From Haloterrigena turkmenica DSM 5511 (GTDB lineage Archaea; Halobacteriota; Halobacteria; Halobacteriales; Natrialbaceae): DNA of 64,000 bases. The stretch is taken from positions 1,426,001 to 1,490,000 of the forward strand of contig NC_013743.1 in assembly GCF_000025325.1 (NCBI RefSeq). Reading direction: 5' to 3'. The notes under the pieces were generated by a model, which made no database searches, was not told the DNA's origin, and saw only the letters and a list, made by a program, of their open reading frames with translations. Below, one piece after another: positions 1 through 64,000 of this stretch. The translations under genes and the position numbers were made by a program. Numbering within the stretch: the stretch's first letter is position 1; each line of letters opens with the position of its first letter.

Positions 1-240
1 CGTTCGCCCCACCGTTACACTCCGAGGATGAGTCCGTCATTGGTTGGTGTATTCAGAACACGTTCGCGCTGGCCGTGTTCAGGCCAGTGGTTCCCGTTAC
101 CAGTTACCACTCAGAACGTGGAAAAACCGACGGTGACCTGTGCCACGTATTTATGTTTATTTTTCGTTTATGGTGCCGGAGTGACCAATTCTGGGACGAG
201 AACCGACGACGTTACTGGGTCCCAGCCCGGTCGACCGAGT

Positions 241-1575
241 ATGAGCGACCTCGCGATCGTCGAGAGCCGGGCCGACCGCGCGTCGGTCCACGTCTGCGAC
301 CAGCTCCGCGACCTCGCCGACTGGGAGGCCCTCGAGGACGGCTCCCGACCCGACGCCGACGGCGGCGGGACCTACTACCGTCTCGAGGGCGCCGAACTCC
401 GGTCGTTCGAGGACTTCCACCTAGAACTCGAGTCCCCCGTCGACGCCTTCGACTGCGACCCCGACGTGCTGGTGTTCGCCTCCCGCCACTCCGGCGACAC
501 GGGACCGCTGCTGACGGGCCACTTCACGGGCAATTTCGGCCCCGCGGAGTTCGGCGGCGAGCCTAACGCCGTCGCAGACGCGTGTCCCCACGCGCTGGCG
601 CGCCTGCTCGAGGCCTTCGACGAGCACGCCCCCGAAGGATACGACGTCGGGATGGAGTGTACCCACCACGGCCCGACCGACGTCGGCTGTCCGTCGCTGT
701 TCGCGGAACTGGGCAGCGGCGACGAGCAGTGGGACGACCCCGCCGGCGCCGAGGCGGTCGCCCGAGCGATTCTGGATCTGCGCGGCGTCGATCCCCACCG
801 CTCGCGGCAGATCGTCGGCTTCGGCGGCAACCACTACGCGCCGCGGTTCGAGCGCGTCGTCCGCGAGACCGAGTGGGCAGTCGGCCACGTCGCGGCCGAC
901 TGGGCCCTCGAGTCGATGGCCCACCCGACGACCCACCCCGACGTGCTCGCGGCCGCGTTCGAGGCCAGCGAGGCTGAGATCGCGCTCGTCGACGGCGAGT
1001 GGCCGGTCCTCGAGGAGACGCTCGAAGAACTTGGTCATCGGCTCGTCAGCGAGACGTGGCTCCGCGAGGTGGGTGACCGACCGCTCGAGGTGGTCGACGC
1101 CGTCGAGTCCGATCTCGGGCGCGTCGACGACGGAATCCGGTTCGGCGACCGACGCGCGGACGCGTTCGACGTCGTCGACCTGCCGGCCGATCTGGTCGCC
1201 ACCGCACAGGGGATCGATCCCGACCGCGTGCGAGAAATCGTCGCATCGAACGCCGTCGCCTTCGCGACGGAGAACGGCGGCAGTCGCGTCGGATCGCGCG
1301 TCGCGATTCCGGCCGAAGACGAAGACACCGCCCGCGAAACGATCGTTGCGGAGCTCGCAACCGTCCTCGAGGAGAAGTACGACGACGTGACCGTCGCGGA
1401 CGACGCGGTCGTCGCCGAGCGGACGGCGTTCGATCCCAACCTCGCGCGCGAGGTCGGCGTCCCCGAGGGGCCGAAATTCGGCGCGCTCGCCGACGGCGAG
1501 TCCGTCACCGTCGACGGAGAAACGGTCAGTCCGCAGAGAGTTCAGCGTCAGGAAACCGATCGGTTCTCGAAGTAA
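241..1575 (+). CDS. dtdA: D-aminoacyl-tRNA deacylase, archaeal DtdA type
   Basis: The 444-aa protein matches the archaeal/plant GEK1-like DtdA family, which hydrolyses D-amino acids wrongly attached to tRNA in the cytoplasm. Visible signatures are the HSGDTGPLLTGHFTGNFG stretch near residue 82, ECTHHGPTDVG near residue 139 and the GFGGNHYAPRF stretch near residue 196, all rich in conserved His. The frame is open upstream to base 28, but the family-like start is the ATG at 241 (MSDLAIVESRAD); the upstream part has no family character and runs through an AT-rich promoter-like stretch (150-175). The gene stands alone ahead of ftsZ. Assignment is secure from family motifs; the start is inferred. 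Confidence 0.93.
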   Translation: MSDLAIVESRADRASVHVCDQLRDLADWEALEDGSRPDADGGGTYYRLEGAELRSFEDFHLELESPVDAFDCDPDVLVFASRHSGDTGPLLTGHFTGNFGPAEFGGEPNAVADACPHALARLLEAFDEHAPEGYDVGMECTHHGPTDVGCPSLFAELGSGDEQWDDPAGAEAVARAILDLRGVDPHRSRQIVGFGGNHYAPRFERVVRETEWAVGHVAADWALESMAHPTTHPDVLAAAFEASEAEIALVDGEWPVLEETLEELGHRLVSETWLREVGDRPLEVVDAVESDLGRVDDGIRFGDRRADAFDVVDLPADLVATAQGIDPDRVREIVASNAVAFATENGGSRVGSRVAIPAEDEDTARETIVAELATVLEEKYDDVTVADDAVVAERTAFDPNLAREVGVPEGPKFGALADGESVTVDGETVSPQRVQRQETDRFSK

Positions 1576-1732
1576 CCGGACAGAACGAACGCAGTAATCG
1601 CCGGCTACCGGGTCAGGGGACGGGATTCACGGCATCGAGTAGGTGACAGATACTCACTCCCGATCGTGTCAGACATACGTCTGACGTGTAGGGGAAAGGT
1701 AATTATGCTCCATCTTCTAGACAGTGCCAAGA

Positions 1733-2911
1733 ATGGACTCCATCATCGACGATGCGATCGACGAGGCCGAAACCGGGGAGCAGTCCGAAGTCCCCGACGA
1801 CGCTCCGCTTCAGGACGACCAGTCCGCGGGCGGCGACGCGTCGGACGGCCACCAGACAGGAACGATGACCGACGACGAACTCGAGGACGTTCTCCAGGAC
1901 CTCCAAACCGATATCACCGTCGTCGGCTGTGGCGGCGCCGGCGGGAACACGGTCAACCGCATGCACGAGGAGGGGATCCACGGCGCGAAACTCGTCGCCG
2001 CGAACACCGACGTGCAACACCTCGTCGAGATCGAGGCCGACACCAAGATCCTGATGGGGAAAGAGAAGACCAGCGGCCGCGGCGCCGGGTCGCTCCCGCA
2101 GGTCGGCGAGGAGGCAGCCCTCGAGAGCCAGCAGGACATCTACGACGCCATCGACGGCTCCGACATGGTCTTCGTCACGGCGGGGCTGGGCGGCGGGACT
2201 GGTACCGGCTCGGCACCCGTCGTCGCCAAGGCCGCCCGCGAGGCCGGCGCCCTGACGATTTCGATCGTCACGACGCCGTTTACCGCGGAAGGTGAGGTTC
2301 GGCGGACGAACGCGGAAGCCGGCCTCGAGCGCCTGCGCGACGTGAGCGACACCGTCATCGTCGTCCCCAACGACCGCCTGCTCGACTCCGTCGGCAAACT
2401 GCCCGTCCGCCAGGCGTTCAAGGTCTCAGACGAGGTGCTGATGCGCTCGGTCAAGGGCATCACGGAACTGATCACGAAACCCGGCCTCGTCAACCTGGAC
2501 TTCGCCGACGTTCGCACCGTCATGGAACGGGGCGGCGTCGCCATGATCGGCCTCGGCGAGTCCGACTCCGAGGCGAAAGCGGAGGACTCGGTCAAGACCG
2601 CCCTCAGATCGCCGCTGCTGGACGTCGACATCTCCGGCGCGAGCTCCGCGCTGGTCAACGTCACCGGCGGCAACGACATGGCCATCGAGGAGGCCGAGGG
2701 CGTCGTCGAGGAGATCTACGACCGGATCGACCCCGACGCGCGCATCATCTGGGGGACCTCGATCGACGAGCAACTCGAGGGTAGCATGCGGACGATGATC
2801 GTCGTCACCGGCGTCGAATCGCCTCAGATCTACGGCCGGCCCGACGAGGAGACCGTCCAGCCGGAGATGACCGGCCAGGCGGGCGGCGACGACATCGACT
2901 TCGTCAACTGA
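1733..2911 (+). CDS. ftsZ: Cell division protein FtsZ (FtsZ1 type)
   Basis: Tubulin-family GTPase, 392 aa, that polymerises into the mid-cell division ring. The Rossmann start [13 protein letters not shown] is near residue 65, the tubulin signature GGGTGTG near residue 153 and the T7 catalytic loop NLDFADV near residue 253, so both nucleotide-binding and hydrolysis residues are present. This identifies true FtsZ rather than CetZ. An acidic N-terminal extension of about 60 residues and a short C-terminal tail are typical of haloarchaeal FtsZ1. The start chosen is ATG 1733 ([13 protein letters not shown], as in relatives); a GTG at 1724 would add three residues. An AT-rich stretch lies 25-30 bases upstream, consistent with a leaderless transcript. 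Confidence 0.96.
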
Positions 2912-3079
2912 TCGCGACCGCGAGCCGTTCGACCGCAGAGCGGATCGGGAGGGAGTCCATCTTCACCACTTCTAGTCGTCTGTACTCGCGTTTCGTGGCC
3001 GTGAGCTGTGAGCGAGAACAGTGAAAATACGTCCGAGCGGACACGCCGTCGGACTCCGGGACCGACCGCCGTGCCCGCC

Positions 3080-3712
3080 TCAGCAGATCGGTTTCGGGTC
3101 GATTCCTAAGTCATCCAGCGAGCCCGCGTACGCGTTGTACGCAGCCTCGATTACCTCTTCGGCCGCGTCTCGAGCGCGGTCCCAGTCTCCGTCCTCGTCA
3201 CAGACGTCCTCGAGCAACTCGAGCGCCCGGTCGCCCTGTGCCGCCGTCTCGCTTCGCAGCTCCCGGAACTGATCGGCTCGGCGTTCGTCGCCCTCGTTGA
3301 CGAAGAAGCTCACGACCTGCAGGTGGGTCCGCTCGCCGACCATCGACCGACCGACGAGTCCGCCGAGGCGGGAAGACGTGTCCTCGAGCGACCGGAGGGT
3401 CTCGTGCATCGGTCCGCCAGTCGCGTCGGCGTCGGCCTCGCCCTCGAGCAGATCCGCGACCCGTTCGTAGTGCTCGCGCTCCTGCTCGCGGAACTCGGCG
3501 AACGCCGCTCGCGTACCCTCGTGGCCCTCGTCGTCGGCCCAGCCCTCGAAGGTTTCTATCGCGGCGCGTTCGCTGTCGGCGACCGTCCGGAGGACCGTCT
3601 CCGCCGTCAAATCGGCGTCGGTGAGCGCGACGAGCAGTTTGGACGACCCGAGCCGCTCGAGTTCGCTGTCCATCGACTCCTCGACCGCGTCCCTGAATTC
3701 GTCGGCGTTCAT
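3080..3712 (-). CDS. Ferritin-like/rubrerythrin-like domain protein
   Basis: A 210-aa, strongly helical, acidic protein with the layout of the rubrerythrin-like four-helix bundle. It has repeated Glu-containing helices, including FAEFREQEREHYERV near residue 75, where an E-x(2)-H type spacing typical of di-iron or ferritin-like folds can be seen. No rubredoxin CxxC pair is present, so it would be a domain-only member. The start is ATG at 3712 (MNADEFRDAVEES); the open frame runs much further upstream but only as a shadow of the divergent gene. It is separated by about 115 bp from the divergently transcribed rhodanese/MBL gene. The exact function is unknown. Confidence 0.7.
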   Translation of the reverse strand: MNADEFRDAVEESMDSELERLGSSKLLVALTDADLTAETVLRTVADSERAAIETFEGWADDEGHEGTRAAFAEFREQEREHYERVADLLEGEADADATGGPMHETLRSLEDTSSRLGGLVGRSMVGERTHLQVVSFFVNEGDERRADQFRELRSETAAQGDRALELLEDVCDEDGDWDRARDAAEEVIEAAYNAYAGSLDDLGIDPKPIC

Positions 3713-3826
3713 ACCCCTTCGACACCACGGATCGTGTTGAACGTTGGTGGCGGTTTGACGGGGTAGCGGGGCCGGCGAACCCACTGCGAGCCACGACTTA
3801 ACCGTCGCGGCGGCGTACCGACGACC

Positions 3827-4999
3827 ATGACCGATGGGAGCGAGTCCGCGGCGGCGGCCGACGAACAGGCCTCGATCGACCCCGAGACGTTGGCCGACCG
3901 ACTGCGGTCCGGCGACGAGCTGACCGTCCTCGACGTCCGCGACCGCGACGAGTTCGAGCGCTGGCACCTCGAGGGCGAGGGCGTCGAGGCCGTCCAGATT
4001 CCCCACATGAAGTTCATCCAGGCCCAGGCGACCGGCGGCGTGACCGACCTCGTCGACGACCTCGAGGAACCGATCGTCGCGGTCTGCGGACGCGGGGAGG
4101 CCAGCGCCCACGCCGTCGGGCTCCTCCGGGACGCCGGTATCGACGCCAGCAACCTCGCCGGCGGGATGGACGCCTGGGCCGACCTCTCCCTCGCCCGCGA
4201 ACTCGAGGTCGACGCGCCCGCGACGGTCGTCCAGTACGACCGGCCCTCGAGTGGCTGTCTCGCCTACGCGATCTACAGCGACGGCGAGGCGGCGGTGATC
4301 GACCCGCTCCGCGCGTTCGCCGATCGATACGTCGACGATGCTGCAGATCGGGGCGCGGAGTTCCGGTACGCCGTCGACACGCACGTCCACGCCGACCACG
4401 TCAGCGGCGTCCGCGCCCTCGCCGAGCGGACCGACGCGGAACCGGTCCTCCCCGCGAGCACTCGGGATCGCGGCCTCGCGTTCGACGCAACGTCCCTCTC
4501 CGATGGCGACGAACTCGAGATCGGCTCGGCGACGCTGACCGCGGTGGCGACGCCGGGCCACACGACTGAGTCGCTCTCCTATCGACTCGGCGACGTGCTG
4601 TTCACCGGCGACACGCTCTTTCTCGAGGGTGTCGGCCGGCCGGACCTGGAACGCGGCGACGACGGGGCGTCCGAAGCTGCCCGACGACTATACGAGACGC
4701 TGAACGAACGACTCGAGGGGATCCCGGACGAGACGACCATCGCACCGGGCCACTACAGCGACGCCGCCGACCCGCGCGAGAACGGGACCTACACCGCCCG
4801 TCTCGGCTCGGTGCGCGACCGACTCGCGGCGTTCTCGATGGACGAAGCCGCCTTCGTCGAGTACGCCACGAGCGACCTCCCGCCGCGACCGTCCAACCAC
4901 GAGCGCATCGTCGCGGCGAACCTCGGTCGGGAGGACGTCGACGAGGAGACGGCGTTCGAACTCGAACTCGGGCCGAACAACTGCGCGGTCGCCGAGTGA
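3827..4999 (+). CDS. Rhodanese/metallo-beta-lactamase fusion (persulfide dioxygenase-like)
   Basis: Two-domain protein of 390 aa. Residues about 18-130 form a rhodanese (sulfurtransferase) domain with the motif LDVRDRDEFERWHLEG and the active-site cysteine in VCGRGEAS (Cys about 86). Residues about 140-370 form a metallo-beta-lactamase domain with the metal motif THVHADH near residue 186, GHT, GDTLF near 261 and PGHY near 306. This is the ETHE1-like family, which oxidises glutathione-type or other persulfides, here in the reverse domain order (rhodanese first) found in many prokaryotes. It probably serves sulfide or persulfide detoxification; the physiological thiol is not known from sequence. 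Confidence 0.88.
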   Translation: MTDGSESAAAADEQASIDPETLADRLRSGDELTVLDVRDRDEFERWHLEGEGVEAVQIPHMKFIQAQATGGVTDLVDDLEEPIVAVCGRGEASAHAVGLLRDAGIDASNLAGGMDAWADLSLARELEVDAPATVVQYDRPSSGCLAYAIYSDGEAAVIDPLRAFADRYVDDAADRGAEFRYAVDTHVHADHVSGVRALAERTDAEPVLPASTRDRGLAFDATSLSDGDELEIGSATLTAVATPGHTTESLSYRLGDVLFTGDTLFLEGVGRPDLERGDDGASEAARRLYETLNERLEGIPDETTIAPGHYSDAADPRENGTYTARLGSVRDRLAAFSMDEAAFVEYATSDLPPRPSNHERIVAANLGREDVDEETAFELELGPNNCAVAE

Positions 5000-5056
5000 G
5001 CGTCCCGCTCGTCGGGCGACTGCGCGAGAAGGAACGGGTGTGACCGTCGCGAACGG

Positions 5057-5392
5057 TCAGTCGTCCGCGGTCGCGCCGGCGTTCGAGCCGTCGGCCTCGA
5101 GGTCGCTCTCGATGCTCGGCGGGTACTTGCCGCGGTCGAGTGTGAGATCGGACTGCGGGCGCGCCATGCAGGTGAGCGCGTAGTTCTCGGCCTCTTCCTC
5201 GGTCAGTCCGCGGGCCGCGGGCTGGGTGACCTCGCCCTCGACGATCTCCGCCGAGCAGGCCAGACACATCCCCACGCGACACGAGTACTCCTGGGCGATG
5301 CCCTCCTCGAGACACCGGCTGAGAATCGTCTCCGTGTCCGAACAGGTTATCGTCTCGCCCGTCCCGACGAATTCGACCGTGTACTCAGTCAT
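5057..5392 (-). CDS. 2Fe-2S ferredoxin
   Basis: Plant-type [2Fe-2S] ferredoxin of 111 aa. The four cluster ligands are visible: Cys38, Cys43 and Cys46 in YSCRVGMCLAC, then Cys75 in ALTCMARP, the spacing C-x4-C-x2-C-x28-C of this family. It carries electrons in the cytoplasm. It lacks the long N-terminal acidic insert of the major haloarchaeal ferredoxin, so it is a minor paralogue. The start is ATG 5392 (MTEYTVEF). It is divergent from geranylgeranyl reductase across 216 bp, and the neighbour is a reductase that needs an electron donor. A functional link between the two is inference only. Confidence 0.9.
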   Translation of the reverse strand: MTEYTVEFVGTGETITCSDTETILSRCLEEGIAQEYSCRVGMCLACSAEIVEGEVTQPAARGLTEEEAENYALTCMARPQSDLTLDRGKYPPSIESDLEADGSNAGATADD

Positions 5393-5608
5393 AGCATCCG
5401 ATACGGACGACCTCACTAAAACTCTTTATTCCCCTCCGCGTCGTGATAGGAGCAACGAGACTCGCGCGGCGGAACCCGTCCGGACCGTCGATGCCGTCTC
5501 GCGACCGAACGCGGACGGACACCGGGTCGTCGGCTCCCGGGTTTGCCCTCATGATGCCGACAAATAACACATAAAACGTTTTCTCCCCGTGGTGTAGACA
5601 CTGTTAGT

Positions 5609-7012
5609 ATGAGTACGCAGGAGCAGTCGACGGCCGCCGCGTCCGAGACCTACTCGCCGGACGTGGTCGTCGTCGGTGCGGGGACCGCAGGGTGTTACGC
5701 CGCAGCGACCGTCGCACGCGAGGGGTACGACGTCGTCGTCCTCGAGCGCAAGACCGAGGACGAAGCCGGTCACATCGCCTGCGGGGACGCCCTGAAGGGC
5801 GCCGACGCCTTCCCCGAGTCGATTCCGAAATCGCAGATCGAATCCGCCTTCACCAACACGGGCGTCGATCACGGCCGCTTCGAGATCCCGCAGGAGGACA
5901 CCGTCCTCGAGATCCCCATCCCCGGCGAACTGGCGGTCATCGACCGCTGGGAGTACGGTCGCCTGATCATCGAGGGCGCGGCGGACGCGGGCGCCGAGTT
6001 CCACTACGATACGGTCGTGAAGAACGTCACGCAGGCCGACGACGGGCAGGTCACCGGCGTGGAAGCGATCCGGAAGGGCGAGCCCCGAACCTACGAGGCC
6101 GACGTCGTCATTGACGCCGCGGGCTCGCTGTCGGTCCTGCAGGACCACGTCGACTTCTCGGCGTCGACGTTCGACACGAACGTCAACTACAGCCACTTCT
6201 GCTCGGCCTACCGCGAGATCGTCCACGTCGACGAACCCGTCGAGTGGGACGACGCGCTCGTGTTCAAGCCGACCGAGCGCGCCGCGGGCTACCTCTGGTA
6301 CTTCCCGCGGACCGAGACCGAGATCAACGCCGGACTGGGCTTCCAGATGACCGAGGAGCCGATGAAGCTCGTCGACGACCTCAAACGCGACCTCCAGAAC
6401 CGCTCCGAGTTCCGGGGCGCCGAGGTCGAGGACAAACTCGGCGCGGCCCTTCCTACCCGCCGACCCTACGATTCGGCCGTTCACCCGGGCTACATGGCCG
6501 TCGGCGACGCCGCGGGCCACGTCAACCCCACCACCGGCGGCGGCATCGCCGGCGCGGCCTACGCCGGCAAGTACGCCGCCGAGGCCGCGGTCGAGGGCCT
6601 CGAGACCGGCGACGTCAGCGAGAAGGCCCTCTGGGAGTACAACGAGCGCGTGATGGACCACTTCGGCGCGCGCTACGCCGCGCTGGACGTCTACAACATC
6701 CTCTCGACGGCCGTCGACGTCGACGACCTGATGGGGCTGCTCGCCGCGATGCCCGGTGAGAAACTCGCAGAGGCGCTATACTCGGGCAGCACGAGCATCG
6801 GTCCGAAGCTCGCCGCAGAGAGCCTCTACAAGAGCCGCGACCACTGGGGCACGATCTGGAACCTCTTCCGAACGAAACGGCGGGCCGACGAACTGCTCGA
6901 GCTCTACGAGCACTACCCCTCCCATCCCGCCGCCCTCGAGCACTGGCAACAGCGCCGCGACGACGTGATGGAGGCTGTCTACGAGACGACCGGCGCCGAG
7001 CCGAAGTACTAG
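5609..7012 (+). CDS. Geranylgeranyl reductase family protein (archaeal lipid saturation)
   Basis: FAD-dependent reductase of 467 aa that saturates isoprenoid chains of archaeal membrane lipids (digeranylgeranylglycerophospholipid reductase family). Visible are the N-terminal dinucleotide fold VVVVGAGTAGCYAA near residue 23, the family sequence LERKTEDEAGHIACGDALKG with the conserved Cys-Gly near residue 60, and the second FAD motif GDAAGHVNPTTGGGIAGA near residue 300. Length is normal for the family. It is divergent from the 2Fe-2S ferredoxin; the AT-rich stretch 5568-5580 fits a promoter about 30 bases ahead of the start. It may instead act on menaquinone or retinal precursors, but the lipid role is the usual one. 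Confidence 0.9.
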   Translation: MSTQEQSTAAASETYSPDVVVVGAGTAGCYAAATVAREGYDVVVLERKTEDEAGHIACGDALKGADAFPESIPKSQIESAFTNTGVDHGRFEIPQEDTVLEIPIPGELAVIDRWEYGRLIIEGAADAGAEFHYDTVVKNVTQADDGQVTGVEAIRKGEPRTYEADVVIDAAGSLSVLQDHVDFSASTFDTNVNYSHFCSAYREIVHVDEPVEWDDALVFKPTERAAGYLWYFPRTETEINAGLGFQMTEEPMKLVDDLKRDLQNRSEFRGAEVEDKLGAALPTRRPYDSAVHPGYMAVGDAAGHVNPTTGGGIAGAAYAGKYAAEAAVEGLETGDVSEKALWEYNERVMDHFGARYAALDVYNILSTAVDVDDLMGLLAAMPGEKLAEALYSGSTSIGPKLAAESLYKSRDHWGTIWNLFRTKRRADELLELYEHYPSHPAALEHWQQRRDDVMEAVYETTGAEPKY

Positions 7013-7588
7013 CGCCAAACTTTTGCTCTGCGTGCGGTCGCTTCGCGACCGCACTCGGCAAAATCTTCAAAAGAGCGCGAAGCGCTCTTTTGGACTGGGC
7101 GATTCCTTCGGAATCGCTTGCAGTCGGCGCGAAGCGCCGACGACCTCGCGGGATCGAAGATCCCGCTCAGCTTTGATGAAAAGCACTCCTCCCTCCGTTC
7201 CGGGACGCTCCGCGTCCCGGCTCACGGCTCGCGCCGTTCGCCATACGCGGCGCTCCGCGCCGCGCTCTCCACATCGGTCGTCGGCCCGCTCGCTCGGCCT
7301 CCGGCCTCGCTCGCGGTCGATAACGGCGACAGCCTGCCCTTCCCCGTTGAGCGGAGGCGAAGCCTCCGCGATGCTCGGAAGACGCGGAGCGTCTTCCGTT
7401 GAGCCGTGGCCTCCTCGCGATGCTCGGAGGCCACTCCCGGCCGGAGAGCTCGAGCGAACCCACCTAGCTCGTTTGACAAAACGGATTACGTGAGGATGTG
7501 AATGGGTTCATGACGTAAATCGGTATTGGCCAAAAACCTACTCTGTTAGGGAAATTCATGATTCACAGCGATCTGATACGTAGTACCG
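7013..7588. other. 576-bp intergenic region holding a hairpin array
   Basis: I see no credible gene here. Open frames in it are short, arginine-rich and low complexity. The first 420 bp are filled with consecutive perfect inverted repeats (listed as a separate repeat feature). The last 130 bp (about 7450-7588) are plain and more AT-rich, with TTAGGGAAATTCATG-like DNA, and presumably hold the promoter of the DUF4397 lipoprotein that starts at 7589. Confidence 0.7.
7032..7434. repeat. Array of ten short perfect hairpins with 3-nt loops
   Basis: Ten inverted repeats follow one another: 7032-7054 (10-bp stem, loop TTC), 7069-7091 (10 bp, GAA), 7099-7117 (8 bp, TTC), 7124-7140 (7 bp, GAA), 7148-7166 (8 bp, GAA), 7200-7220 (9 bp, TCC), 7247-7263 (7 bp, TCC), 7351-7369 (8 bp, GAA), 7377-7397 (9 bp, GGA) and 7406-7434 (9-bp stem, 11-nt loop). 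Nine have a 3-nt loop, usually closed by GC/GC, giving cores GCGAAGC, GCTTCGC, GCTCCGC or GCGGAGC. The stems differ in sequence, so this is not a tandem repeat. GCGAAGC is known as an unusually stable DNA mini-hairpin. Role unknown. Confidence 0.85.
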
Positions 7589-8410
7589 ATGGCACAGAAT
7601 CACACACGCCGACGCGCACTGTCACTGATCGGCTCCACGGGGATCGTCGCGATCGCCGGCTGTACGGGCGGTGGCGGCGACTCGAACGATGAGGAAATGT
7701 CCGACGACGATGGGTCGAACGGCGAAGAAATGAACAACGGAACCGAGGACATGAACAACGAGTCCGAGAGCGACGACATGGACGAAGCGATGGGGAACGT
7801 CCGCGTCGCCCACCTCTCCCCGGACGCGCCGAACGTCGATGTCTGGGTCGACGGCGATCCCGCCCTCGAGGACGTCCCCTACCGGACCGTCAGCGACTAC
7901 CTCCCACTCGAGCCCGGGACCTACGCGGTCGAGATCACGGCCGCCGGGGATCCCGACACGGTCGTCTTCGACGACGACCTCGAGGTCGGCGAGGGCGACT
8001 ACACCGTCGCCGCGGTGGGCGAACTCGCCGAGGAGAACCAGCCGTTCGAGGTGGCCGTCTTCGAGGACGATCTGAGCGATCCCGGCGATCAGGCCCGCAT
8101 TCGTCTCGTCCACGCCTCGCCGGACGCCCCCGCGGTCGACGTCACCGCCGGCGACGGCGAGACGGTGCTGTTCGAGGGCGCCGCCTTCGGCGACGCGGCC
8201 GCCGTCGAGGTCCCCGCGGACATGTACACGCTCGAGGTCCGGCCCGCGACCGACGGCAACGACGGCGACGTCGTCGCGACGTTCGACGTCGAACCCGAAG
8301 CCGGAACCGTCTCATCGGCCTTCGCGGTCGGCTACCTCGAGCCCAAATCGGCCCCGGTCGACGAGCCGTTCGACCTCGAGATCGTCGTCGATCACGACGG
8401 CGACCACTGA
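7589..8410 (+). CDS. DUF4397 domain lipoprotein
   Basis: Secreted protein of 273 aa. The N-terminus has an RRR stretch (residues 7-9), a hydrophobic segment and the lipobox AIAGC with the lipidated Cys at 25, so it is probably exported by Tat and anchored by lipid outside the cell. A low-complexity acidic/Asn linker (about residues 30-68) follows. Two similar halves then begin VRVAHLSPDAPNVDVWVDG near residue 71 and IRLVHASPDAPAVDV near residue 170, which is the DUF4397 beta-rich repeat. Such proteins are common in haloarchaea and have no known biochemical role. Confidence 0.9.
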   Translation: MAQNHTRRRALSLIGSTGIVAIAGCTGGGGDSNDEEMSDDDGSNGEEMNNGTEDMNNESESDDMDEAMGNVRVAHLSPDAPNVDVWVDGDPALEDVPYRTVSDYLPLEPGTYAVEITAAGDPDTVVFDDDLEVGEGDYTVAAVGELAEENQPFEVAVFEDDLSDPGDQARIRLVHASPDAPAVDVTAGDGETVLFEGAAFGDAAAVEVPADMYTLEVRPATDGNDGDVVATFDVEPEAGTVSSAFAVGYLEPKSAPVDEPFDLEIVVDHDGDH

Positions 8411-8524
8411 TCGGACGGTGTCGGCGCCGAGCCGTCCACCGTCGATCGACACCGTTCGATCCGTTTTATCATCGCCGGAGCTGCCACAAGCGCTCTATCG
8501 GGTCGAAGACGGCCCTCTACGCGT

Positions 8525-9808
8525 TCAGGGTCGTCTGCGTCCGAGCCGCTCGATCGCGCCGGAGACGACGTCGACGCCGTGGGCGATGCTCGCCTCGTCG
8601 ACGTCGAACGTCGCGCTGTGGTGGCCGCCGGGGTGGTCGGTTCCGATGCCGACGTAACACGCCTCGCCGCCGTTCTCCTGGACGGCCCGCATGAGGTACG
8701 TCGCGTCCTCGCTGCCGCCCAGTTCGTCGCGCTCGAGGACGCTCTCGACGCCCGCGGTCTCGTCGGCGACGTCGGCGACGATATCGGCCAGCGCCTGATC
8801 GCTCGTCGCGCTCGGCGCTTCGGCACCGACACCGAACGAGACCTCGCACTCGTGCATCTCGGCAGCGTTGCGGACGACGTGGCGCGCCTTGCGGTCCATA
8901 TACTCCATCAGGTCGGTCGTCTCGCCGCGGACCTCCGCGAGGATGCGAGCCTCGTCCGGGACGATGTTGGCGGCGCTGCCGCCCTCGACGACGCCGGCGT
9001 TGATTCGGGTCTTGCCGTCGTTGTGCCGCGGGATCCCGTAGAGATTTTGCACTGCGGTCGCCATCGCCTGGACGGCGTTGCGCCCCTGTTCGGGGTGGCC
9101 GCCGGCGTGGGCCGACTCGCCGGCGAACTCGGCCTCGAGGTGGCGCACGGCGAGGAAGCCGTCGATGCCGGCGACGATCTCGCCGGTCGGGTGGTCCAGT
9201 CCGATGTGGAGCGCGAACAAGTGATCGACGTCCGCGAGGTGCTCGCTCTTCGCCATCGACTTGCCGCCGCCGACGACCTCCTCGGCGGGCTGGAAGAACA
9301 CCTTCAGCGTCCCCGAGAAGTCGTCGCTCGCGGCGATCCGCTCTGCGACGCCGATCCCGATGGTCGCGTGGGCGTCGTGGCCGCAGGCGTGCATCGCGCC
9401 CTCGTGTTCCGAGCGGAAGCCCTCCGCGGCGGGAGCGTGGTCGGAAGCGTCGCTCTCCTCGCGCGGGAGCCCGTCGATGTCGACGCGCAGGCCGACGGTC
9501 GGCCCCTCGCCGCGCTCGAGGACGGCGACGGCGCCAGTATAGCCGCCCGCGAGCGACTCGAGAACTGCTTCGTCGGCGCCGGCCTCGCGGGCCCGCTCGA
9601 GCCAGCGGGTCAGTTCCGCCTCGTCGGGGACGGCCATCCGGTGGTCGCTCGCGATGGCGTCCGGGCCGACGTAGAGTTCGTCGAGGTCGTCGCCCAGTCT
9701 GGACTCGAGTTCTTCGACGAGCCGTGCAGTGGTGTAGAACTCGCACCAGGCCGGTTCGGGCCGCCGGTGGAGATCCCGGCGCAGCGAGACGAGGTCATTC
9801 GTGCTCAT
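8525..9808 (-). CDS. M20 family amidohydrolase (AbgA/AbgB-like)
   Basis: Zinc metallohydrolase of 427 aa. The metal-binding motif MHACGHDAHA, the FFQPAEEV motif with the catalytic/metal Glu pair, HIGLDHPTG, and the C-terminal GTDHPGGHHSATFDVDE are all present, so the enzyme looks complete. The N-terminal start DLVSLRRDLHRRPEPAWCEFYTTARL and the long insert before the metal domain resemble p-aminobenzoyl-glutamate hydrolase subunits and other N-acyl amino acid hydrolases. The start is ATG 9808 (MSTNDLVSLRR); upstream in-frame residues are basic and unlike the family. Substrate is not determined by the sequence. Confidence 0.87.
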   Translation of the reverse strand: MSTNDLVSLRRDLHRRPEPAWCEFYTTARLVEELESRLGDDLDELYVGPDAIASDHRMAVPDEAELTRWLERAREAGADEAVLESLAGGYTGAVAVLERGEGPTVGLRVDIDGLPREESDASDHAPAAEGFRSEHEGAMHACGHDAHATIGIGVAERIAASDDFSGTLKVFFQPAEEVVGGGKSMAKSEHLADVDHLFALHIGLDHPTGEIVAGIDGFLAVRHLEAEFAGESAHAGGHPEQGRNAVQAMATAVQNLYGIPRHNDGKTRINAGVVEGGSAANIVPDEARILAEVRGETTDLMEYMDRKARHVVRNAAEMHECEVSFGVGAEAPSATSDQALADIVADVADETAGVESVLERDELGGSEDATYLMRAVQENGGEACYVGIGTDHPGGHHSATFDVDEASIAHGVDVVSGAIERLGRRRP

Positions 9809-9918
9809 ACCTGTCCCTCGTCGTGACGGGTCAAAAGTACTGCACCTCTTCGGGCGGTTCGCGGGCGGCGAGCACGTCACGCTCGACCGCTCGGGACGGG
9901 CGACACGGTGTCGACCGT

Positions 9919-10458
9919 TCAATCCCCGCTGGCGTCGGGTCCGGTACCGGCGACCGCACTGGCGAGGTTCGCGAGCGCATCGGCGACGCCCATTAACTGA
10001 TCGTCGACTCCCTCGAGGTCGTGACGGCGAGCCAGGTACTGCGGGTCGTTGTAGGTCACGTACACCTGCCCGTCGGCCTCCCAGACGAGCAGTTTCTGCG
10101 GGAGGTCGATCGCGACCGAGCGACTCGCCCGCATCAGCGGCGTCCCGGCCGCGGGATTGCCGAAGAGGAACAGCGTCGTCGGCGGGAGTTCCATGTCGAC
10201 CGATTCGGCATTTTCCGCGTGGTCGATTGTCGCGACGAGCAGCAGGTCTCGCTCCTCGAGGGCCGGTTCGACGCGCGCGACGGTCGTCTCGAAGTCGGCG
10301 TCGCTCTCGAGGGTTATCAGTCCCGGGTCGTCGAGCGCCGCCTCCGGATCGTCGTCACCGGCCGCGGCCGTCGTCGATGCACCGATACCCAGCGCCGTTC
10401 CCGCGCCGAGCGCTTGCAGGAACCGTCGTCGCGCCGTGTCGGATCGATCGTCCGTCAT
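9919..10458 (-). CDS. DUF302 domain protein with Tat signal
   Basis: A 179-aa exported protein. Residues 1-33 carry a twin-arginine signal (ARRRFLQALGAGTALGIGA) ending near AAAG. The rest is a DUF302 domain, recognisable by TTLFLFGNPAAGTPLMRASRSVAIDLPQKLLVWEADGQVYVTYNDPQYLARRH. The fold is small alpha/beta, and family members are often linked to redox or heavy-metal genes, but the function is not known. It is transcribed in the same direction as the amidohydrolase and lies about 110 bp upstream of it. Confidence 0.88.
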   Translation of the reverse strand: MTDDRSDTARRRFLQALGAGTALGIGASTTAAAGDDDPEAALDDPGLITLESDADFETTVARVEPALEERDLLLVATIDHAENAESVDMELPPTTLFLFGNPAAGTPLMRASRSVAIDLPQKLLVWEADGQVYVTYNDPQYLARRHDLEGVDDQLMGVADALANLASAVAGTGPDASGD

Positions 10459-10593
10459 CGTCTCGAGGCACCAGCGACCCGCTGGTAGTTATGCGGGCGT
10501 ATGCTCGGCTAACGGAACGTTTGGCCGGTGAAACGATCGTAAAGGGGTCGAGAGTGACTCGAGATCGAAACCGCAGTCGCGTCGTGGGCGCGC

Positions 10594-10929
10594 TCAGTTG
10601 CTCTGGCCGGCGCCGCGGATCTGCTCGACCTCGGCCTCGATGTGGACCGAATCGGGGAAGTTTTGCGAGGCGATGTTGCGTGCGAGGTTGTCGTGACCGT
10701 GAATCTCGAGTTCGCGGGTGAAGACGGTGTAGCTCCACGAGGAGAATCGTCGTTCGTCGTCGGCGTGGAGCCGGCAGTGCTGGGGAACGGAGTGTTTCTG
10801 CGGGGGATGAGAGTGGGGGCCTTTCAGCGCGGCGCCCTTTCGTTCGGCGGTCGATTTGATGTCGTCGACGATGGCGTCGAGCGCGGCGCGATCGCCGCTC
10901 TGGAGCGTGAGACGGGTCACGAAGGTCAT
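10594..10929 (-). CDS. Ribosomal protein uS10-like paralogue
   Basis: A 111-aa protein whose layout is that of uS10: an N-terminal beta strand (TFVTRLTLQSGD), a helix, the GPHSHPPQKHSVPQHC stretch that corresponds to the S10 loop, and a C-terminal strand. It differs from the main haloarchaeal S10, which lies next to EF-1 alpha, so it is a second copy of the kind annotated as uS10/mL48 family in haloarchaea. The start is ATG 10929. It might act in translation under particular conditions or have another RNA role. Whether it enters ribosomes is unknown. Confidence 0.8.
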   Translation of the reverse strand: MTFVTRLTLQSGDRAALDAIVDDIKSTAERKGAALKGPHSHPPQKHSVPQHCRLHADDERRFSSWSYTVFTRELEIHGHDNLARNIASQNFPDSVHIEAEVEQIRGAGQSN

Positions 10930-11156
10930 GGCTAGTCGTCCATTCGTCAACGGCCGGCGCGTAAAAGCTTGCTGAGATGGCGCGCGGGCGCCGCTCGAGT
11001 CGGGCGCGCTGCTGGGCGAACGATTCGCGAAACGGGCCAATTGCCCCGGAAACGGCGAGCGTTCGGCCGCGACGGCCGCCGAATCGGCACGGCAATCCGT
11101 GTACGCTGGACGAACAGTCCGATATTCTCTTAACGTCGCACCTGTTAGCCCAGTTA

Positions 11157-11591
11157 ATGGCAGTCGAAGCTACGAGCGCAGGCGCGATCCTCTTCCGCGA
11201 TACGCGGGGCCGGCGCGAGTATCTTCTACTCAAGAGCCGCCCAGGCGATTGGGAGTTTCCCAAGGGCGGTGTCGAAGGAGATGAAGAGCTACAGCAGACG
11301 GCGATCCGCGAAGTAAAGGAAGAGGCAGGTATCGAGCAGTTCCGGCTCCTCGACGGCTTTCGCGAGGACTACGACTACGTCTTCGAGGCGAACGGCAAGA
11401 CGATCCACAAGACCGTTCACCTCTTCGTGGCGAAGTCCTTCGAGGCGAGCGCGGAACTTTCAAACGAACATCGCGACCTCCAGTGGCGCGATTACGAACA
11501 GGCAGTGAACACCGTCACGCAGGACGGTCCTCGAGAGATCTTGGAGCAGGCCCACGATTTCCTCGACGAACGGGAGGAAGACGAAGAGTAG
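11157..11591 (+). CDS. Nudix hydrolase (Ap4A hydrolase-like)
   Basis: A 144-aa Nudix enzyme that cleaves nucleoside diphosphate-linked compounds. The Nudix box is complete: GGVEGDEELQQTAIREVKEEAGI, residues about 38-60, with the REVKEE metal ligands. The start AVEATSAGAILFRD and the WEFPKGG sequence before the box resemble archaeal/eukaryotic bis(5'-nucleosyl)-tetraphosphatases. The start is ATG 11157; the open frame runs further upstream without family similarity. A TTAACG/TTAGCC stretch at 11129-11149 suggests a nearby promoter. The C-terminal tail is very acidic. Confidence 0.9.
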   Translation: MAVEATSAGAILFRDTRGRREYLLLKSRPGDWEFPKGGVEGDEELQQTAIREVKEEAGIEQFRLLDGFREDYDYVFEANGKTIHKTVHLFVAKSFEASAELSNEHRDLQWRDYEQAVNTVTQDGPREILEQAHDFLDEREEDEE

Positions 11592-11704
11592 GGTAGTTCG
11601 AGCGGCCGCGAGACCGGTGTCGATACCCGATCTCGATCTCGCAGACGACGGTCAGCGGCGTTCTATCGAGTAGCGCTTTTGCTCGCGCGGTCCGAAGCCG
11701 AGTC

Positions 11705-12757
11705 GTGGATCGGTACACGACCGAGTTCGCGTTCGAACTCCGGACCTGCCGCTGGGCGGAACGCGCCTGGCCGCCCGACGAGCCCGCCAGTGACGACCAC
11801 GCGTTCGTCGTCGCCCGACAGCTCGGCACGAAACGCCGCCGCTGGGACACCATCGTCCTCGAGTGCGACCCCGAAGCGCTCCGCGAGCGGGCGAACTTCG
11901 GCGCGGAACGCCTCGACGGCGACCTCCTGCACGTCGTCCGCAACGCCCCCGCCGAGTGGAGCTACTACCGCGATTGTCTCCCCCATCCCGGCTACCCGTG
12001 GCGCTATGTCCGCGAGGCCATCCATCGGGCCGACGACCGCGAGATCCTCGAGACTCGCAAGAACGGGAACCGCATCGAGATCCGCCGGAAGTGGCCGTAT
12101 CCCGACGACTGGGTCCGGCGAATCGTCGCGATCGAGAACAAGCCCGACTTAGACGCCAGTGCCGCCCGCGCGCTGGGGGCCCAACTCGAGTACGACGTCG
12201 CCGTCGGACTGGCCGACGAAGTCTGGGTCGCCACGCGGCGAACGGGCGACCCCGTCGAGCGCGCGCTGTTCGAGGATCTACCCGTCGAGGCAGGGATCCT
12301 CGCGCTCGAGCCCGAGACGCTCGCCGCCGAAGTCACGTGGTATCCCCGTTCGCTGGCCGTCGACGACCCCGGCACGCGGATTCTCGAGCGACCCGACGGC
12401 GGTCGCCGGGACGGCTCCGCGGCGCGGTTCGAGTACGTCGATCCGGACGCGAAGCGAGAGACGCGCCTCGAGATCGCCGAGCGCGCCTACGAACGCGGCT
12501 GGCGCTCGTTCGCCGACACCATGCGCCCCGACTGTCGGCACTTCGAGTTGCGCTCGCGGGACGGCCTGCAACTCGAGCCCTACTGCGCCGCGAAGGGCCG
12601 ATGCCAGACGGCCGCGGAGTGTTCCGGCGGCTGTGCCGAGTTCGAGCCTGAACCACCCGTCTGGCGGACTCGAGGGTGGCCGATCGAGGGCGGCCCCGGA
12701 AAACGGTGCAAACGGTTGCTCGAGGATCGGCGTCGACGGCACCGACCGGGACTGTAG
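11705..12757 (+). CDS. DUF5787 protein, predicted Fe-S cluster PD-(D/E)XK nuclease-like
   Basis: A 350-aa haloarchaeal protein that fits DUF5787. The GTG at 11705 is the start. Around residues 143-180 the sequence IVAIENKPDLDASAARALGAQ resembles motif III of PD-(D/E)XK nucleases: E-x-K on a strand, then a helix carrying Gln, then a strand VADEVWVA. Near the C-terminus there are five cysteines in a short span (Cys277, 294, 300, 306, 310; pattern C-x16-C-x5-C-x5-C-x3-C), as in the iron-sulfur staples of Cas4 and AddB-type nucleases. Family membership is fairly sure; the nuclease and Fe-S roles are my inference. No partner genes are adjacent. Confidence 0.72.
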   Translation: MDRYTTEFAFELRTCRWAERAWPPDEPASDDHAFVVARQLGTKRRRWDTIVLECDPEALRERANFGAERLDGDLLHVVRNAPAEWSYYRDCLPHPGYPWRYVREAIHRADDREILETRKNGNRIEIRRKWPYPDDWVRRIVAIENKPDLDASAARALGAQLEYDVAVGLADEVWVATRRTGDPVERALFEDLPVEAGILALEPETLAAEVTWYPRSLAVDDPGTRILERPDGGRRDGSAARFEYVDPDAKRETRLEIAERAYERGWRSFADTMRPDCRHFELRSRDGLQLEPYCAAKGRCQTAAECSGGCAEFEPEPPVWRTRGWPIEGGPGKRCKRLLEDRRRRHRPGL

Positions 12758-12915
12758 TGTCTAACTCGCGAATCTCGGTACAAGTGCGATTCCGGACACT
12801 GTGCTCCGGTCCGAGAAACCGTGTACGGTGACGCGCGCTTGCGGCTGCCTGAGCGAGAGCGAAGGCAGTCGCTGAAACCGTGCGAGGTCTTCGCGAGTTT
12901 CACGAGCGAAGGCTT

Positions 12916-13004
12916 GTCAGAGGTTGCTCTGACAGTGGATGAGCGAACGAATAGCGCGGGACCGGAGGTCCCGCGAACCATGCGAACGGGCGCGAAGCGC
13001 CCGT
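12916..13004. repeat. Three short hairpins, same style as the 7-kb array
   Basis: Perfect inverted repeats are at 12916-12933 (7-bp stem GTCAGAG, loop GTTG), 12956-12974 (8-bp stem GCGGGACC, loop GGA) and 12986-13004 (8-bp stem ACGGGCGC, loop GAA). The last two have the 3-nt GGA or GAA loops seen at 7.0-7.4 kb, the GAA one giving the same GCGAAGC core. Their sequence is otherwise different. Confidence 0.8.
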
Positions 13005-13021
13005 GAGCAGACGGAGTGAGT

Positions 13022-13064
13022 GAGCGAATCGGCTGGGGAGGGCGTGGCGCTCCCTGTTGCCACG
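13022..13064 (+). repeat. Dispersed intergenic repeat, copy 1
   Basis: The 20 bases GAGCGAATCGGCTGGGGAGG at 13022-13041 recur exactly at 55376-55395 and, inverted, at 55479-55498. Just after it, CGTGGC (13043-13048) and GCCACG (13059-13064) can pair as a hairpin, and the same hairpin follows the 55376 copy. Conservation of sequence and of the following hairpin in two unrelated intergenic sites marks a repeat family. Confidence 0.85.
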
Positions 13065-13251
13065 ATAGCACGACACTTCGTTTCGTCTCAGTTCGTCTCG
13101 AGTATACTGTTCAAAACGTACGCTCTGCCCATAGCACCGGTGAACTCGGAAACGGATTGCAGACCTCGAGTCGAGTATCGACCGAGAACTCGGTTTCAAT
13201 CTCGGCACGACTGACCGCAACTGTAACTCGCTGATTGTGACTGATCAGCCC

Positions 13252-13755
13252 TTACTCGGAGCTCTCGACCTCGAGTTCCTCGCGGTCGACGGTCAGGCGG
13301 AACGTGGGGACGGTGCGGTACTCGACTTCGACGACGCCCTTGCGGCGCAGGCTCTGGAGCCCCGAGCGGACGTCCTCGGCCTCGGGATCGACGTCGAACT
13401 CCTCGCGGAGTTTGTGAAGGACCGAGACGACGCTTTCGGACTCCTCCTCGGGGCCGGCCAGCACGGCGACGATCTGCGTCTGGAGCTCCGGCACCCGAAT
13501 ACGGGAGGGGACGCCCTCGTCGTCGGGGTCGCTCTCGATGCCGGGTTCGACGTCGACGAGGTCGTTCGCTTCCGCCGTCGCGCGGATCAGACTGTTATCG
13601 TCCCGGAAGTAGTAGTCGCCCAGTTCGTTCTCGAGGTACTGGTGGACCTCGCTGCCGCTCTCCATGTCCCACCGCTCTTGCAGTTCCGAGTTCTTCGTCG
13701 GCTGTAGCTCCACCACGTCCGCCAACCGTTCTGTGGCCTCCTCCGAGAGCGTCAT
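13252..13755 (-). CDS. DUF5797 family protein (predicted winged-helix)
   Basis: A 167-aa acidic haloarchaeal protein fitting DUF5797. The N-terminal third (LSEEATERLADVVELQPTKNSELQERWDMESGSEVHQYLENEL) looks like a helix-turn-helix. The C-terminal part (TQIVAVLAGPEEESESVVSVLHKLREEF...RSGLQSLRRKGVVEVEYRTVPTFRLTV) looks like a second winged helix ending in the two-strand wing. This suggests a transcription regulator, but no target can be read from the neighbourhood. It is a single gene, convergent to the preceding intergenic region. Confidence 0.78.
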   Translation of the reverse strand: MTLSEEATERLADVVELQPTKNSELQERWDMESGSEVHQYLENELGDYYFRDDNSLIRATAEANDLVDVEPGIESDPDDEGVPSRIRVPELQTQIVAVLAGPEEESESVVSVLHKLREEFDVDPEAEDVRSGLQSLRRKGVVEVEYRTVPTFRLTVDREELEVESSE

Positions 13756-13830
13756 CGTCGCATCGTATGCGTATCCGCTACTTTTGCGTTGCGTCCGCGG
13801 CGTGATCGCGGTCGCGCGGTCGACCGCCGC

Positions 13831-15120
13831 TCAATCGTCGCCGACGACCGGCACGGACCGCGTCGACTCGAGAGTCTCCTCGACCTGCGTGTAGACGAGG
13901 ACGGCCCCGAGGGCGGCCAGCGCGGTCCCGAAGAGAAACGGCGTCTCGAAGCCGTAGCCGATCAGCGCGCCGGAGGTCAGCGGGCCGACGGCGATGCCGT
14001 AGCCGAAGGCCATGGTGAGAATCGAGAGCTTCGACCCGGACTCGCCCTCGCCCGCGAGGTCGCCGGCCAGCGCGAGCGCGGGCGCGAACACCATCGCGGC
14101 GGCAACGCCCTGACCGAGACGGGCGAGGAACATCGGCGCCGACGACGCGAGAAAGCCCTGGACGAACGTCGTCGGGATCAGGAAGAGCATCCCGGCGAGG
14201 ATGAACGGCCGGCGGCCGTACCGGTCGCAGGCCCGGCCGATCGGCGTCTGCAGGGCGACCTGCGCGAGGATGAACGCCGCGAACTGGAGGCCGAACCACG
14301 TCGAGCCCTGCTCGAGGCGGGCGTTGACCTGCGGTTGGATCGTCGCGAACAGCGCGATCGCCGCGGCCATGAACAGGGAGACGACCCCGAGGGTGAAGAT
14401 CGGATCGAGCAGGTGCTCGCCCGACGGATCCCGGATATCGATCGAGAGGTCGGCGCCGGCGTTAGCACTCGTCGCGTCGGGATCGGAGACGAGCAGCGTC
14501 ACCAGCCCGTAGCTGATCAGCGCCGTCACCGTCGCGAGGTAAAAGGCCGCGTCGAAGCCGCTGAGCGTTACGTCCGCGGGGAGCCGGTAGGGGCCCAGGT
14601 TGACGAGCGCGCCCGCTGCGATGGGACCGGAACCGAACCCGACGAGCCGGAACGTGTTGTAGACGCCCATGTTGCCGCCGCGATCCTGACTCGTCGCGAG
14701 TTCGTTGACCAGCGCGATCGACGCCGGAATGATGAAGGCGACGCTGACCCCCTGTAGCCCGCGGACGACGAGCAGCGAGAGGTACGTATCCGCGAACACG
14801 TAGGCGACGTTCGTCACCGCGAGGCCGGCGAGCCCGATCAGGATGAAGGACTTGCGCCGTCCCGTCCGATCCGAGAGTCGACCCGTCAACGGTTGGAAAC
14901 TGCTGTTGAGAAAGCCGAACAGCGAGAGGATGACGCCGATGAGCATCGACTCGCCCAGTCCGAACGTCGCTCCGCCAACGACGTCGCTGGTCACGTACAG
15001 CGGAATGACGATGATCAGAAAGGAGTTGCCGATGCCGTCGGCCATCCGTGCGAAGGCCAGCGCGAGGACGCGACGGTCGACAGCGAACTGGGCGACGATC
15101 CGGCGACGAAGCTCCCGCAT
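13831..15120 (-). CDS. MFS transporter
   Basis: Membrane transporter of 429 aa with about 12 hydrophobic segments and the MFS loop motif between helices 2 and 3, GRLSDRTGRRKSFI near residue 80, repeated in weaker form GRACDRYGRRPFIL in the second half. The central loop (about residues 195-225) is acidic. The drug:proton antiporter class is most likely from the sequence pattern, but the substrate is unknown. ATG 15120 is taken as the start; a GTG two codons upstream is also possible. It lies 70 bp from the PhoU-like gene, which is on the same strand. Confidence 0.88.
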   Translation of the reverse strand: MRELRRRIVAQFAVDRRVLALAFARMADGIGNSFLIIVIPLYVTSDVVGGATFGLGESMLIGVILSLFGFLNSSFQPLTGRLSDRTGRRKSFILIGLAGLAVTNVAYVFADTYLSLLVVRGLQGVSVAFIIPASIALVNELATSQDRGGNMGVYNTFRLVGFGSGPIAAGALVNLGPYRLPADVTLSGFDAAFYLATVTALISYGLVTLLVSDPDATSANAGADLSIDIRDPSGEHLLDPIFTLGVVSLFMAAAIALFATIQPQVNARLEQGSTWFGLQFAAFILAQVALQTPIGRACDRYGRRPFILAGMLFLIPTTFVQGFLASSAPMFLARLGQGVAAAMVFAPALALAGDLAGEGESGSKLSILTMAFGYGIAVGPLTSGALIGYGFETPFLFGTALAALGAVLVYTQVEETLESTRSVPVVGDD

Positions 15121-15196
15121 CGCCACTAGGTGCGATACCGCGTCCGATTAGCGTTTCGAACCGAAACCCGATCGAGGCGAGCCCAGAGACTCGCCG

Positions 15197-16228
15197 TCAG
15201 TTGATCGTCGTGTGCTCGGACTCCTCGTTGAGCGCGAGGTTGGCCGCGATTTCGGCGTTTCGCATGGCGTACTGGGCGGTCTGCTGGAGACTGACGAGCA
15301 CCTCACGGACCCGCAGCAGGTCCTCGTTGGACATCTCCGGAAGCTCGTCGAGGATCTCCTGTTCCTTACTGGAGACGTCGTGGAACATCTTCCGAACCCG
15401 ATTCGATTTGTCGTAATCGCGCTCGACGGCCGCCTCGACGGCGATCGAGGTGATCTCGTCGACCAGGTCGTTCAGTTCGCGGATGTCGCGCATCACCGAG
15501 CTATCGACGTTCAGGCTGTGGCCCTCGGTCTCGATGACGATCTCGGCGATATCCTCGGCGTTGTCCGCGGTGAGCTCTAAGTTCTTCGCGATCGAGCGGT
15601 AGCCGATCAGCGGGAAGCCGCTGTTGAGTCCGACCGCGCGGGCGAGATTCGGGTTCTGGTAAGCAGTGAAGATCAGGCGCAGCAGAAGGACGAAGATCTT
15701 GTTGGCCTGTCGTTCCCGATTCAGGGCGCGCTGGGCCAGATCGGGGTTGCCGTGGGCTAAGGCCTTGATCCCCTCGCCGCGCATCGTCTGGCCGGTTCGC
15801 TCGAGGCGCTCGAGGAGGTTGTCGAGCGTGAAGTCCTCCGGGTCGACCGAACAGCGAATCGAGATGCTCTCGGGCGTCTCCTCGATGACGCCGAGTCCCA
15901 TCAGCTGCGTCTCAGCTTGGTAGACGGCGTTAATGTGGTCGGACTCGAGGGCGCCGTCCTCGGTGTCGATACGGATGACCCGCCGCCCGAGGACGTACTG
16001 GGCGACGATCGCGCGCTCGACGGCGTCGGCGTCTAAATCGTCCGCGTGGATGATCGCTTCCGTCTCCTCCGAACTGGCGGATTCGGGCATGACGGTCAGC
16101 GTCCCCTTGCCGCTGGTCCGCAGGGACACCTCGTCGCCCTTCTCGACGGCGTGTTCGGACGCCCACTCCGCGGGGAGCGTCATGGCGAGCGTCGACGGCC
16201 CGAGTCGTTGCACTTTCCGCGTTTCCAT
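15197..16228 (-). CDS. AbrB-PhoU domain protein
   Basis: A 343-aa regulator with an N-terminal SpoVT-AbrB-type swapped-hairpin domain (residues 1-50: METRKVQRLGPSTLAMTLPAEWASEHAVEKGDEV) followed by PhoU-like helical repeats (about 110-330). In archaea such proteins are thought to control phosphate uptake or other genes, combining a DNA-binding module with a PhoU sensing module. No pst genes lie nearby. The 5' leader (16229-16347) is AT-rich and contains TTATATCC and ATAGTTATATGG, good TATA-like elements. Function is inferred from domains. Confidence 0.9.
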   Translation of the reverse strand: METRKVQRLGPSTLAMTLPAEWASEHAVEKGDEVSLRTSGKGTLTVMPESASSEETEAIIHADDLDADAVERAIVAQYVLGRRVIRIDTEDGALESDHINAVYQAETQLMGLGVIEETPESISIRCSVDPEDFTLDNLLERLERTGQTMRGEGIKALAHGNPDLAQRALNRERQANKIFVLLLRLIFTAYQNPNLARAVGLNSGFPLIGYRSIAKNLELTADNAEDIAEIVIETEGHSLNVDSSVMRDIRELNDLVDEITSIAVEAAVERDYDKSNRVRKMFHDVSSKEQEILDELPEMSNEDLLRVREVLVSLQQTAQYAMRNAEIAANLALNEESEHTTIN

Positions 16229-16347
16229 ATGACATCCTAAGGAAAGACACGACCTTAATCTTGACTATATTCACCTTATATCCGGGTCGAATAGTTATAT
16301 GGATGATTGTGGTGGACGGAATCGCACGTACCTTAAACAACTAGCCC

Positions 16348-17508
16348 TCAGACGACCTTCACGAGCCGCGTCGTGAACCGACCGGTCCGCACCCGCAGCC
16401 AGCCCCGCAGCTCCTCGTCGATCGCCTCGTCGTCCGTGTCGACGTGCAACGCGTCGATTCCGTCGAGTTTCTCCCCCGACGCGACGACCTCGATCTCGTC
16501 CGCGCGCTCGATGACCGCCGGCGAGATCTGGTGGTTGCCGCGCCCGAAGACGAACCCCTGGCCGCCGATCGGCGAGACGACGATCGTCGCCGGCGCCTCG
16601 AGGACGTCCAGAATATCGCTTTCGGCCGCGTCGCGGGCCAGTACCTCGCCGTCGCGCCAGACGTCGACGCCCAGCGGCGACGGGTCGATCTCCAACTCTC
16701 GCTCGATCGCGCCGACGGTGCTGCCGGGGCCGAAGACGTACGTGCGCTCGCGGTCGACCTCGCGGGCGAAGCCCGCGGCCAGCGAGTCGACGCTGCCGCT
16801 CGAGACCTGCTTGCTCGACTGGACGTCGGGCGCGACGGGGACGGGGACGATCGCCTCGAGCTGCGAGCGGACCTCGCCCTCGCGGTAGGCGTCCTCGTCG
16901 ATGTCGTTGACCTCGCGATCGGCCGCGCGATCGAACTCGGCGGCGATCCGGCCCGCGTCCGCGGGCGTCACGGCGAACACCGACGAATAGATCTTGACGC
17001 CGGCGGGGACGCCGAGCATCGGCGTCTCGTCGCCCTCGCTCTCCTCGAGCACGTCGGCGACGTCGACCGCGGTGCCGTCGCCGCCGACGAACAGGACGAG
17101 GTCGACGTCGCGCTCGAGGAAAGCCCGGACGGCGGCCCGCGTGTCAGCCGCGGTCGTCTCGGCGGTCGCCGGATCGACCGGCCGCGACGTGTCGCTCGGA
17201 TCGGTATCGGCGTCCACGGAAACGGTCGCGTCGGCCAGGTCGGCGTCGTCGGCCGTCGGCTCGTAGACGACGATCGGTTCGTAGCCGGCGTCGCGGACCG
17301 CCCGCTCGCCCATGACCCCCGCCGCGGTGTAAACGGTGACCCCGGGCGCCCGCCGATGCAGCGACCGCAGCGCCTCGCGCGCCCGTTCCGGCGCCCGCGG
17401 TTCGGCCCCGCGGCGGCGCGCTTCCTCGAGTTTGCCGTCGGTTCCCTTCAGTCCGACCCGACCGCCCATTCCCGCGATCGGATTGACGACCACACCGAGC
17501 GAGTCCAT
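16348..17508 (-). CDS. ATP-NAD kinase family protein
   Basis: A 386-aa protein of the ATP-NAD/AcoX kinase superfamily. The glycine motif VVVNPIAGMGGRVGLKGTDG is at residues 7-25 and the kinase signature FVGGDGTAVDV at 140-150, followed by LGVPAGVKIYSSVFA, so nucleotide-binding residues are intact. It belongs to the COG3199-like branch, which is distinct from the main NAD kinase. The phosphate acceptor is not established for this branch. It is a single gene between two TATA-rich gaps. Confidence 0.85.
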   Translation of the reverse strand: MDSLGVVVNPIAGMGGRVGLKGTDGKLEEARRRGAEPRAPERAREALRSLHRRAPGVTVYTAAGVMGERAVRDAGYEPIVVYEPTADDADLADATVSVDADTDPSDTSRPVDPATAETTAADTRAAVRAFLERDVDLVLFVGGDGTAVDVADVLEESEGDETPMLGVPAGVKIYSSVFAVTPADAGRIAAEFDRAADREVNDIDEDAYREGEVRSQLEAIVPVPVAPDVQSSKQVSSGSVDSLAAGFAREVDRERTYVFGPGSTVGAIERELEIDPSPLGVDVWRDGEVLARDAAESDILDVLEAPATIVVSPIGGQGFVFGRGNHQISPAVIERADEIEVVASGEKLDGIDALHVDTDDEAIDEELRGWLRVRTGRFTTRLVKVV

Positions 17509-17697
17509 GGCGGACGTAGGCGAAGCCGATCAATAAGCCGTATGGTGTTTCGAGCGCGTTTCCGGCTCTCGCTGTCCCAGAACGGACCGACGGACACGCG
17601 ACGGCGCGGCTCGCGCCCGTGGACCGCGATCGAACGCGCGCCGAACGACGCGCCGATTTTCTGAAAGGTTAAGGGGGCTGGGGACGGACCGCGGAGC

Positions 17698-17823
17698 ATG
17701 GACACACTCACGCAGGTCGTGCTGGCGGAAGGTGCGGAGCTACCGATGGACGTCGTCGGCTGGGGCGCGTTAGTCCTCAGCCTCCTCGTAACGATCGTCT
17801 GGCTCGCGTACCTCTACCGGTAA
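17698..17823 (+). CDS. Small single-span membrane protein (41 aa)
   Basis: ATG 17698 opens a 41-codon frame ending TAA at 17821. Residues about 18-40 form one hydrophobic helix (VVGWGALVLSLLVTIVWLAYLYR) with a Tyr/Arg end facing the cytoplasm; the first 17 residues are polar and acidic. Coding-like codon use, a clean stop, and an upstream TTAAGG stretch about 25 bases before the ATG support a real gene. It lies between genes of opposite orientation. I recall similar tiny proteins in other haloarchaea, but no function is known. Confidence 0.65.
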   Translation: MDTLTQVVLAEGAELPMDVVGWGALVLSLLVTIVWLAYLYR

Positions 17824-17857
17824 CGCTCCCGACGGCTACCGACGGCCGATCGCCTTC

Positions 17858-18544
17858 TCACTCGGCGAGTTCGACGCGTTCGCGGAGCCACGCGGCCGCC
17901 GCGGCGACCGTCTCCTCGTCGGTCCCCTGGACGGCGAGCCGGACCGAATTGCCCGGATAGCTCCCGACGCTGACGTCGAATCGCTCACGGACGCCGGCGA
18001 TTCGGTCGAGCAGCGCGCTCTCGGGTTCGTCGGCGACGACCTCCTCGCGGTAGGTCGGCGCGCCGGCGAACTCGGATTCGATCGACTCGAACATCCGCTT
18101 CATCTCGGCCGGCACGCCGGGCAGGACGTAGATATCCTCGACGACCGCGCCCGGAGCGACCCCCTCGTCGTTGTGCAACGCCCGGGCGCCGGCAGGCAGG
18201 TCCGCCGTCCCCGCGGTCAGGTCGTCCCGCGAGTAGCCCGACTCCTCGAGCCAGGCGAGCGCCTCGGCGTGTTCCTCGAGGTCGCGCCCGAGCGCGGCGG
18301 CGACGCCCTCCATGGTGACGTCGTCGTGGGTCGGCCCGAGGCCGCCGGTGACGACGACCGCGTCGTACTCGGCGCGGTACTCGTTGACGACGCGCGCGAT
18401 ATCGCCGATCCGATCCGGGACCGTGGTGACGCGTTCCACCGAGACGCCGCGCTCGTCGAGTCGTTCGCCGAGCCAGGTGGCGTTCGTGTTTGTCGTCTGC
18501 CCGGCGAGCAGTTCGTCTCCGACCGTGACGATCGCGACGTTCAT
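17858..18544 (-). CDS. CinA/MoaB-type competence-damage protein domain
   Basis: A 228-aa protein made of one MoCF-biosynthesis-like domain, as in the N-terminal half of CinA. The start AIVTVGDELLAGQTTNTNATWLGERL, the VVVTGGLGPTHDDVTMEGVA motif near residue 66 and the VLPGVPAEMKRMFE motif near residue 143 are characteristic. The C-terminal nicotinamide-nucleotide amidase domain of bacterial CinA is missing, as is usual for archaea. In this family the domain may hydrolyse ADP-ribose. The physiological role here is open. Confidence 0.88.
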   Translation of the reverse strand: MNVAIVTVGDELLAGQTTNTNATWLGERLDERGVSVERVTTVPDRIGDIARVVNEYRAEYDAVVVTGGLGPTHDDVTMEGVAAALGRDLEEHAEALAWLEESGYSRDDLTAGTADLPAGARALHNDEGVAPGAVVEDIYVLPGVPAEMKRMFESIESEFAGAPTYREEVVADEPESALLDRIAGVRERFDVSVGSYPGNSVRLAVQGTDEETVAAAAAWLRERVELAE

Positions 18545-18697
18545 ACGGGACCGTTCGGGCCCCGGATTGAAACGAGTATCGAGGTTTCAGTCCGCGGTAG
18601 TCGGTGCATATCGGCAACCGCGGGCCGAACGTGGGCCTCGAGGAATCGTCGGCTATCGGAAAATTTCTGACGAGGAGTTGACCAGTTTAATCACCGA

Positions 18698-18743
18698 CCA
18701 GTATACAACTGGACCGGTCAGGTAACCACAAGATTCAATCTTG
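18698..18743. promoter_or_regulatory. Two palindromes ahead of an HTH gene (operator candidates)
   Basis: CCAGT-ATACA-ACTGG spans 18698-18712 and CAAGAT-TCA-ATCTTG spans 18729-18743. Both are perfect dyads within 70 bp of the ATG at 18766, and the region is AT-rich with TATAC. Such dyads fit binding sites of a dimeric winged-helix protein; autoregulation by the following gene is inference. Confidence 0.45.
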
Positions 18744-18765
18744 ATAATTCATTAGAGGATGAACG

Positions 18766-19122
18766 ATGTCTCAGAGTCGGACGGATGGAGCCGAGGCGGA
18801 TTCGACCGCGGTCCTCTCGGCGCTCGGGAATAAATACAGCGCAGAGATCCTCTGCGCCGCGGGAACACCGAAGTCGGCACAGGCCTTGAGCGAAGATATC
18901 GAGATCCCGATCGCGACGTGCTATCGGCGCATCGAGGAACTCGTCAACGCCGGACTGTTGACCTGCGAGGGCCGACAGCTCTCCGAAGAGGGGCGCCGCA
19001 CGAACATCTACCGGCGAACCTTAGACGAGATCGAGGTCGACTTCTCGAAGGATCGCCCGCAGCTCTCCCAAAAGCGTCGAACGGAGGCCAAGAACAGACT
19101 GCAAGACCAGCTCAGGGACTGA
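18766..19122 (+). CDS. Winged helix-turn-helix transcription regulator
   Basis: A 118-aa protein with an ArsR-like winged helix: STAVLSALGNKYSAEILCAAGTPKSAQALSEDIEIPIATCYRRIEELVNAGLL (about residues 13-65) followed by the wing and a polar helical tail. The recognition helix includes TCYRRIEEL, as in a group of haloarchaeal HTH proteins. Ligand-binding cysteines of metal-sensing ArsR proteins are not obvious. The 5' leader has two dyads that may be its own operators. The downstream gap to queD is 264 bp, so it is probably its own transcript. Confidence 0.85.
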   Translation: MSQSRTDGAEADSTAVLSALGNKYSAEILCAAGTPKSAQALSEDIEIPIATCYRRIEELVNAGLLTCEGRQLSEEGRRTNIYRRTLDEIEVDFSKDRPQLSQKRRTEAKNRLQDQLRD

Positions 19123-19386
19123 CTGAACCGTCTCGAGCGACCGAGGATCGACAGACCGAAAGCAGGGATGGGAGACGTCGACTGGAATCGACCGACGAGA
19201 CGAACGATCGCTTTTCCGGGCCGGCGACCGGTCAACGCGATTTTTCGGACCTCGAGTGACTGTCGCGATCTACCGTTCGAGTCGAGGCCGTGAGCGAAGC
19301 GTCCGAACGCGGGCAGTAGCGAGTCGGCCGAACCGGCGCCGTCGCCAGTCGGTCATCCTTAAGTAATCCCACGGGAATACTGCGGT

Positions 19387-19911
19387 ATGACCGAACCGTT
19401 CGACGGATCCGATCCAGCGGCCACGACCGACGATAGCGAGGCCGAACGTAGTGAGGCCTCGGCGGTAGCGAGTCGCGGACAGGACCCCGTCGTCGGCACC
19501 GAACGCGTCCTCCGAGTCGGCCACGACCGACCGATCAGGATCAGCACCGGCCATCGGATCCGCCACCACGACGGCAAGTGCGCGCGCCCGCACGGCCACA
19601 ACTACGAGGTCGCCGTCACCGTCGTCGGCGAACTCGCCGACGAGGGCTGGGTCGCCGACAAGGGAGATATTACCGACGTCATCGACGAGTGGGATCACAT
19701 GTTTCTCCTCGAGGCGGGCGATCCGCTGATCGAGGCCTTCGAGGCGTCGGGCGACAGCGATGCGGTCGTCGTCCTCGAGCACCCGCCGACCGCGGAGGTG
19801 ATGAGCGTGCTCTTAGAGCGAAAGCTCCTGGCCGCACTCCCCGAAACCGTCTCCGACGTGCGGGTACAGGTCAACGAGACCAGCGAACTCTGCGGGGGCG
19901 GCCGATTCTGA
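19387..19911 (+). CDS. queD: 6-carboxytetrahydropterin synthase QueD-like
   Basis: A 174-aa enzyme of the 6-pyruvoyl/6-carboxy-tetrahydropterin synthase family, the second step from GTP to preQ0. Zinc and catalytic residues are visible: His56 in STGHRIRHH, Cys65 and the HGH pair His69/His71 in KCARPHGHNYEV. An acidic extension of about 45 residues precedes the domain. It is the first gene of queD-queE-queC, with queE starting one base after its stop. In archaea preQ0 is used to make archaeosine at position 15 of tRNA. Confidence 0.93.
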   Translation: MTEPFDGSDPAATTDDSEAERSEASAVASRGQDPVVGTERVLRVGHDRPIRISTGHRIRHHDGKCARPHGHNYEVAVTVVGELADEGWVADKGDITDVIDEWDHMFLLEAGDPLIEAFEASGDSDAVVVLEHPPTAEVMSVLLERKLLAALPETVSDVRVQVNETSELCGGGRF

Positions 19912-19912
19912 G

Positions 19913-20737
19913 ATGCCGGTCTCCGATTCCGTCGACCGCGACGGTGAGGGCGAGGGCGCTGGCGCTCGAGACGGTGCGGGGACTCACGGTGAGCGTCCCG
20001 ACGACGGCCTCCCGATCAACGAGCTGTTCTACTCGCTGCAGGGCGAGGGCACTCTCGCCGGCGTCCCGTCGGTGTTCGTCCGCACGAGCGGCTGTAACCT
20101 CCGGTGTTGGTTCTGTGACTCCTATCACACCTCCTGGGAGCCGACCCACGCGTGGCTCGGCCTCGAGGAGATCCTCGCCGAGATCGAGAGCCACGACGCC
20201 GACCACGTCGTGCTCACGGGCGGCGAGCCCCTGATCCACGAGGAGAGCGTCGCCCTCCTCGAGGCGCTCGACGATCGCGGCTACCACACCACCGTCGAGA
20301 CCAACGGGACGATCAATCGCGACGCGCCGATCGACCTCGCCTCGATCAGCCCGAAACTCGAGAGCAGCACGCCGACGCCGGAGCGCGCGCCGGACGACGC
20401 CGACGAAGCCGACGCGGAGCGGTGGGCCGAGCGCCACGAGCGCGACCGGATCGACCTCGAGGCGCTCGCTGCACTGGTCGAGGACTACGAGTTCCAGCTG
20501 AAGTTCGTCGTCACCGACGGCGACGATCTGCCGGAGATCCTCGACCTGCTCGCGGAGCTCCGCGGCGTCGCCGACGCGCCGATCCGCGACGACGACGTGC
20601 TCTTGATGCCCGAGGGCGCGACGCGCGAGCGCCTCGCGGAGACCCGCACCCGCGTCGCCGAGCTCGCGATGGAGCACGGCTTCCGGTACACCCCGCGGCT
20701 CCACGTCGACCTCTGGAACGACGCGCCCGAGACGTAG
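19913..20737 (+). CDS. queE: 7-carboxy-7-deazaguanine synthase
   Basis: Radical SAM enzyme of 274 aa that contracts the pterin ring to 7-carboxy-7-deazaguanine. The [4Fe-4S] motif is CNLRCWFC (Cys61, Cys65, Cys68), the usual C-x3-C-x2-C. NELFYSLQGEGTLAGVPSVFVRTSG before it and LTGGEPLIHE, VETNGT and ISPKL after it are QueE signatures. There is an acidic insert near residues 145-170. It starts one base after the queD stop (19911) and ends 32 bp before queC, so the three genes surely share a transcript. Confidence 0.95.
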   Translation: MPVSDSVDRDGEGEGAGARDGAGTHGERPDDGLPINELFYSLQGEGTLAGVPSVFVRTSGCNLRCWFCDSYHTSWEPTHAWLGLEEILAEIESHDADHVVLTGGEPLIHEESVALLEALDDRGYHTTVETNGTINRDAPIDLASISPKLESSTPTPERAPDDADEADAERWAERHERDRIDLEALAALVEDYEFQLKFVVTDGDDLPEILDLLAELRGVADAPIRDDDVLLMPEGATRERLAETRTRVAELAMEHGFRYTPRLHVDLWNDAPET

Positions 20738-20769
20738 CAACCGACGACCGTTCGACCACCAGCACTACG

Positions 20770-21501
20770 ATGACCGACGCGAACACCGCGACTGACGACG
20801 ACGAATCGACCAAGAAACGCGCCGTCATCCTCCTCTCAGGAGGTATGGACAGCGCCACCGCCGCCTACGAGGCCCGCGACCGGGGGTACGAGCTCTACGC
20901 CCTGCACACCTCCTACGGACAGCGCACCGAGGACCGCGAACTCGAGTGCGCCCGCCGACTCGCCGACGAACTCGACGCGGCCGACTTTCTACAGATCGAG
21001 ACCGGTCACCTCTCGGCGATCGGCGCCTCGAGTCTCACCGACGACGAGATGGCCGTCGCGGACGCGGACATGGAGAGCGACGAGATCCCCACCTCGTACG
21101 TCCCCTTCCGGAACGCGAACCTGCTCGCGATGGCGGTCTCCTACGCCGAAGCCAACGACTGCGAGGCCGTCTTCATCGGCGCTCACAGCGAGGACTTCTC
21201 GGGGTATCCGGACTGCCGGCCCGAATTCTTCGAGGCCTTCGAGAACGTGGTCGACGTCGGGACGAAACCCGAGACCGATATTTCGATCGAGGCGCCGTTC
21301 GTCGAGTGGTCGAAAACGGATATCGCCGAGCGCGGCGTCGACCTCGAGGTCCCGTACGAACACACGTGGAGCTGTTACCGCGAGAACGAGCCCGCTTGCG
21401 GCACCTGTGACGCCTGTGCGTTCCGCCTGCAGGCGTTCCAGAACGTCGGCGTCCGCGATCCGATCGAGTACGCCGAGCGGCCCGACTACGCCGCGGAGTA
21501 G
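20770..21501 (+). CDS. queC: 7-cyano-7-deazaguanine synthase
   Basis: ATP-dependent enzyme of 243 aa that converts the carboxylate to the nitrile preQ0. The PP-loop SGGMDS is at residues 23-28; the HTSYGQRTEDRELECAR stretch follows. The zinc-binding cysteines are in CYRENEPACGTCDAC (Cys202, 210, 213, 216). All key residues are present and length is normal. It is the last gene of the que operon. preQ0 would then feed the archaeosine tRNA-guanine transglycosylase, which is not in this window. Confidence 0.95.
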   Translation: MTDANTATDDDESTKKRAVILLSGGMDSATAAYEARDRGYELYALHTSYGQRTEDRELECARRLADELDAADFLQIETGHLSAIGASSLTDDEMAVADADMESDEIPTSYVPFRNANLLAMAVSYAEANDCEAVFIGAHSEDFSGYPDCRPEFFEAFENVVDVGTKPETDISIEAPFVEWSKTDIAERGVDLEVPYEHTWSCYRENEPACGTCDACAFRLQAFQNVGVRDPIEYAERPDYAAE

Positions 21502-21517
21502 CCGCAACCGGGGACGC

Positions 21518-22933
21518 TCAGTCCCCTCCGTTCGCGACTCGACGGCCCACGGCCGCGAGCGCGAGGACGCCGCTGACGATTCCCGTCCCGACGGTGAATC
21601 CCGGCGCGCCTTCGCCGTCGGAGCCCTCGTCGTCCGCGGATGGTTCGCCGTTGTCCGCGGATGGATTGCCGTCGTCCGCAGATGGATCGCCGTCGTCCGC
21701 GGATGGTTCGCCGTCGTCCGCGGATGGTTCGCCGTCGTCCTCCGATCGGATCGCGACCAGTCGGTCGCCGCTCGCGTAGACCGTTCCGTCGACGACGGCG
21801 AGCTGGCTCGGTTCGAAGTCGGTCTCGAGGCGCCACAGCGGGTCGCCGCCGTCGCGATCGAACGCGACCGCGCCGGACTCGCCGTCGTCCGCGACGGCGG
21901 CGAAGACCGCGCCGTCGCCGACGATCACGTCCTCGATAGTCGCGGCGTCGGCCGCGGACCGCCACTCGTCAGCGCCGGAGGCTCTATCGTAGCCCACGAC
22001 GACCTCCCGGTCGGACGACGCCGCGTCGTCGACCGCGTAGAGTCGATCGGCCGCGAGCGCGGCCGGTGAGTAGGTCGGCACCGTCGCTCGCTCGTCACCG
22101 TTGCCGGCGTCGTAGACCGCGACGGCGTCGTCCTTGACGACTGCGACGGCGTCGCCGTGGGCCATCGGACGACCGGAGAACGTGTCCGCGGCCCAGTCGT
22201 CGACCCGGTCGGCCCAGCGGGCCGCGCCGGAGTCGAGTTCCCGGGCGAACAGCTGGTTGTTGCTCACGGCAAAGACCGCGCCGTCGCCGACGGCGACGGG
22301 GTCTCGCTGGAGCGGATCGCCGCGCTCGCCGCCGTCGACAGTCACCGGTTCGGGGTCGAATCGCCACTCCCTCGTCCCGTCCCGCGCGTCGAAGGCGAAC
22401 AGGCTCCCGTCGGCGACGACGAGCACCAGGTCCTCCCCGACCACCGGCGTCCGGTTGGTCTCGTATCCGATCCCGGATTCCTGCCAGCGACGTTCCCCGT
22501 CGGCCGCCTCGAGGGCGGTGATCGACGCGGTATCGCCCGCGGTCGTCACATATACCGCGTCGTGATCGGCGGCCGGCGCGCCCACCGCGGCGACCGCCGA
22601 ACCGTCGACCGTGACCTCCGTGATCCACTCCTCGTCGCCGTTTGCCGCGTCGTACGCGGCCACGCGACCGTCGTCGGTGACCAAAAAGAGGCGGTCGCCG
22701 GCGGCGGCGAAACGGCCGCCGCGTTCGACCGTCCAGTCGATCGCCACCGGCGGTTCGGGGCCGGCCGTCTCGGGAGCGGCGGCGCTGCTGTCTGCGTCCC
22801 CGTACCGGGTCGGCCAGTCGGCCGGGGCCGACGCGTCGGTCGATCGGGCGGCACCGGTTTCCGAAGCCGCTGCCCCGGTCGCCACCGCGACGCCGACGTA
22901 CTTCAACACGTCTCGTCGGTCGTACTCGGTCAT
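21518..22933 (-). CDS. Exported PQQ-type beta-propeller protein with PGF-CTERM
   Basis: A 471-aa secreted protein. The N-terminus DRRDVLKYVGVAVATGAAA is a Tat-like signal. The body is a beta-propeller of repeated units of the PQQ/YncE kind (GDRLFLVTDDGRVAAYDAANGDEEW, DGSLFAFDARDGTREWRF and others). An acidic linker of five 7-residue repeats (DDGEPSA type, about residues 398-432) leads to the C-terminal sorting signal: PGF near residue 444, a hydrophobic segment, and a short GRR tail. That pattern is the PGF-CTERM signal cut by archaeosortase A, so the protein is probably lipid-anchored at the surface. It is convergent with queC, 16 bp away. Function unknown. Confidence 0.85.
   Translation of the reverse strand: MTEYDRRDVLKYVGVAVATGAAASETGAARSTDASAPADWPTRYGDADSSAAAPETAGPEPPVAIDWTVERGGRFAAAGDRLFLVTDDGRVAAYDAANGDEEWITEVTVDGSAVAAVGAPAADHDAVYVTTAGDTASITALEAADGERRWQESGIGYETNRTPVVGEDLVLVVADGSLFAFDARDGTREWRFDPEPVTVDGGERGDPLQRDPVAVGDGAVFAVSNNQLFARELDSGAARWADRVDDWAADTFSGRPMAHGDAVAVVKDDAVAVYDAGNGDERATVPTYSPAALAADRLYAVDDAASSDREVVVGYDRASGADEWRSAADAATIEDVIVGDGAVFAAVADDGESGAVAFDRDGGDPLWRLETDFEPSQLAVVDGTVYASGDRLVAIRSEDDGEPSADDGEPSADDGDPSADDGNPSADNGEPSADDEGSDGEGAPGFTVGTGIVSGVLALAAVGRRVANGGD
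21632..21736. repeat. Five tandem 21-bp repeats inside the PGF-CTERM gene
   Basis: Five in-frame units of GTCCGCGGATGGTTCGCCGT-like sequence start at 21632, 21653, 21674, 21695 and 21716. On the coding strand they encode (D/N)DG(E/D/N)PSA. The last two copies are identical at the DNA level, suggesting recent slippage. They form the flexible acidic spacer before the membrane anchor. Confidence 0.92.
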
Positions 22934-23060
22934 ACCTACCGAGGCGGTGATGCCGATCCCTGTTACTTATTCCTCCGGTAGAACCGTTGCAGCCCGACAA
23001 TACGGGGCATGAAGTGGTTCGATCAGTGAAAAGATCTATGAGTCGATAGGTAGCTGCGAC

Positions 23061-24284
23061 CTACCACGCCGCCTCGAGGATCCCCTCGATCTCCTCGACG
23101 GAGGGGGCCAGTCCGGGCGGCGCGTTCGCCATGAACGAGTCCTCGAGGATCGCCTCCGCGACGGCGGTGAACTCCTCGGGCCGCGGGCCGTCGACCTCGC
23201 GCAACTGCGCGGGGAGGTCGAGTCCGTCCCGAATCTCCGCGACCGCCTCGACGACCGCCGCGCCGTGATCCGCGGCGTCGCCGACACCGAGCGCGGTCGC
23301 GAGCATCCCCGCCCGCGCGTCCACGTCCTCCCGCTCGAAGAGATACTCGAGGACGTGCGGGACGACGATCCCGTGGGCGGCCCCCTGCTGGACGTCGTAC
23401 GTTCGCGTCAGCCCGTGGCCGAAGGCGTGGACGATCGAGAGCGTCGTCTCGCCGGGCCGAGAGATACCGTACTGGACGAGGACGATCCCCTCGAGGAGCG
23501 TCTCGAAGGTCCCCACGTCTCGGTCGCCGTCACCGAACGCGCGGAGACCGTCCTCGAGTTTCTCGAGGCCGTGTCTGGCCGTCGCGTCGGTCACGGGCGT
23601 CGCGTTGGCGGCGTAGAGCGTCTCGATGCCCTTGTCGAAGCCGTTCATCGCCGAGCCAGCGAGGATCGAGTCCGGCGTGGTCGCGACCAGTTCGGGGTCG
23701 TAGACCGCCGCCGCGGGCATCAGGTCGGGGTGGGAGACGCCGCCGCTGGCCGGCTCGTCGACGGGCCCTTCGTCGGGATCGGCGGTGACGCCGGCGACCG
23801 ACGAGAGGTCCGCGCCCGCGAGCGTCGTCGGCACCGTGACGATCGGCACCAGCCCTTCGTCGGGGACGGGAAGCGTCCCTGTTTCGGCGAGTTCCCGGCC
23901 GGCGGCCGCCGGACCGTAGCCGTTGGCCGCGAGAACGCTGATGATCGTCGCGACATCGAGGCTACTGCCACCACCGACGCTCACGATTGCGTCGGCATCC
24001 TCGGCCTCGAGGCGGTCGCGCCCCGCCAGCGCCGTCGAGAGCCGCTTCGCCGCCGACGTCTCGTCGAACACGCCGGCCAGCCGCTCTCCCAGCCCCGATC
24101 TCACCGGTTCGATTACCGTCGGCGTCGCCCCCACCGTCGAACCGCAGACGAGCAGCGCGCGCTCGAGACCCAGCGCCTCGAGTTCGGCCTCGAGGTCGTC
24201 GACGCTACCGGCGCCGAAGCGGATCGTCGCCGGGTCGTAGTCGAAACGGAACGACGGCTCGCGGTCGCTCGAATGAGAACGCAT
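23061..24284 (-). CDS. Iron-containing alcohol dehydrogenase family protein
   Basis: Group III dehydrogenase of 407 aa. The NAD(P)-binding region contains IVSVGGGSSLDVATIISVLAANG near residue 103. Metal ligands are visible as Asp in NGFDKGIE (about residue 219) and His in IVHAFGHGL and GAAHGIVVPH. Members oxidise or reduce alcohols, aldehydes or maleylacetate; the substrate cannot be read. The start ATG 24284 gives a 12-residue polar lead. It is a single gene, followed by a short gap to the beta-propeller gene. Confidence 0.9.
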   Translation of the reverse strand: MRSHSSDREPSFRFDYDPATIRFGAGSVDDLEAELEALGLERALLVCGSTVGATPTVIEPVRSGLGERLAGVFDETSAAKRLSTALAGRDRLEAEDADAIVSVGGGSSLDVATIISVLAANGYGPAAAGRELAETGTLPVPDEGLVPIVTVPTTLAGADLSSVAGVTADPDEGPVDEPASGGVSHPDLMPAAAVYDPELVATTPDSILAGSAMNGFDKGIETLYAANATPVTDATARHGLEKLEDGLRAFGDGDRDVGTFETLLEGIVLVQYGISRPGETTLSIVHAFGHGLTRTYDVQQGAAHGIVVPHVLEYLFEREDVDARAGMLATALGVGDAADHGAAVVEAVAEIRDGLDLPAQLREVDGPRPEEFTAVAEAILEDSFMANAPPGLAPSVEEIEGILEAAW

Positions 24285-24416
24285 GGACGGCCGTACGGAC
24301 CGCGGGCTGTTAAAAGCGAGAGCAGCGGTGATCCAGTAGCGAGGTGTCGGTTCGGAATCGGTTCGCCGGTCCGTTCGAGTCTGACGTCTCCGTTCACCGT
24401 CGCGAGACTCGCGGCG

Positions 24417-25055
24417 TCAGTGACCGACGCCGAGGTACGTGTGGACCGCCTCCTCGTTTTCCAGTTCGTCGACGAACGCGACGGCGAAGTCCTCCATCGA
24501 GATGTAGCTCTCGCCGTTCTCGTCGGCGACGAGCCGTCGGTCCGCGGTTCGGTACTCGCCCGTTCGCTCGCCGGGCTCGATCACCGCTGCCGGCCCGAGG
24601 TAGGTCCACCGGAGGTCGTTGGCCTCGCCGATGACCCCGTACGCGTCGATGGCCGCCTGCGCGAGAGGCTCGAGTTCGTTCGGGAACTCTTCGGTCTCGA
24701 TGAGCATCGTCTCCGGGTCGACGCGCAGGCCGCCCGCGCCGCCGGTCCAGACCAGGCGGTCGGTGTCCGTCCGCTGGAGTCCCTCGACGACCGCTTCGGC
24801 CATCTCGACGAGGACGTCGACGTCCGCGTCGTCCGACGGGCCGAGCGCCGACGCGACGGCGTCGTGATCCGCCGCGAGAGACGCAATTTCATCCGCATCA
24901 GTCGCGTCGGCGGCGACCGCGCCGAAGTCGGGGTCGTCGATCCCGTCGATCTCGCCGCTGCGGGACGTCCCCGTCACCTCGTGGCCGCGCTCGAGGAGTT
25001 CGGTCGCGATTCGTCGCCCGATTCGTCCGCTCGCACCGAGTAGGAGTACGTTCAT
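24417..25055 (-). CDS. NAD(P)-binding atypical SDR / NAD(P)H-binding protein
   Basis: A 212-aa Rossmann-fold protein of the atypical short-chain dehydrogenase (NmrA/SDR_a5-like) group. The dinucleotide motif is MNVLLLGASGRIGRRIA at the extreme N-terminus; VTGTSRSGEIDG and DHDAVASALGP are typical strands. Enzymes of this kind act as quinone or flavin reductases, or as redox sensors. It is divergent from an HxlR regulator 142 bp away, a very common arrangement in which the regulator controls the reductase. Confidence 0.85.
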   Translation of the reverse strand: MNVLLLGASGRIGRRIATELLERGHEVTGTSRSGEIDGIDDPDFGAVAADATDADEIASLAADHDAVASALGPSDDADVDVLVEMAEAVVEGLQRTDTDRLVWTGGAGGLRVDPETMLIETEEFPNELEPLAQAAIDAYGVIGEANDLRWTYLGPAAVIEPGERTGEYRTADRRLVADENGESYISMEDFAVAFVDELENEEAVHTYLGVGH

Positions 25056-25197
25056 GATCGTGCGTTAGGTGATTTCGCCGGTGGTCGGCACGCGATACGC
25101 AGATGAGCAGCCAGACGGCCGGTTACATCACCATACCTGCTGTTGGGACGTAACTGTGATATAGTTCAGCGAACGTCGGTATGAGCAAGTCACACCG

Positions 25198-25560
25198 ATG
25201 TCACCGCACTCGGATCTCGAAGCGAAATACGCCAGCTGTCCGGTGATCAAGACCCTCGAGGAAGTCGGCTCGCGGTGGCGGTTGACCGTCATTCACGTCC
25301 TCCGAGAGGGCGAACTCCGCTTTAACGAGCTCAAGCGTGCGACGGACGCGAACTCACAGACGCTGTCCCGCGTGCTTGACGACCTCGAGGAGACGGGTTA
25401 CGTCGAGCGGCGAGTCGAGGAGGAGAGCCCGATCGCCGTCTACTACTCGCTGACGCCGAAGGGCGACGACCTCCTCTCGGCGTTCGACGAGATCCTCGAG
25501 TGGGGCGAGAAGTGGATCGACGACGACGACCGCCCCGACGGTGAGGAGAGCGGGGCGTAG
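25198..25560 (+). CDS. HxlR family transcription regulator
   Basis: A 120-aa winged-helix protein with the HxlR signature: CPVIKTLEEVGSRWRLTVIHVLREGELRFNELKRA (residues 14-47), then SQTLSRVLDDLEETGYVERRV and the YSLTPKG wing. The conserved Cys14 is the redox- or aldehyde-sensing cysteine of many members. It is divergent from the NAD(P)H-binding protein, which is probably its target. An acidic C-terminal tail ends the protein. Confidence 0.92.
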   Translation: MSPHSDLEAKYASCPVIKTLEEVGSRWRLTVIHVLREGELRFNELKRATDANSQTLSRVLDDLEETGYVERRVEEESPIAVYYSLTPKGDDLLSAFDEILEWGEKWIDDDDRPDGEESGA

Positions 25561-25777
25561 CGAGACGAGGCGCTCGGTACGCGCCTCGAGCGTCGTATCG
25601 TGTGCGACGGTGCTGTGGCTCCGCAGTTCGATATCTGCGTCGTCGCGGCGCCGCGACTCGACTGCTATGCCCGGGGCTCTGCGACGAGACGGCGTCCGCG
25701 AGAAAAATCGATCTCGGTTGGTGATCGCGACTCGAGAGTCGGACTCGGCTTCGAATTCGAGTCCGAGTACGGACCGA

Positions 25778-26416
25778 TTATTCGGCCGCGACGTCTTCCT
25801 CGTCGACGTCGACCGCGGTCGCTTCCTCTTCGGCGACTTCTTCGGGGTGGGCCTCAAGGGTGGCCTTCTGGATCTCGACGCGACGCAGCGGGTAGATCGT
25901 CTTGGCCTCGCCGTAGATCCCCGAGGAGAGTCGACCCTCGACGACGCTGTCGATGAGCTCCTCGAAGGAGCGCTCGGCGGCGGCCTCCTCGATCATCTCG
26001 ACCATCTGGTTGCGGATGGCCTTCTCCTGGCTCGCGTCGGCCTTCTTGGTCGTGAAGGCGACGGGCTGGATCTGGACGCGGTAGTCGTCCGTCGTGAGGA
26101 CGGTGACGTAGGCCTCGACCTTCGAGGCGCCCCGTCGGACCAGCGACCGCAGGTAGTCCCGGGTCAGGGAGTGCTCGACGAACTCCGTGTACGCCGAGTC
26201 GCTGCCGACGTCGGTGATCTTGAAGGTCAGCTTGGTGTTGTTCTCGCTGGCGTTGTTGTTGAGTTCGCCCAGCGTCGTTTCGATGGTTCGGTCGTAGACC
26301 TTTTCCGGTTCGTCAGCGGGGGTTTCGCCGAGTTCCTGGCGGTCGAACTGCTCGGGTGCCAGGACGGTGTACCACCGCTTCTCCTGTTTCGCGCGTGAAA
26401 CTGATCGTTCACTCAT
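25778..26416 (-). CDS. rps3ae: Small-subunit ribosomal protein eS1 (S3Ae)
   Basis: A 212-aa ribosomal protein shared by archaea and eukaryotes. The start ERSVSRAKQEKRWYTVLAPEQFDRQELGET and the YLRSLVRRGASKVEAYVTVLTTDDYRVQIQPVAFTTKKA core are diagnostic. The C-terminus is highly acidic. Its ATG (26416) overlaps the stop of pcc1 by four bases, so it is the last gene of the operon rps15 - recJ-like - pcc1 - rps3ae. Confidence 0.96.
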   Translation of the reverse strand: MSERSVSRAKQEKRWYTVLAPEQFDRQELGETPADEPEKVYDRTIETTLGELNNNASENNTKLTFKITDVGSDSAYTEFVEHSLTRDYLRSLVRRGASKVEAYVTVLTTDDYRVQIQPVAFTTKKADASQEKAIRNQMVEMIEEAAAERSFEELIDSVVEGRLSSGIYGEAKTIYPLRRVEIQKATLEAHPEEVAEEEATAVDVDEEDVAAE

Positions 26417-26739
26417 GATGTATCTGTAGTGTTACTGTCCGCATCGGACGCGGGCCCCGCGTCCGCTGGTAGCTCGCGCTGTTCCCCTGGGTCCCGTCCG
26501 GAACGGGCCACGTCGATCGCCACCTCGAGATTGACCACGTAGTCGTCGACGTTCGAGTGGAGGCCACCGGTCGCCTCGCGTTCGATGTGCGTGACGACGG
26601 CGCCCTCGGTCTTAGTCTCGGCATCGCCGTCCTCGCGCTCGACGACCGTCTCCATCTCGTCGGTGTTGTCCGGGCGAAGCGCCCGCGCGACGAGTTCGGG
26701 GTCGTCGTGGCGCGTTCGAATGGTCGCGCGCCGACTCAT
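26413..26739 (-). CDS. pcc1: KEOPS complex subunit Pcc1
   Basis: A 108-aa protein that fits Pcc1, the dimer-forming subunit of KEOPS, which makes t6A37 on tRNAs reading ANN codons. The fold is seen in RRATIRTRHDDPELVARALRPDN (strand-helix), the middle strands with THIEREATGGLHSNVDDYVVNLEVAIDVA, and a variable C-terminal tail. The ATG at 26739 overlaps the stop of the upstream recJ-like gene by four bases, and its own stop overlaps the eS1 start by four bases. Location among ribosomal genes is usual for haloarchaea. Confidence 0.88.
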   Translation of the reverse strand: MSRRATIRTRHDDPELVARALRPDNTDEMETVVEREDGDAETKTEGAVVTHIEREATGGLHSNVDDYVVNLEVAIDVARSGRDPGEQRELPADAGPASDADSNTTDTS

Positions 26740-27929
26740 CGTCGGTCCCTCACGATCTGTATGAGCGTCGACTCGTCTACGCCGGGATCGTACCGTAGGT
26801 AGCCGCGGCGGCGGCCGCCGTCGTAGGCGACCCCCTCGATCCCGACCTCCTCGAGTTCGCGTGCGACCGCCTCGACGGTCGCCCCCAGCGGCTCGCCGCC
26901 GCGGGTGGCGATCGCCGCCTCGCCGTCGGCGACGGCGAGGACGGTCGATTCCGGCGACCGGTAGGCCGCGGCGATCCGGGCGACCGCTTCGACGGGGCCG
27001 TCGTCGACGCCGACGACGAACAGCCCGTCGTAGCGTCCCGTCGAGCCGGCTTCGAGCGCCGCGTGGGCGCGTCGGCCGTGCTCGCGCCAGGCGTCCAGTG
27101 CCGGCTCGCGGGCGTCGTGGCCCATCGCGAGCGCGGCGCCGGTGCCCGGCTCGGTGCGGGCGGTCGCCTCGAGGACGTCCGCGTAGCCGCCGATCGTCGC
27201 GAACGGCGCGTCGGCCGTCGCGTACGGCCGTAGCACGCGCTGGACCGTCTCGGCCGCGGCCGGTACCGCCTCGTCGTCGCCGACGATATCGAGGGCGACG
27301 GCGGAGCCGATCGTCCGGTGGGCGTCCGAATCGAACGCGTCCGGCGCGGCGAGGTCGACGCCGAGTTCCTCGAGCGCGGTCCGCGTCGCGCTCAGGTCGC
27401 CCGACCACGGCGCGCGAAGGCGCGTCGAGTGGGCGAGACCGTCGACCGGATCGGTCGTCGGCACCGCGACGCCCGGTCGGCGATCGACCAGGCCCTGCGT
27501 CCGCGCGGCCTCGAGGACCCACTCGCTCTCGCCGGCACCGGGTTCGACGCCAGCGGCCACGAGCCCCGCGAGCGCGAGGACGTGATCCGGCGACGCCTCG
27601 AGGCCGCGAACGGCCTCGAGCGCCGCGAGCGTGGCGGGTCGGTCGTCAGTATCGAGCCGCGTCGCGTCCGCGTCGACGGCGCCGATGGCGACGGTAACGT
27701 CGTCGGCCGCCGCCCGTCGGTCGCGAACGCGCTCGGTTCGGTCGGCGACCGTGGGGCCGACGCTCACCTGGAACGGCGTCCCGCGGTCGGCCAGGGCCCG
27801 CGCGAGCAGGCCGCTGGCCGCCAGCGCGTCGCCGTCGGCGCGCGCGACGAGGTGGACGAAGCCGGCGCTCCCGATCGCCTCCGCGGCGGGGGCAGACGCC
27901 GGCTCGGCGGACCGACTATCGGTGGCCAT
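26736..27929 (-). CDS. RecJ-like DHH-superfamily protein, active site partly lost
   Basis: A 397-aa protein in the position where haloarchaeal operons carry a recJ-like exonuclease gene. The first motif is reduced to ADGDALAASGLL (Asp32, Asp34), lacking the His of the usual H-x-D-x-D pattern, and no DHH triplet is visible in the following 100 residues. The C-terminal half holds a DHHA1-like region with GGEPLG and YDGGRRRGYLRY. It may be an inactive scaffold, in the manner of Cdc45, rather than a nuclease; that is inference. It overlaps pcc1 by four bases and follows rps15 by 15 bases. Confidence 0.75.
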   Translation of the reverse strand: MATDSRSAEPASAPAAEAIGSAGFVHLVARADGDALAASGLLARALADRGTPFQVSVGPTVADRTERVRDRRAAADDVTVAIGAVDADATRLDTDDRPATLAALEAVRGLEASPDHVLALAGLVAAGVEPGAGESEWVLEAARTQGLVDRRPGVAVPTTDPVDGLAHSTRLRAPWSGDLSATRTALEELGVDLAAPDAFDSDAHRTIGSAVALDIVGDDEAVPAAAETVQRVLRPYATADAPFATIGGYADVLEATARTEPGTGAALAMGHDAREPALDAWREHGRRAHAALEAGSTGRYDGLFVVGVDDGPVEAVARIAAAYRSPESTVLAVADGEAAIATRGGEPLGATVEAVARELEEVGIEGVAYDGGRRRGYLRYDPGVDESTLIQIVRDRR

Positions 27930-27944
27930 CTAGATTCGGTGGGG

Positions 27945-28415
27945 TTACTCCTCGTCGAGGAGCTCTTTCGCGACGTCGTAGGAGTACGTGAAGTCCGGCT
28001 CGACTTCGTCGCCGCGGTAGTAGTCGACGAGGCGTCGGACCTTCGACTCCGTGTTCTGCAGGGCGCGCTTGTTCTGGTAGTCCTGCGGGTTCTGCTGGAT
28101 GTGCTCGCGCAGGCGCACGGCGCGTTCCATCAGGTTGTAGAGGTCCTCGGGGAACTCCGATCGCGCGTCGTTCTCCTCGAGGATCTCGGTGATCTTCTTC
28201 CCGGTCGCCAGCTTGACGTCCGGGACGGGCGTGCCCGTGACACCTTCGTCACGCAGCTTCATCCCGATCTGACTGGGATCGTAGCCCTGCTCTGCCAGTT
28301 CGACGACGCGGGCTTCGATATCGTCCGCGTCGACGTCGCTCCACTCCGGCGGGTCGTCTGCCGTCGGCTTGTCCGATCCGGACGAGCCGCGACGGCGGGT
28401 GTGCATTCGTGCCAT
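27945..28415 (-). CDS. rps15: Small-subunit ribosomal protein uS15
   Basis: A 156-aa archaeal-type uS15. The N-terminal archaeal/eukaryotic extension MARMHTRRRGSSGSDKP, the SQIGMKLRDEGVTGTPVPDVKLATGKKI stretch and the C-terminal LREHIQQNPQDYQNKRALQNTESKVRRLVDYYR helices are characteristic. The start is ATG 28415. It is the first gene of the operon with recJ-like, pcc1 and rps3ae; 280 bp upstream separates it from the acyl-CoA synthetase gene. Confidence 0.97.
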   Translation of the reverse strand: MARMHTRRRGSSGSDKPTADDPPEWSDVDADDIEARVVELAEQGYDPSQIGMKLRDEGVTGTPVPDVKLATGKKITEILEENDARSEFPEDLYNLMERAVRLREHIQQNPQDYQNKRALQNTESKVRRLVDYYRGDEVEPDFTYSYDVAKELLDEE

Positions 28416-28694
28416 TGGTGAGGATAGGAACCGCACTGACCGCTGAAGTCGTGTGACAGTCGCCGCTGCGACCGTCCGTGCACTTCCGCAATCCCAAGCC
28501 GTCCGAAACAGTGGACGGCGCAGTCAGATTTGCGGCCGTGCGCTTCCCACCAGTGTCTTCGCTCGGACGGACTAAAGGGTTTCTAGACTGGCTTCCTCGA
28601 ACCGTAGCTGGTCGGTGCTCGAATGGTGGGTGGTGTTCTCGAGCGATCCAGTAGTGAAAGTGTGGAGTGCGATCGCGGTCAGTCGAGCGATCAA

Positions 28695-30293
28695 TTACTG
28701 CTGTCCCACGCGCGTCTCCTCTTCGTCCCAGTACTCCTCGCGGAGTTCGTACTTCTGGACCTTGCCGGTCGCGGTCTCGGGGAGATCTTCAACGAAGTCG
28801 ACGCTCGAGGGCTTCTTGTAGCCCGCGAGGTGCTCGCCGACGAACTCGAGGATCTCGTCCTCGGTCGGCTCGGCGCCGCTTCGCGGGACGACCAGGGCCT
28901 TCGGCGTCTCGCCCCACTTCTCGCTCGGGACCGGAATGACCGCGGCCTTTCCGACGTCGGGGTGGTCGTAGAGGACGTCCTCGACCTCGATGCTCGAGAT
29001 GTTCTCGCCGCCGGAGATGATGATGTCCTTCTTGCGGTCCTGGATCGCGACCATCCCGTCCTCATCGATCGTCGCGAGGTCGCCGGTGTGGAAGTAGCCC
29101 TCGAGGCGCGCGGTGAACGCCTCCTCGGTGGCGTCGGGCTTCTCGAGGTAGCGGTCCATCACCTGGTTGCCGCGGACGACGATCTCGCCGATGGTCTCGC
29201 CGTCCCGCGGGACGTCCGCGCCGTCCTCGTCGACGACCCGGACGTCGGTACAGAGCGTCTGACTTCCCTGTTTGACCTTGAGTTCGCGGCCGCGCTCGGC
29301 GAGCCGGCGCGGCGAGTTGCTCGTCGTGATGATCGGCGCGGTCTCGGTGAGCCCGTAGATGTGGATGATCCGCCAGCCGAACTCGTCCTCGACGGTCTCG
29401 ATGGTGGCCGTGGCGGGGGCCGAGCCGGCGGTCGCGATTCGGACGTCGCGGTCGCCGGTGGTCTCGAGGTCGGGGTGTTCCTCGTGGTACTGAATCAGGT
29501 TGTTCAGCACCGTCGGTGCGCCGCACATGAACGAGACGTCGTACTCGCGCACGCGCTCGAAGACGCCCGCGGCGTCGAAGGTCCGCTGGCAGACGTGGGT
29601 CCCGCCCGTGCCCGTGATCGCGTAGGTGTGCCCCCAGCCGTTGCAGTGAAACATCGGCAGCGTCCAGAGGTAGGTGTCGTCGTCCCGGATCTCCATGTGC
29701 TGGTTGAGCACCAGCGCGTGCCAGTGCTCGGTACGGTGGGTGCGGACGACGCCCTTCGGATCGCCCGTCGTCCCCGAGGTGTAGTTGATGCTGGCGTCGT
29801 CGTCCTCGCTGATCTCGGGACGGTCGGGTTCCTCGGTGGGCTGGCCCTCGAGGAACTCCTCGTAGTCGGCCCACTCTCCCTCGATCTCGTCGGCCCGATA
29901 CCCGACGAACGTGTCCGCCGGAATCGTGTCGCGGATCGCCTCGATCTTCTCGGCGTAGTCGTAGTCCGCGACGATCGTGTTCGCCGCGCAGTCCTCGAGG
30001 ATGTACTCGTACTCGCCCGAGACCAGCCGGTAGTTCAGTGGGACGAACACCGCGCCCAGCTTGTTGGTCGCGTACAGCGTCTCGATGAAGTAGTGCGTGT
30101 TCGGCGCGAGCAAGGCGACGCGGTCCCCCTGTTCGACGCCACTGTCCTCGAGGGCGTGTGCGAGCCGGTTTACGCGGTCGTTGACCTCTTCGTAGGTGTA
30201 CTCGGTCCCGTCGTGGGCGACGACGCCGGTGACGTCACCGTAGCTGTCAACCGCCCGCTCGAGGAAGTCCGTGGTGAGCATCTCCCGTTTCAT
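28695..30293 (-). CDS. Acyl-CoA synthetase (AMP-forming)
   Basis: Adenylate-forming enzyme of 532 aa activating a carboxylic acid to its CoA thioester. Core motifs are present: YTSGTTGDPKG near residue 178 (P-loop), YGLTETAP near residue 304, GYFHTGDL near residue 402, DRKKDIIISGGENIS near residue 421 and the C-terminal lysine region GKVQKYEL near 513. The pattern fits medium- or long-chain fatty acid ligases. The start is ATG 30293 (MKREMLTTDFLERAV). It is a single gene whose promoter lies between it and tRNA-Ala. Confidence 0.92.
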   Translation of the reverse strand: MKREMLTTDFLERAVDSYGDVTGVVAHDGTEYTYEEVNDRVNRLAHALEDSGVEQGDRVALLAPNTHYFIETLYATNKLGAVFVPLNYRLVSGEYEYILEDCAANTIVADYDYAEKIEAIRDTIPADTFVGYRADEIEGEWADYEEFLEGQPTEEPDRPEISEDDDASINYTSGTTGDPKGVVRTHRTEHWHALVLNQHMEIRDDDTYLWTLPMFHCNGWGHTYAITGTGGTHVCQRTFDAAGVFERVREYDVSFMCGAPTVLNNLIQYHEEHPDLETTGDRDVRIATAGSAPATATIETVEDEFGWRIIHIYGLTETAPIITTSNSPRRLAERGRELKVKQGSQTLCTDVRVVDEDGADVPRDGETIGEIVVRGNQVMDRYLEKPDATEEAFTARLEGYFHTGDLATIDEDGMVAIQDRKKDIIISGGENISSIEVEDVLYDHPDVGKAAVIPVPSEKWGETPKALVVPRSGAEPTEDEILEFVGEHLAGYKKPSSVDFVEDLPETATGKVQKYELREEYWDEEETRVGQQ

Positions 30294-30444
30294 TCTGTGG
30301 TACCCGTTACCACTGACCACGTAATGGGTCAAATGTTTACTCCCGCCTTCCAGCGAGTACCAGGGTGGTGTGCTAATACGTGGGATGGCTCGAGCGTTTC
30401 GAGGGGTTTATCTATTCCCGCGGAAAATGGAGGAATGCGTACGA

Positions 30445-30516
30445 GGGCTCGTAGATCAGAGGTAGATCACTCCCTTGGCATGGGAGAGGCCCCGGGTTCA
30501 AATCCCGGCGAGTCCA
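30445..30516 (+). tRNA. tRNA-Ala (anticodon GGC)
   Basis: A full cloverleaf can be drawn. The acceptor stem is GGGCTCG/CGAGTCC with one G-U pair, the D arm is built on GATC...GATC, the anticodon arm is CTCCC-TTGGCAT-GGGAG with anticodon GGC at the centre of the loop, and the T arm is CCGGG-TTCAAAT-CCCGG. The discriminator is A at 30516, and CCA is not encoded after it. A tyrosine integrase gene ends 87 bp downstream, so the tRNA 3' part is probably the attachment site of the island. Confidence 0.95.
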
Positions 30517-30602
30517 TACAATTCTGGCGTTTCAGGCGTTTTACTTCCCGAATTCTGGGTTTAAGCAATCAGCGACAACTGCTGATTGCTGTCTCCAGAT
30601 TC

Positions 30603-31610
30603 CTAGAGGTCTTCGATGAAGTCACGTCGCTGCTCCATCTTTGCTCGGTCCGTGCGTCGGTCGTAGTGGTGTTCGAGACCCTCCGGTGAAACGTCACACC
30701 GGTCGCTAACGATTCGCTCCGGGACACCTTCTCGGAGCTGATGGGTGATCGCACCGCGTCGGATCGTGTGTGGCGAGAGGCTACTGGGACACTCCGAGTA
30801 GTGACCGTACTTGCGTGCCTCACAGTCCATCGGATCACGATCGTGGGGACAGTCCCCAATCATACAGGGCTGGGTGAGCCGGTACACCTCCGAGCGAATC
30901 TGACTCGAACTCAACCGACCTTGATCGCTCGTCACCAGCGGTTGGCGGCCGTGGTCATCAGTGATGTCGTGCCGATGGAATCGGATGTACTCATCGAGTA
31001 CACCGCAGTAGTAGTCGTCGAGTGCGATCGCCCGTTCAGCCGGTTCCTGATTCTTGAGTGGCGTTCCCGTTCCGGGTCGATGGCGGAGCCAGAAACACTG
31101 TCCGTCGGGTTCGTAGTCCTCGAGATCGATCGCACGGAGGCTCCCGAGGCGAATCCCCGTATGCCAGAGGATCGCGACGAGAACGTGTTCGCGGCTCGCA
31201 CGCTTGTACCGCTCGAGATAGCCGAGTATCTTCTCCGCCTGCTCGGGCTCAAGCAGTTCGTCACGTGCGTCTTCATCGCGATCGACCTCGGGAAGTTTCA
31301 CCCGTTCACGCATTCCCGATTCAACGGCATCGATCGAGGCACAGAACTCGAGGAAGACGCGAATCGTCGCCAGTTGCCCGCGGAGCGTGACGAGGTTGAT
31401 GTCCTGCTGGCGCCAGACGCGGTAACGGTGTAAGTCTCGTCCGGAGAGGTCGTTGAGGTTCTCGAGGCCGACTTTTTCGCACCACTCGACGAAGGAATTG
31501 AGTCGGTAGTTGTGATTCTGGAGGGTCTTTTCGCTTAGCTCTGGCTCCCGGTGAGCGACGTAGCATTCGACCGCCTCTCGAGGTGTAATTGGCTCGAGAT
31601 CGTCGCTCAT
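30603..31610 (-). CDS. Tyrosine recombinase / integrase
   Basis: Site-specific recombinase of 335 aa. Residues 8-105 are a SAM-like core-binding domain (TPREAVECYVAHREPELSEKTLQNHNYRLNSFVEW). The catalytic domain shows Arg154 in HTGIRLGSL, a lysine near 186, His281-x2-Arg284 in SPHTIRRG and the nucleophile Tyr316 in EHHYDRR. Four cysteines (249, 254, 263, 274) form a zinc-knuckle-like insert often seen in haloarchaeal integrases. The gene reads toward tRNA-Ala, the usual position of an integrase at an attL site. It appears intact. Confidence 0.92.
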   Translation of the reverse strand: MSDDLEPITPREAVECYVAHREPELSEKTLQNHNYRLNSFVEWCEKVGLENLNDLSGRDLHRYRVWRQQDINLVTLRGQLATIRVFLEFCASIDAVESGMRERVKLPEVDRDEDARDELLEPEQAEKILGYLERYKRASREHVLVAILWHTGIRLGSLRAIDLEDYEPDGQCFWLRHRPGTGTPLKNQEPAERAIALDDYYCGVLDEYIRFHRHDITDDHGRQPLVTSDQGRLSSSQIRSEVYRLTQPCMIGDCPHDRDPMDCEARKYGHYSECPSSLSPHTIRRGAITHQLREGVPERIVSDRCDVSPEGLEHHYDRRTDRAKMEQRRDFIEDL

Positions 31611-31710
31611 ACGTTCTCGAGACCCCCGTATTGACCGTCGTCACTGTCTGCTTGAGCACCGCAGGCGTAGCGGTCGTCAGACCTTTTGGCTGGCGATACC
31701 TCCTGCCGTG

Positions 31711-31840
31711 CGTGGGGTGTCGTCCCCACGGAAGTTCCGCGATTCATTCCGGATCACCGGAGCTACCTTTCGGGCGGCGTTGCAGCGCCGCCCAGCCTCG
31801 CATTCCGATGAGAGTCATCTTCAGCCGAGTCGGTAGCTCC
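31711..31840. repeat. Structured element with nested inverted repeats (possible IS end or MITE)
   Basis: Three pairings lie together: 31711-31730 (CGTGGGG/CCCCACG, 6-nt loop), 31772-31793 (GGGCGGCG/CGCCGCCC, 6-nt loop) and an outer pair GGAGCTACC (31759-31767) with GGTAGCTCC (31832-31840) enclosing the second hairpin. Subterminal hairpins of this sort mark ends of IS200/IS605-type elements or their non-autonomous relatives. No transposase is nearby, so a remnant is the best reading. Confidence 0.45.
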
Positions 31841-31863
31841 TTAGTTCTGAATATAGTCCAATA

Positions 31864-31877
31864 TTGCATAAATGCAA
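31864..31877. promoter_or_regulatory. Dyad TTGCAT-AA-ATGCAA ahead of the phiH1-like regulator
   Basis: A perfect 6-bp dyad lies about 80 bases before the regulator start, within an AT-rich promoter-like stretch that continues GTATGTATTATAG. It fits an operator for a winged-helix dimer; autoregulation is inference. Confidence 0.4.
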
Positions 31878-31958
31878 CGAGTATGTATTATAGAATAGAC
31901 CTCTATTGAACGGGGAAAGCATGAGTAATAGGTAAGCCCATGCTGAACCGACGATACG

Positions 31959-32270
31959 ATGAGAAAATCGGGAACATGGATGACGATCTGGGACGATCGA
32001 ATTCTCGAGACGCTACGGAAAGAAGGGGGGAAACCAGTCGGAGAGTTAGCGGAAGAAGACGGTATTAGAATCTCTCACTCCTCTGTTTCTCGCCGGTGTA
32101 AAAAACTCGCAGAGCATGGACTCTTGACTCCCCTCGGAAATGGAGTCTACACGATCACAGACAGCGGGAAGGCGTATCTCGACGAAGAGTACGATGCTGA
32201 AAACGACGTCTACCTGAACGGAAACGGATCGAGAGACGGCCAAACTGCAAGTCAAACCTCTGAATCGTGA
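31959..32270 (+). CDS. PhiH1 repressor-like winged-helix regulator
   Basis: A 103-aa DNA-binding protein resembling the repressor of halovirus phiH1 and its many haloarchaeal relatives. TIWDDRILETLRKEGGKPVGELAEEDGIRISHSSVSRRCKKLAEHGLLTPLGNGVYTITDSGKAYLDEE (residues 9-78) covers the whole winged helix. The polar C-terminal tail follows. The stop TGA (32268) is followed in the same frame by a second, decayed copy of the domain. A second ATG within the first codons (MTIWDD, 31980) is an equally possible start. Confidence 0.85.
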   Translation: MRKSGTWMTIWDDRILETLRKEGGKPVGELAEEDGIRISHSSVSRRCKKLAEHGLLTPLGNGVYTITDSGKAYLDEEYDAENDVYLNGNGSRDGQTASQTSES

Positions 32271-32543
32271 CGGAACGGAAGCACGCTCGATGAACGAATC
32301 CTCGAGCATTTAGCGGAGGATTCGTGGTCGACACCTCGTTGTATGTCTCGAGTCGTCGATCTCACTGCATCTCGCGGACGGATGGAGGAACGGTGTCTGT
32401 TGCTTTGTCAGGTTAGACTGATTACCCCGATCGTCGAGGATAGCAATATGTACGAGATCACCTGTGAGGGCCAGGAATATCTCGATAGGAAACTCGACGT
32501 TGAGAATCGACCGACTCCCTCGCCTCAAGCGCTTCAGGGATAG
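32271..32543 (+). pseudogene. Decayed second phiH1 repressor-like domain, in frame after TGA
   Basis: Directly after the TGA at 32268-32270, and in the same frame, the codons read ...STLDERILEHLAEDSWSTP... and later ...GRMEERCLLLCQVRLITPIVEDSNMYEITCEGQEYLDRKL, parallel to the upstream protein (WDDRILETLRKEGGKP, SRRCKKLAEHGLLTPLGNGVYTITDSGKAYLDEE). There is no start codon before the first helix; the only ATG (32343) would delete it. The recognition helix is also degenerate. It is either a broken tandem duplicate or the second half of a once-fused protein. Confidence 0.75.
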
Positions 32544-32587
32544 CATTGCCAATAGGTTAATTTGATAGAAAAGTAGACAATGAGTCG

Positions 32588-33217
32588 ATGGAGCAGGACG
32601 ACCTATCTGATATTCAAACCGAAGCACGGAGTCAAAATTTAGTTCGTGCTATTGAGCGGTTCATTCGGGTACTGAACAAACAGGCGGGGGAGAAGCACGC
32701 TGCGAAGGTTATTCTCGAGGGAGCGGTTCTCCAAGGTAGCAAACTCGAGCAGAAGCCGGAGCGATTTATCGAGGAGGAATTGATCGAGCCAGTGATGCAG
32801 GTTCTCGGGTATGAACCTCGATTTCAGCCAACTGGCTTCAATGGACTTGGTGGCCGTTATCCGGACTTCACCGCACTAAACCTCGATATCACGAACTTCG
32901 GTGAGGTAAAAAAACCAGGCCGAATTCAGAACGCTCGAAAAGAGTCGTTCGAATACCTGCAGATGGCTACTAACCGGCCGATCGTCGGTATTGCTACCGA
33001 CGGCTTTGTCTGGATACTCCATACTGCAACTGATCCCGAGGAAGAGCCAGCGTACACGCATCACGTTACCCTTCATGATCTCTTCGAAAAGATCCGACTC
33101 GAGCAGACGCAGCCAAATGCCAAGCGCCGATCTCGCACTCACCTTCGTGATCTCTCTCAAAAGTTTGTGAGTCAGTTCAATGCTAGCCACGTAGAAGAGC
33201 TTGTTATCGATAACTAA
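32588..33217 (+). CDS. Orphan type I restriction HsdR N-terminal-like nuclease domain
   Basis: A 209-aa protein that consists only of a PD-(D/E)XK nuclease domain of the HSDR_N/type IV restriction kind. ERFIEEELIEPVMQVLGYEPRFQP (59-82) is the leading helix. Pro92-Asp93 in RYPDF and Glu106-Val-Lys108 in FGEVKKPG are the catalytic residues, and the helix with YLQMATNRPIVGIATDGFVW follows. No helicase, methyltransferase or specificity gene is nearby. Stand-alone nucleases of this type occur in haloarchaeal elements and may act against foreign DNA; that role is inference. Confidence 0.8.
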   Translation: MEQDDLSDIQTEARSQNLVRAIERFIRVLNKQAGEKHAAKVILEGAVLQGSKLEQKPERFIEEELIEPVMQVLGYEPRFQPTGFNGLGGRYPDFTALNLDITNFGEVKKPGRIQNARKESFEYLQMATNRPIVGIATDGFVWILHTATDPEEEPAYTHHVTLHDLFEKIRLEQTQPNAKRRSRTHLRDLSQKFVSQFNASHVEELVIDN

Positions 33218-33532
33218 GTTTGAAACGGCGTATCAACGCAGTTGATTATACGACCCTCATAGCCAATCGACCTTACCACGCTCTATCGTCGGCCGCCTCA
33301 AGAATCTTAATGAAGAGCCTTAGTCATCGGTTTCCTTGATGGAGTCCCATCCAGATATCGATGCCTCAAAACGATTGTTGCTCCGTTAATTACTTGATCT
33401 GTATCGATCGCTACTCTATGATCGCTCGTCCGACTCTACTCTGATTCTCGAACACTCTATACTCGAATGAGTTTGTAAACTGAAACTCAGATATGCAGAA
33501 CTGTTTTTATTATTGATCACATCATAACGTCT
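33218..33532. other. 315-bp intergenic region in the island
   Basis: No gene or clear repeat. The DNA is AT-rich. The run TTTTTATTA at 33504-33512, 21-29 bases before the next start, is a good TATA-like element for a leaderless transcript. Confidence 0.6.
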
Positions 33533-33790
33533 ATGAACAGGCGCGGAATCGACGAATGGGCGATCGTTCTCGCTATAAGCGGTACCATCGCGTTCACCGG
33601 TTTGTTAATTCTGTCTGTCACTACTAATCCGACTACTACTATCAGTCAAGGAGAGCCTCTCCACCGTCTACAAACATCTCTTTTAACGAGAATCGATGTT
33701 ACATATCCATTGCTGGCAAAAGGGGGAATTATGATGATTTTGGTTATTCTTGGAACACTCGTTGCAAGAATTGGTTCTCAGGGGCGTTGA
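33533..33790 (+). CDS. Small two-span membrane protein
   Basis: An 85-aa protein with two hydrophobic helices, about residues 9-29 (WAIVLAISGTIAFTGLLILSV) and 60-78 (LAKGGIMMILVILGTLVARI), joined by a polar loop. I do not recognise the family. The AT-rich TATA-like element just upstream supports expression. It follows the nuclease gene after a 315-bp gap, so it is probably a separate transcript. Membrane proteins of this size in mobile elements can be holin-, toxin- or exclusion-like, but nothing in the sequence decides. Confidence 0.55.
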   Translation: MNRRGIDEWAIVLAISGTIAFTGLLILSVTTNPTTTISQGEPLHRLQTSLLTRIDVTYPLLAKGGIMMILVILGTLVARIGSQGR

Positions 33791-33879
33791 CGAATGCTCG
33801 AGGGACACGGTATCGAGGTGCGGATTCCGACTGAGGGTTTAATGATAGGTAAGCGGCTTGTATGGTATAACGAACAGAT

Positions 33880-34353
33880 ATGAACGAGCGAGATCTGTAT
33901 GCAGACGACTGGATGGAGGTAAACTGGTGCGAGTGGCTATCTCTTAATCCGACAGATGATGAGTTGACAGCGATCTTAACTGATCCGGGACTCTACCGTG
34001 TTCGCCATCGTGACCGTGACGGCCTCGAGTATATCAGTCAAACCGAACGGAGTATACGGGGACGGGTGAGCGCACTGGCACGGAACGTCTACTCCGAAGA
34101 GATGCCGTTCCGTGATCCGCACACAGCTGTACCGTGTCTCTGGGCAGTTCGTAATCGAGACAGACCAGCATTCGAAGTGTCGACTGCGACACCGTCGCTC
34201 GCCACCCACAATCAGGACTGGAAAGGCCTTGAGGAAGCACTCATCACGACCGCTCGTCGAGAGATGGGTGAAAGCCCGACCGCGAACTTCGGACGGATCA
34301 TTTCTGGCTACTCACAGTCGGGATACCGAAGTGATGGATACGTCGGTGGTTAG
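33880..34353 (+). CDS. GIY-YIG-like nuclease fold protein
   Basis: A 157-aa protein with the succession expected of a GIY-YIG domain: GLY (37-39), YIS (51-53, in place of YIG), arginines 58-62 in ERSIRGRV, the middle helix, Glu118/119 in LEEALITTAR and Asn136 in TANFGRI. The motif RDPHTAVPCLWA is shared with a haloarchaeal group I have seen annotated only as hypothetical. If active, it would cut DNA as a single-domain endonuclease. The YIG-to-YIS change falls at a conserved position. The fold call is inference from motif order. Confidence 0.6.
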   Translation: MNERDLYADDWMEVNWCEWLSLNPTDDELTAILTDPGLYRVRHRDRDGLEYISQTERSIRGRVSALARNVYSEEMPFRDPHTAVPCLWAVRNRDRPAFEVSTATPSLATHNQDWKGLEEALITTARREMGESPTANFGRIISGYSQSGYRSDGYVGG

Positions 34354-34577
34354 TTCGAAGATGGGGAAACTGAACGAATACCGAATCCGGCCATAGGCCG
34401 GTTCCTTGGAGATATGATTGGCGCACACTATCTTATAACGGAACAATCACTGACGGCACAGTTTGGAAACTAATTTGTTAATTATATTGAGTTATAATTC
34501 CGGATATCCAATATGGACTGACGGAGAAAATACAGAGATAGAAGAGTTTTATATCTGGTATCATGATTGCTGTGTAG

Positions 34578-35372
34578 ATGACGAGTGCGACTCGAATTCC
34601 AATTAGTCTTCTTGCGATTATTCTACTTCTTGTCCCGGGGTTAGTAGCGCTCGAAATCTACTATCGAAGAACAGGAAAACAATCTAAACTCTCACGGATC
34701 CAGTGGGTTGTTTTCAGTGTTTTCTTGAGTTTGTTTTCATTACTATTACTGTATGTATCTACGCCAATATACTTTGACCAGCTCACAGATATAGTAGAAT
34801 CTCTATCTACCTCCCTTAATATCGTCAATGATGAGGAGTTGTTTTCCATGTCTATTCCAATTATGACTGTTTTTTATATAATTCACGTAGGAGTCTCTCT
34901 TGTGATTGGGAGAGTTATTGGAGAGCTTGATGACAGATGTCTAAATCCCGATAGAGTTCTTGATCGACGCCCACCCTGGCAGTACGCATTTGATGAAGCC
35001 AACAGTGAAGAGATTGAAGTTAAACTCAGAGATGGTACAGTTATTCAAGGCCAGTTCAATGAAGCAGCTTGGGACAAAGAGGAACATGAACTCTATATCG
35101 AGGACCCATATGAAGTAGAGTATGATGGTGAAGAATTGGTCGGGGATCCAATTGATTTAGGCCGAAGTATACTCCTAAAAGGCTCTGCAATCACACATGT
35201 GCTTTTCACTGAGGAGGACCCATACACAGAAATGGAAATCAATTCTGAGGAGATTGCTACAGAAATTGAAGGTGAACTTGATGAAATACTGCATGACCTT
35301 GGTGAACAAGCAGAGCTATCTTCATTCGAAATACAAGCAGAGGAGGAAGAATCTGAGTCTCAGGAAGAATGA
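34578..35372 (+). CDS. DUF6338-like membrane protein
   Basis: A 264-aa protein with three hydrophobic segments in the first half (about residues 9-27, 42-63 and 93-116), then a soluble domain. The segment WQYAFDEANSEEIEVKLRDGTVIQGQF, followed by a pattern of alternating strands, looks like a small SH3/LSm-like barrel, as in DUF6338 proteins. The C-terminal 40 residues are Glu-rich. Codon use is clearly more AT-rich than in core genes. Its stop (35372) abuts the stop of the convergent gene. Function unknown; membrane-anchored effector is possible. Confidence 0.65.
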   Translation: MTSATRIPISLLAIILLLVPGLVALEIYYRRTGKQSKLSRIQWVVFSVFLSLFSLLLLYVSTPIYFDQLTDIVESLSTSLNIVNDEELFSMSIPIMTVFYIIHVGVSLVIGRVIGELDDRCLNPDRVLDRRPPWQYAFDEANSEEIEVKLRDGTVIQGQFNEAAWDKEEHELYIEDPYEVEYDGEELVGDPIDLGRSILLKGSAITHVLFTEEDPYTEMEINSEEIATEIEGELDEILHDLGEQAELSSFEIQAEEEESESQEE

Positions 35373-35834
35373 TTAAGCTGGTTTGAATTCATCAAGCTCG
35401 CTTTCGTCAGTGTACTCTGGATATTTAGAATAAACATACCGAAGAAGCCGATCAAGAGGCTTATTATTGTATCTCTTCTTTACATTCTGGGCATCTTCAA
35501 GAATGTCATCAAATCCAGACAAATCATTTCTATTGATAAGCTTTTGCACAACCTGCTGTCCAGTGGGCGTCAATCTGTAGGCGTATTTTTCATTTCCACT
35601 CCTATTTTTCTTCACTTCCTTGGCTATTAGGTCCCTCTCCTGTAGTTTGTCAAGAGTTGCGTGCAACTCTGGTGAAAAGGGACCATATTTGTCGCTTCGG
35701 AATTCAAATGCATTATAGAGATCTGTTTCTTCCTGAGCAAGGAATACTAGCTTTTGGAATCGAGTTGCACCGTCAACTTCTCGCTGGCCATCAACATATA
35801 GTAGGCCAAGCGGAAGGAGCTTTGAGTGTGACAT
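35373..35834 (-). CDS. Panacea/YwgA-like winged-helix protein
   Basis: A 153-aa protein resembling COG3432/YwgA and, more distantly, the Panacea (DUF4065) antitoxin core. GATRFQKLVFLAQEETDLYNAFEFRSDKYGPFSPELHATLDKLQERDLI (about residues 22-70) has the K-L-Q-K-L-x-F-L-A ... YGP pattern. A winged-helix-like YAYRLTPTGQQVV element follows. It is convergent with, and directly adjacent to, the DUF6338-like gene; their stop codons touch. It may regulate or neutralise its neighbour; this is conjecture. Confidence 0.6.
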   Translation of the reverse strand: MSHSKLLPLGLLYVDGQREVDGATRFQKLVFLAQEETDLYNAFEFRSDKYGPFSPELHATLDKLQERDLIAKEVKKNRSGNEKYAYRLTPTGQQVVQKLINRNDLSGFDDILEDAQNVKKRYNNKPLDRLLRYVYSKYPEYTDESELDEFKPA

Positions 35835-36011
35835 AAAGGGTCTATGACGGTTTTCGTTATAAGGAAGTTCAACGGCTACTCAATAAATCTTTAGGACGAA
35901 GTGGGTCCCTTAGCTATTAACAGGCTTCGCTTACCAAGGAAGCGTCTTTAAGTCCCGTCGGCAAAAGAGAATGTCTGTCCGAAAGTTCGGAAATAGCCCA
36001 TCTCACCCTTT

Positions 36012-36218
36012 TTACTGAGTAGATGTCTCTATCTCTGGATAATCATCCGGATCAATTAGAGATACCGTCCATGTTGCAGTATTTGTTCGTGTGACTCGAA
36101 CAGGACGGCCTTTTACACTTCCTTCATTATCAACCAATCCAAGCGCCCGAAGTTCGCTCTTCGGGAGTACAACACCGCCCGACGTACGACCAACTTCTAC
36201 CAACGGATGGATTGGCAT
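36012..36218 (-). CDS. AbrB-like (SpoVT-AbrB) DNA-binding protein
   Basis: A 68-aa protein with the swapped-hairpin pattern VEVGRTSGGVVLPKSELRALGLVDNEGS followed by two strands (RPVRVTRTNTATWTVSLI). Small AbrB-like proteins are frequent in haloarchaeal proviruses and toxin-antitoxin pairs. No PIN or other toxin gene is directly adjacent. A GTCTC...GAGAC dyad lies about 40 bases upstream of the ATG and may be its operator. Confidence 0.75.
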   Translation of the reverse strand: MPIHPLVEVGRTSGGVVLPKSELRALGLVDNEGSVKGRPVRVTRTNTATWTVSLIDPDDYPEIETSTQ

Positions 36219-36258
36219 GGCTACGTTCCTAACTGGGCCTAAATTTGTTTAAACATTG

Positions 36259-36276
36259 GTCTCACTAGTACGAGAC
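36259..36276. promoter_or_regulatory. Dyad GTCTC-ACTAGTAC-GAGAC
   Basis: An 18-bp inverted repeat stands between the divergent AbrB-like gene (start 36218) and the pseudogene (36324), in AT-rich DNA with TTTGTTTAAAC nearby. It is a reasonable operator for the AbrB-like protein; nothing more can be said. Confidence 0.4.
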
Positions 36277-36323
36277 TATGATATTCCTGATTGATATCAC
36301 CCGCTCTCGAGTCACATTGAGAC

Positions 36324-36640
36324 ATGGGTACGGACAACCCGCCACTAACTGACGAGAAGACTCTCAACGAAATCTACCACGACCGGAATCGCCTCGCAAT
36401 CGCCTTCGCGAGAGCGATCAGGCTCGCTTGGGGACCGGACACCGCTGACTGGTACTGGCACGACGAGTGGCCCGGCGTCTGGGTTGATACCCCACTGGCC
36501 AGAAATCGTGGCGCGTTACGCCCGATCTCGAGGACGTCCTCGAACAGTCGTCACTCCAACAGACCGACCCGCAGCTACGACGGCCACTTGAGCGTCAAGT
36601 CATACCGATCAGATCGAACAGCGAAAAGAACCGAACGCAA
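36324..36640 (+). pseudogene. Broken haloarchaeal provirus-type hypothetical gene, two frameshifts
   Basis: The first frame reads MGTDNPPLTDEKTLNEIYHD... to ...DWYWHDEWPGVWVDTP (36324-36494). The sequence then continues sensibly in another frame from the C run near 36491 (TGQKSWRVTPDLEDVLEQSS, to about 36574) and returns to the first frame at 36576 (YDGHLSVKSYRSDRT). The W-x-V-P-x-D/E-L and Y-D-G-H elements match, from memory, a haloarchaeal element-borne family. One lost base and a second indel explain the breaks. The long frame downstream of this is only the shadow of the CBS gene. Confidence 0.75.
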
Positions 36641-36641
36641 C

Positions 36642-38012
36642 CTAACTCGAGGCGGCGACACCGGAGCCGTCCGTTACCGAAGGCTCCGACTCGCTGATGC
36701 GCACCCGCCTGATGCGCGTATCGTCGACGCGTTCGACGGTCAGTTCGGCGCCGTCGTAGGCGAACGTTTCGCCGGGTTCGACCAGTCGGCCGGCGCGGTT
36801 GAAGACGAAGCCGGCGATCGTCTCGAACTCCTCGCCCTCTGGGAACTCGACGCCGGTGACGTCGTTGACGGCCTCGATGTTCACCTCGCCGTCGACCCGG
36901 ACGGTTCGGTCGTCGACGGTCTCGATCGGGTCGTCCTCCTGGGTCTCGAGGATCTCGCCGACGACGGCCTCGACGATGTCCTCGGTGGTGACGATCCCCT
37001 CCGTCGTCCCGAACTCGTCGATGACGACGACCTGTTCGACCCGCTGCTGGCGCATCTCGCGGAACAGCTCGTCGACGTGTTTGCTCTCGGGGACGTGCAG
37101 CGTCTCCTCGACGTGGGCCTCGAGCAAGCCGTCGTCGGTCGACTCGCGATCACCGACGAGGTCGCCGAGCGCGACGATCCCGACGACGGTATCGAGATCG
37201 CCGTCGTAGACCGGCAGGCGGGTGTGGCCGCTCTCGACGCACTTCGCGACGGCTTCGTCGACGGTCGCTTCTCGAGCGACGGCGGTGACGTCCAATCGCG
37301 GCGTCATCACCTCTTTGGCGATGGTGTCGTTGAACCGGAACACGCGCTGGAGCATCTCGCGTTCGTCGGCCTCGATGACCCCTTCGCTCTCGCCGGTCCG
37401 GATCAGCTCCCGGATCTCCTCGCGGGTGACGTACGACTCCTCGACGGCCGTGCCGCCGGTCAGGCGGTTAAGCACCCGTGTCAGCGCGTCGAACGTGACC
37501 ACGAGCGGGAACAGCGCGTACTCCGAGACTTTGAGGGGACGAGCGACCGACAGTGCCCACGATTCGGTGTTCTCGATAGCGTAGGACTTGGGCGCGCTCT
37601 CACCGAACAGCAGGACGACGGCCGTCACGCCGAACGTCGCCGCCAGCATCGCCCGCCCCTGGCTCGTGTACATCGCGAACAGTCCCGTCGCGATCGAGGA
37701 CATCGCGATGTTGACGAGGTTGTTCCCGACGAGGATCGTCACCAGCAGTCGGTGGGGGTCGTCCTTCAGCGCCTGGACGGTCTCGGCGCCGGACGCCCCG
37801 TCCTCGACGAGCGCCTCGATGCGGTGGTGGGCCAGCGAGAACATGGCGATCTCGGCCGAGGAGAAAAACCCCGAGAGGACCAGCAACACCAGCAGCGCCG
37901 CGACGCCGCCGGCGGCCACGAGGGTCGTCGACGGCTCGAAACCAACGACTCCCGACGCGGCGACCGGGCGAGCGACGTCGGCCAGTACCGCGGTCGCCTC
38001 GAGGCCGGGCAT
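36642..38012 (-). CDS. CNNM/CorC-HlyC family protein with CBS pair
   Basis: A 456-aa membrane protein. Residues about 30-215 form a DUF21/CNNM transmembrane domain (FFSSAEIAMFSLAHHRIEALVEDG is its signature). Residues about 225-355 hold two CBS domains (VMTPRLDVTAV; VVVIDEFGTTEGIVTTEDIVEAVVGEI), and about 365-440 is the CorC/HlyC C-terminal domain with VRVDGEVNIEAVNDVTGVEFPEGEEFETIAGFVF. Family members are involved in Mg2+ or Co2+ export or other divalent ion handling. It lies only 5 bp downstream of the ABC transporter ATPase and could be read from the same transcript. Confidence 0.9.
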   Translation of the reverse strand: MPGLEATAVLADVARPVAASGVVGFEPSTTLVAAGGVAALLVLLVLSGFFSSAEIAMFSLAHHRIEALVEDGASGAETVQALKDDPHRLLVTILVGNNLVNIAMSSIATGLFAMYTSQGRAMLAATFGVTAVVLLFGESAPKSYAIENTESWALSVARPLKVSEYALFPLVVTFDALTRVLNRLTGGTAVEESYVTREEIRELIRTGESEGVIEADEREMLQRVFRFNDTIAKEVMTPRLDVTAVAREATVDEAVAKCVESGHTRLPVYDGDLDTVVGIVALGDLVGDRESTDDGLLEAHVEETLHVPESKHVDELFREMRQQRVEQVVVIDEFGTTEGIVTTEDIVEAVVGEILETQEDDPIETVDDRTVRVDGEVNIEAVNDVTGVEFPEGEEFETIAGFVFNRAGRLVEPGETFAYDGAELTVERVDDTRIRRVRISESEPSVTDGSGVAASS

Positions 38013-38017
38013 ATCAC

Positions 38018-40123
38018 TCAGTCACCCACCGAGTCGGTGTTCGCCGAGGCCGGGAACTCGTCGTCGTCCAGCGCGGCCGCCTCCGACGCGGCCGGTCCGT
38101 CCTCGCTCTCCGGGAAGTAACACGCCGCCCGGTGGCGCTCGTCGCCGGTCTCGTCGATGGCCGGTTCGGCCTCCCGGCACGACTCCTGGGCCTTCGGACA
38201 GCGCGGGGCGAACGCACAGCCCGAGGGGAGGTCGACCGGGTCCGGCGGCTCGCCGTCGAGCAGGACGCGAGTCCGATCCGCGGTCGGGTCCTTCTCCGGC
38301 GCGGCCGACAGCAGCGACGCCGTGTACGGATGCTCGGGGTGGGCAGCGACGCGGTCGACGTCGCCCTCCTCGATGATCCGCCCGAGGTACATGATGGCCA
38401 GCCGATCCGAGACCTGCATCAGGCTCGCGAGGTCGTGGGAGATGTAGACGATCCCGATGTCCTCGGCGTCGGCCAGCCCGCGCAGCAGGTTCAGCAGGTT
38501 GACCTTCAGCGAGACGTCCAGCATCGACGCCGGCTCGTCGCAGATCAGGAAGTCGGGATCCAGCACGAGCGCCTTGGCGACCGCTACGCGCTGGCGCTGC
38601 CCGCCGGAGAGCTCGTGGGGGTAGCTATCGAGGAACTTCTCGGCGGGAGTCAGTCCGACCTTTTCCAATGTCTCGACGATGGCCTGCTCCTTCTCGTCGG
38701 TACGGTAGTCGTGGATCGTCAGCGGCTCGCCGACGAGCTTGCGGACGGTCTGGCGCGGGTTCAGCGAGTCGAAGGGGTCCTGGAAGACGATCTGGACCTT
38801 CCGTCGGAACTCCTGGAGGTTGCCGTCCTGGTAGTACTCGTAGGGTTCCCCGTCGAACGTCAGCTCGCCGCCGGTCGGCTCCTCGAGGAGGGCCATCGTC
38901 TCGCCGAGCGTCGACTTCCCGCAGCCGGACTCGCCGGCGACGCCGAGCACCTCCGAGCGCCGGACCGACAGCGAGACGCCGTCGACCGCTTTCACGTGGT
39001 CGGGGTCCTCGCCCCGGAACTTGTCCAGCAGCGGCTGGCTCTGCTCGTAGTGTTTCTCGAGGTCGTCGGTCTCGAGAATGACCTCGCCGCGACCGGAGTC
39101 GGCGTCGCCCTCGTCGGGGATGCCCCACGTCTCCGGCTCGACGGCGTCTCGGCGCAGCTGAGCCGCCTCCTTGACGCGGTGGCAGGCCGAGCGGTGGTTC
39201 CGATTGGGGAGGTCGACCAGGTCCGGATGCGACTCCCCGCACTCGTCGGTGGCGAACGGACACCGGTCCCGAAACACGCAGGCCGTCGGCTCCCGGTTCA
39301 GGTTCGGCGGCGAGCCGGGGATCGCGACGGGGTCCTCGTCCTCCTCGTCGATCTCCGGGAAGGAGTTCTTCAGCCCCATCGTGTAGGGGTTGGTCGGGTT
39401 GACCAGCACGTTATCGACGCTGCCCTGCTCCATCACCTTCCCGCCGTAGAGGATCGACAGTTCGTCGCAGGTCTCGGCGATGACGCCGATCTCGTGGGTG
39501 ATCAGCAGCAGCGAGCTGTCCATCCGCTCTTGAATCTCCAAGATCTTGTCGATGATCTTGTCCTGGACGATGACGTCCAGCCCGGTCGTCGGCTCGTCGG
39601 CGATAATGAGGTCGGGCTCGAGGGCCAGCGCCATCGCGATGGTGACCCGCTGGCGCATCCCGCCGGAGAACTCGTGTGGATAGTCGTCGATCCGGTCGGG
39701 ATCGAGGCCGACGATCTCGAACAGTTCGCGGACGCGGTCGCGCGCCTTCGCGTCCGTGACGTTGCGGTGGGTGTGGATCGCCTGCGCGATCTGGTCGCCG
39801 GTCGACATCACGGGATCGAGCGAGTCCATCGCGCTCTGGGGGATGTAGGCGATGTCCTCCCAGAGGACGTCCCGGCGCTCGGCCTCCGAGAGGGATGTGA
39901 GGTCCGTTCCGTTGAACTCGATCGTCCCGCTCTCGACGGTGCCGTTGCCGGGGAGTAGCCCCAGCAGCGCCTCCGCGACGGTGGACTTCCCGGAGCCGGA
40001 CTCGCCGGCGAGGCCGTAGTTGACGCCCTCGTCGATACTAAAGGAGACGTCGTTGACGGCGTGGACTGGTTCGTCGTCGGTCGCGTACGTGACTTTCAGG
40101 CTTTCGACGTTGAGTAGCGTCAT
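38018..40123 (-). CDS. Peptide/nickel-type ABC transporter, fused double ATP-binding protein
   Basis: A 701-aa protein that joins the DppD- and DppF-like ATPases. The first half has Walker [10 protein letters not shown] near residue 37, the signature SGGMRQRV, and Walker B LIIADEPT, ending with an oligopeptide C-terminal Cys-rich element ([14 protein letters not shown]). The second half has [17 protein letters not shown] and [12 protein letters not shown], with a similar [14 protein letters not shown] end; these CRDRCP-type ends may bind a cluster or metal. The ATG 40123 overlaps the permease stop by four bases. It energises import with the two permeases upstream. Confidence 0.93.
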
Positions 40124-41040
40124 TGGTCGGTCTGGATTTCGGGGTTGATGACTTCCTCGTAGGCGCGGCCGATGAGGAACACCGAGGTCGTGATCGCGGC
40201 GATACCGATGGCCGGCGGGAGCACCCACCACCACGCGACGCGCATGTTGCCCGACGCGAACACCTGCCGGAGCATCCGGCCCCAGCTGGTCATCGTCGGG
40301 TCGCCGAAGCCGAGGAAGGCGAGGCTCGCCTGCGCGGCGATCGCCCAGGCGACGCCGTAGGCGGTGTAGAGGAACCCGATCGGCAGGACGTTCGGCGCGA
40401 CGTGGTACAGCATCGTCCGCAGGTCGCTCGCGCCGCTGGCTCGAGCGGACTTGACGAACGTCCGCTCGCGGACCGAGAGCACCTCCGAGCGGACGACCCG
40501 CGCCGGCATCTTCCAGAGGAAGGCGGCGATGATCGCCGTGATCAGCCAGATGTTCGGCGTCATGAACGTCAGCAGCAGCAACGCCATGGGCATGAACGGC
40601 AGCGAGAACGTCAGGTCGGTCAGGCGCATCAGGAGTTCGTCGACCCAGCCGCCGTAGTAGCCGCTGACGACGCCGACGGTGAAGCCGAGCGCGCCCGTTC
40701 CCAGCCCGCCGAACAGGCCGACGATGAGCGTCGGCCGCGCGCCGGCGAGGAACTGACTGAGCACGTCCTTCCCGTAGGCCGTCGTTCCGAAGAACGCGTC
40801 CACGCTCGGGGCGGCGAGCCGGAGCACGGAGCCGCCGTCGCCGCGAACGGTGTGTTCGATCGGGTCGTGGGGGGCCAGGTACGGCCCGAACAGCCCGAGG
40901 AAGACGAACGCCCCGACGACGAGCATGCCGGCGAAGGCCATCGGGTCCTGTCGCAGGAACGCGAACTGGTCGCGGACGGTCGTCCACAGTGCGTCGACGC
41001 GCTTGTACAGCTCCGCTTTGGGTTTCGTTTCGGTGCTCAT
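40120..41040 (-). CDS. ABC transporter permease (DppC-like)
   Basis: A 306-aa inner permease with about six hydrophobic segments. GTTAYGKDVLSQFLAGARPTLIVGLFG and the EAA-type loop VKSARASGASDLRTMLYHVAPNVLP are DppC/OppC signatures. It starts at ATG 41040, overlapping the stop of the DppB-like gene, and its own stop overlaps the ATPase start. It forms the second half of the membrane channel of a peptide/nickel-type importer. Confidence 0.93.
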   Translation of the reverse strand: MSTETKPKAELYKRVDALWTTVRDQFAFLRQDPMAFAGMLVVGAFVFLGLFGPYLAPHDPIEHTVRGDGGSVLRLAAPSVDAFFGTTAYGKDVLSQFLAGARPTLIVGLFGGLGTGALGFTVGVVSGYYGGWVDELLMRLTDLTFSLPFMPMALLLLTFMTPNIWLITAIIAAFLWKMPARVVRSEVLSVRERTFVKSARASGASDLRTMLYHVAPNVLPIGFLYTAYGVAWAIAAQASLAFLGFGDPTMTSWGRMLRQVFASGNMRVAWWWVLPPAIGIAAITTSVFLIGRAYEEVINPEIQTDQ

Positions 41041-42032
41041 GCGGATCCACCTCCGCTCGTCGAGACGGTCGGATCGAAGTACGCGTAGAGGACGTCTGCA
41101 AGCAGATTCGCCAGGATAACCGCCAGCGCCATGATGAAGACCGCGGCCTGGACCAGCGGGTAGTCCTGTTGCTGGATGGCCAAGACGAGTTCGCGGCCGA
41201 TACCGGGCCAGCTGAAGACCACCTCGAGCAGGATCAGTCCCTGGAAGATCATCCCCAGTCGCAGCGTGAAGTAGGTCAGGATGGGCAGCATCGAATTGCG
41301 ACCCGCGCGGGCCAGTTGCTCCATCTCAGTGAGTCCCTTCGCCCGGTGGAGCTTGAGGAACTCCGAGCCGCGCTTCTCGACGACGCCGTTGCGGGCCAGC
41401 AGCAGGAAGTCGCCGCTGTAGTAGAGGACGGCGACGGCGAAGGGCAAGAGGTAGTGATGGAGGAAGTCCAGCGAGGCGAACGTCTCGATGTAGCCGTCCG
41501 GCGTCGCCCGGATCGATCGCATCCCGAGCGCCGGGACGATCTCCAGGTTGTACGCGAAGACGATGATGAAGAAGATCGCCGTGATGAACACCGGCGTCGA
41601 GCGCAGCAGCGTCGTCGAGACGATGCTGAACTTCTCGAGGCGGCTCCCGCGGTTCCAGCCGGCGTACATCCCCAGGAGCGAACTCAGGATCGCCGTCGTC
41701 ACCAGCGCGGGCACCAGCAAGATCAGCGAGTTGATCAGCCGCGGCTCGAGGACGTCCCAAACCGGCTGGCTCCGCAGGATGGAGTAGCCGAACTGGAAGG
41801 TCAGCAGGCTCCCGAGGTAGTTGGCGTACTGGACCCAGATCGACTGATCGAGGCCGTACATCGCCCGGATCTCGTCGATCTGTTCCTGGTTTAAGTTCCC
41901 CGAGGTCACGAGCGCCTCGAAGGGGCTCCCCGGCAGGAGCCGCAGGACGACGAAGATGACCGAGACCGCGACCAGCGTCAGCAGGACGGAGATCGCGAGC
42001 CGCTTGAGCAGGAACCGCTGGAACTTCGTCAT
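41037..42032 (-). CDS. ABC transporter permease (DppB-like)
   Basis: A 331-aa permease. The N-terminal FQRFLLKRLAISVLLTLVAVSVIFVVLRLLPGSPFEAL segment, the MYGLDQSIWVQYANYLGSLLTFQFGYS stretch and the EAA loop LKLHRAKGLTEMEQLARAGRNSMLPIL are typical of DppB/OppB. It is located between the binding protein (230 bp upstream) and DppC (4-base overlap). Confidence 0.93.
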   Translation of the reverse strand: MTKFQRFLLKRLAISVLLTLVAVSVIFVVLRLLPGSPFEALVTSGNLNQEQIDEIRAMYGLDQSIWVQYANYLGSLLTFQFGYSILRSQPVWDVLEPRLINSLILLVPALVTTAILSSLLGMYAGWNRGSRLEKFSIVSTTLLRSTPVFITAIFFIIVFAYNLEIVPALGMRSIRATPDGYIETFASLDFLHHYLLPFAVAVLYYSGDFLLLARNGVVEKRGSEFLKLHRAKGLTEMEQLARAGRNSMLPILTYFTLRLGMIFQGLILLEVVFSWPGIGRELVLAIQQQDYPLVQAAVFIMALAVILANLLADVLYAYFDPTVSTSGGGSA

Positions 42033-42107
42033 CGGTTCACCTCCTGAACGATCGACGCGCGGTTCGCTGACCGCGTTGCCCCACGGGTCGCCTTGCGGCG
42101 GTCCGGA

Positions 42108-42179
42108 GTGACACGCTCGACTCGAGTGGTGGGTCGGTTCGGCGTGACACGCTCGACTCGAGCGGTCGGGCGGTCAGTG
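42108..42179. repeat. Two-copy 36-bp direct repeat between binding protein and permease genes
   Basis: The first 19 bases, GTGACACGCTCGACTCGAG, occur at 42108 and again at 42144, and further positions also match within the 36-bp period. The 229-bp gap that holds it separates the binding protein gene from the permease genes. I see no hairpin-T-run terminator, so the repeat may affect read-through or processing. Confidence 0.6.
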
Positions 42180-42261
42180 TGGCGATTCGTCTCCGATCGG
42201 GTCCGATCTCGTCGCGGTCGTTGGAGTCGGTTAGTAGTGTGGTACATTGGTGATCCGTTGC

Positions 42262-44172
42262 TCATGAGAAGTCGGGCTGGCCGAGCTCCGAGCGGCGTTT
42301 GTGGGTGTTCTCGGGCTGAATGCGGTCGACGAACGCGCCCCACGCCTCGCCGTTGGGGAACCGCAGGTTGCCGTCGTCGTCCCAGGTGTAGCCCGCGCGC
42401 TCGAGGACGTTCCGGGCTTCCTCGACGTCGTAACTGTAGTCGGTCGTGTCGGCGTTGTGCCACTGGGTGAGCGACGAGATCGGGTTCTCGCCGGCCGGCA
42501 CCGTCGCCTGCCCGTCGAGGAAGTCGTCGACGAACCCCTGCGAGTCGACCGCTTTCGCCAGTGCGACGCGGAACTCCTTGTCCCTGATCGGCGGACAGGA
42601 GAACATGAGCTTCGTGTCGAGCGGCGCGTAGCTCCCGGTCGACAGCTTCTCGATCCCGTCCGTGTTGGCCGCCCGGTCGGCCTGCAGGGTCGAGAGGGTC
42701 GTCCCGATGGCGTCGATCGATCCGCTCTGGAGCGAGCCGATCAGCGCGTCGACGTTGCTCACGTTGATCCAGATGACGCTCTCGATGCCGGGGCCGCGCT
42801 CGGCCTGCTCGCCGAGGGCGTCGGCCCGCCAGTCGTCGTCGAACATCCAGTGGTCGTCGTTGCGCGTGGCCTCGAATCGGGTCCCCTGCTCCCAGTTCTC
42901 GAACTGGAAGGGGCCGGTGCCAACGGGGGCGTCCGGGTTGTGCTGCGACGGGTTGTCGACGTCCTCCCACCGGTGTTTCGGGAGGATGACGCTCCGGACG
43001 ACCCGTTGGGTCATGAACGAGGCGTCGGGGTTCGACAGCTCGAACCGGACCTCGTGGTCCCCGAGTACCTCGACGGACTCGATCGGCTCGTAGAACGGGA
43101 CCTGACTCGTGGAGGAGTACTCCTTGTACAGTTCGACGGTGAACTTCACGTCCTCGGCGGTGAACGCCTCGCCGTCGTGCCACTCGACGCCCTCGCGCAG
43201 CGTGAGTTCGACGGTCGTGTCGTCGACGAAATCGCCGCCGGTCGCCAGTGCGGGGGCCACGTCCAAATCGGGCGTCGCGTCGAATAACCCGTCGTAGATG
43301 AACGTAAGTCGATTGGCCTCCGCGCCGCCGGCGGCCCACGGCAGGTTCAGCGAGTTCATCGACGTGGTGACGCCCTTGACGTAGGTCCGGTTGTCCGTCT
43401 CGGGCTGGAGGTTGACCTCCGTCCAGACGAACGAGTCCATCGTCGGGCCGTTCCCCGGCGTCTCCACGTAGCCGGTCCATCGGTCCGTGTTCACCGCCGT
43501 GATGATCTCCGGGAAGAGCGTGATGAGCGCCCCGACGTCCTCGGCGAAGAGTTCCTGTGCCCGGTCGACGAGCTCCTCGCGTTCGGCCCGATCGGTCGTC
43601 TGGGCCTGCTCGGTGAGCACCTCCTGGAGTTCCGGATGGTAGTAGTTATCGTAGTTCGAGAGCGAGCCCTCGGTCCGCCGCATCAACAGCGGGTTCGGAT
43701 CGAGCCCCCGCTGCGGGTCCGGTCCGTGCGTACTCATCGAGACGATCGCCTCGAGTCCGCGCGTTTCCCAGCTCTGGGCGTACAGCTGATTCAGCGGACG
43801 GTCGTTGAGTTCGACGGCGATACCCAAATCGCCGAGCCCCCGCTTGACCATCAACGCGTGTTCGCGCATCCACGGGTCGTCCTCGCTCGAGAACTCGACG
43901 GGGAACCGATCGAGCACCGCACCGGCCGTCGCGCTGTACTCCAGTGGCGGCGAGTCGGCGTCGATCGTCTCCCACTCGCGCCAGTACTGCGTCTCGACCG
44001 TTTCCGGTACCCCATCGGGCGCGTCCGGCTCGAGGCTGGTGCCGCGACTGCCGCTACAGCCCGCGAGCACGCTCGTCCCGAGCGCCGCGGCGGCCGTGGC
44101 GACGTAGCCGCGTCGCGTGAGTCGGTCACCTCCCTCGGTGGCCGATCCATCATGATTTTCTTTGGTCGTCAT
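42262..44172 (-). CDS. Peptide-type ABC substrate-binding protein with circularly permuted lobes
   Basis: A 636-aa exported lipoprotein: RRGYVATAAAALGTSVLAGC is a Tat-type signal with lipobox Cys at 39. The family (SBP_bac_5) normally runs from an N-terminal lobe with Y-x-G-L and V-x-F-H-D-G, to a C-terminal lobe. Here residues about 60-260 (LGDLGIAVELNDRPL; YYHPELQEVLTEQAQTTDRAEREELVDRAQELFAEDV) look like the usual C-terminal end. What normally stands at the N-terminus (LTFIYDGLFDATPDL, VEWHDGEAFTAEDVKFT) only begins near residue 280, and the protein stops shortly after EEARNVLERAGYTWDDDG. It is the first gene of the transporter set. The ligand is unknown. Confidence 0.85.
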   Translation of the reverse strand: MTTKENHDGSATEGGDRLTRRGYVATAAAALGTSVLAGCSGSRGTSLEPDAPDGVPETVETQYWREWETIDADSPPLEYSATAGAVLDRFPVEFSSEDDPWMREHALMVKRGLGDLGIAVELNDRPLNQLYAQSWETRGLEAIVSMSTHGPDPQRGLDPNPLLMRRTEGSLSNYDNYYHPELQEVLTEQAQTTDRAEREELVDRAQELFAEDVGALITLFPEIITAVNTDRWTGYVETPGNGPTMDSFVWTEVNLQPETDNRTYVKGVTTSMNSLNLPWAAGGAEANRLTFIYDGLFDATPDLDVAPALATGGDFVDDTTVELTLREGVEWHDGEAFTAEDVKFTVELYKEYSSTSQVPFYEPIESVEVLGDHEVRFELSNPDASFMTQRVVRSVILPKHRWEDVDNPSQHNPDAPVGTGPFQFENWEQGTRFEATRNDDHWMFDDDWRADALGEQAERGPGIESVIWINVSNVDALIGSLQSGSIDAIGTTLSTLQADRAANTDGIEKLSTGSYAPLDTKLMFSCPPIRDKEFRVALAKAVDSQGFVDDFLDGQATVPAGENPISSLTQWHNADTTDYSYDVEEARNVLERAGYTWDDDGNLRFPNGEAWGAFVDRIQPENTHKRRSELGQPDFS

Positions 44173-44297
44173 CCACCCCCACGTTACGGACTAACTAGGT
44201 TCGGTTTACTCCCTATCGGCCTCGATAGCTATCGTTCTTTAAGTCAGGTCGTCTATATCAGGCCGATGTAATAAATGGTTGACACCAGAAAGGGGCC

Positions 44298-44948
44298 TCA
44301 CTCTCGCGGACCGTAGATGAGTTCGAGGAGGGTTCGCTCCGCGGTCCGTAATCGTTCGCTCGCCGTCGACTGCGCGATCTCGAGTTCGTCGGCGAGTTCG
44401 GTCGCCGACGTCTCTCGCGGGATGTCGAAGTAGCCGTTCTCGTAAGCCGTCTCGAGGACTGCCAACTGCTCGTCGGTGAGCTTCGAGACGAGGACTTCGG
44501 TCAATCGTCCGCTGTCGAGCGGTTCGCCGGGGTCCTCGTTCTGGGTGACCGACAGCAGTTCGAACTCGCCGAGGGTCTCCTGGACCTCGTCGGCCATCGC
44601 CCGGAACTGATCCCAGTCGCGGGTCGTCACCACGGCCTCGAAATCGTCGTTCTGGAGGACGATCCGGTTCGGAATCGCCTCCTGTCGCAGGACGAGACTC
44701 AGGATGAACGGATACGATTCGTTGGCCAGGATCGTCAGCCGGCGAATCTCGAGGTCGTCCGACGCGGTCGGGATCTCGCTATCGTAGAACAGCGACACGC
44801 CGGAGATCTCCTCGACGACGGCTTCCGGATCGAACTCGGCGTTCGACGTGACGGTCAGAGACTCGATCCACGTCCCGTCTTCGACGTAGAACGCGTTGTC
44901 GAGCTCGATGCTCCGGACGTCGTCCAGCTCCCGCCGGAGCTTTGCCAT
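44298..44948 (-). CDS. HTH_10 (bacterio-opsin activator type) transcription regulator
   Basis: A 216-aa protein with a sensor-like N-terminal part and a C-terminal HTH_10 domain: LTDEQLAVLETAYENGYFDIPRETSATELADELEIAQSTASERLRTAERTLLELIYG (about residues 158-214). This is a classic haloarchaeal layout. The start is ATG 44948, or GTG 44951. In-frame upstream codons (ILRIEFTTAPTGV) look coding but have no start codon before a stop. It is transcribed in the same direction as the transporter set and 125 bp upstream of the binding protein, so it may be its regulator. Confidence 0.82.
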   Translation of the reverse strand: MAKLRRELDDVRSIELDNAFYVEDGTWIESLTVTSNAEFDPEAVVEEISGVSLFYDSEIPTASDDLEIRRLTILANESYPFILSLVLRQEAIPNRIVLQNDDFEAVVTTRDWDQFRAMADEVQETLGEFELLSVTQNEDPGEPLDSGRLTEVLVSKLTDEQLAVLETAYENGYFDIPRETSATELADELEIAQSTASERLRTAERTLLELIYGPRE

Positions 44949-45055
44949 CACGCCAGTCGGCGCCGTCGTGAACTCGATGCGTAGAATTGGCGACCCTCCC
45001 TACGGGGAAGAGTCCGACCCGTTCATATATACCTCACGCTTATCGCGATCGGTTG

Positions 45056-46543
45056 TCAGCCCACTAACGGCCAGTAGACGAGCCACGAGGCGGCGGCGAC
45101 ACCGACGGCGAGCATCATCGTCACGAGGCCAAAGGAGGCGACATCGCGGTGCGACAGCGGTCCGCGGTCCATCGACACCAGCACCGCGGTCGTGTTGAAC
45201 GGGAGAATCGTCGTCGAGCCGACGACCAGCAACACGGTCAGCGCCAGATACAATCGGTTGACGTCGAAGACGGCCGCGAGCTCGAGGACGATCGGCAGCG
45301 CGACCACGATCGCCGCCGAGCCGGTCGAGAACAGAATCCGAATTCCGACGGCCAGGGCGATCAACACCGCGACGAGCTGCCACTGGGCGAGCGCCGCGAA
45401 CGGGATCCACCGCGTGAGGGCGTCGACGATCGCCACGATGGCGCCGGTCGTCTCCAACACGTCGAGAATCGACAACATCGCGCCGACGAGGAAGATGATC
45501 CCCCAGTTGACCCCCGCGATATCGTCGGCCGTGATGATGCCGACCTGAGGTAGCGAGAGCACGACGACCGCGGCGACCGCCGGGAGCACCGTGGGAATCC
45601 CGACGAACGAGCCGCCGATCCAGCCCGCGATGGCGCCCAGAAGGACGAGCGCGACGAGACGCTGGTCTCGAGTCAGCGAGGGCGATCCGTCGCCGTCCGT
45701 CTCCAGTTGCGGTTCGTCGACATCTGTCCTCGGTTCGGTCCCCTCCCCGTCCGCCTCGAGTCGCGTCCCGGCGGTTGCGCCGAGCGTCGTCTCGCCGTCG
45801 ACAGCCGCGAACAGGCCCGCACAGAGCGTCGCCGCCGCGTACAGGGCGATCGTCGGCGGCAGCATCAACACGGCCCAGTCGACCCAGGTGATCGGCCGCA
45901 CCGAGGTCGCGATAATCTCGGAGGTGACCAGCGCCATGCCGCCGCCGGTCATCAGCGCCATCGACCCGATCGGGTTGACGTGACCGAGGACGAGAAACGC
46001 CCCGGTTTCGAAGCCGTCGTCGCCCGCGCCGAACGCGGCCGCGAGCCGCTTCACGATCGGGATGAACGTTACCGCGCGCGCCATCGCCGACGGCATCACC
46101 AGCGCCAGCGCGAGGACGCTCCCGGCGACCGAGCGCAACGCGCGCCGCGGCGTGCTCTCCGCCGTCAGCAGTCGGCGCGCCAGCCGCCGGTCGAGACCGA
46201 CGCTCGTCGTCGCGTCGCCGAGCAGCAACAGGAGCAGCAAGAAGAAGACGAGCGTTGACGTAAAGCCCGTCGCGGCCGCGTCGAACGAATCGACCGTCTC
46301 CAGCGCGAACAGTAACGTGACGCTGAGCACGCTCGAGACGACGTACGGAATCGGACGCGTCAGCCACAGGACGAGCGCCGACGCGAAGACCGCCAGCGCG
46401 CGTTGTCCCGCGACGGTCACCGCCGCCGGAGGAGGAACCATCGTCCCGACCGCGAGGATGGCAGCGGCCGCGAGCAGCCCCAGGAATTGCCGCGACGTGA
46501 GCGTCGTCTCCGTCCCTGCCCGCGCATCGTCCCGATCAGCCAT
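45056..46543 (-). CDS. SLC13/DASS family anion transporter
   Basis: A 495-aa membrane protein with a dozen or so hydrophobic segments, of the divalent anion:Na+ symporter type. TRPIPYVVSSVLSV (near 62-75), GHVNPIGSMALMTGGGMALVTSEII (about 187-211) and STTILPFNTTAVL in the second half correspond to the SNT-like hairpin motifs that bind Na+ and substrate. A long acidic loop (about residues 255-280) lies between the halves. Substrates may be dicarboxylates, sulfate or phosphate. The start is ATG 46543 (MADRDDARAG). Confidence 0.86.
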   Translation of the reverse strand: MADRDDARAGTETTLTSRQFLGLLAAAAILAVGTMVPPPAAVTVAGQRALAVFASALVLWLTRPIPYVVSSVLSVTLLFALETVDSFDAAATGFTSTLVFFLLLLLLLGDATTSVGLDRRLARRLLTAESTPRRALRSVAGSVLALALVMPSAMARAVTFIPIVKRLAAAFGAGDDGFETGAFLVLGHVNPIGSMALMTGGGMALVTSEIIATSVRPITWVDWAVLMLPPTIALYAAATLCAGLFAAVDGETTLGATAGTRLEADGEGTEPRTDVDEPQLETDGDGSPSLTRDQRLVALVLLGAIAGWIGGSFVGIPTVLPAVAAVVVLSLPQVGIITADDIAGVNWGIIFLVGAMLSILDVLETTGAIVAIVDALTRWIPFAALAQWQLVAVLIALAVGIRILFSTGSAAIVVALPIVLELAAVFDVNRLYLALTVLLVVGSTTILPFNTTAVLVSMDRGPLSHRDVASFGLVTMMLAVGVAAASWLVYWPLVG

Positions 46544-46716
46544 TACCAGCACCGTCGTCGGTTCCGGTGAAGAAGCTGGTGACACCGCGGTCGAGAACGA
46601 AGCGGGACAGCGTTGCCGCTAGAAACGAGTCGTTACCGGGTCGGAGCGGACGCGAGCACTACGAATGAGCCCGAGGGAGCCAGCCCAGGGTGTCACCCCC
46701 GACCGCTACCGCGCCG

Positions 46717-47109
46717 TCACGCCTCGTCTCGAGTGCGCTCGGCTTCCGCCCGCGCCTGCTCGATCTTCTCGTCTAACTTCTTCGTCACGGTGTATTTGAA
46801 CTCGTCGGGCATCTGGCCGTAGTTGATTTCGACGGTCAGCATGGCGTCGCAGCCGTCGACGATCTCGGGCGCCCAGCTTCCCTGCGCGAGTTTCGACTCC
46901 TCGGTGACTACGGCTTCGCCGTCCTCGACGTCGATGAACGCCGTCACCGTGTTCCAGATGGAGGGGTTGCTCGTGGTCGCCTCGTCGAACAGGCCCTCGA
47001 GTCGCGAGTCCCGGAGCTCTTCGGTCGCGACCTCCTCGCGTAACGCCTCGAGGGCGTCGGCCAGCGCCTCGTACTCCGCCGCCGGTCGCTCGGAATCGTC
47101 GAGGATCAT
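46717..47109 (-). CDS. Conserved haloarchaeal hypothetical protein
   Basis: A 130-aa acidic protein. It has a helical N-terminal third (YEALADALEALREEVATEELRDSRLEGLFDEA), a central strand region (NTVTAFIDVEDGEAVVTEESKLAQG) and a C-terminal helix with basic/acidic alternation (YTVTKKLDEKIEQARAEAERTRDE). No catalytic motif is obvious. I recognise the general type as a haloarchaeal conserved protein but not a family name. The start is ATG 47109; a GTG three codons upstream is possible. Confidence 0.7.
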   Translation of the reverse strand: MILDDSERPAAEYEALADALEALREEVATEELRDSRLEGLFDEATTSNPSIWNTVTAFIDVEDGEAVVTEESKLAQGSWAPEIVDGCDAMLTVEINYGQMPDEFKYTVTKKLDEKIEQARAEAERTRDEA

Positions 47110-47347
47110 CGTCCCCACCTCGCGTGGTCGTGTGGATGCATCTTAGCTAGCATTGTGGCTGGACGACCAAGTCTTCCACGTTACGCGGCGTTCGCGATCC
47201 CGGTCGCGGCCGCCGCTGACCGATGTCGAAGGGGGCGCGTCGACGGCGGACGGCTAACTGCTGTCTTCGATAAGAGTATCCGGTCGATACGCGCGACTAT
47301 CGGTACCGGTGGCGGCTCGTTCCGCGTCGCACCCCCGCTCGCGGTCG

Positions 47348-47539
47348 TCAGCCAGTGTTCGGATCCGGCGGCGACTCCCCCTCGGAGTCGTCGGCGACCT
47401 CGAAGCGCGTCGCGCCACAGGAGCACCCCTCTTGGCCGATGACGCGAATCGTCCCGTCGGGCCACTGTCGGGCCGCGTAGACGGATCCGCACTCTTCGCA
47501 CACTGCCATAACCCGCGTTACGTCGTCTTTGTGAGCCAT
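47348..47539 (-). CDS. Small zinc-ribbon protein
   Basis: A 63-aa protein with four cysteines arranged as a zinc ribbon: CEEC (Cys14, Cys17) and CSC (Cys39, Cys41), with VYAARQWPDGTIRVIGQEG between them. Small zinc-finger proteins are numerous in haloarchaea and often affect biofilm, stress or expression. No partner is adjacent. The start is ATG 47539. Confidence 0.72.
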   Translation of the reverse strand: MAHKDDVTRVMAVCEECGSVYAARQWPDGTIRVIGQEGCSCGATRFEVADDSEGESPPDPNTG

Positions 47540-48203
47540 CCCCGAGACGACAGAACGCAGATTGCGCGAATTAAACTTGCTACTTGGAAAATCACAGTCA
47601 ACTACAAGTAATCACCTCGGAATTCGATAAAGATCACCGAACGAGTTTTCTCAACATTCGTTTCGATGAGAGCGAAACGAACGAAAGGGCCAGCGCCGTT
47701 CCGATCAGTAAACCCGGATCCCGTCTGCCGGTCTCGAATCGCCGGATCCGATTTGCTGCCAGCCTAACGCCGTCGCGATCGCAGCCCAACCGTCGGGTTT
47801 CGCTACGTCAGAGAATCGCTGGCAGTACCGAACGACGGTACTATCGTCACGGCGATACAATCAGGAACGCCGTACAGGACCCTGAAGAGTCGTTCTGTTG
47901 GATTTAGTGACAACCTATTTATTATTGGTCCGCTGGACGGGGCACCCGTGACGATGATCGACCAATGGTGGGGTTCCACGCGGGTGGCGTACCGGAGATC
48001 GGCTATCGTAGCATCGCGGCTCGGTCAACGCGGGCGGAACGGACGGCGGTCTCTCGGACGCGAGGCGTTCCGTTGGGGGGCGATTGGCGCCTCGAGCCCC
48101 GGCCGGCGATCCGTCCGCCGGGGTCGCGCCGTTCGACCCCTATCGGCCGTCGCTGCGAGCATCGTCGCTCAGGTGCGTGCGCGTTCAGAGCGAGGCGCCG
48201 ACG
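47540..48203. other. 664-bp intergenic region
   Basis: No gene can be supported: the longer open frames are Arg/Ser-rich and lack family features. CCTATTTATTATTGG near 47913-47927 is a good TATA-like element and could start the HalOD1 transcript with a long leader. No repeats stand out. Confidence 0.6.
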
Positions 48204-48524
48204 ATGGATAACAGCCGGTCGCGGTCCCGCTGGGACCCGCCCTCCCGTCGGACGGAAGACGAGATCATCGTAGACGTCGTCCAAGCGCTGGCCACCGCGG
48301 ATCGACTCGACCTGGACGAAGTCGAGTACACGCTCTACGAGTACATCAACCCGGCCGTCCTGACCGAACTCGCCGCCCACGATGGCGGTAGCTGGAAGTT
48401 CACGTTCGAAATCGCCGACCACGAGGTGACGCTCACCAGCGACGGCCGGCTCTTCGTCGACGGCGTTCTCTGCCGGGATGACCTGGCGCTCCAACGGTCC
48501 TCGTCGACGCCAGCTTACGGGTGA
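48204..48524 (+). CDS. HalOD1 output domain protein
   Basis: A 106-aa protein that is almost entirely a HalOD1 domain, found alone or at the end of haloarchaeal signalling proteins. The pattern IIVDVVQALATADRLDLDEVEYTLYEYINPAVLTEL, then GSWKFTFEIADHEVTLTSDGRLFVDG, is characteristic. It is probably an output or regulatory module of unknown mechanism. ATG 48204 is the first in-frame start before the domain. Confidence 0.85.
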   Translation: MDNSRSRSRWDPPSRRTEDEIIVDVVQALATADRLDLDEVEYTLYEYINPAVLTELAAHDGGSWKFTFEIADHEVTLTSDGRLFVDGVLCRDDLALQRSSSTPAYG

Positions 48525-48588
48525 GCGTCGATTGCCCGCTCCCGGTCAGTCGCACCGGTCGCGATCGATACCCCTGCCGTCCCCGCGG

Positions 48589-48735
48589 TCACAGCAACAG
48601 CGAGACGACCGCGAGGACGACGAACACCAGCACGAGCCACTTCGCGATGGTCATCGACAGCCCGGCGACGCCGCCCGCACCGAGCGCACCGGCGATGATC
48701 GCGATCACGAAGAACAGCAGTGCGAGTTCTAACAT
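48589..48735 (-). CDS. DUF1328-like small membrane protein
   Basis: A 48-aa protein nearly all hydrophobic, with two membrane segments ([42 protein letters not shown]) and the [11 protein letters not shown] turn of DUF1328/YtjA proteins. Such proteins often accompany stress responses. It ends 64 bp from the convergent HalOD1 gene. The start is ATG 48735. Confidence 0.85.
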
Positions 48736-49067
48736 ATCTCTACAGAGGGCTGTTTGATGGATATGGATTCGGCCTTCGTACGCCGTCCACACCGGGGTAG
48801 CGCCGTCGCGGCGATATCTCTTGTCGACCGCCGCAACCGTTCGGTCGACTCGACTTACAGGTGATCCTGACTCGAGTCGAGTGCCCCGAACCGAGAGGGG
48901 GAACAGCTTCAGCCGGCCGGCGCCGCCTACAGCCGACGCTCGAGTCCGGACGCAGACGTAACAGTGGAAAATCAACCCTCGAGAACTCGAATACCGTCGA
49001 CCTCAGCCTCGTCGAAATCGTCCCGGCGTCCCGAACGCGTTCGCGTCGATCCGGTAGTCGGCGAGCG
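48736..49067. other. 332-bp intergenic region
   Basis: Nothing convincing is present. Open frames on both strands are short and arginine-rich. The region presumably contains the promoter of the DUF1328-like gene at its left end and the terminator region of the winged-helix gene at its right end. Confidence 0.5.
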
Positions 49068-49454
49068 TTACTCGTTGAGGTGGGAGCGGTATCCCTTCGG
49101 CTCGAACCCGCGCCGGCAGACGACTCGTTTGCGACCGACGGTGATCGCACTGACCTGCCCCTCGTCCTCCATGCGGTCGATGACCTCCTCGAGGTGCTCG
49201 TCCGACCAGCCGGTCTCCTGGCGGACGGTCGATCGATCGACGCGGCCGCCGCGTTTGACGAGCAGTCTGAGAATCTTGTCCTCGTCGGGGAGGTCGTGTT
49301 CGTCGACCCCGTACTCGATCTCCTCGGCGTAACTCAGTGTTTCGTCCTCGCTGTCGTCCGATTCCTCGCCCGTCGTCTCGCCGTCTTCCGTCTCGCCTGT
49401 CGAACCGCTCGACCAGAGCGAGGAAAGACGGGTCCAGAGTGCGTTGAATACCAT
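49068..49454 (-). CDS. Winged-helix DNA-binding protein with acidic N-terminal region
   Basis: A 128-aa protein. Residues 15-55 are low-complexity and very acidic (SSGSTGETEDGETTGEESDDSEDE). Residues about 57-110 form a MarR-like winged helix: EDKILRLLVKRGGRVDRSTVRQETGWSDEHLEEVIDRMEDEGQVSAITVGRKRVV, followed by CRRGFEPKGYRSHLNE. It fits haloarchaeal helix-turn-helix proteins of the DUF7343-like type. The first residues (MVFNALWTRLSSLWSS) are amphipathic and may touch the membrane. Confidence 0.75.
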   Translation of the reverse strand: MVFNALWTRLSSLWSSGSTGETEDGETTGEESDDSEDETLSYAEEIEYGVDEHDLPDEDKILRLLVKRGGRVDRSTVRQETGWSDEHLEEVIDRMEDEGQVSAITVGRKRVVCRRGFEPKGYRSHLNE

Positions 49455-49900
49455 CCGTTGATCACCCTCCGTGGTCGCTAGTTGTGTCCGTTAGATACCG
49501 ATCTACCTTGCTTTTGTGTTTCATTTGGTACCTATCTCTGTAGCTGCTAATTATGGTCTGACTATCGTAACGCCGCGGTCGGCGAATAGCACGGGCCTTG
49601 CGACCCGCAAGTCGATTATCTCGTCATCGAGCAGACACGCGGTCTCGCCGCGACGCGACGTCACAGCGGACCACGCGCGCAGTGGCCGTTTCGGGCACGC
49701 TCGAGGGCCACAGCTGTCGTCCAGCGTTCGACCTCGGCCCTCGCCATGACTGATCGTTCACCATCCCGATACAAATCAGTTCGGTAGCGGTCGGCAACGG
49801 CCGCGTTCCCCTTCTGATGACGACGGCGCCGGTCGTCGCGTCGCCGTATCGCACGGCCGACCCGGTAGATCACGTCGATCATTCGCCGGTTTCGGACCGA
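49455..49900. other. 446-bp intergenic region
   Basis: No supported gene. The left 120 bp are AT-rich with TTGCTTTTGTG and GCTAATTATGG and probably hold the promoter of the winged-helix gene. The rest shows no repeat or coding signature. Confidence 0.55.
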
Positions 49901-50707
49901 TTATCGCTCCGTCGGGCCGACGGTCTCCGAGTACGCGTCGGCCAGCGCCGACAGCCCCTCGTGGCGGTTCGTCGAGTGCGGGGCGGTCAACGGCGAGACG
50001 CTGATCCGTCCCTCGACGACCGCGCGGCGGTCCGTCCCGTCCGGATCCGGCAGCGTCTCGGGGTCCATCCGCTCCCAGACGCGGTCCTTGAGGTGGACGC
50101 GACCGCCGTCGCGCTCGGCGTCCATCTCGTAGCGCTTCGAGGGGCGGGTGACCTCGAGCGGCGCCGGGTCGCCGTCGGCCAGCGGGACGTTGACGTTGAG
50201 GTAGGCCGCGTGATCGAAGACGCCCGCCTCGAGGGCGTTCTCGACCAGATAGGAGGTCACGCGCGTCGCCTCGGCGAAGTCCTCGGGATGCAGGTCGATC
50301 TCGCTCAGCGGCCCTCGTTCGGGCGGGACGTACATCGAGGTCGCGATGGCGGGGACGTCGAAGAACGCGGCCTCGACGGCGGCGCTGATCGTTCCCGAGC
50401 GCCCGAGGACGTACTCGCCCAGATTCGCGCCCTCGTTACAGCCGGCGACGACGATATCGGGGAACGGCCCGAGTTCGGCCAGCCCGGCGACGACGCAGTC
50501 CGAGGGGGTGCCGTGGACGGCGTACCCCAGCTCGCGGTCGTCGACGTCGACCTCGTGGGACATCGAGCGGCCGCAGGCGCTCTGGTCGGTCGCGGGGGCG
50601 ACGACGGTCACGTTACCCAGCTCCGAGAGGGCGTCGTACAGCGCCCGGATCCCGGTGCTGTCGATCCCGTCGTCGTTGGTCAACAGGATCTCGAGGGGGT
50701 CGCTCAT
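49901..50707 (-). CDS. surE: 5'-nucleotidase / survival protein SurE
   Basis: A 268-aa phosphatase acting on nucleoside monophosphates. The metal motif LLTNDDGIDSTGI is at residues 8-20; ATDQSACGRSMS (39-50), HGTPSDCVV (65-73), VAGCNEGANLGEYVLGRSGTISAA (88-111) and VNVNVP-like strands follow. Active-site residues are complete. A little longer than bacterial SurE because of C-terminal acidic extension. It is in the same orientation as, and 80 bp downstream of, the methyltransferase gene. Confidence 0.94.
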   Translation of the reverse strand: MSDPLEILLTNDDGIDSTGIRALYDALSELGNVTVVAPATDQSACGRSMSHEVDVDDRELGYAVHGTPSDCVVAGLAELGPFPDIVVAGCNEGANLGEYVLGRSGTISAAVEAAFFDVPAIATSMYVPPERGPLSEIDLHPEDFAEATRVTSYLVENALEAGVFDHAAYLNVNVPLADGDPAPLEVTRPSKRYEMDAERDGGRVHLKDRVWERMDPETLPDPDGTDRRAVVEGRISVSPLTAPHSTNRHEGLSALADAYSETVGPTER

Positions 50708-50786
50708 ATCCGTCGGGTCGGAGGCCGGGGCGAAAAGCCCACCGCTTCAGCAGGTCGTATGGCGGGCCGGTTCCGGGGCCGATCGC

Positions 50787-52373
50787 TCAGCCGATGCGGT
50801 CGACGATCGTCTCCTCGTCGACGACCAGGTTGTACGCCTCCTCGTCGTCGTTCCAGAGCGCGAGGATCCGTTCGAACGAGCAGACCTCGCCGTAGTCGGC
50901 CTCGAGCAGCGGCCGGTTGAGCGAGGTCTCGGACGTGATGACGGCGTAGTGGTCGATCGCCTCGCTGCCGTCGCTGATCTTGAACAGCGGGTTGGAACGC
51001 CCGCCGTGATCGCCGCCGTCGCGGTCGTGGTCGCTCAGCGAGCGGCTGAGTTTCGCCGCGACGAGGTCGATCCGATTCGGCACGTGCCGGTCCATCTCGG
51101 CCATCTGCGCCCAGTCGCTGGTCTCGAGCGCGAGGTCGATCCGCCGCTGCCCGTCGAGGCGCAACAGCGAGGTCGAGAACTGGACGTCGACGTTGACGAA
51201 CTCGCCGGGGGCGTGGTCCTCGTCGTCGGCCGGCGTCGCCTCGTCGAGTTTCCGCTGGAAGGAGGGGACGGCGAGGTCGGGTCTAACGTCGAACGTCCAG
51301 CCCCGGTCCGTCGGGCGCTCGCCCCGCCAGAGGCGGACGGTGGGTCCGTAGACCGTCACCAGACCGCGCCGACGGGCAGCGGCACTCCCCTGTCCGGCCG
51401 CTTCGGCTTCGCCGTCGGCGTCGGGCTCGTCGAAGCCCATCTCCGCGGGCGTCCACAGTCGCTCGTCCTCGAGTTCCCGCTCGAGTTCGCGCAACTCGAC
51501 GCTGGTGTTCTTGTCCGCCGGCGCCATCGCCAGCAACGTCCCGTCGGGCGCGAGCGTCTCGAGGGCCGACCGCAGGACGGCCGCTGGCTCCTCGAGTTCG
51601 CTCAAGACGTTGCAGGCGAGGACGAGGTCGAAGCCGTCGTCGGGGGCGGTGGGATCGAACGCGTTGTCAGTGTCCGAACCAACCGCTGCGGGATCGAACG
51701 CCTCGACGGTCGTCCGGTGGATCGTCGGGTGAACGTTCGGCCCGGTCTCTTCGAGCAGATCCTCGAGCACGTCGGCGGCCGCGCTCGGCTCGACGGCGTG
51801 GTAGTCCAGCAGGGCGTCCTCGGGGAGGTAGTCACAGAGCCCCAGCGCGGGGCCACCGACGCCGGCACCGATGTCGAGGACGCGGAGCGACCGCCCCAGC
51901 AGGCCGCGCTCGGCGAGGTCGTCCAGCGCGTACTGGACGGCCGCGTAGTAGCCCGGCAGGTGGTAGATCGCGTAGCCGGCGGCGACGTCGTCGTCGTACT
52001 CGACCGGCCGGCGCTCGAGGTAGCGGCGCTTGAACCGCCGGGTCGTCGACCGCAGGAGCCCGCCCGTGGCGTCCTCGTGCCAGTCGACGCCGTAGCGCTC
52101 GACCAGCAGGTCCTCGAGACGCTGTTCGTACGCTGCTGGGAAGCGCTCGACGGGGCCGCGGTTGGGCGCGACGGGATCGTCCTCGACGGGGACGAAGGTA
52201 CCGTCGTCGCGCTCGATCAACTCGAGTTCGGGCGCCAGTTCGCGGAGGTGCTGGCGGACGACCGCCGGGTGTGGGTTGCCCTCGACGTACTCGCAGATCT
52301 CGTCGGGGTCGATCGGGCGGACGTTCTGCAGGTACTTCGCGTTCGAGCGGACTGAGTCGCGCTGGTCGCTCAT
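50787..52373 (-). CDS. Class I SAM-dependent methyltransferase (Rsm22-like)
   Basis: A 528-aa protein. The SAM-binding motif VLDIGAGVGGPALGLCDYL is near residue 165, followed by YHAVEPS and LVLACNVLSELEEPAAVLRSALETLAPDGTLLAMAP. The region YHLPGYYAAVQYALDDLAER before it and the long C-terminal part with a predicted strand-rich module resemble the Rsm22 mitochondrial/small-subunit methyltransferase family, though the Cys motif of that family is not obvious. Its ATG (52373) overlaps the stop of tyrA by four bases, so the two are co-transcribed. Confidence 0.75.
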   Translation of the reverse strand: MSDQRDSVRSNAKYLQNVRPIDPDEICEYVEGNPHPAVVRQHLRELAPELELIERDDGTFVPVEDDPVAPNRGPVERFPAAYEQRLEDLLVERYGVDWHEDATGGLLRSTTRRFKRRYLERRPVEYDDDVAAGYAIYHLPGYYAAVQYALDDLAERGLLGRSLRVLDIGAGVGGPALGLCDYLPEDALLDYHAVEPSAAADVLEDLLEETGPNVHPTIHRTTVEAFDPAAVGSDTDNAFDPTAPDDGFDLVLACNVLSELEEPAAVLRSALETLAPDGTLLAMAPADKNTSVELRELERELEDERLWTPAEMGFDEPDADGEAEAAGQGSAAARRRGLVTVYGPTVRLWRGERPTDRGWTFDVRPDLAVPSFQRKLDEATPADDEDHAPGEFVNVDVQFSTSLLRLDGQRRIDLALETSDWAQMAEMDRHVPNRIDLVAAKLSRSLSDHDRDGGDHGGRSNPLFKISDGSEAIDHYAVITSETSLNRPLLEADYGEVCSFERILALWNDDEEAYNLVVDEETIVDRIG

Positions 52374-53206
52374 CGGGTTGATCCTCCGTTCGTCTCGCTG
52401 TTCGGTTGTCCGTTCATTTCGCTTTCCGTCCGGCCGTTCGGTTCGTCGGAATCGGTCGCCGCGTCGGACTGCCACCGATCGGCCGCCTCCTGATAGAGGG
52501 ACTCGAGTTCCTCGCGGTCGGCGTCGGCGACCGTCGCAGCGGCGTCGGCGATCGCGTCGGCGCCGTCGAAGACCTCCTGAATGTCGGCGTAGACGCGGGG
52601 CGTCCCCTCGGTCATCTGCTCGGCCAACGTCTCCAGTCCCTCGTATATCGGCGTCTCGAAGCCGTCTGGGACCGGTTCCGTGGCCAACGCGAACGACAGG
52701 ACAGCGGCGTGGGTCGCCGCCTGAACCGTCTCCATCGCGTCGTCGTGTTCCGTCGCCGTCGTCTCGACGAGGTCGTTGCCCCGCCGCTCGAGGGTCTCGA
52801 GCAGTGCGTCGATCGTCGGCCCCGTCTCGTCGCGAACGACGGCGATCGATCCCGGCGCGCGCTCGGGCGCGAACAGCGGGTGGAGGCTCGCCCGCTCTAC
52901 GTCGGGCGCGTGCGTCGCCATCGCCTCGAGGGGCGGTCCCATCACGCCGGAGACGTCGACGATCGCCGCCTCGGCCCGGTCGGCGTGGTCGGCGATCGCG
53001 TCGACGGCGTGGGTCATCGGCACCGCGATGCAGACTACGTCGTAGCTGTCGGTCCCCTCGAGCGCCGCGGTGTCGGCGTCGTCCCCGACCGCGTCGGCGG
53101 CGGCGGCCGCGGCGTCGGCGTCGACGTCGGCGAACGTCACCGAGGCGTCTACGGCACGGCCGAGCCACGTCCCCATCGCCCCCGCGCCGACGATCAGTAC
53201 GTCCAT
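52370..53206 (-). CDS. tyrA: Prephenate dehydrogenase
   Basis: A 278-aa NAD-dependent enzyme of tyrosine biosynthesis. The start MDVLIVGAGAMGTWLG is the dinucleotide fold, IAVPMTHAVDAIADHA and VSGVMGPPLEAM come next, and LHPLFAPERAPGSIAVVRDETGP contains the prephenate-binding His. The C-terminal half is helical. The last 30 residues are Asn/Gly/Ser-rich and probably disordered. It overlaps the methyltransferase gene by four bases. Confidence 0.88.
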   Translation of the reverse strand: MDVLIVGAGAMGTWLGRAVDASVTFADVDADAAAAAADAVGDDADTAALEGTDSYDVVCIAVPMTHAVDAIADHADRAEAAIVDVSGVMGPPLEAMATHAPDVERASLHPLFAPERAPGSIAVVRDETGPTIDALLETLERRGNDLVETTATEHDDAMETVQAATHAAVLSFALATEPVPDGFETPIYEGLETLAEQMTEGTPRVYADIQEVFDGADAIADAAATVADADREELESLYQEAADRWQSDAATDSDEPNGRTESEMNGQPNSETNGGSTR

Positions 53207-53399
53207 CGGCCCCTGCTACCGTCCGGCGTCGCAAAAGCGGTTCGATCGATCGGCTTCCGTGACCGTCCGCTCACTCGAGGCGTTCGCATCGGCCGCCGGC
53301 CATCCGTCGATTCGCCGAACGTCCCGTTCCGGATGGCTATTTCCATGCCATGTGTTATCTACTCCCAAATATTAAATCGTCGGTCTGCGTACTGGCCGT

Positions 53400-54131
53400 A
53401 TGGGCGTGATAGAGCGGCCGACGTTTTCGTCCGACGCCAGCAGACGGATCTACGAGTACGTCGAGCGAAACGGCACCGTCGCGCGACACAAAGTGATGGA
53501 CGTGGTGTCGCTGCCGTCCGCGGAGTTCGAGTCCCACCTCGAGTCGCTGAAGGCCGACGGCTACCTCGAGGAGGACGGCGGCACACTCCAGATTGCCGTC
53601 GAGTTCGGCGCGGTCGCGGAACACGAGACCAACGAGCGCACGTTCGTCGTCCGGCCGGGACGCCAGTCCGACTTCGACGGGCTCATCGAGACGATCAGGG
53701 ACGTCACGGCCGAGGAGACCTACGTCGTCGCCGAGGCCATCGCCGAGGAACTCCTCTACGAGGACGCCGTCACCAGACACAACACCGTCAAGTCCCGAAT
53801 GTTCTTCGTCGCGACGATCGACGGCGACGTCGTCGGCTGGACCCACCTCGACCTCCCGCAGGTCGATCAGCTTCGGGGGACCGCCCAGCAGACCGTCGGC
53901 GTCCGCGAGGCCCACCAGGGACACGGGATCGGAAGCAAACTCCTCCAGCGGGGCCTCGAGTGGGCCGAAGCCAACGGCTACCGGAAGGTGTACAACAGCG
54001 TGCCCATCACCAACGACCGCGCTCTCGAGTTCCTCACCGAACACGGCTGGGACACCGAGGCGATCCGCCGGAACCACTACGAGATCGACGGCGACCCCGT
54101 CGACGAGGTGATGATGGCCCGCGAGCTGTGA
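53400..54131 (+). CDS. GNAT acetyltransferase with N-terminal winged helix
   Basis: A 243-aa protein in two parts. Residues about 8-65 form a winged helix (DASRRIYEYVERNGTVARHKVMDVVSLPSAEFESHLESLKADGYLEED), and residues about 80-243 a GNAT domain, with the acetyl-CoA motif VGVREAHQGHGIGSKLLQRGLEWAEANGY near residue 168 and the typical end NDRALEFLTEHGWDTEAI. Such HTH-GNAT fusions occur in haloarchaea; the substrate and the role of the DNA-binding part are unknown. It has its own AT-rich promoter (ATATTAAATCG at 53369-53379). Confidence 0.88.
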   Translation: MGVIERPTFSSDASRRIYEYVERNGTVARHKVMDVVSLPSAEFESHLESLKADGYLEEDGGTLQIAVEFGAVAEHETNERTFVVRPGRQSDFDGLIETIRDVTAEETYVVAEAIAEELLYEDAVTRHNTVKSRMFFVATIDGDVVGWTHLDLPQVDQLRGTAQQTVGVREAHQGHGIGSKLLQRGLEWAEANGYRKVYNSVPITNDRALEFLTEHGWDTEAIRRNHYEIDGDPVDEVMMAREL

Positions 54132-54178
54132 GCGGACGGTGCCGGGATTCTTGATCGCCCGGGCCGTGAGTCCCGACC

Positions 54179-55267
54179 ATGACACGGATCGGAATCGTCG
54201 GCGCGGGTGCAGCGGCGGCCGCCGCCGCGTACGCGATCGAGGAACGGGACGATACGTCCGCGAGCGACGACGTTTCGGTGACGGTCCTCGAGAAGTCCGG
54301 CGGCCTCTGCGGGCGCGCGGCCACCCGCCGGCGCGGGGACGTGACCTACGACTACGGCGCGAACTACGTCAAATCCGACGACGAGCGGGTCGTCGACCTG
54401 CTCACGGAGGCTCTCGAGACCGACGGGCTGGTCGACGTCACCGACCCGGTCTGGACGTTCGATAGCGGTGGTGAGATCGCCGAGGGTCGGGACGCCGACG
54501 ACCACAAGTGGACCTACGAGGCGGGGCTGACCCAGATCGCCAAGCGTCTGTTCGACCGAACCGACGCGACGATCCACCGCAACACGCGCGTCGAGACGAT
54601 CCATCGGGAGCCGGCCGCGGGGACGTGGCGCCTCGAGGACGACGCGGGCGACCGATGGGGGCCGTTCGACGTCCTCCTGTTGAACCCGCCGGCGCCCCAG
54701 ACCGCCGACCTGCTGCGATCGGCCGAGTGGGACGTCGACACTGACGCTGACGCCGAGACTGGTCTTCGGGATCGCCTCGCCGACGCGGTCGAGGCCGTCC
54801 CCTACCGAACGATCTGGACGGGCGTGTTCCACTACCCGTTCGAACTCGACGTCCCCTACTACGCGCTCGTCAACACGGACAAGACCCACGAGATCGGGTG
54901 GATCGGCCGCGAGGAGTGCAAGCCGGGGCACGTCCCCGACGGCGAGTCGCTGCTCGTCGTTCAGGCCAACCACGAGTGGTCCGTCGACCGCTACGACGAC
55001 GACCCCGACGCAACCCTCGAGGCCCTCGCCGAACTGACCGCCGATCTGCTGGGCGACGAGCGCCTGCTCGAGCCCGACTGGACGGACCACCAGGGCTGGC
55101 GCTACGCCTTGCCCGAGGACGGCGTCGATCGCGAACCGGTTCGGGCCGCCGAGGACGTAGGCCTGTACTGTCTCGGCGACTGGGTTGCCGGCGAGGGGCG
55201 ACTCCACGCCGCGTTACGGAACGGGCTCGAGGTCGGGGAGCACGTCGGGGAGCATACGTCGAACTGA
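54179..55267 (+). CDS. FAD-dependent oxidoreductase (renalase-like)
   Basis: A 362-aa flavoprotein. The N-terminal dinucleotide motif RIGIVGAGAAAAAAAYAI is followed by VLEKSGGLCGRAATRRRGDVTYDYGANYV, where the GGRAxTRR-like and DxGAxY elements match the renalase/protoporphyrinogen-oxidase-like group. The C-terminal GLYCLGDWVAGEGRLHAALRNGLEVGEH is the second FAD motif. Substrate unknown. It follows the GNAT gene by 47 bp on the same strand. Confidence 0.88.
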   Translation: MTRIGIVGAGAAAAAAAYAIEERDDTSASDDVSVTVLEKSGGLCGRAATRRRGDVTYDYGANYVKSDDERVVDLLTEALETDGLVDVTDPVWTFDSGGEIAEGRDADDHKWTYEAGLTQIAKRLFDRTDATIHRNTRVETIHREPAAGTWRLEDDAGDRWGPFDVLLLNPPAPQTADLLRSAEWDVDTDADAETGLRDRLADAVEAVPYRTIWTGVFHYPFELDVPYYALVNTDKTHEIGWIGREECKPGHVPDGESLLVVQANHEWSVDRYDDDPDATLEALAELTADLLGDERLLEPDWTDHQGWRYALPEDGVDREPVRAAEDVGLYCLGDWVAGEGRLHAALRNGLEVGEHVGEHTSN

Positions 55268-55636
55268 GAACTCGACCGAGAACCGACGTGCTGCGGCGCG
55301 CGCTGAGGGGCGGCGAACGAAGAGTGAGCCAGCCCGCGAAGCCGTGCGAGGGATGAGCGAGTGAACAGCGTGAATGAGCGAATCGGCTGGGGAGGACGTG
55401 GCGATTCAGTGTTGCCACGGTAAGCGAGACGCTTCGTCCACGGATCCGCTGCAATCATGGCGACGGGGTTTTCCACGCCCTCCCCAGCCGATTCGCTCGC
55501 TCTCTACGGTCGCTCGCTCATCCCTCGCGCAGCGTTATCCACGCGGTCTCGAAAACTACTCGACCGCGTCGACAGCGCGCGCCACCGCAGATCGAATGGG
55601 ACGGGTCCGACGCCGGACGAGCGTCGACTCTCGAGT
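55268..55636. other. 369-bp intergenic region with inverted repeat
   Basis: No gene. It holds an inverted pair of the 20-bp dispersed repeat (55376-55395 and 55479-55498) and otherwise GC-rich non-coding DNA. It separates two convergent genes. Confidence 0.7.
55376..55498. repeat. Inverted pair of the dispersed 20-bp repeat (candidate small mobile unit)
   Basis: GAGCGAATCGGCTGGGGAGG at 55376-55395 is repeated as its exact reverse complement at 55479-55498, giving a 123-bp unit with an 83-bp centre. The arms extend imperfectly to about 27 bases (A/G)CGTGG. In the centre CGTGGC...GCCACG forms a hairpin right after the left arm, as in the copy at 13022. Terminal inverted repeats and several genomic copies are what one expects from a MITE-like unit; no target duplication is clear. 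Confidence 0.8.
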
Positions 55637-56827
55637 TCAGTTGTTCGCCCGTGGCTCGAGTCCGATGCGATAGTCGGTCAGGTTCTCGTAGCCGTCCTCG
55701 GTGACGACGATCAGGTCCTCGATGCGCACCCCGCCCACGGCGGGGTCGTAGAGGCCAGGCTCGATCGAGATCACGTGGCCGGGCTCGAGTTCGCCGCCGG
55801 CGGGCGAGACGCTCGGCTGTTCGTGGATGTCCAGCCCGACGCCGTGGCCAGTGCTGTGGATGAAGCCGGTCCCAGTGCTCGGATCGCTCCGAAGGGTCGC
55901 GTAGCCCGCGTCCTCGATCACGTCGCAGGCCGCGCCGTGGACCTCAGCGCCGGTGGCGCCGGCCTCGACGGTCTCGAGGGCGGCCTCGTAGGCTTCCCGC
56001 GTGACCTCGTACCGTCGCCGCGCCTCCTCGCCCGGATCGCCGCGGGCGAAGGTCCGGGTCATGTCCGCGAAGTAGCCCGTCTCCTTGTCCCGCGGGAAGA
56101 TGTCGATCACGATGAGTTCGTCGGCCGCGAGGGGGCCGCTGCCCCGATCGTGCGGATCGGCCGCGTCGGCGCCGCAGGCGACGATGGTCTCGTCTAACGC
56201 GCAGCCGTGGCCCAACAGCGTGATCTCGATCGCCTCCGTGACGCGCTCGCTGGTCAGCGGCTCGCCGTCCTGCACCAGAATTCCGTCCTCCACGTCGGCG
56301 GTCGCGATCAGCTCCTCGGCGCGGGCCATCGCGGCCTCGTTGGCCCGCTGACTCGACCGAATCTGCTCGAGTTCCCAGTCGGTCTTCGTCGCGCGGATGT
56401 CCTCGACGATCCCCTCGGGTTCGACCGTCACTGCGAGTCCCCGCTCGCGGAGGCCGTCCGCAGTCCCCGTCGGAAAGTTCTGCGGGACGGCGATCGATTC
56501 GACGCCATGGTCCTCGAGAAACGCCGCGAGCGCGCGACTCTTGGCCTCGTAGGCGCCGTGCTCGGCGACGAGATCCTGGTAGTCGTAAGTCGACAGCCGC
56601 GTCACGGAGTCGGCGCTCGAGTTCGCCGTCGCGCGGCCGTACTCGAGTCCCGAGACGAGCAGGTGAACGCCGTCGTCGGTGACCAGCGTCTGGTAGGGGT
56701 CCGGCGCCGTGAAGCCGGAGACGTACCGCTGGTCGGCGTCCGAAGCGTCGTCGTCGATCAGATAGCCGTCCAGCCCATCGGTCTCGAGGCGCTCGCGCAA
56801 CGGGGCGAGGTCGACGTCGAGTTCCAT
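55637..56827 (-). CDS. M24 family metallopeptidase (Xaa-Pro dipeptidase-like)
   Basis: A 396-aa aminopeptidase P / prolidase-type enzyme. The N-terminal creatinase-like domain (about 1-135) is followed by the pita-bread domain with metal ligands in IVIDIFPRDKETGYFADMTRTF (Asp pair), STGHGVGLDIHEQP (His), and ISIEPGLYDP and GVRIEDLIVVTEDG (Glu). All five ligand sites are visible, so activity on X-Pro dipeptides or tripeptides is likely. The start is ATG 56827 (MELDVDLAPLRE). Confidence 0.92.
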   Translation of the reverse strand: MELDVDLAPLRERLETDGLDGYLIDDDASDADQRYVSGFTAPDPYQTLVTDDGVHLLVSGLEYGRATANSSADSVTRLSTYDYQDLVAEHGAYEAKSRALAAFLEDHGVESIAVPQNFPTGTADGLRERGLAVTVEPEGIVEDIRATKTDWELEQIRSSQRANEAAMARAEELIATADVEDGILVQDGEPLTSERVTEAIEITLLGHGCALDETIVACGADAADPHDRGSGPLAADELIVIDIFPRDKETGYFADMTRTFARGDPGEEARRRYEVTREAYEAALETVEAGATGAEVHGAACDVIEDAGYATLRSDPSTGTGFIHSTGHGVGLDIHEQPSVSPAGGELEPGHVISIEPGLYDPAVGGVRIEDLIVVTEDGYENLTDYRIGLEPRANN

Positions 56828-56952
56828 AGCGGGTGTGCGAGGGGCGACCACATAATGCCGACGAGTTCAGTTCCGTTCGCTTCGGTCGCTGAACGCGAGC
56901 ACGACACCGGCCAACCCACAAACTTACAAATTCCGACGACAGTCACTCGTGT

Positions 56953-58101
56953 ATGAATCGTCGACGGTTTCTGACGACTGGCGTCGGCGCCGGCGTCGCG
57001 CTCGCCGGCTGCGTGAGCTATCCGTCCGCCGACGACGGCCCCTCGAGCGAGGCGCTGCTCCGCGACGCGATCGAGACGCGCCGCGGGCTGCACGATCTCA
57101 GGGGCCGTCGAACGCTGACGGTCGAAACCCCGTCGGAGACCGTCGAACGAACGGAGCGCGTCGTCCGGCAACCGCCGGCCAAGCAGCGCCTCGAGGTCCT
57201 CGAGTCGACCGATCCGGACGCGCCGGTCGGGTCGGTCACCGTGACTAACCGCGAGATGACCTGGGAGTACAACCCTGAGGAGGAGCTCGTCGACCTCCAG
57301 TTTCACGGCACCAAGGTCGACGCCGATCGGACGCTGCGGGTCCTCGAGGCCTTACTCGAGGACTACCGACTCGGCTACGAGGGGACGACGACCATCGATG
57401 GCCGGGACGCCCACGTCATCGAGACGCGGCCACCGGTCGAGGAGACGGGGCGGCGGCTCAATCTCGTCGTCGGCGATACGACCTACGCCATCCCGCTGTC
57501 GACCGACGATCTCGAGGACCTCGAGGTTTCCCGGACGATCGCTATCGACGACGAGTACCGGTATCCGGTCAGAGAGCGCAACGAGGTCCGCGACGACGGC
57601 GAGATCCGTTACCAGCTGACCGTCACCTACGAGGACCTCGCGATCGACGAGGGCGTCGAGTCGGAGACGTTCACCTACCAGCCGCCGGCCGACGCGACGG
57701 TCGTCACCGACGGGACGAAACCGGAGGGGATCTTCGACTCGATCGACGAGGCCGAGTCGGCTGTCCCCTACGACCTGCCGGAGGCGGTGCTCCCCGACGC
57801 CTACCTCCTCGATCGCATCACCGTCGTCGAGCGGGACGAGGAGTACGGCGGCGTGACGACGACGCTGTGGTACAACGATCCGAACGTCGTCGCGCGCGAG
57901 CTGTTCATCGTCGTCCGCGAACAGGCGCGGTTCGATCCGGACGTCCTCGAGGAGATCGAGATCGACGGCCGGACGGCCTACTACCGGGACGGCCGGATTC
58001 AGAGCGTCTTCTGGGACTGCGACAACCTGAGCTACGAGGTCTCGAGTCTGGTCGACGGCGAGCCGATCCGGGAGATCACGGCCTCGATCGGCTGTCCGTG
58101 A
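56953..58101 (+). CDS. LolA-like lipoprotein (outer-membrane lipoprotein-sorting family)
   Basis: A 382-aa exported lipoprotein. RRRFLTTGVGAGVALAGC is a Tat signal with the lipobox Cys at about 20. The mature part begins with a LolA/RseB-like half (LRDAIETRRGLHDLRGRRTLTVETPSETVERTERVVRQPPAKQRLEVLE ... MTWEYNPEEELVDLQ), then a C-terminal half resembling DUF4367 (YDLPEAVLPDAYLLDRITVVERDEEYGGVTTTLWYNDP). Haloarchaea have several such proteins, and they probably bind hydrophobic ligands at the surface; the exact function is unknown. Confidence 0.85.
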   Translation: MNRRRFLTTGVGAGVALAGCVSYPSADDGPSSEALLRDAIETRRGLHDLRGRRTLTVETPSETVERTERVVRQPPAKQRLEVLESTDPDAPVGSVTVTNREMTWEYNPEEELVDLQFHGTKVDADRTLRVLEALLEDYRLGYEGTTTIDGRDAHVIETRPPVEETGRRLNLVVGDTTYAIPLSTDDLEDLEVSRTIAIDDEYRYPVRERNEVRDDGEIRYQLTVTYEDLAIDEGVESETFTYQPPADATVVTDGTKPEGIFDSIDEAESAVPYDLPEAVLPDAYLLDRITVVERDEEYGGVTTTLWYNDPNVVARELFIVVREQARFDPDVLEEIEIDGRTAYYRDGRIQSVFWDCDNLSYEVSSLVDGEPIREITASIGCP

Positions 58102-58199
58102 GCGTCCGTCGCGGGCGATCGGAGCCGCGCCCGGGATAGCCGATCGTCAGCACTTCGCAGATCGGTATCGGTAAGGCGGGGCCAGCCCACAGAGCGACC

Positions 58200-59504
58200 A
58201 TGAACGTCACGATCACGCCCTCGAGCGTCGCCGGATCGGCGCGGGCACCGCCCTCGAAGAGCTACACGCACCGAGCCATCCTCGCCGCGGGCTACGCCGA
58301 CGAGGCGACGGTCCGGGACGCGCTCTGGAGCGCGGACACGCAGGCGACCGCACGCGCGGTGGATCTCTTCGGCGGCGACGTCACCCGGGCCGGGGACGCG
58401 ACCCTCGAGATCGACGGCTTCGACGGGCGGCCCGAGGTCCCGGCGGACGTCATCGACTGTGCGAACAGCGGGACGACGACGCGCCTCGTCACGGCCGCGG
58501 CGGCGCTGGCCGACGGCACGACCGTCCTCACCGGCGACGAATCGCTGCGCTCGCGGCCCCAGGGCCCGCTGCTCGAGGCGCTGACCGATCTCGGCGCCGA
58601 AGCCTACAGCACCCGGGGCAACGGGCTGGCGCCGCTGGTCGTCACCGGGCCGCTCTCGGGCGGGACGGTCTCGATTCCGGGCGACGTCTCTTCCCAGTAC
58701 ATCACGGCCCTGCTGATGGCCGGCGCCGTCACCGACGAGGGGATCGAGATCGACCTCGAGACCGAGCTCAAGTCCGCGCCGTACGTCGACATCACGCTCG
58801 AGGTGCTCGCGGACTTCGGCGTCGACGCTCGCGAGACGGACGAGGGCTTCGCGGTCGACGGTGGCCAGTCCTACCGGCCCGCGGGCGGCGAGTACGCCGT
58901 CCCCGGCGACTTCTCGTCGATCTCGTACCCCCTCGCGGCGGGCGCCATCGCCGGTAACGAGGGCGACGGCGTCCGCATCGAGGGCGCCAACCCGAGCGCG
59001 CAGGGCGACACCGCCATCGTCGAGATCGTCGAGCGCATGGGCGCCGACGCCGACTGGGACCGCGAGAGCGGCGTCATCGACGTCTCGAGCGCTCCCCTCA
59101 CGGGGATCGAGGTCGACGTCGAGGACACCCCCGACCTGCTGCCGACGATCGCGACGCTGGGCGCCGTCGCAGACGGCGACACGCGCATTACGAACGCCGA
59201 ACACGTCCGCTACAAGGAGACCGACCGCGTGAGCGCGATGGCCGAGGAACTGGGCAAGCTGGGCGTCGAGACCACCGAGGAGCGCGACTCGCTGACGGTC
59301 CACGGCAGCGACTCCCGACTCGAGGGCGCGACGGTGCAGGGACGGGCCGACCACCGGATCATCATGGCGCTGGCGCTCGCCGGACTGGTCGCCGAGGGCG
59401 AAACGACGATCGAGGGGGCCGACCACGTCGACGTCTCGTTCCCCGGCTTCTTCGAACTGCTCGAGGAGTTGGGCGTCGCCCTCGAGCGCGACGGCGGGCA
59501 GTAG
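58200..59504 (+). CDS. aroA: 3-phosphoshikimate 1-carboxyvinyltransferase (EPSP synthase)
   Basis: A 434-aa enzyme joining shikimate-3-phosphate and phosphoenolpyruvate in the aromatic pathway. Signatures are [14 protein letters not shown] near residue 17, [15 protein letters not shown] near residue 87, [24 protein letters not shown], the [43 protein letters not shown] stretch and [17 protein letters not shown] near the end. All catalytic elements are present. It lies 4.4 kb before aroC, the next enzyme of the pathway, on the same strand. Confidence 0.96.
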
Positions 59505-59512
59505 AACGGCTC

Positions 59513-60529
59513 TTACTCGGGAATCTCGAAGCGGTCGAGGACGATGGTGTGCGCTCGCTCCGGCCCTCTCCACGTGACCGCGAGGTACTCGCCGGCGTCG
59601 GCGCTCGGCACCGCGACGGTGAGTTCGTCGCCGGGGGTCACCTCGCCGGAGAACTGCGTCTCGGTGAGTCCGCCTTCGAACCCAACCTGAACGTGCTCAC
59701 CCTGGAACGTGGGACCGTCCTCGTGGACGATCGTCACCGCCTTCGCGTCGGGATCGTACTCGAACGAGAGCTCGACCACCGGAGCGGGGTCGTTCTCGTC
59801 CGCTTTATCGTAATCCGGGTGCGTCGACCCGACCCGGATGGGTGCTACGACAGCGCCGAGTACCGATTCCGCGTCTTCGAGTGCCGACGCGTCCCACTCA
59901 CTGTTCGTGAGGAACACGCTTCTGAACTGGTCGGGCTGTACGTTCGTGGGCGGCGTCTCGCCGTACTCGAGGGAGGCGCGGTAGACGCCGTCGTGGTGTT
60001 CGGTGAACCCCGCGTCGTGGCCGGTGACCGGTTGTTCCTCCGATTCCGTGTAGAATCGCCCGATCCAGAACTGGTGGGTGTCCATGCCCTCGTAGTACGT
60101 CTCGTCGGCGTAGGCGCGGACGACCCAGTTCTCGGCGTCGGCGTCGTAGACCGGGGCCAGAAAGACGTGTGCCGCGTCGTCGGTCGTGTCGATGGCCGGG
60201 TCGACGACTACCTCGGGGGTCGATTCGGTCGATTCATCGGTATCGACCACGCGTTCGTACCCCCAGACGATTTCGGGATCGCCGGCGTAGGATATCTCTT
60301 GAGGGTCGCCGATCGATACCGATCGGTCGCTGACGGCGTCGACGTCGACCCGGTAGACGCCCTCGCCCGCGGGCGAGAGGTCCGTCGGAGGCTCGTCGTC
60401 GCCCGAGTTCGTCGACTGGTCGTCGTCGGTTTCGGAACCGTCATCGGGGGGATCGTCGCTCAAACAACCCGCAGTACCGGCCGCTCCGGCGGCGAGCGTC
60501 GCGAGGAGGAGTTGGCGGCGTCGGACCAT
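59513..60529 (-). CDS. Tat-type lipoprotein of unknown function
   Basis: A 338-aa exported protein. VRRRQLLLATLAAGAAGTAGC gives a Tat signal and lipobox Cys (about 22), followed by a Ser/Asp/Pro-rich low-complexity linker to about residue 50. The body is rich in beta strands, with no family that I recognise; some segments (ADETYYEGMDTHQFWIGRFYTESEEQPVTGHDAGFTEHHDGVYRA) contain many His and Tyr. It is convergent with aroA, 8 bp away. Confidence 0.8.
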   Translation of the reverse strand: MVRRRQLLLATLAAGAAGTAGCLSDDPPDDGSETDDDQSTNSGDDEPPTDLSPAGEGVYRVDVDAVSDRSVSIGDPQEISYAGDPEIVWGYERVVDTDESTESTPEVVVDPAIDTTDDAAHVFLAPVYDADAENWVVRAYADETYYEGMDTHQFWIGRFYTESEEQPVTGHDAGFTEHHDGVYRASLEYGETPPTNVQPDQFRSVFLTNSEWDASALEDAESVLGAVVAPIRVGSTHPDYDKADENDPAPVVELSFEYDPDAKAVTIVHEDGPTFQGEHVQVGFEGGLTETQFSGEVTPGDELTVAVPSADAGEYLAVTWRGPERAHTIVLDRFEIPE

Positions 60530-60735
60530 ACCGATAAGTTGTCAGATAGACAATTAGCTTTTTTGATGCCGAAGGATACGAAATAATAGGTCGAAGCGGC
60601 GTCGATAGCCGTCTATTCCCGTAGCGCCTTCTGCTCGCGTCAGCGTGCGTGGGCCTCGAGTGGGATGGTCCGGCACCGCGCGATAGGGTACCGAAGGAGG
60701 TACTTATTTACGTTCACGAAAGATCATTCTATACA

Positions 60736-61878
60736 ATGGCAGGAAATACGCCGGTAATCGTTAGCGCTGTTAGGGCCGCACAGGGAAAGGAAGACGGTGC
60801 CCTCGCGGACGTTCGCAGCGAGGACCTCTCGATTCCGCTGGTCGACGAGATGCTCGCGGAGACGAGCCTCTCGAGCGAGGACGTCGACGACCTTGTCTGG
60901 GGCTGCGCCCAGCAACGCGAGGAGCAGCGGACCAACATCGCTCGCCAGATCGCGCTGTTCTCGGATCTGGGCGAGAACGTCCCCGCGACGACGGTCGACC
61001 GCCAGTGTGCCTCCTCGGCGCAGGCGATCATTCAGGCCGCGGACTCGATCCGGGCGGGCCGCCAGGACGCCGTCATCGCCGGCGGGGTCGAGAGCATGAG
61101 CCGCGTGAAGATGGGGGCCGCCGAGAGCGGATCGATGTACCCGAAACTCGACGAGGAGTACGGGATGGAGAACCTCATGATGGGCCAGACGGCCGAGAAG
61201 GTCGCCGAGGAGTTCGACATCAGCCGCGAGGAGCAGGACGAATACGGCGCCCGCAGCCAGCAGCGCGCGGTCGAAGCGACCGAGGAAGGCAAATTCGACG
61301 ACGAGATCGTCCCCATCGAGACGGGGGACGGCGTCCACGACGAGGACGAGGGGCTGCGCCCCGGCACGACGACTGAAAAGCTCGCCGAACTGCCGACCGT
61401 CTTCAAGGAGGACGGCACCGTCACGCCCGGCAACGCCTCGCAGATCGCCGACGGCGCTGCCGGCCTCATGCTGACCAGCCGCGAGTTCGCCGAGGAGAAT
61501 GATCTCGAGATCATGGCCGAGGTCGGCACCAGCTACGTCGCCGGTGTCGATCCCACGATCATGGGCGTCGGTCCCGTCCCTGCGACTGAGGGGCTGCTCG
61601 AGCGCGCCGGTCGCGAGATCGACGACTACGGGCTGTTCGAGATCAACGAGGCCTTCGCCAGCCAGACGATCTACTCCGCGCGCGAACTGGGGATTCCGAT
61701 GGACCGACTGAACGTCAACGGCGGTGCGATCGCCATCGGCCATCCGCTGGGCTGTTCCGGCGCGCGGCTGCCCGTGACCCTGATCCACGAGATGAATCGC
61801 GAAGGCGTCGAACGGGGCATCGCGACGGAGTGCGTCGGCTTCGGGCAGGGCGCAGCGATCGAGTTCGAACTGCCCTGA
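60736..61878 (+). CDS. Thiolase (acetyl-CoA C-acyltransferase)
   Basis: A 380-aa thiolase. Cys91 in [10 protein letters not shown] is the acyl-accepting cysteine, NEAFA near residue 309, [16 protein letters not shown] near 324 gives the active-site His, and Cys366 in [10 protein letters not shown] the base. The usual GGG after the last Cys is GFG here. It serves beta-oxidation or acetoacetyl-CoA formation. The gene starts at ATG 60736 with a good TATA-like box TTATTTAC about 30 bases upstream. Confidence 0.93.
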
Positions 61879-61916
61879 GGCGGTCGTCTCGATTTTTGCG
61901 TCGTTCTCGAGTGTCG

Positions 61917-63131
61917 TCAGTAGCCGAGATCGAACGCTCGGTTCACGCCGAGCGCGAGGACCGTGATCGAGAACAGTCCGGCGAGAACGAGAAACGACGG
62001 CCCCCAGCCGAACAGGTCGGCCAACAGGCCGACGCCGACGGAGCCGGCAGCGCCGACGACGGTGTAGACCGTCCGGACGAGTCCGAACCCGGCACCGCGC
62101 TCGGCGGTTTCGAACTGGTCGAGGAAGCGCGGGTCGAGCGCCGCGAAGAAACTCGAGCCCAGTCCGGCCAAGACCACAGCGGCGGCGACGGTCACGCGGC
62201 TCCGGGCGCCGACCAGTCCGAAGAGGCCGATCGCCCCCGCGAGCATCGAGCCGCCGATCGCGATGTCGCGTCCGATTCGATCGGAGAGGTCGCCGAGGAA
62301 GAACTGGCCGACGGTTCGCACGACGAAAAACGCCGAGAAGGCCGTTCCGGCGGCCGTCGCCGAGTAGTCGTGGTAGGCGACGAAGAACGTCGGGAGGAAG
62401 GTGAGCAGCCCTTGGACGATGAACGTGCCGAGCATGGCGACCGCGAGCGTGAAGACGATCGCTGGCCGCGAGAGCAGGTCGACCAGTGCGGCGAGTTCGA
62501 ACCGGTCGCGCATCGGCTGTTCCGGTCGTCGCGGCTCAGTCGGGCGGATCTGCCACGCGAACAGTGCGAACACCGGGAGGCCGACGCCGAGAACGAGCGC
62601 GAGCGCGGGCCGCCAGCCGAACCGGACGCCGACCCACGCCGCCGCGACGGGCGCGACCAGCCCGGCAAGCGGACCGCCGATCGAGTGGATGCCCACTGCA
62701 CGACCGAGTTCGTCGTAGGTCCGCGACAGCAGCGTCGTCGCGACGGCGTAGTGCAGTCCGGCGACGGCCCCGAGGAGGACGGCGAGGACGACGAAGGCGG
62801 GAAACGCGGGCGAGAGGGCGAGCAGGAGGCTCGCGATCGACGTGCCGCCGACGGCGACGAGGATCACTCGTTTCTCCCCGTATCGGTCGCCGAGGACGCC
62901 GCTGGGGAACTGCGAGAGGCCATAGGCGAGCCACATCCCCGACAGAGCGAACCCGATCTGCGTGTTGGAAACGGCGAAGTCGTCGACGATGAACGGAATG
63001 ACCGGACTGATCGCCATCCGAGCGAAGTAGGTGACGAAGAACGCGAGCAGACAGAGGACGAGTACTGTCGACCGATACTGCCAACGCATGAATTCCGTCC
63101 GCCGGTTTCGGAGAGACGAGGATAAGGCCAT
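61917..63131 (-). CDS. MFS transporter (second)
   Basis: A 404-aa membrane protein with about 12 hydrophobic helices. The GVLGDRYGEKRVILV motif near residue 77 between helices 2 and 3, and FLGDLSDRIGRDIAIGG in the second half, are MFS loop signatures. FARMAISPVIPFIVDDFAVSNTQIGFALSG fits the group of ACS-like anion:cation symporters. The substrate is unknown. The first 15 residues are polar; an internal ATG (MRWQYRS) may be the true start. Confidence 0.88.
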   Translation of the reverse strand: MALSSSLRNRRTEFMRWQYRSTVLVLCLLAFFVTYFARMAISPVIPFIVDDFAVSNTQIGFALSGMWLAYGLSQFPSGVLGDRYGEKRVILVAVGGTSIASLLLALSPAFPAFVVLAVLLGAVAGLHYAVATTLLSRTYDELGRAVGIHSIGGPLAGLVAPVAAAWVGVRFGWRPALALVLGVGLPVFALFAWQIRPTEPRRPEQPMRDRFELAALVDLLSRPAIVFTLAVAMLGTFIVQGLLTFLPTFFVAYHDYSATAAGTAFSAFFVVRTVGQFFLGDLSDRIGRDIAIGGSMLAGAIGLFGLVGARSRVTVAAAVVLAGLGSSFFAALDPRFLDQFETAERGAGFGLVRTVYTVVGAAGSVGVGLLADLFGWGPSFLVLAGLFSITVLALGVNRAFDLGY

Positions 63132-63173
63132 CGAGACACGGCTCCGACGGCGGACGACCGCGAGTCCTCGAGG

Positions 63174-63641
63174 CTAGCAGTGGTCGGACTCGGGTTCGAA
63201 CGTCGACTCGAACTCGCCGTCCTCGAGGACGAACAACTCCGTCGCCGGACAAGGTTCGTCGAACGACGACGGCTCGAGCGTCGTCTCCGCGACGGTGGCG
63301 TCGTCGACGGAGACGACCACGGCGTACTCGTCGCGGTTGCGTATCGTGACGACGACGTGGGCGTCGGACTCGAGGTCGTAGCTCCCGTCGAACGTGGCCG
63401 TCTCGGAGTCGATCTCGAGCCCGACCGACCGCTGTCCGTCGATCAGGTTCCAGAGACGGACTCGGTGGGGTGAACCGTCGACCGACTGGAAGCCGACGGT
63501 CGCTCGAGCGATCGGGTCGTCGGGATCCGATGGGACCTCCGGGGTCGTCGACTCTTGGAGGACCGTCGCCTCGGTCGAGACACAGCCCGCGATCGCGGCA
63601 CTCGAGGCGGCGACGCCGGCGAGCAACGAACGGCGGTTCAT
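63174..63641 (-). CDS. Small Tat-type lipoprotein
   Basis: A 155-aa exported protein. [19 protein letters not shown] is a Tat signal with lipobox Cys at about 20. The mature part is a single beta-sandwich-like domain of alternating strands ([40 protein letters not shown]...), with Cys at the C-terminus that might pair with another near EPCPATE. No family is recognised. The start is ATG 63641. The next gene in the same orientation is the MFS transporter, 42 bp downstream. Confidence 0.75.
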
Positions 63642-63870
63642 AGTGGCTATTACGTACACCACTTGGCGCAAAGATGCTTTGGGTGGGCTGAGGCGACCGA
63701 ATTCAGGGTTTCACGAGAGTCTGCACGGCGGTCATTTCGCGGCCGGTGCTCGAGAGGGGTTCGCCTCGACGCCGCGTTCGGTCGAGTCGCTCGAAACGGA
63801 ACCGGGTCGGCGGCGACCGACCGTCGGAGATCCTGCACCGCTAAGTGGCCCCGTCCCCGAGAGACCCGTA

Positions 63871-64000
63871 ATGAACGGCAACCGCTTCGGTCGCCTCTTC
63901 CAGGTGACCACGTTCGGCGAGAGCCACGGGGAGGCGATGGGCTGTACCATCTCGGGCTGTCCCGCCGGCCTCGAGCTCTCGGAGGAGGACATCCAGGAGG
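63871..64000 (+). CDS. aroC: Chorismate synthase, N-terminal part (runs off the window)
   Basis: The first 43 codons of aroC, beginning at ATG 63871. [42 protein letters not shown] is the conserved N-terminus of chorismate synthase, which eliminates phosphate from EPSP in the last common step to aromatic amino acids; the GESHG motif is complete. The rest lies beyond base 64000. The gene is in the same orientation as aroA, but a thiolase, an MFS and a lipoprotein gene separate them. Confidence 0.95.

Follow-up and report, generated by a model that had tools for sequence, protein, structure and literature searches.

We propose that the DUF5787 proteins are haloarchaeal metal-dependent DNA nucleases of the PD-(D/E)XK type and distant kin of the sce7726 proteins. 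Most haloarchaea keep them as two ancient paralogues, of which paralogue B would be placed by PCNA and paralogue A, the type encoded in the window, has no PIP box. (The window is the whole stretch of 64,000 nucleotides of Haloterrigena turkmenica DSM 5511 DNA that was analyzed.) We give this reading a probability of roughly 0.7, and we infer the fold, catalysis, substrate, metal, and PCNA binding from comparisons of sequences. The window gene (Table 1) probably encodes an undescribed nuclease.

A broader version, for which we see about even odds, is that one ancient duplication gave the whole lineage a pair of nucleases, with B tethered to PCNA through a FEN1-like PIP box and A as its PCNA-independent partner, both built on an sce7726 core of the phage and plasmid type that is interrupted by an inserted domain and has a Cys4 site as its cap. 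If true, the A/B pair would be unrecognized core components of the haloarchaeal genome maintenance machinery. Such a nuclease candidate, near-universal in haloarchaea and with a FEN1-like PIP box on its sister copy, could be tested directly as an addition to the PCNA partners in Haloferax volcanii, a genetic model. Should the two proteins prove active, they would bring a nuclease into the repair network that a review of Hfx. volcanii (PMC7776575) describes through Hef, Hjc, NucS, Fen1, and UvrABC.

Table 1. Features of the DUF5787 gene and its neighbors in the window
Feature	Position	Strand	Remarks
Ribosomal_S10-family protein, small	10594..10929	-	Near A in 24/32 loci
NUDIX hydrolase	11157..11591	+	Upstream, same strand; in 24/32 A loci, immediately adjacent in 19
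DUF5787 paralogue A, candidate PD-(D/E)XK nuclease, 350 aa	11705..12757	+	GTG start, stop included, frame unbroken
C15, N-terminal cysteine	11747..11749	+	142/147 (94/95 A, 48/52 B)
D48, candidate motif-II acid	11846..11848	+	147/147; on sce7726 motif-II Asp once insertion removed
Insertion of about 85 residues between motif-II and motif-III segments	11867..12115	+	Borders approximate; winged-helix-like pattern, weakly supported
E144-N145-K146, motif III (E-x-K)	12134..12142	+	147/147, 147/147, 146/147
Q160-x3-D164	12182..12196	+	Invariant; Q160 aligns with invariant Gln of sce7726 proteins
C-terminal Cys4 domain	12518..12658	+	C277, C294, C306, C310 invariant; C300 variable; borders approximate
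DUF5797 gene	13252..13755	-	Convergent, downstream; 25/32 A loci

Distribution of DUF5787 and its two paralogues

The original prediction had outlined an open reading frame with an E-x-K motif and clustered cysteines; its coordinates proved exact, and the E-x-K motif and four of the five cysteines are conserved in relatives. The window protein matches the Pfam family DUF5787 (PF19100) over profile positions 1 to 278 of 278 (E = 7.6e−123, 410.1 bits, against a cut-off of 25 bits). No match was found in NCBIfam at an E value of 1 (sce7726, NF033832, included) or among PDB sequences at an E value of 10, and the closest named relative found is a protein of Haloterrigena salina (93% identity). In a literature search, the term “DUF5787” occurred in no paper, and no biochemical or genetic study naming the family was found.

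DUF5787 is present in 289 of the 292 genomes of the class, mostly with two matches per genome and in a few cases with one or three. In the two three-match genomes inspected (G026 and G045), the extra match arises because a single match was split into pieces within one open reading frame. The source genome has two matches, the window gene (410.6 bits) and a gene at C1:3544214-3545056 (345.1 bits), and the family is also carried by the genome of Haloferax volcanii. The three genomes of the class without DUF5787 (G021, G217, and G285) are small (1.9 to 2.3 Mb) and come from two families (f5 and f11). In a sample of the phylum, matches were found in 53 of 294 genomes, 52 of them in the order of the source genome (itself included). 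The 53rd, in G480 (E = 2.9e−4), is the only one outside that order and was rejected as a chance match to a zinc knuckle, which, judging by eye, we take to be that of methionyl-tRNA synthetase.

The 152 loci collected for the family yielded 147 distinct proteins, 95 of paralogue A and 52 of paralogue B. In a midpoint-rooted FastTree phylogeny of these proteins, each paralogue is monophyletic (node values of 0.875 and 1.0). A single duplication before the haloarchaeal radiation would explain this split into two clades, and we infer that the pair arose in this way. The second paralogue, which lies outside the window, is new relative to the original prediction.

Conservation of the candidate active site

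Among the alignment columns shown, the residues invariant in all 147 proteins are E7, E11, E19, R38, Q39, G41, R45, D48, and R62 in the N-terminal part; Y132, P133, W136, E144, N145, P147, L149, L157, Q160, D164, T177, P193, and G197 in the middle; and R254, E259, R260, G265, W266, R267, C277, C294, C306, C310, and R321 in the C-terminal part. Because these residues are fixed even though the B proteins (20 rows, alignment A3) are only 29 to 38% identical to the window protein, their conservation cannot be attributed to chance. The acidic motif II and the (D/E)-x-K motif III that mark PD-(D/E)XK proteins are both conserved, D48 and E144 in 147/147 and K146 in 146/147. The E-x-K motif singled out in the original prediction therefore held up across the family, including its middle residue, N145 (147/147). 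By analogy with the superfamily, D48 and E144 would be the Mg2+ ligands, with K146 orienting the attacking water.

The sole exception at K146 is an Asn in one B protein (L092, 5929-6897), in which E-N-N stands in place of E-N-K. This protein is a possible natural catalytic variant.

A profile link to the sce7726 proteins

A lead to a named family came from paralogue B, of which 8 of the 25 members scanned weakly matched the NCBIfam model sce7726_fam (NF033832; best E = 0.012), short of its cut-off of 70 bits. Sequences of the sce7726 type were gathered from archaea, one viral contig, and named plasmid and phage records, and were compared with DUF5787 profiles by hhalign. Against 19 such proteins, the B profile reached a probability of 92.3% (score of 54.5), the combined A+B profile 86.1% (48.9), and the A profile alone 12.2% (30.3). 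When L306 and the archaeal f19 proteins were left out (14 rows), the values were 83.4% for B, 67.7% for A+B, and 1.1% for A, and the A profile gave 1.1 to 1.6% against the smaller row sets. With the four f19 proteins by themselves, the DUF5787 profiles stayed at or below 3.5% (B, 1.8%; A+B, 3.5%; A, 0.3%). As controls, 108 comparisons with 36 families of neighboring genes had a top score of 24.8, and column shuffles reached 21.4 for B (60 shuffles), 21.0 for A+B (50 shuffles), and 18.6 for A (50 shuffles). The score of A alone lies above all 50 of its shuffles and all 108 neighboring-family controls.

In the alignments shown, the E-x-K of DUF5787 falls on the E-x-K of the sce7726 proteins and P-x3-G falls on P-x3-G or its neighbor. 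With the 19-row set, 69 to 74 columns are aligned in the B and A+B comparisons when the proteins are intact, and 85 to 89 when the insertion between the motifs (81 to 87 alignment columns) is removed. Removal of the insertion also brings the values to 94.4% (B), 92.2% (A+B), and 14.3% (A), and places D48 on the sce7726 motif-II Asp in the B and A+B alignments, the two shown. The sce7726 proteins, such as phage P4 cII (annotated as sce7726) and the Rac-SA53 CII-like protein, resemble DUF5787 in the aligned E-x-K, Gln, and P-x3-G, and their own invariant residues (12 rows) include D, E-x-K, and Q. They differ from DUF5787 in that, in these 12 rows, D and E-x-K stand about 12 residues apart, without an insertion and without invariant cysteines. 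In four bacterial plasmid loci (L314 to L317), an sce7725 gene comes directly after the sce7726 gene, which suggests a two-gene unit.

Direct comparisons of all six DUF5787 profiles with Cas4, AddB/RecB, NucS, Hjc, HSDR_N, and Mrr gave 0.0 to 0.4%, and these families were rejected as direct homologues. The rows compared came from 28 of 30 loci each for Cas4 and AddB/RecB and numbered 9 for NucS, 12 for Hjc, 15 for HSDR_N, and 18 for Mrr; the loci chosen for the last four families were 12 of 29, 15 of 17, 16 of 30, and 18 of 30, respectively, those of HSDR_N and Mrr being mostly the better-scoring ones. Because Hjc also scores low against the other PD-(D/E)XK profiles (0.2 to 5.1%), the direct nulls argue against close kinship and not against a shared fold. 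NucS/EndoMS (PF01939) has a direct profile similarity of 0.2 to 0.3%, and DUF5787 is further set apart from it by the insertion and the Cys4 domain.

The link from DUF5787 to a PD-(D/E)XK member of established structure runs through intermediates only, namely sce7726 (B, 83 to 94%; A alone, 1 to 14%), HSDR_N, and NucS. The step from sce7726 to HSDR_N is weak (20.3 to 51.0%, depending on the row set), and the sce7726 proteins had no link by hhalign to Cas4, AddB/RecB, NucS, Hjc, or Mrr (0.1 to 4.0%). The onward values are 86.6% for HSDR_N with NucS, 72.6% for NucS with AddB/RecB, 72.2% for NucS with Cas4, and 99.1% for AddB with Cas4. In searches of PDB sequences, the A+B profile had one match at an E value of 0.19 and the B profile none. 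The 14 PDB matches of the sce7726 profile (best E = 1.9e−4) were set aside as noise, the best ones being repeat proteins that match outside the E-x-K stretch. We regard the PD-(D/E)XK assignment as supported by the invariant motifs together with the transitive chain, whose first step appears strongest for B and which appears weakest for A alone and at the step from sce7726 to HSDR_N. Read as a nuclease of the PD-(D/E)XK kind, the nuclease part of the original prediction is supported by the invariant D48, E144, and Q160, the nearly invariant K146, and the link to sce7726.

The insertion and the predicted structures

D48 and E144 are separated by 95 to 98 residues in A and 88 to 94 in B, compared with 12 between the sce7726 motifs (first row). 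When 10 fragments covering the insertion were searched against Pfam, two had matches, to PaaX (E = 0.021 and 0.15) and GntR (E = 0.12). Among 49 members searched against Pfam, PaaX, MarR_2, and AbiEi_4 were matched by 2, 1, and 1, respectively (best E, 0.06 to 0.19). In the model of fragment 1-215, the insertion has a helix at residues 99 to 109 and a hairpin at 114 to 129, with block-mean pLDDT of 52 to 73. The insertion resembles a winged helix and may be one, with weak support from Pfam.

The archaeal sce7726-like f19 proteins (L307, L308, L310, and L311) also have a large insertion, which contains cysteines, between the motif-II and E-x-K segments. Their C-terminal ends (GARQSTLKF, GRQKTFDD, GRQKTLF, and GKQSRLF) are PIP-box-like with non-canonical spacing, and these proteins are a possible parallel to DUF5787-B.

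AlphaFold2 models, each made with three close sequences, are of low confidence (pLDDT of 34.0 for the full protein and 48.9 for fragment 1-215). The full-length model has a strand at residues 140 to 144, a helix at 151 to 166, and a strand at 172 to 177, as expected of a PD-(D/E)XK core, and the fragment model has a helix, not a strand, at the E-x-K (134 to 144), followed by a helix at 151 to 167 and a strand at 176 to 178. The helix and strand that the original prediction placed after the E-x-K are therefore seen, weakly, in both of these low-confidence models, but the E-x-K itself lies in a helix in one of them. With the low-confidence fragment model, Foldseek had no match at E ≤ 0.001, and the best VIA-align match was to a designed protein (Z = 5.0). 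Both models were set aside as evidence for the fold.

A PIP box at the C-terminus of paralogue B

Taking a C-terminal Qxx(L/I/M)xx(F/Y/W) as the mark of a PIP-box partner of PCNA, all 52 B proteins have the pattern QxxLxxF/Y/W within their last 20 residues, in 49 of them at most 3 residues from the end. The commonest form is QSGLDRF (18 proteins), accompanied by variants. Within 3 amino acids of the C-terminus, the motif occurs in none of the 95 A proteins. Of 762 other gene calls near the loci, 3 contain the pattern, one of which is a miscalled copy of B. As a control, all 25 haloarchaeal FEN1 proteins fit the pattern and end in QTGLDRWT or a close variant. FEN1 (XPG_I) belongs to a nuclease family other than that of DUF5787, and the nearly identical tail is the sole similarity seen between FEN1 and B. 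In a review of Hfx. volcanii (PMC7776575), the PIP box is given as QxxLxxFx, and Fen1 is listed among predicted PCNA partners.

Because its C-terminal PIP box is almost the same as the one in haloarchaeal FEN1, paralogue B probably binds PCNA. We consider this box, which ties DUF5787 to PCNA, to be the strongest new point of the analysis, and a role in repair is plausible chiefly on its account. According to a review (PMC4929162), archaeal PCNA partners beyond the conserved core form a much larger and partly uncharacterized set. B also resembles NucS/EndoMS, a RecB-family nuclease whose archaeal form is described there as having a C-terminal PIP motif (PMC4929162).

We suggest that PCNA would position B on DNA through the PIP box, in replication or repair, and that A, with no PIP box and an Arg-rich tail, would cut alone or through another partner. 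The insertion, perhaps a winged helix, and the C-terminal Cys4 metal site (zinc or Fe-S) may grip and orient the DNA.

Alternatively, the proteins may have kept the nuclease fold but act mainly in DNA binding, as scaffolds, or as antagonists competing for PCNA, with weak catalysis or none. B has a PIP box, and small proteins that bind PCNA can act as inhibitors, a role proposed for TIP (PMC4929162); the insertion may be DNA-binding; and one B member (L092) has Asn in place of the Lys of its E-x-K. We nevertheless find this explanation unlikely, given the invariance of D48 and E144 and the near-invariance of K146 in paralogues about 29 to 38% identical, and favor active nucleases.

The cysteines and the question of an Fe-S cluster

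The original prediction drew attention to five clustered cysteines near the C-terminus, C277, C294, C300, C306, and C310; the window protein has further cysteines at C15, C54, C91, and C335. Four of the five are kept in 147/147 proteins, but C300 is Cys in 26/95 A and 0/52 B proteins and is therefore not a family feature. The spacing is C-x(14-27)-C-x11-C-x3-C in the 95 A proteins and C-x(12-18)-C-x(11-12)-C-x3-C in the 48 B proteins listed, out of 52. Such a self-contained Cys4 site could fit zinc or Fe-S.

Nucleases of the Cas4, AddB, and RecB families (PF01930 and PF12705) likewise combine an E-x-K with a cysteine cluster. In the Cas4/AddB-type arrangement, the cluster has one N-terminal and three C-terminal Cys ligands. 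On this model, DUF5787 would be an Fe-S nuclease like Cas4, AddB, or Dna2, whose nuclease domain is closed by a 4Fe-4S cluster bound to C15 and three of the C-terminal cysteines. The widely conserved C15 does precede the nuclease core, the other cysteines follow it, and the E-x-K with its following Gln is present. However, the Cys4 pattern does not fit that of Cas4 and AddB, in which one ligand is N-terminal: here the invariant C-terminal cysteines number four, not three, and the five proteins with Ser or Ala in place of C15 (L079 of A; L058, L070, L257, and L301 of B) keep all four. The six DUF5787 profiles gave 0.0 to 0.2% against Cas4 and AddB/RecB by hhalign, compared with the 99.1% of the Cas4-AddB positive control, and DUF5787 showed no CRISPR or defense link. 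The Cas4/AddB-type cluster of the original prediction is not supported by these results, and we judge it improbable.

DUF7140, matched by 14 of 49 members with E values down to 4.7e−4, was set aside as a clue to function. This Cys domain of 42 residues forms the tail, or lies close to the C-terminal end, of a hydrophobic haloarchaeal protein that is probably membrane-bound and was found in 57 of 59 genomes (L154 to L173). The pattern C..HF..PYC..C is common to it and the DUF5787 Cys domain.

Gene neighborhood and the question of defense

Neighbors were counted within about 6 kb of each locus, and the counts are lower bounds (loci L049 and L069 are badly called). Around B (28 loci), we found genes for eIF2-gamma, PIN, Spt4, and DUF359 (18/28 each), an Rpb7-N/S1 RNA-polymerase subunit (19/28), and a beta-lactamase-fold protein (18/28). 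The S10-family neighbor of A and the eIF2-gamma, Rpb7-N/S1, Spt4, and PIN neighbors of B are on the strand opposite to DUF5787 and are therefore not co-transcribed with it. A nuclease that acts on RNA in connection with translation or transcription, as these five frequent neighbors might suggest, is very improbable, since B's PIP box points to PCNA on DNA, all five lie on the other strand, and the 6 kb covered around the B gene of the source genome (L074) show no eIF2-gamma cluster.

A link to defense, also raised in the original prediction, found no footing for the family that we read as DNA nucleases. No PADLOC model was matched by the window protein at an E value of 1, three of four relatives had weak matches (E, 0.0096 to 0.077), and two pattern-based scans of viral contigs found no relative. 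A viral origin was also set aside in view of these scans. Because the gene is near-universal in the class and has translation and transcription genes nearby, it looks like a housekeeping gene and not like a member of a defense island.

Follow-up and report, generated by a model that had tools for sequence, protein, structure and literature searches.

A circularly permuted SBP_bac_5-type lipoprotein as the probable receptor of a haloarchaeal Opp/Dpp-type importer

Few prokaryotic uptake proteins are as common as the cluster C receptors, and both domain models and annotation presuppose a single segment order for them. A naturally permuted binding protein has been described in a different cluster: TpMglB-2 (Tp0684) of Treponema pallidum is a permuted type I / cluster B sugar solute-binding protein (SBP), designated 'Type Ic', and its authors propose that the permutation is linked to membrane tethering (PMC4990184). 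OpuAC/ProX was considered as a possible further precedent; the one paper we consulted gave no confirmation, and the example was dropped. A search of the open literature, with subscription papers outside its scope, returned no description of a permuted cluster C receptor, and the 60 best PDB matches contained no permuted chain, all 60 being in normal order.

The gene described here, labeled P0001, lies at 42262..44172 of a 64,000-nt window of the Haloterrigena turkmenica DSM 5511 chromosome (NC_013743.1, positions 1,426,001 to 1,490,000). The coordinates given in an earlier note on this DNA are correct; the reading direction is that of the minus strand (44172->42262). Its one open frame, together with its orthologues and profile comparison, identifies a permuted SBP_bac_5-type solute-binding lipoprotein of 636 aa. 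Like DppA, OppA, AppA, and NikA of the type II / cluster C SBP_bac_5 group, P0001 is homologous across both lobes and belongs to an operon type with OppB, OppC, and OppD/F; unlike them, it has a permuted segment order, with new termini within the C-lobe. It resembles TpMglB-2 in being a naturally permuted binding lipoprotein of an ABC importer, built as a single chain whose permuted order is kept in homologues, but differs from that sugar-binding cluster B protein in belonging to cluster C, in the position of the cut, and in having non-lipidated permuted relatives. We put the probability at roughly 0.9 that P0001 acts as a working lipid-anchored receptor of an Opp/Dpp-type importer with a permuted SBP_bac_5 (type II / cluster C) fold.

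P0001 scores 187 bits against the Pfam SBP_bac_5 profile (PF00496; gathering cut-off 32.4), which places it in the family. The aligned stretch covers residues 305-604 and profile positions 2-287 of 368, and the last ~80 profile positions are absent after residue 604. When a profile of 19 P0001 orthologues was compared by hhalign with a profile of 6 normal-order haloarchaeal SBPs, the native order gave two crossed matches, query 177-577 to template 1-367 (E 3.5e-35) and query 1-208 to template 297-503 (E 9.6e-8), instead of the canonical run from N-lobe to C-lobe. Rotation at the native junction merged them into a single match of 475 columns (template 11-503, E 1.7e-42) in which both lobes are present, while rotation at a wrong cut brought back two matches. 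A permuted-family profile built from 25 diverse relatives gave the same picture with solved structures: its positions 224-558 fall on residues 23-346 of AppA (1xoc; E 1.5e-62), its positions 44-203 on AppA 354-506 (E 1.5e-15), and DppA (1dpp) shows the same crossed pattern.

A HMMER rotation scan with P0001 as a single sequence gained just 0.3 bits, because its orthologue group carries extra sequence at both termini (~50 residues ahead of the C-lobe part, 24 beyond the cut). This sequence is missing from most of the diverged relatives, which gained ~18-76 bits at one rotation point; the exceptions are a few proteins whose junction holds a long additional or anchor segment. The controls, E. coli DppA, OppA, and GsiB with other normal SBPs, scored best at or near zero rotation. 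The earlier note had suspected that the segments stood in the wrong order, read this as a circular permutation, and named profile alignment as a check; the collapse of two crossed matches into one, together with the conserved order in 19 or more further species and in a whole permuted clade (see below), confirms the permutation at the level of sequence comparison. P0001 is, on these alignments, a permuted variant of SBP_bac_5 and not a canonical member.

The segments of P0001 can be followed along the minus strand. Residues 1-39 (44056..44172) carry, by motif, a Tat-type signal (TRRGYV) and the lipobox LAGC, whose Cys39 would be the lipidated residue; in the orthologue alignment the RR of the signal is nearly invariant and the lipobox Cys invariant. 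A leader follows at residues 40-87 (43912..44055), with the conserved pattern W..W.T.D...P...Y in an orthologue alignment, and is peculiar to P0001's own orthologue group. Residues 88-261 (43390..43911) correspond by hhalign to the C-lobe half that ends the chain in normal SBPs. The earlier note had recognized this part and placed it at residues 60-260; its presence holds, and its limits are better drawn at ~88-261, residues 40-87 being the group-specific leader. Alignment of rotated proteins places a short bridge between the ancestral C- and N-termini at approximately residues 258-263 (43384..43401). The N-lobe and the first C-lobe part, corresponding to PF00496 positions 2-287, then extend over residues 264-612 (42337..43383; Pfam and hhalign), and residues 613-636 (42265..42336) form a new C-terminal tail past a cut in a beta-hairpin turn, which the orthologue alignment shows to be conserved in P0001's orthologues only and to end in ..DFS.

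We propose that the ancestral N- and C-termini were fused through this bridge and that new termini opened in the C-lobe hairpin turn, right behind '..LLEEAGY..DGxLxYP'. A likely route would be tandem duplication, after which the outer halves were lost and a signal peptide was gained anew. The permuted chain would still fold as the usual two-lobed flytrap. A permuted P0001 could instead form a domain-swapped dimer or oligomer whose cleft is built from halves of two chains: such a swap is topologically interchangeable with permutation, and only a short bridge links the old termini, with ~11-19 residues separating the aligned positions in most rotated proteins. Adjacent termini in one chain fit a short bridge too, however, and the permuted SBP TpMglB-2 retains ligand binding and ligand-induced closure (PMC4990184), so that we regard a swapped assembly as improbable. 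An AlphaFold model of P0001 from 19 close orthologues had a pLDDT of 35.7, too low to bear on the fold.

Judged by the domains described for a cluster C protein (PMC7312458), the cut lies in Domain III, so the lipid anchor of P0001 would have moved to the other lobe and would sit on the C-lobe, no longer on the N-lobe side. With such a shift, an altered presentation of the receptor by its anchor, as the earlier note suggested, is plausible. In DppA, R383 and D436 clamp the dipeptide by its termini (PMC12136057). The aligned columns hold V and R in P0001, where the alignment near R383 is uncertain; unlike in DppA, neither residue is conserved, which makes a canonical dipeptide an unlikely ligand. 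The ligand of P0001 is probably not of this kind, and the earlier label 'peptide-binding' is unsupported.

The neighbors of P0001 are those of an Opp/Dpp-type importer, with two BPD_transp_1 permeases and oligo_HPY ATPases adjoining it. All are on the minus strand: an HTH_10 (bat-type) regulator upstream (44298..44951) and, downstream, an OppB/DppB-type permease (BPD_transp_1; 41037..42032), an OppC/DppC-type permease (BPD_transp_1, OppC_N; 40120..41040), and a fused OppD-OppF ATPase with two ABC_tran and two oligo_HPY stretches (38018..40123). The five genes, regulator, SBP, OppB, OppC, and OppDF, were present in each of the 19 homologous loci compared (19/19), the SBP gene standing upstream of OppB, OppC, and the fused OppDF. 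The product of P0001 would be exported by the Tat route, anchored by its lipid, and serve as solute receptor, binding solute in its cleft and docking on OppB-OppC. A sensor or storage lipoprotein that has lost its transport role is quite unlikely: the paralogues L025, L027, and L029 are not accompanied by their own transporter genes, which would suit such a role, whereas P0001 is the first gene of an SBP-permease-permease-ATPase cluster at 19/19 loci.

The operon has further features. OppD and OppF form one polypeptide, encoded at 19/19 loci, and the ATG of its gene overlaps the oppC stop. A Na_sulph_symp/CitMHS-type transporter beside the regulator (window 45056-46585) is kept in 16/19 loci and may offer a clue to the kind of substrate. 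The stretch that separates the SBP gene from oppB holds, at window 42094-42165, two head-to-tail 36-base units that are 86% identical and contain CTCGACTCGAG, possibly a regulatory or mRNA element.

An alternative reading takes residues ~40-260 of P0001 as an unrelated extra domain ahead of a complete or shortened SBP. Pfam finds just one SBP_bac_5 stretch, and in a plain PDB search the second stretch of P0001, whose C-lobe is its more divergent half, came up only below threshold. Residues 88-265 alone, however, match the normal C-lobe end (template 327-501, hhalign probability 95.8%, E 7.4e-9), and the permuted-family profile fits solved C-lobes with E-values between 1e-15 and 1e-18. No C-lobe end stands behind the N-lobe of P0001: as the earlier note had said of the missing C-terminal part, no second C-lobe lies downstream, where 229 bases lead to oppB. 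The opening part shares homology with the C-lobe that the remainder lacks; at the sequence level, therefore, the case that the earlier note had named as refuting a permutation, an unrelated first domain followed by a complete SBP, fails. We consider an extra domain very unlikely indeed.

Full-length colinear orthologues with 63-93% identity occur in at least 19 other haloarchaeal species, in the genera Haloterrigena, Natrinema, Natrialba, Natronococcus, Haloarcula, Haloferax, Halorussus, and Halocatena. Conservation of order in haloarchaeal homologues had been named as a check on the permutation, and the same order across these species excludes an assembly error. Mis-joined contigs or a chimera from halves of two adjacent SBP genes could produce a like crossed homology in one genome, but with 19 genome records, independent of one another and spread over several haloarchaeal families, identical in order over the full length, four more permuted SBPs in the H. 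turkmenica genome, and many elsewhere, the chance of such an artefact is negligible.

Beside these four (L023, L025, L027, and L029), the H. turkmenica genome holds eleven normal SBPs; in two of the four, a single frame carries Pfam positions 287/290-362 upstream of 1-286. L025, L027, and L029 (L099, L100, and L101; G000:C1:893 kb, 1082 kb, and 1326 kb) are permuted SBP lipoproteins without adjacent opp genes of their own, and L025 is convergent with the complete L023 operon. At least 88 of the 194 sampled Halobacteria genomes have a match that spans the permuted profile in full, defined as running from profile position <=36 to >=538. Elsewhere in the phylum most matches cover the N-lobe alone, with permuted proteins in four genomes of one family. 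One permuted SBP of another family in the phylum (L058:833-2596) ends in a PGF.. segment, a transmembrane stretch, and RRRR, which suggests a C-terminal membrane anchor in place of the N-terminal lipid.

The bacterial spread is known from plasmids only, with permuted SBPs in Nitratireductor, Maritalea, Ketogulonicigenium, Roseomonas, Microvirga, and Neorhizobium; in the first four, the permuted SBP is directly upstream of permease and ATPase genes. Inspection by eye found no lipobox in the permuted alphaproteobacterial plasmid proteins, which look like soluble periplasmic proteins, and since such permuted bacterial forms lack a lipobox, tethering cannot be the general cause of permutation. Viral contigs searched with a single relative gave no match. 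Members of the permuted clade are annotated simply as 'ABC transporter substrate-binding protein'.

The permutation probably arose more than once. We built trees of 73 sequences, several of them on long branches, from N-lobe and C-lobe columns. In the N-lobe tree the permuted proteins require at least four changes. Its main permuted clade (32 proteins, support 100/98) includes P0001 and joins Halobacteria with Alphaproteobacteria, and the permuted arrangement would be ancestral to this large clade. The permuted L023 and L044 are instead sisters of the normal-order L092 (100/100), and L058-L061 and the long-branched L029 stand apart as well; the C-lobe tree has the same outline with weaker support. 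A single clade of all permuted proteins was rejected (AU p = 2e-69) with L029 left out for its very long branch. Joining the main clade with L058-L061 was rejected weakly (p = 0.026), and the independence of this third group rests on that value and a small sample.

A close contrast is that between L023 (G000:C1:900380), a permuted orthologue, and L092 (G043:C1:893300-894919), a haloarchaeal SBP in normal order. Their crossed segments are 47% and 40% identical, and their operons are orthologous, with OppB, OppC, OppD, and OppF 65-66% identical, yet one receptor is permuted and the other normal. Normal L092-like proteins occur in genera of one family (f5), and L023-type matches, judged from the N-lobe part only, mainly in another (f1). 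In a third haloarchaeal family, an L092-type SBP (G142:C15:21988-23616) is permuted too: a single 627-aa frame has the C-lobe piece immediately upstream of the N-lobe piece, with identities of 49-50%. The breakpoints, given as Pfam positions, also differ: ~284-287 in the main clade (~287 in P0001), 279 in L059, and ~257 in L044, a close relative of L023, so that the cut of the L023 type is not that of P0001. All fall inside one helix/beta-hairpin of the C-lobe.

From the trees and breakpoints we conclude that a minimum of two and probably three independent events took place at a favored C-lobe site, an inference made after the data were seen. Outside the main clade, one or more further haloarchaeal SBP lineages would then have undergone a similar permutation of their own, as would, probably, a lineage elsewhere in the phylum. 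That cluster C permutation is recurrent in archaea, with at least two and probably three events in the same small C-lobe region, and that permuted and normal receptors serve orthologous transporters, seems to us likely, with room for doubt.

The permuted clade separates what a cluster C receptor needs, two lobes, a hinge, and docking faces, from where its chain starts. Permuted cluster C SBPs also offer a direct test of the tethering proposal made for TpMglB-2, in a comparable set that comprises permuted lipoproteins, soluble permuted periplasmic forms, an apparently C-terminally anchored form, and a permuted/normal pair in orthologous operons. If recurrent permutation is true, receptor topology would be an evolvable trait, and pairs of the L023/L092 type would be a natural experiment on why topology changes.
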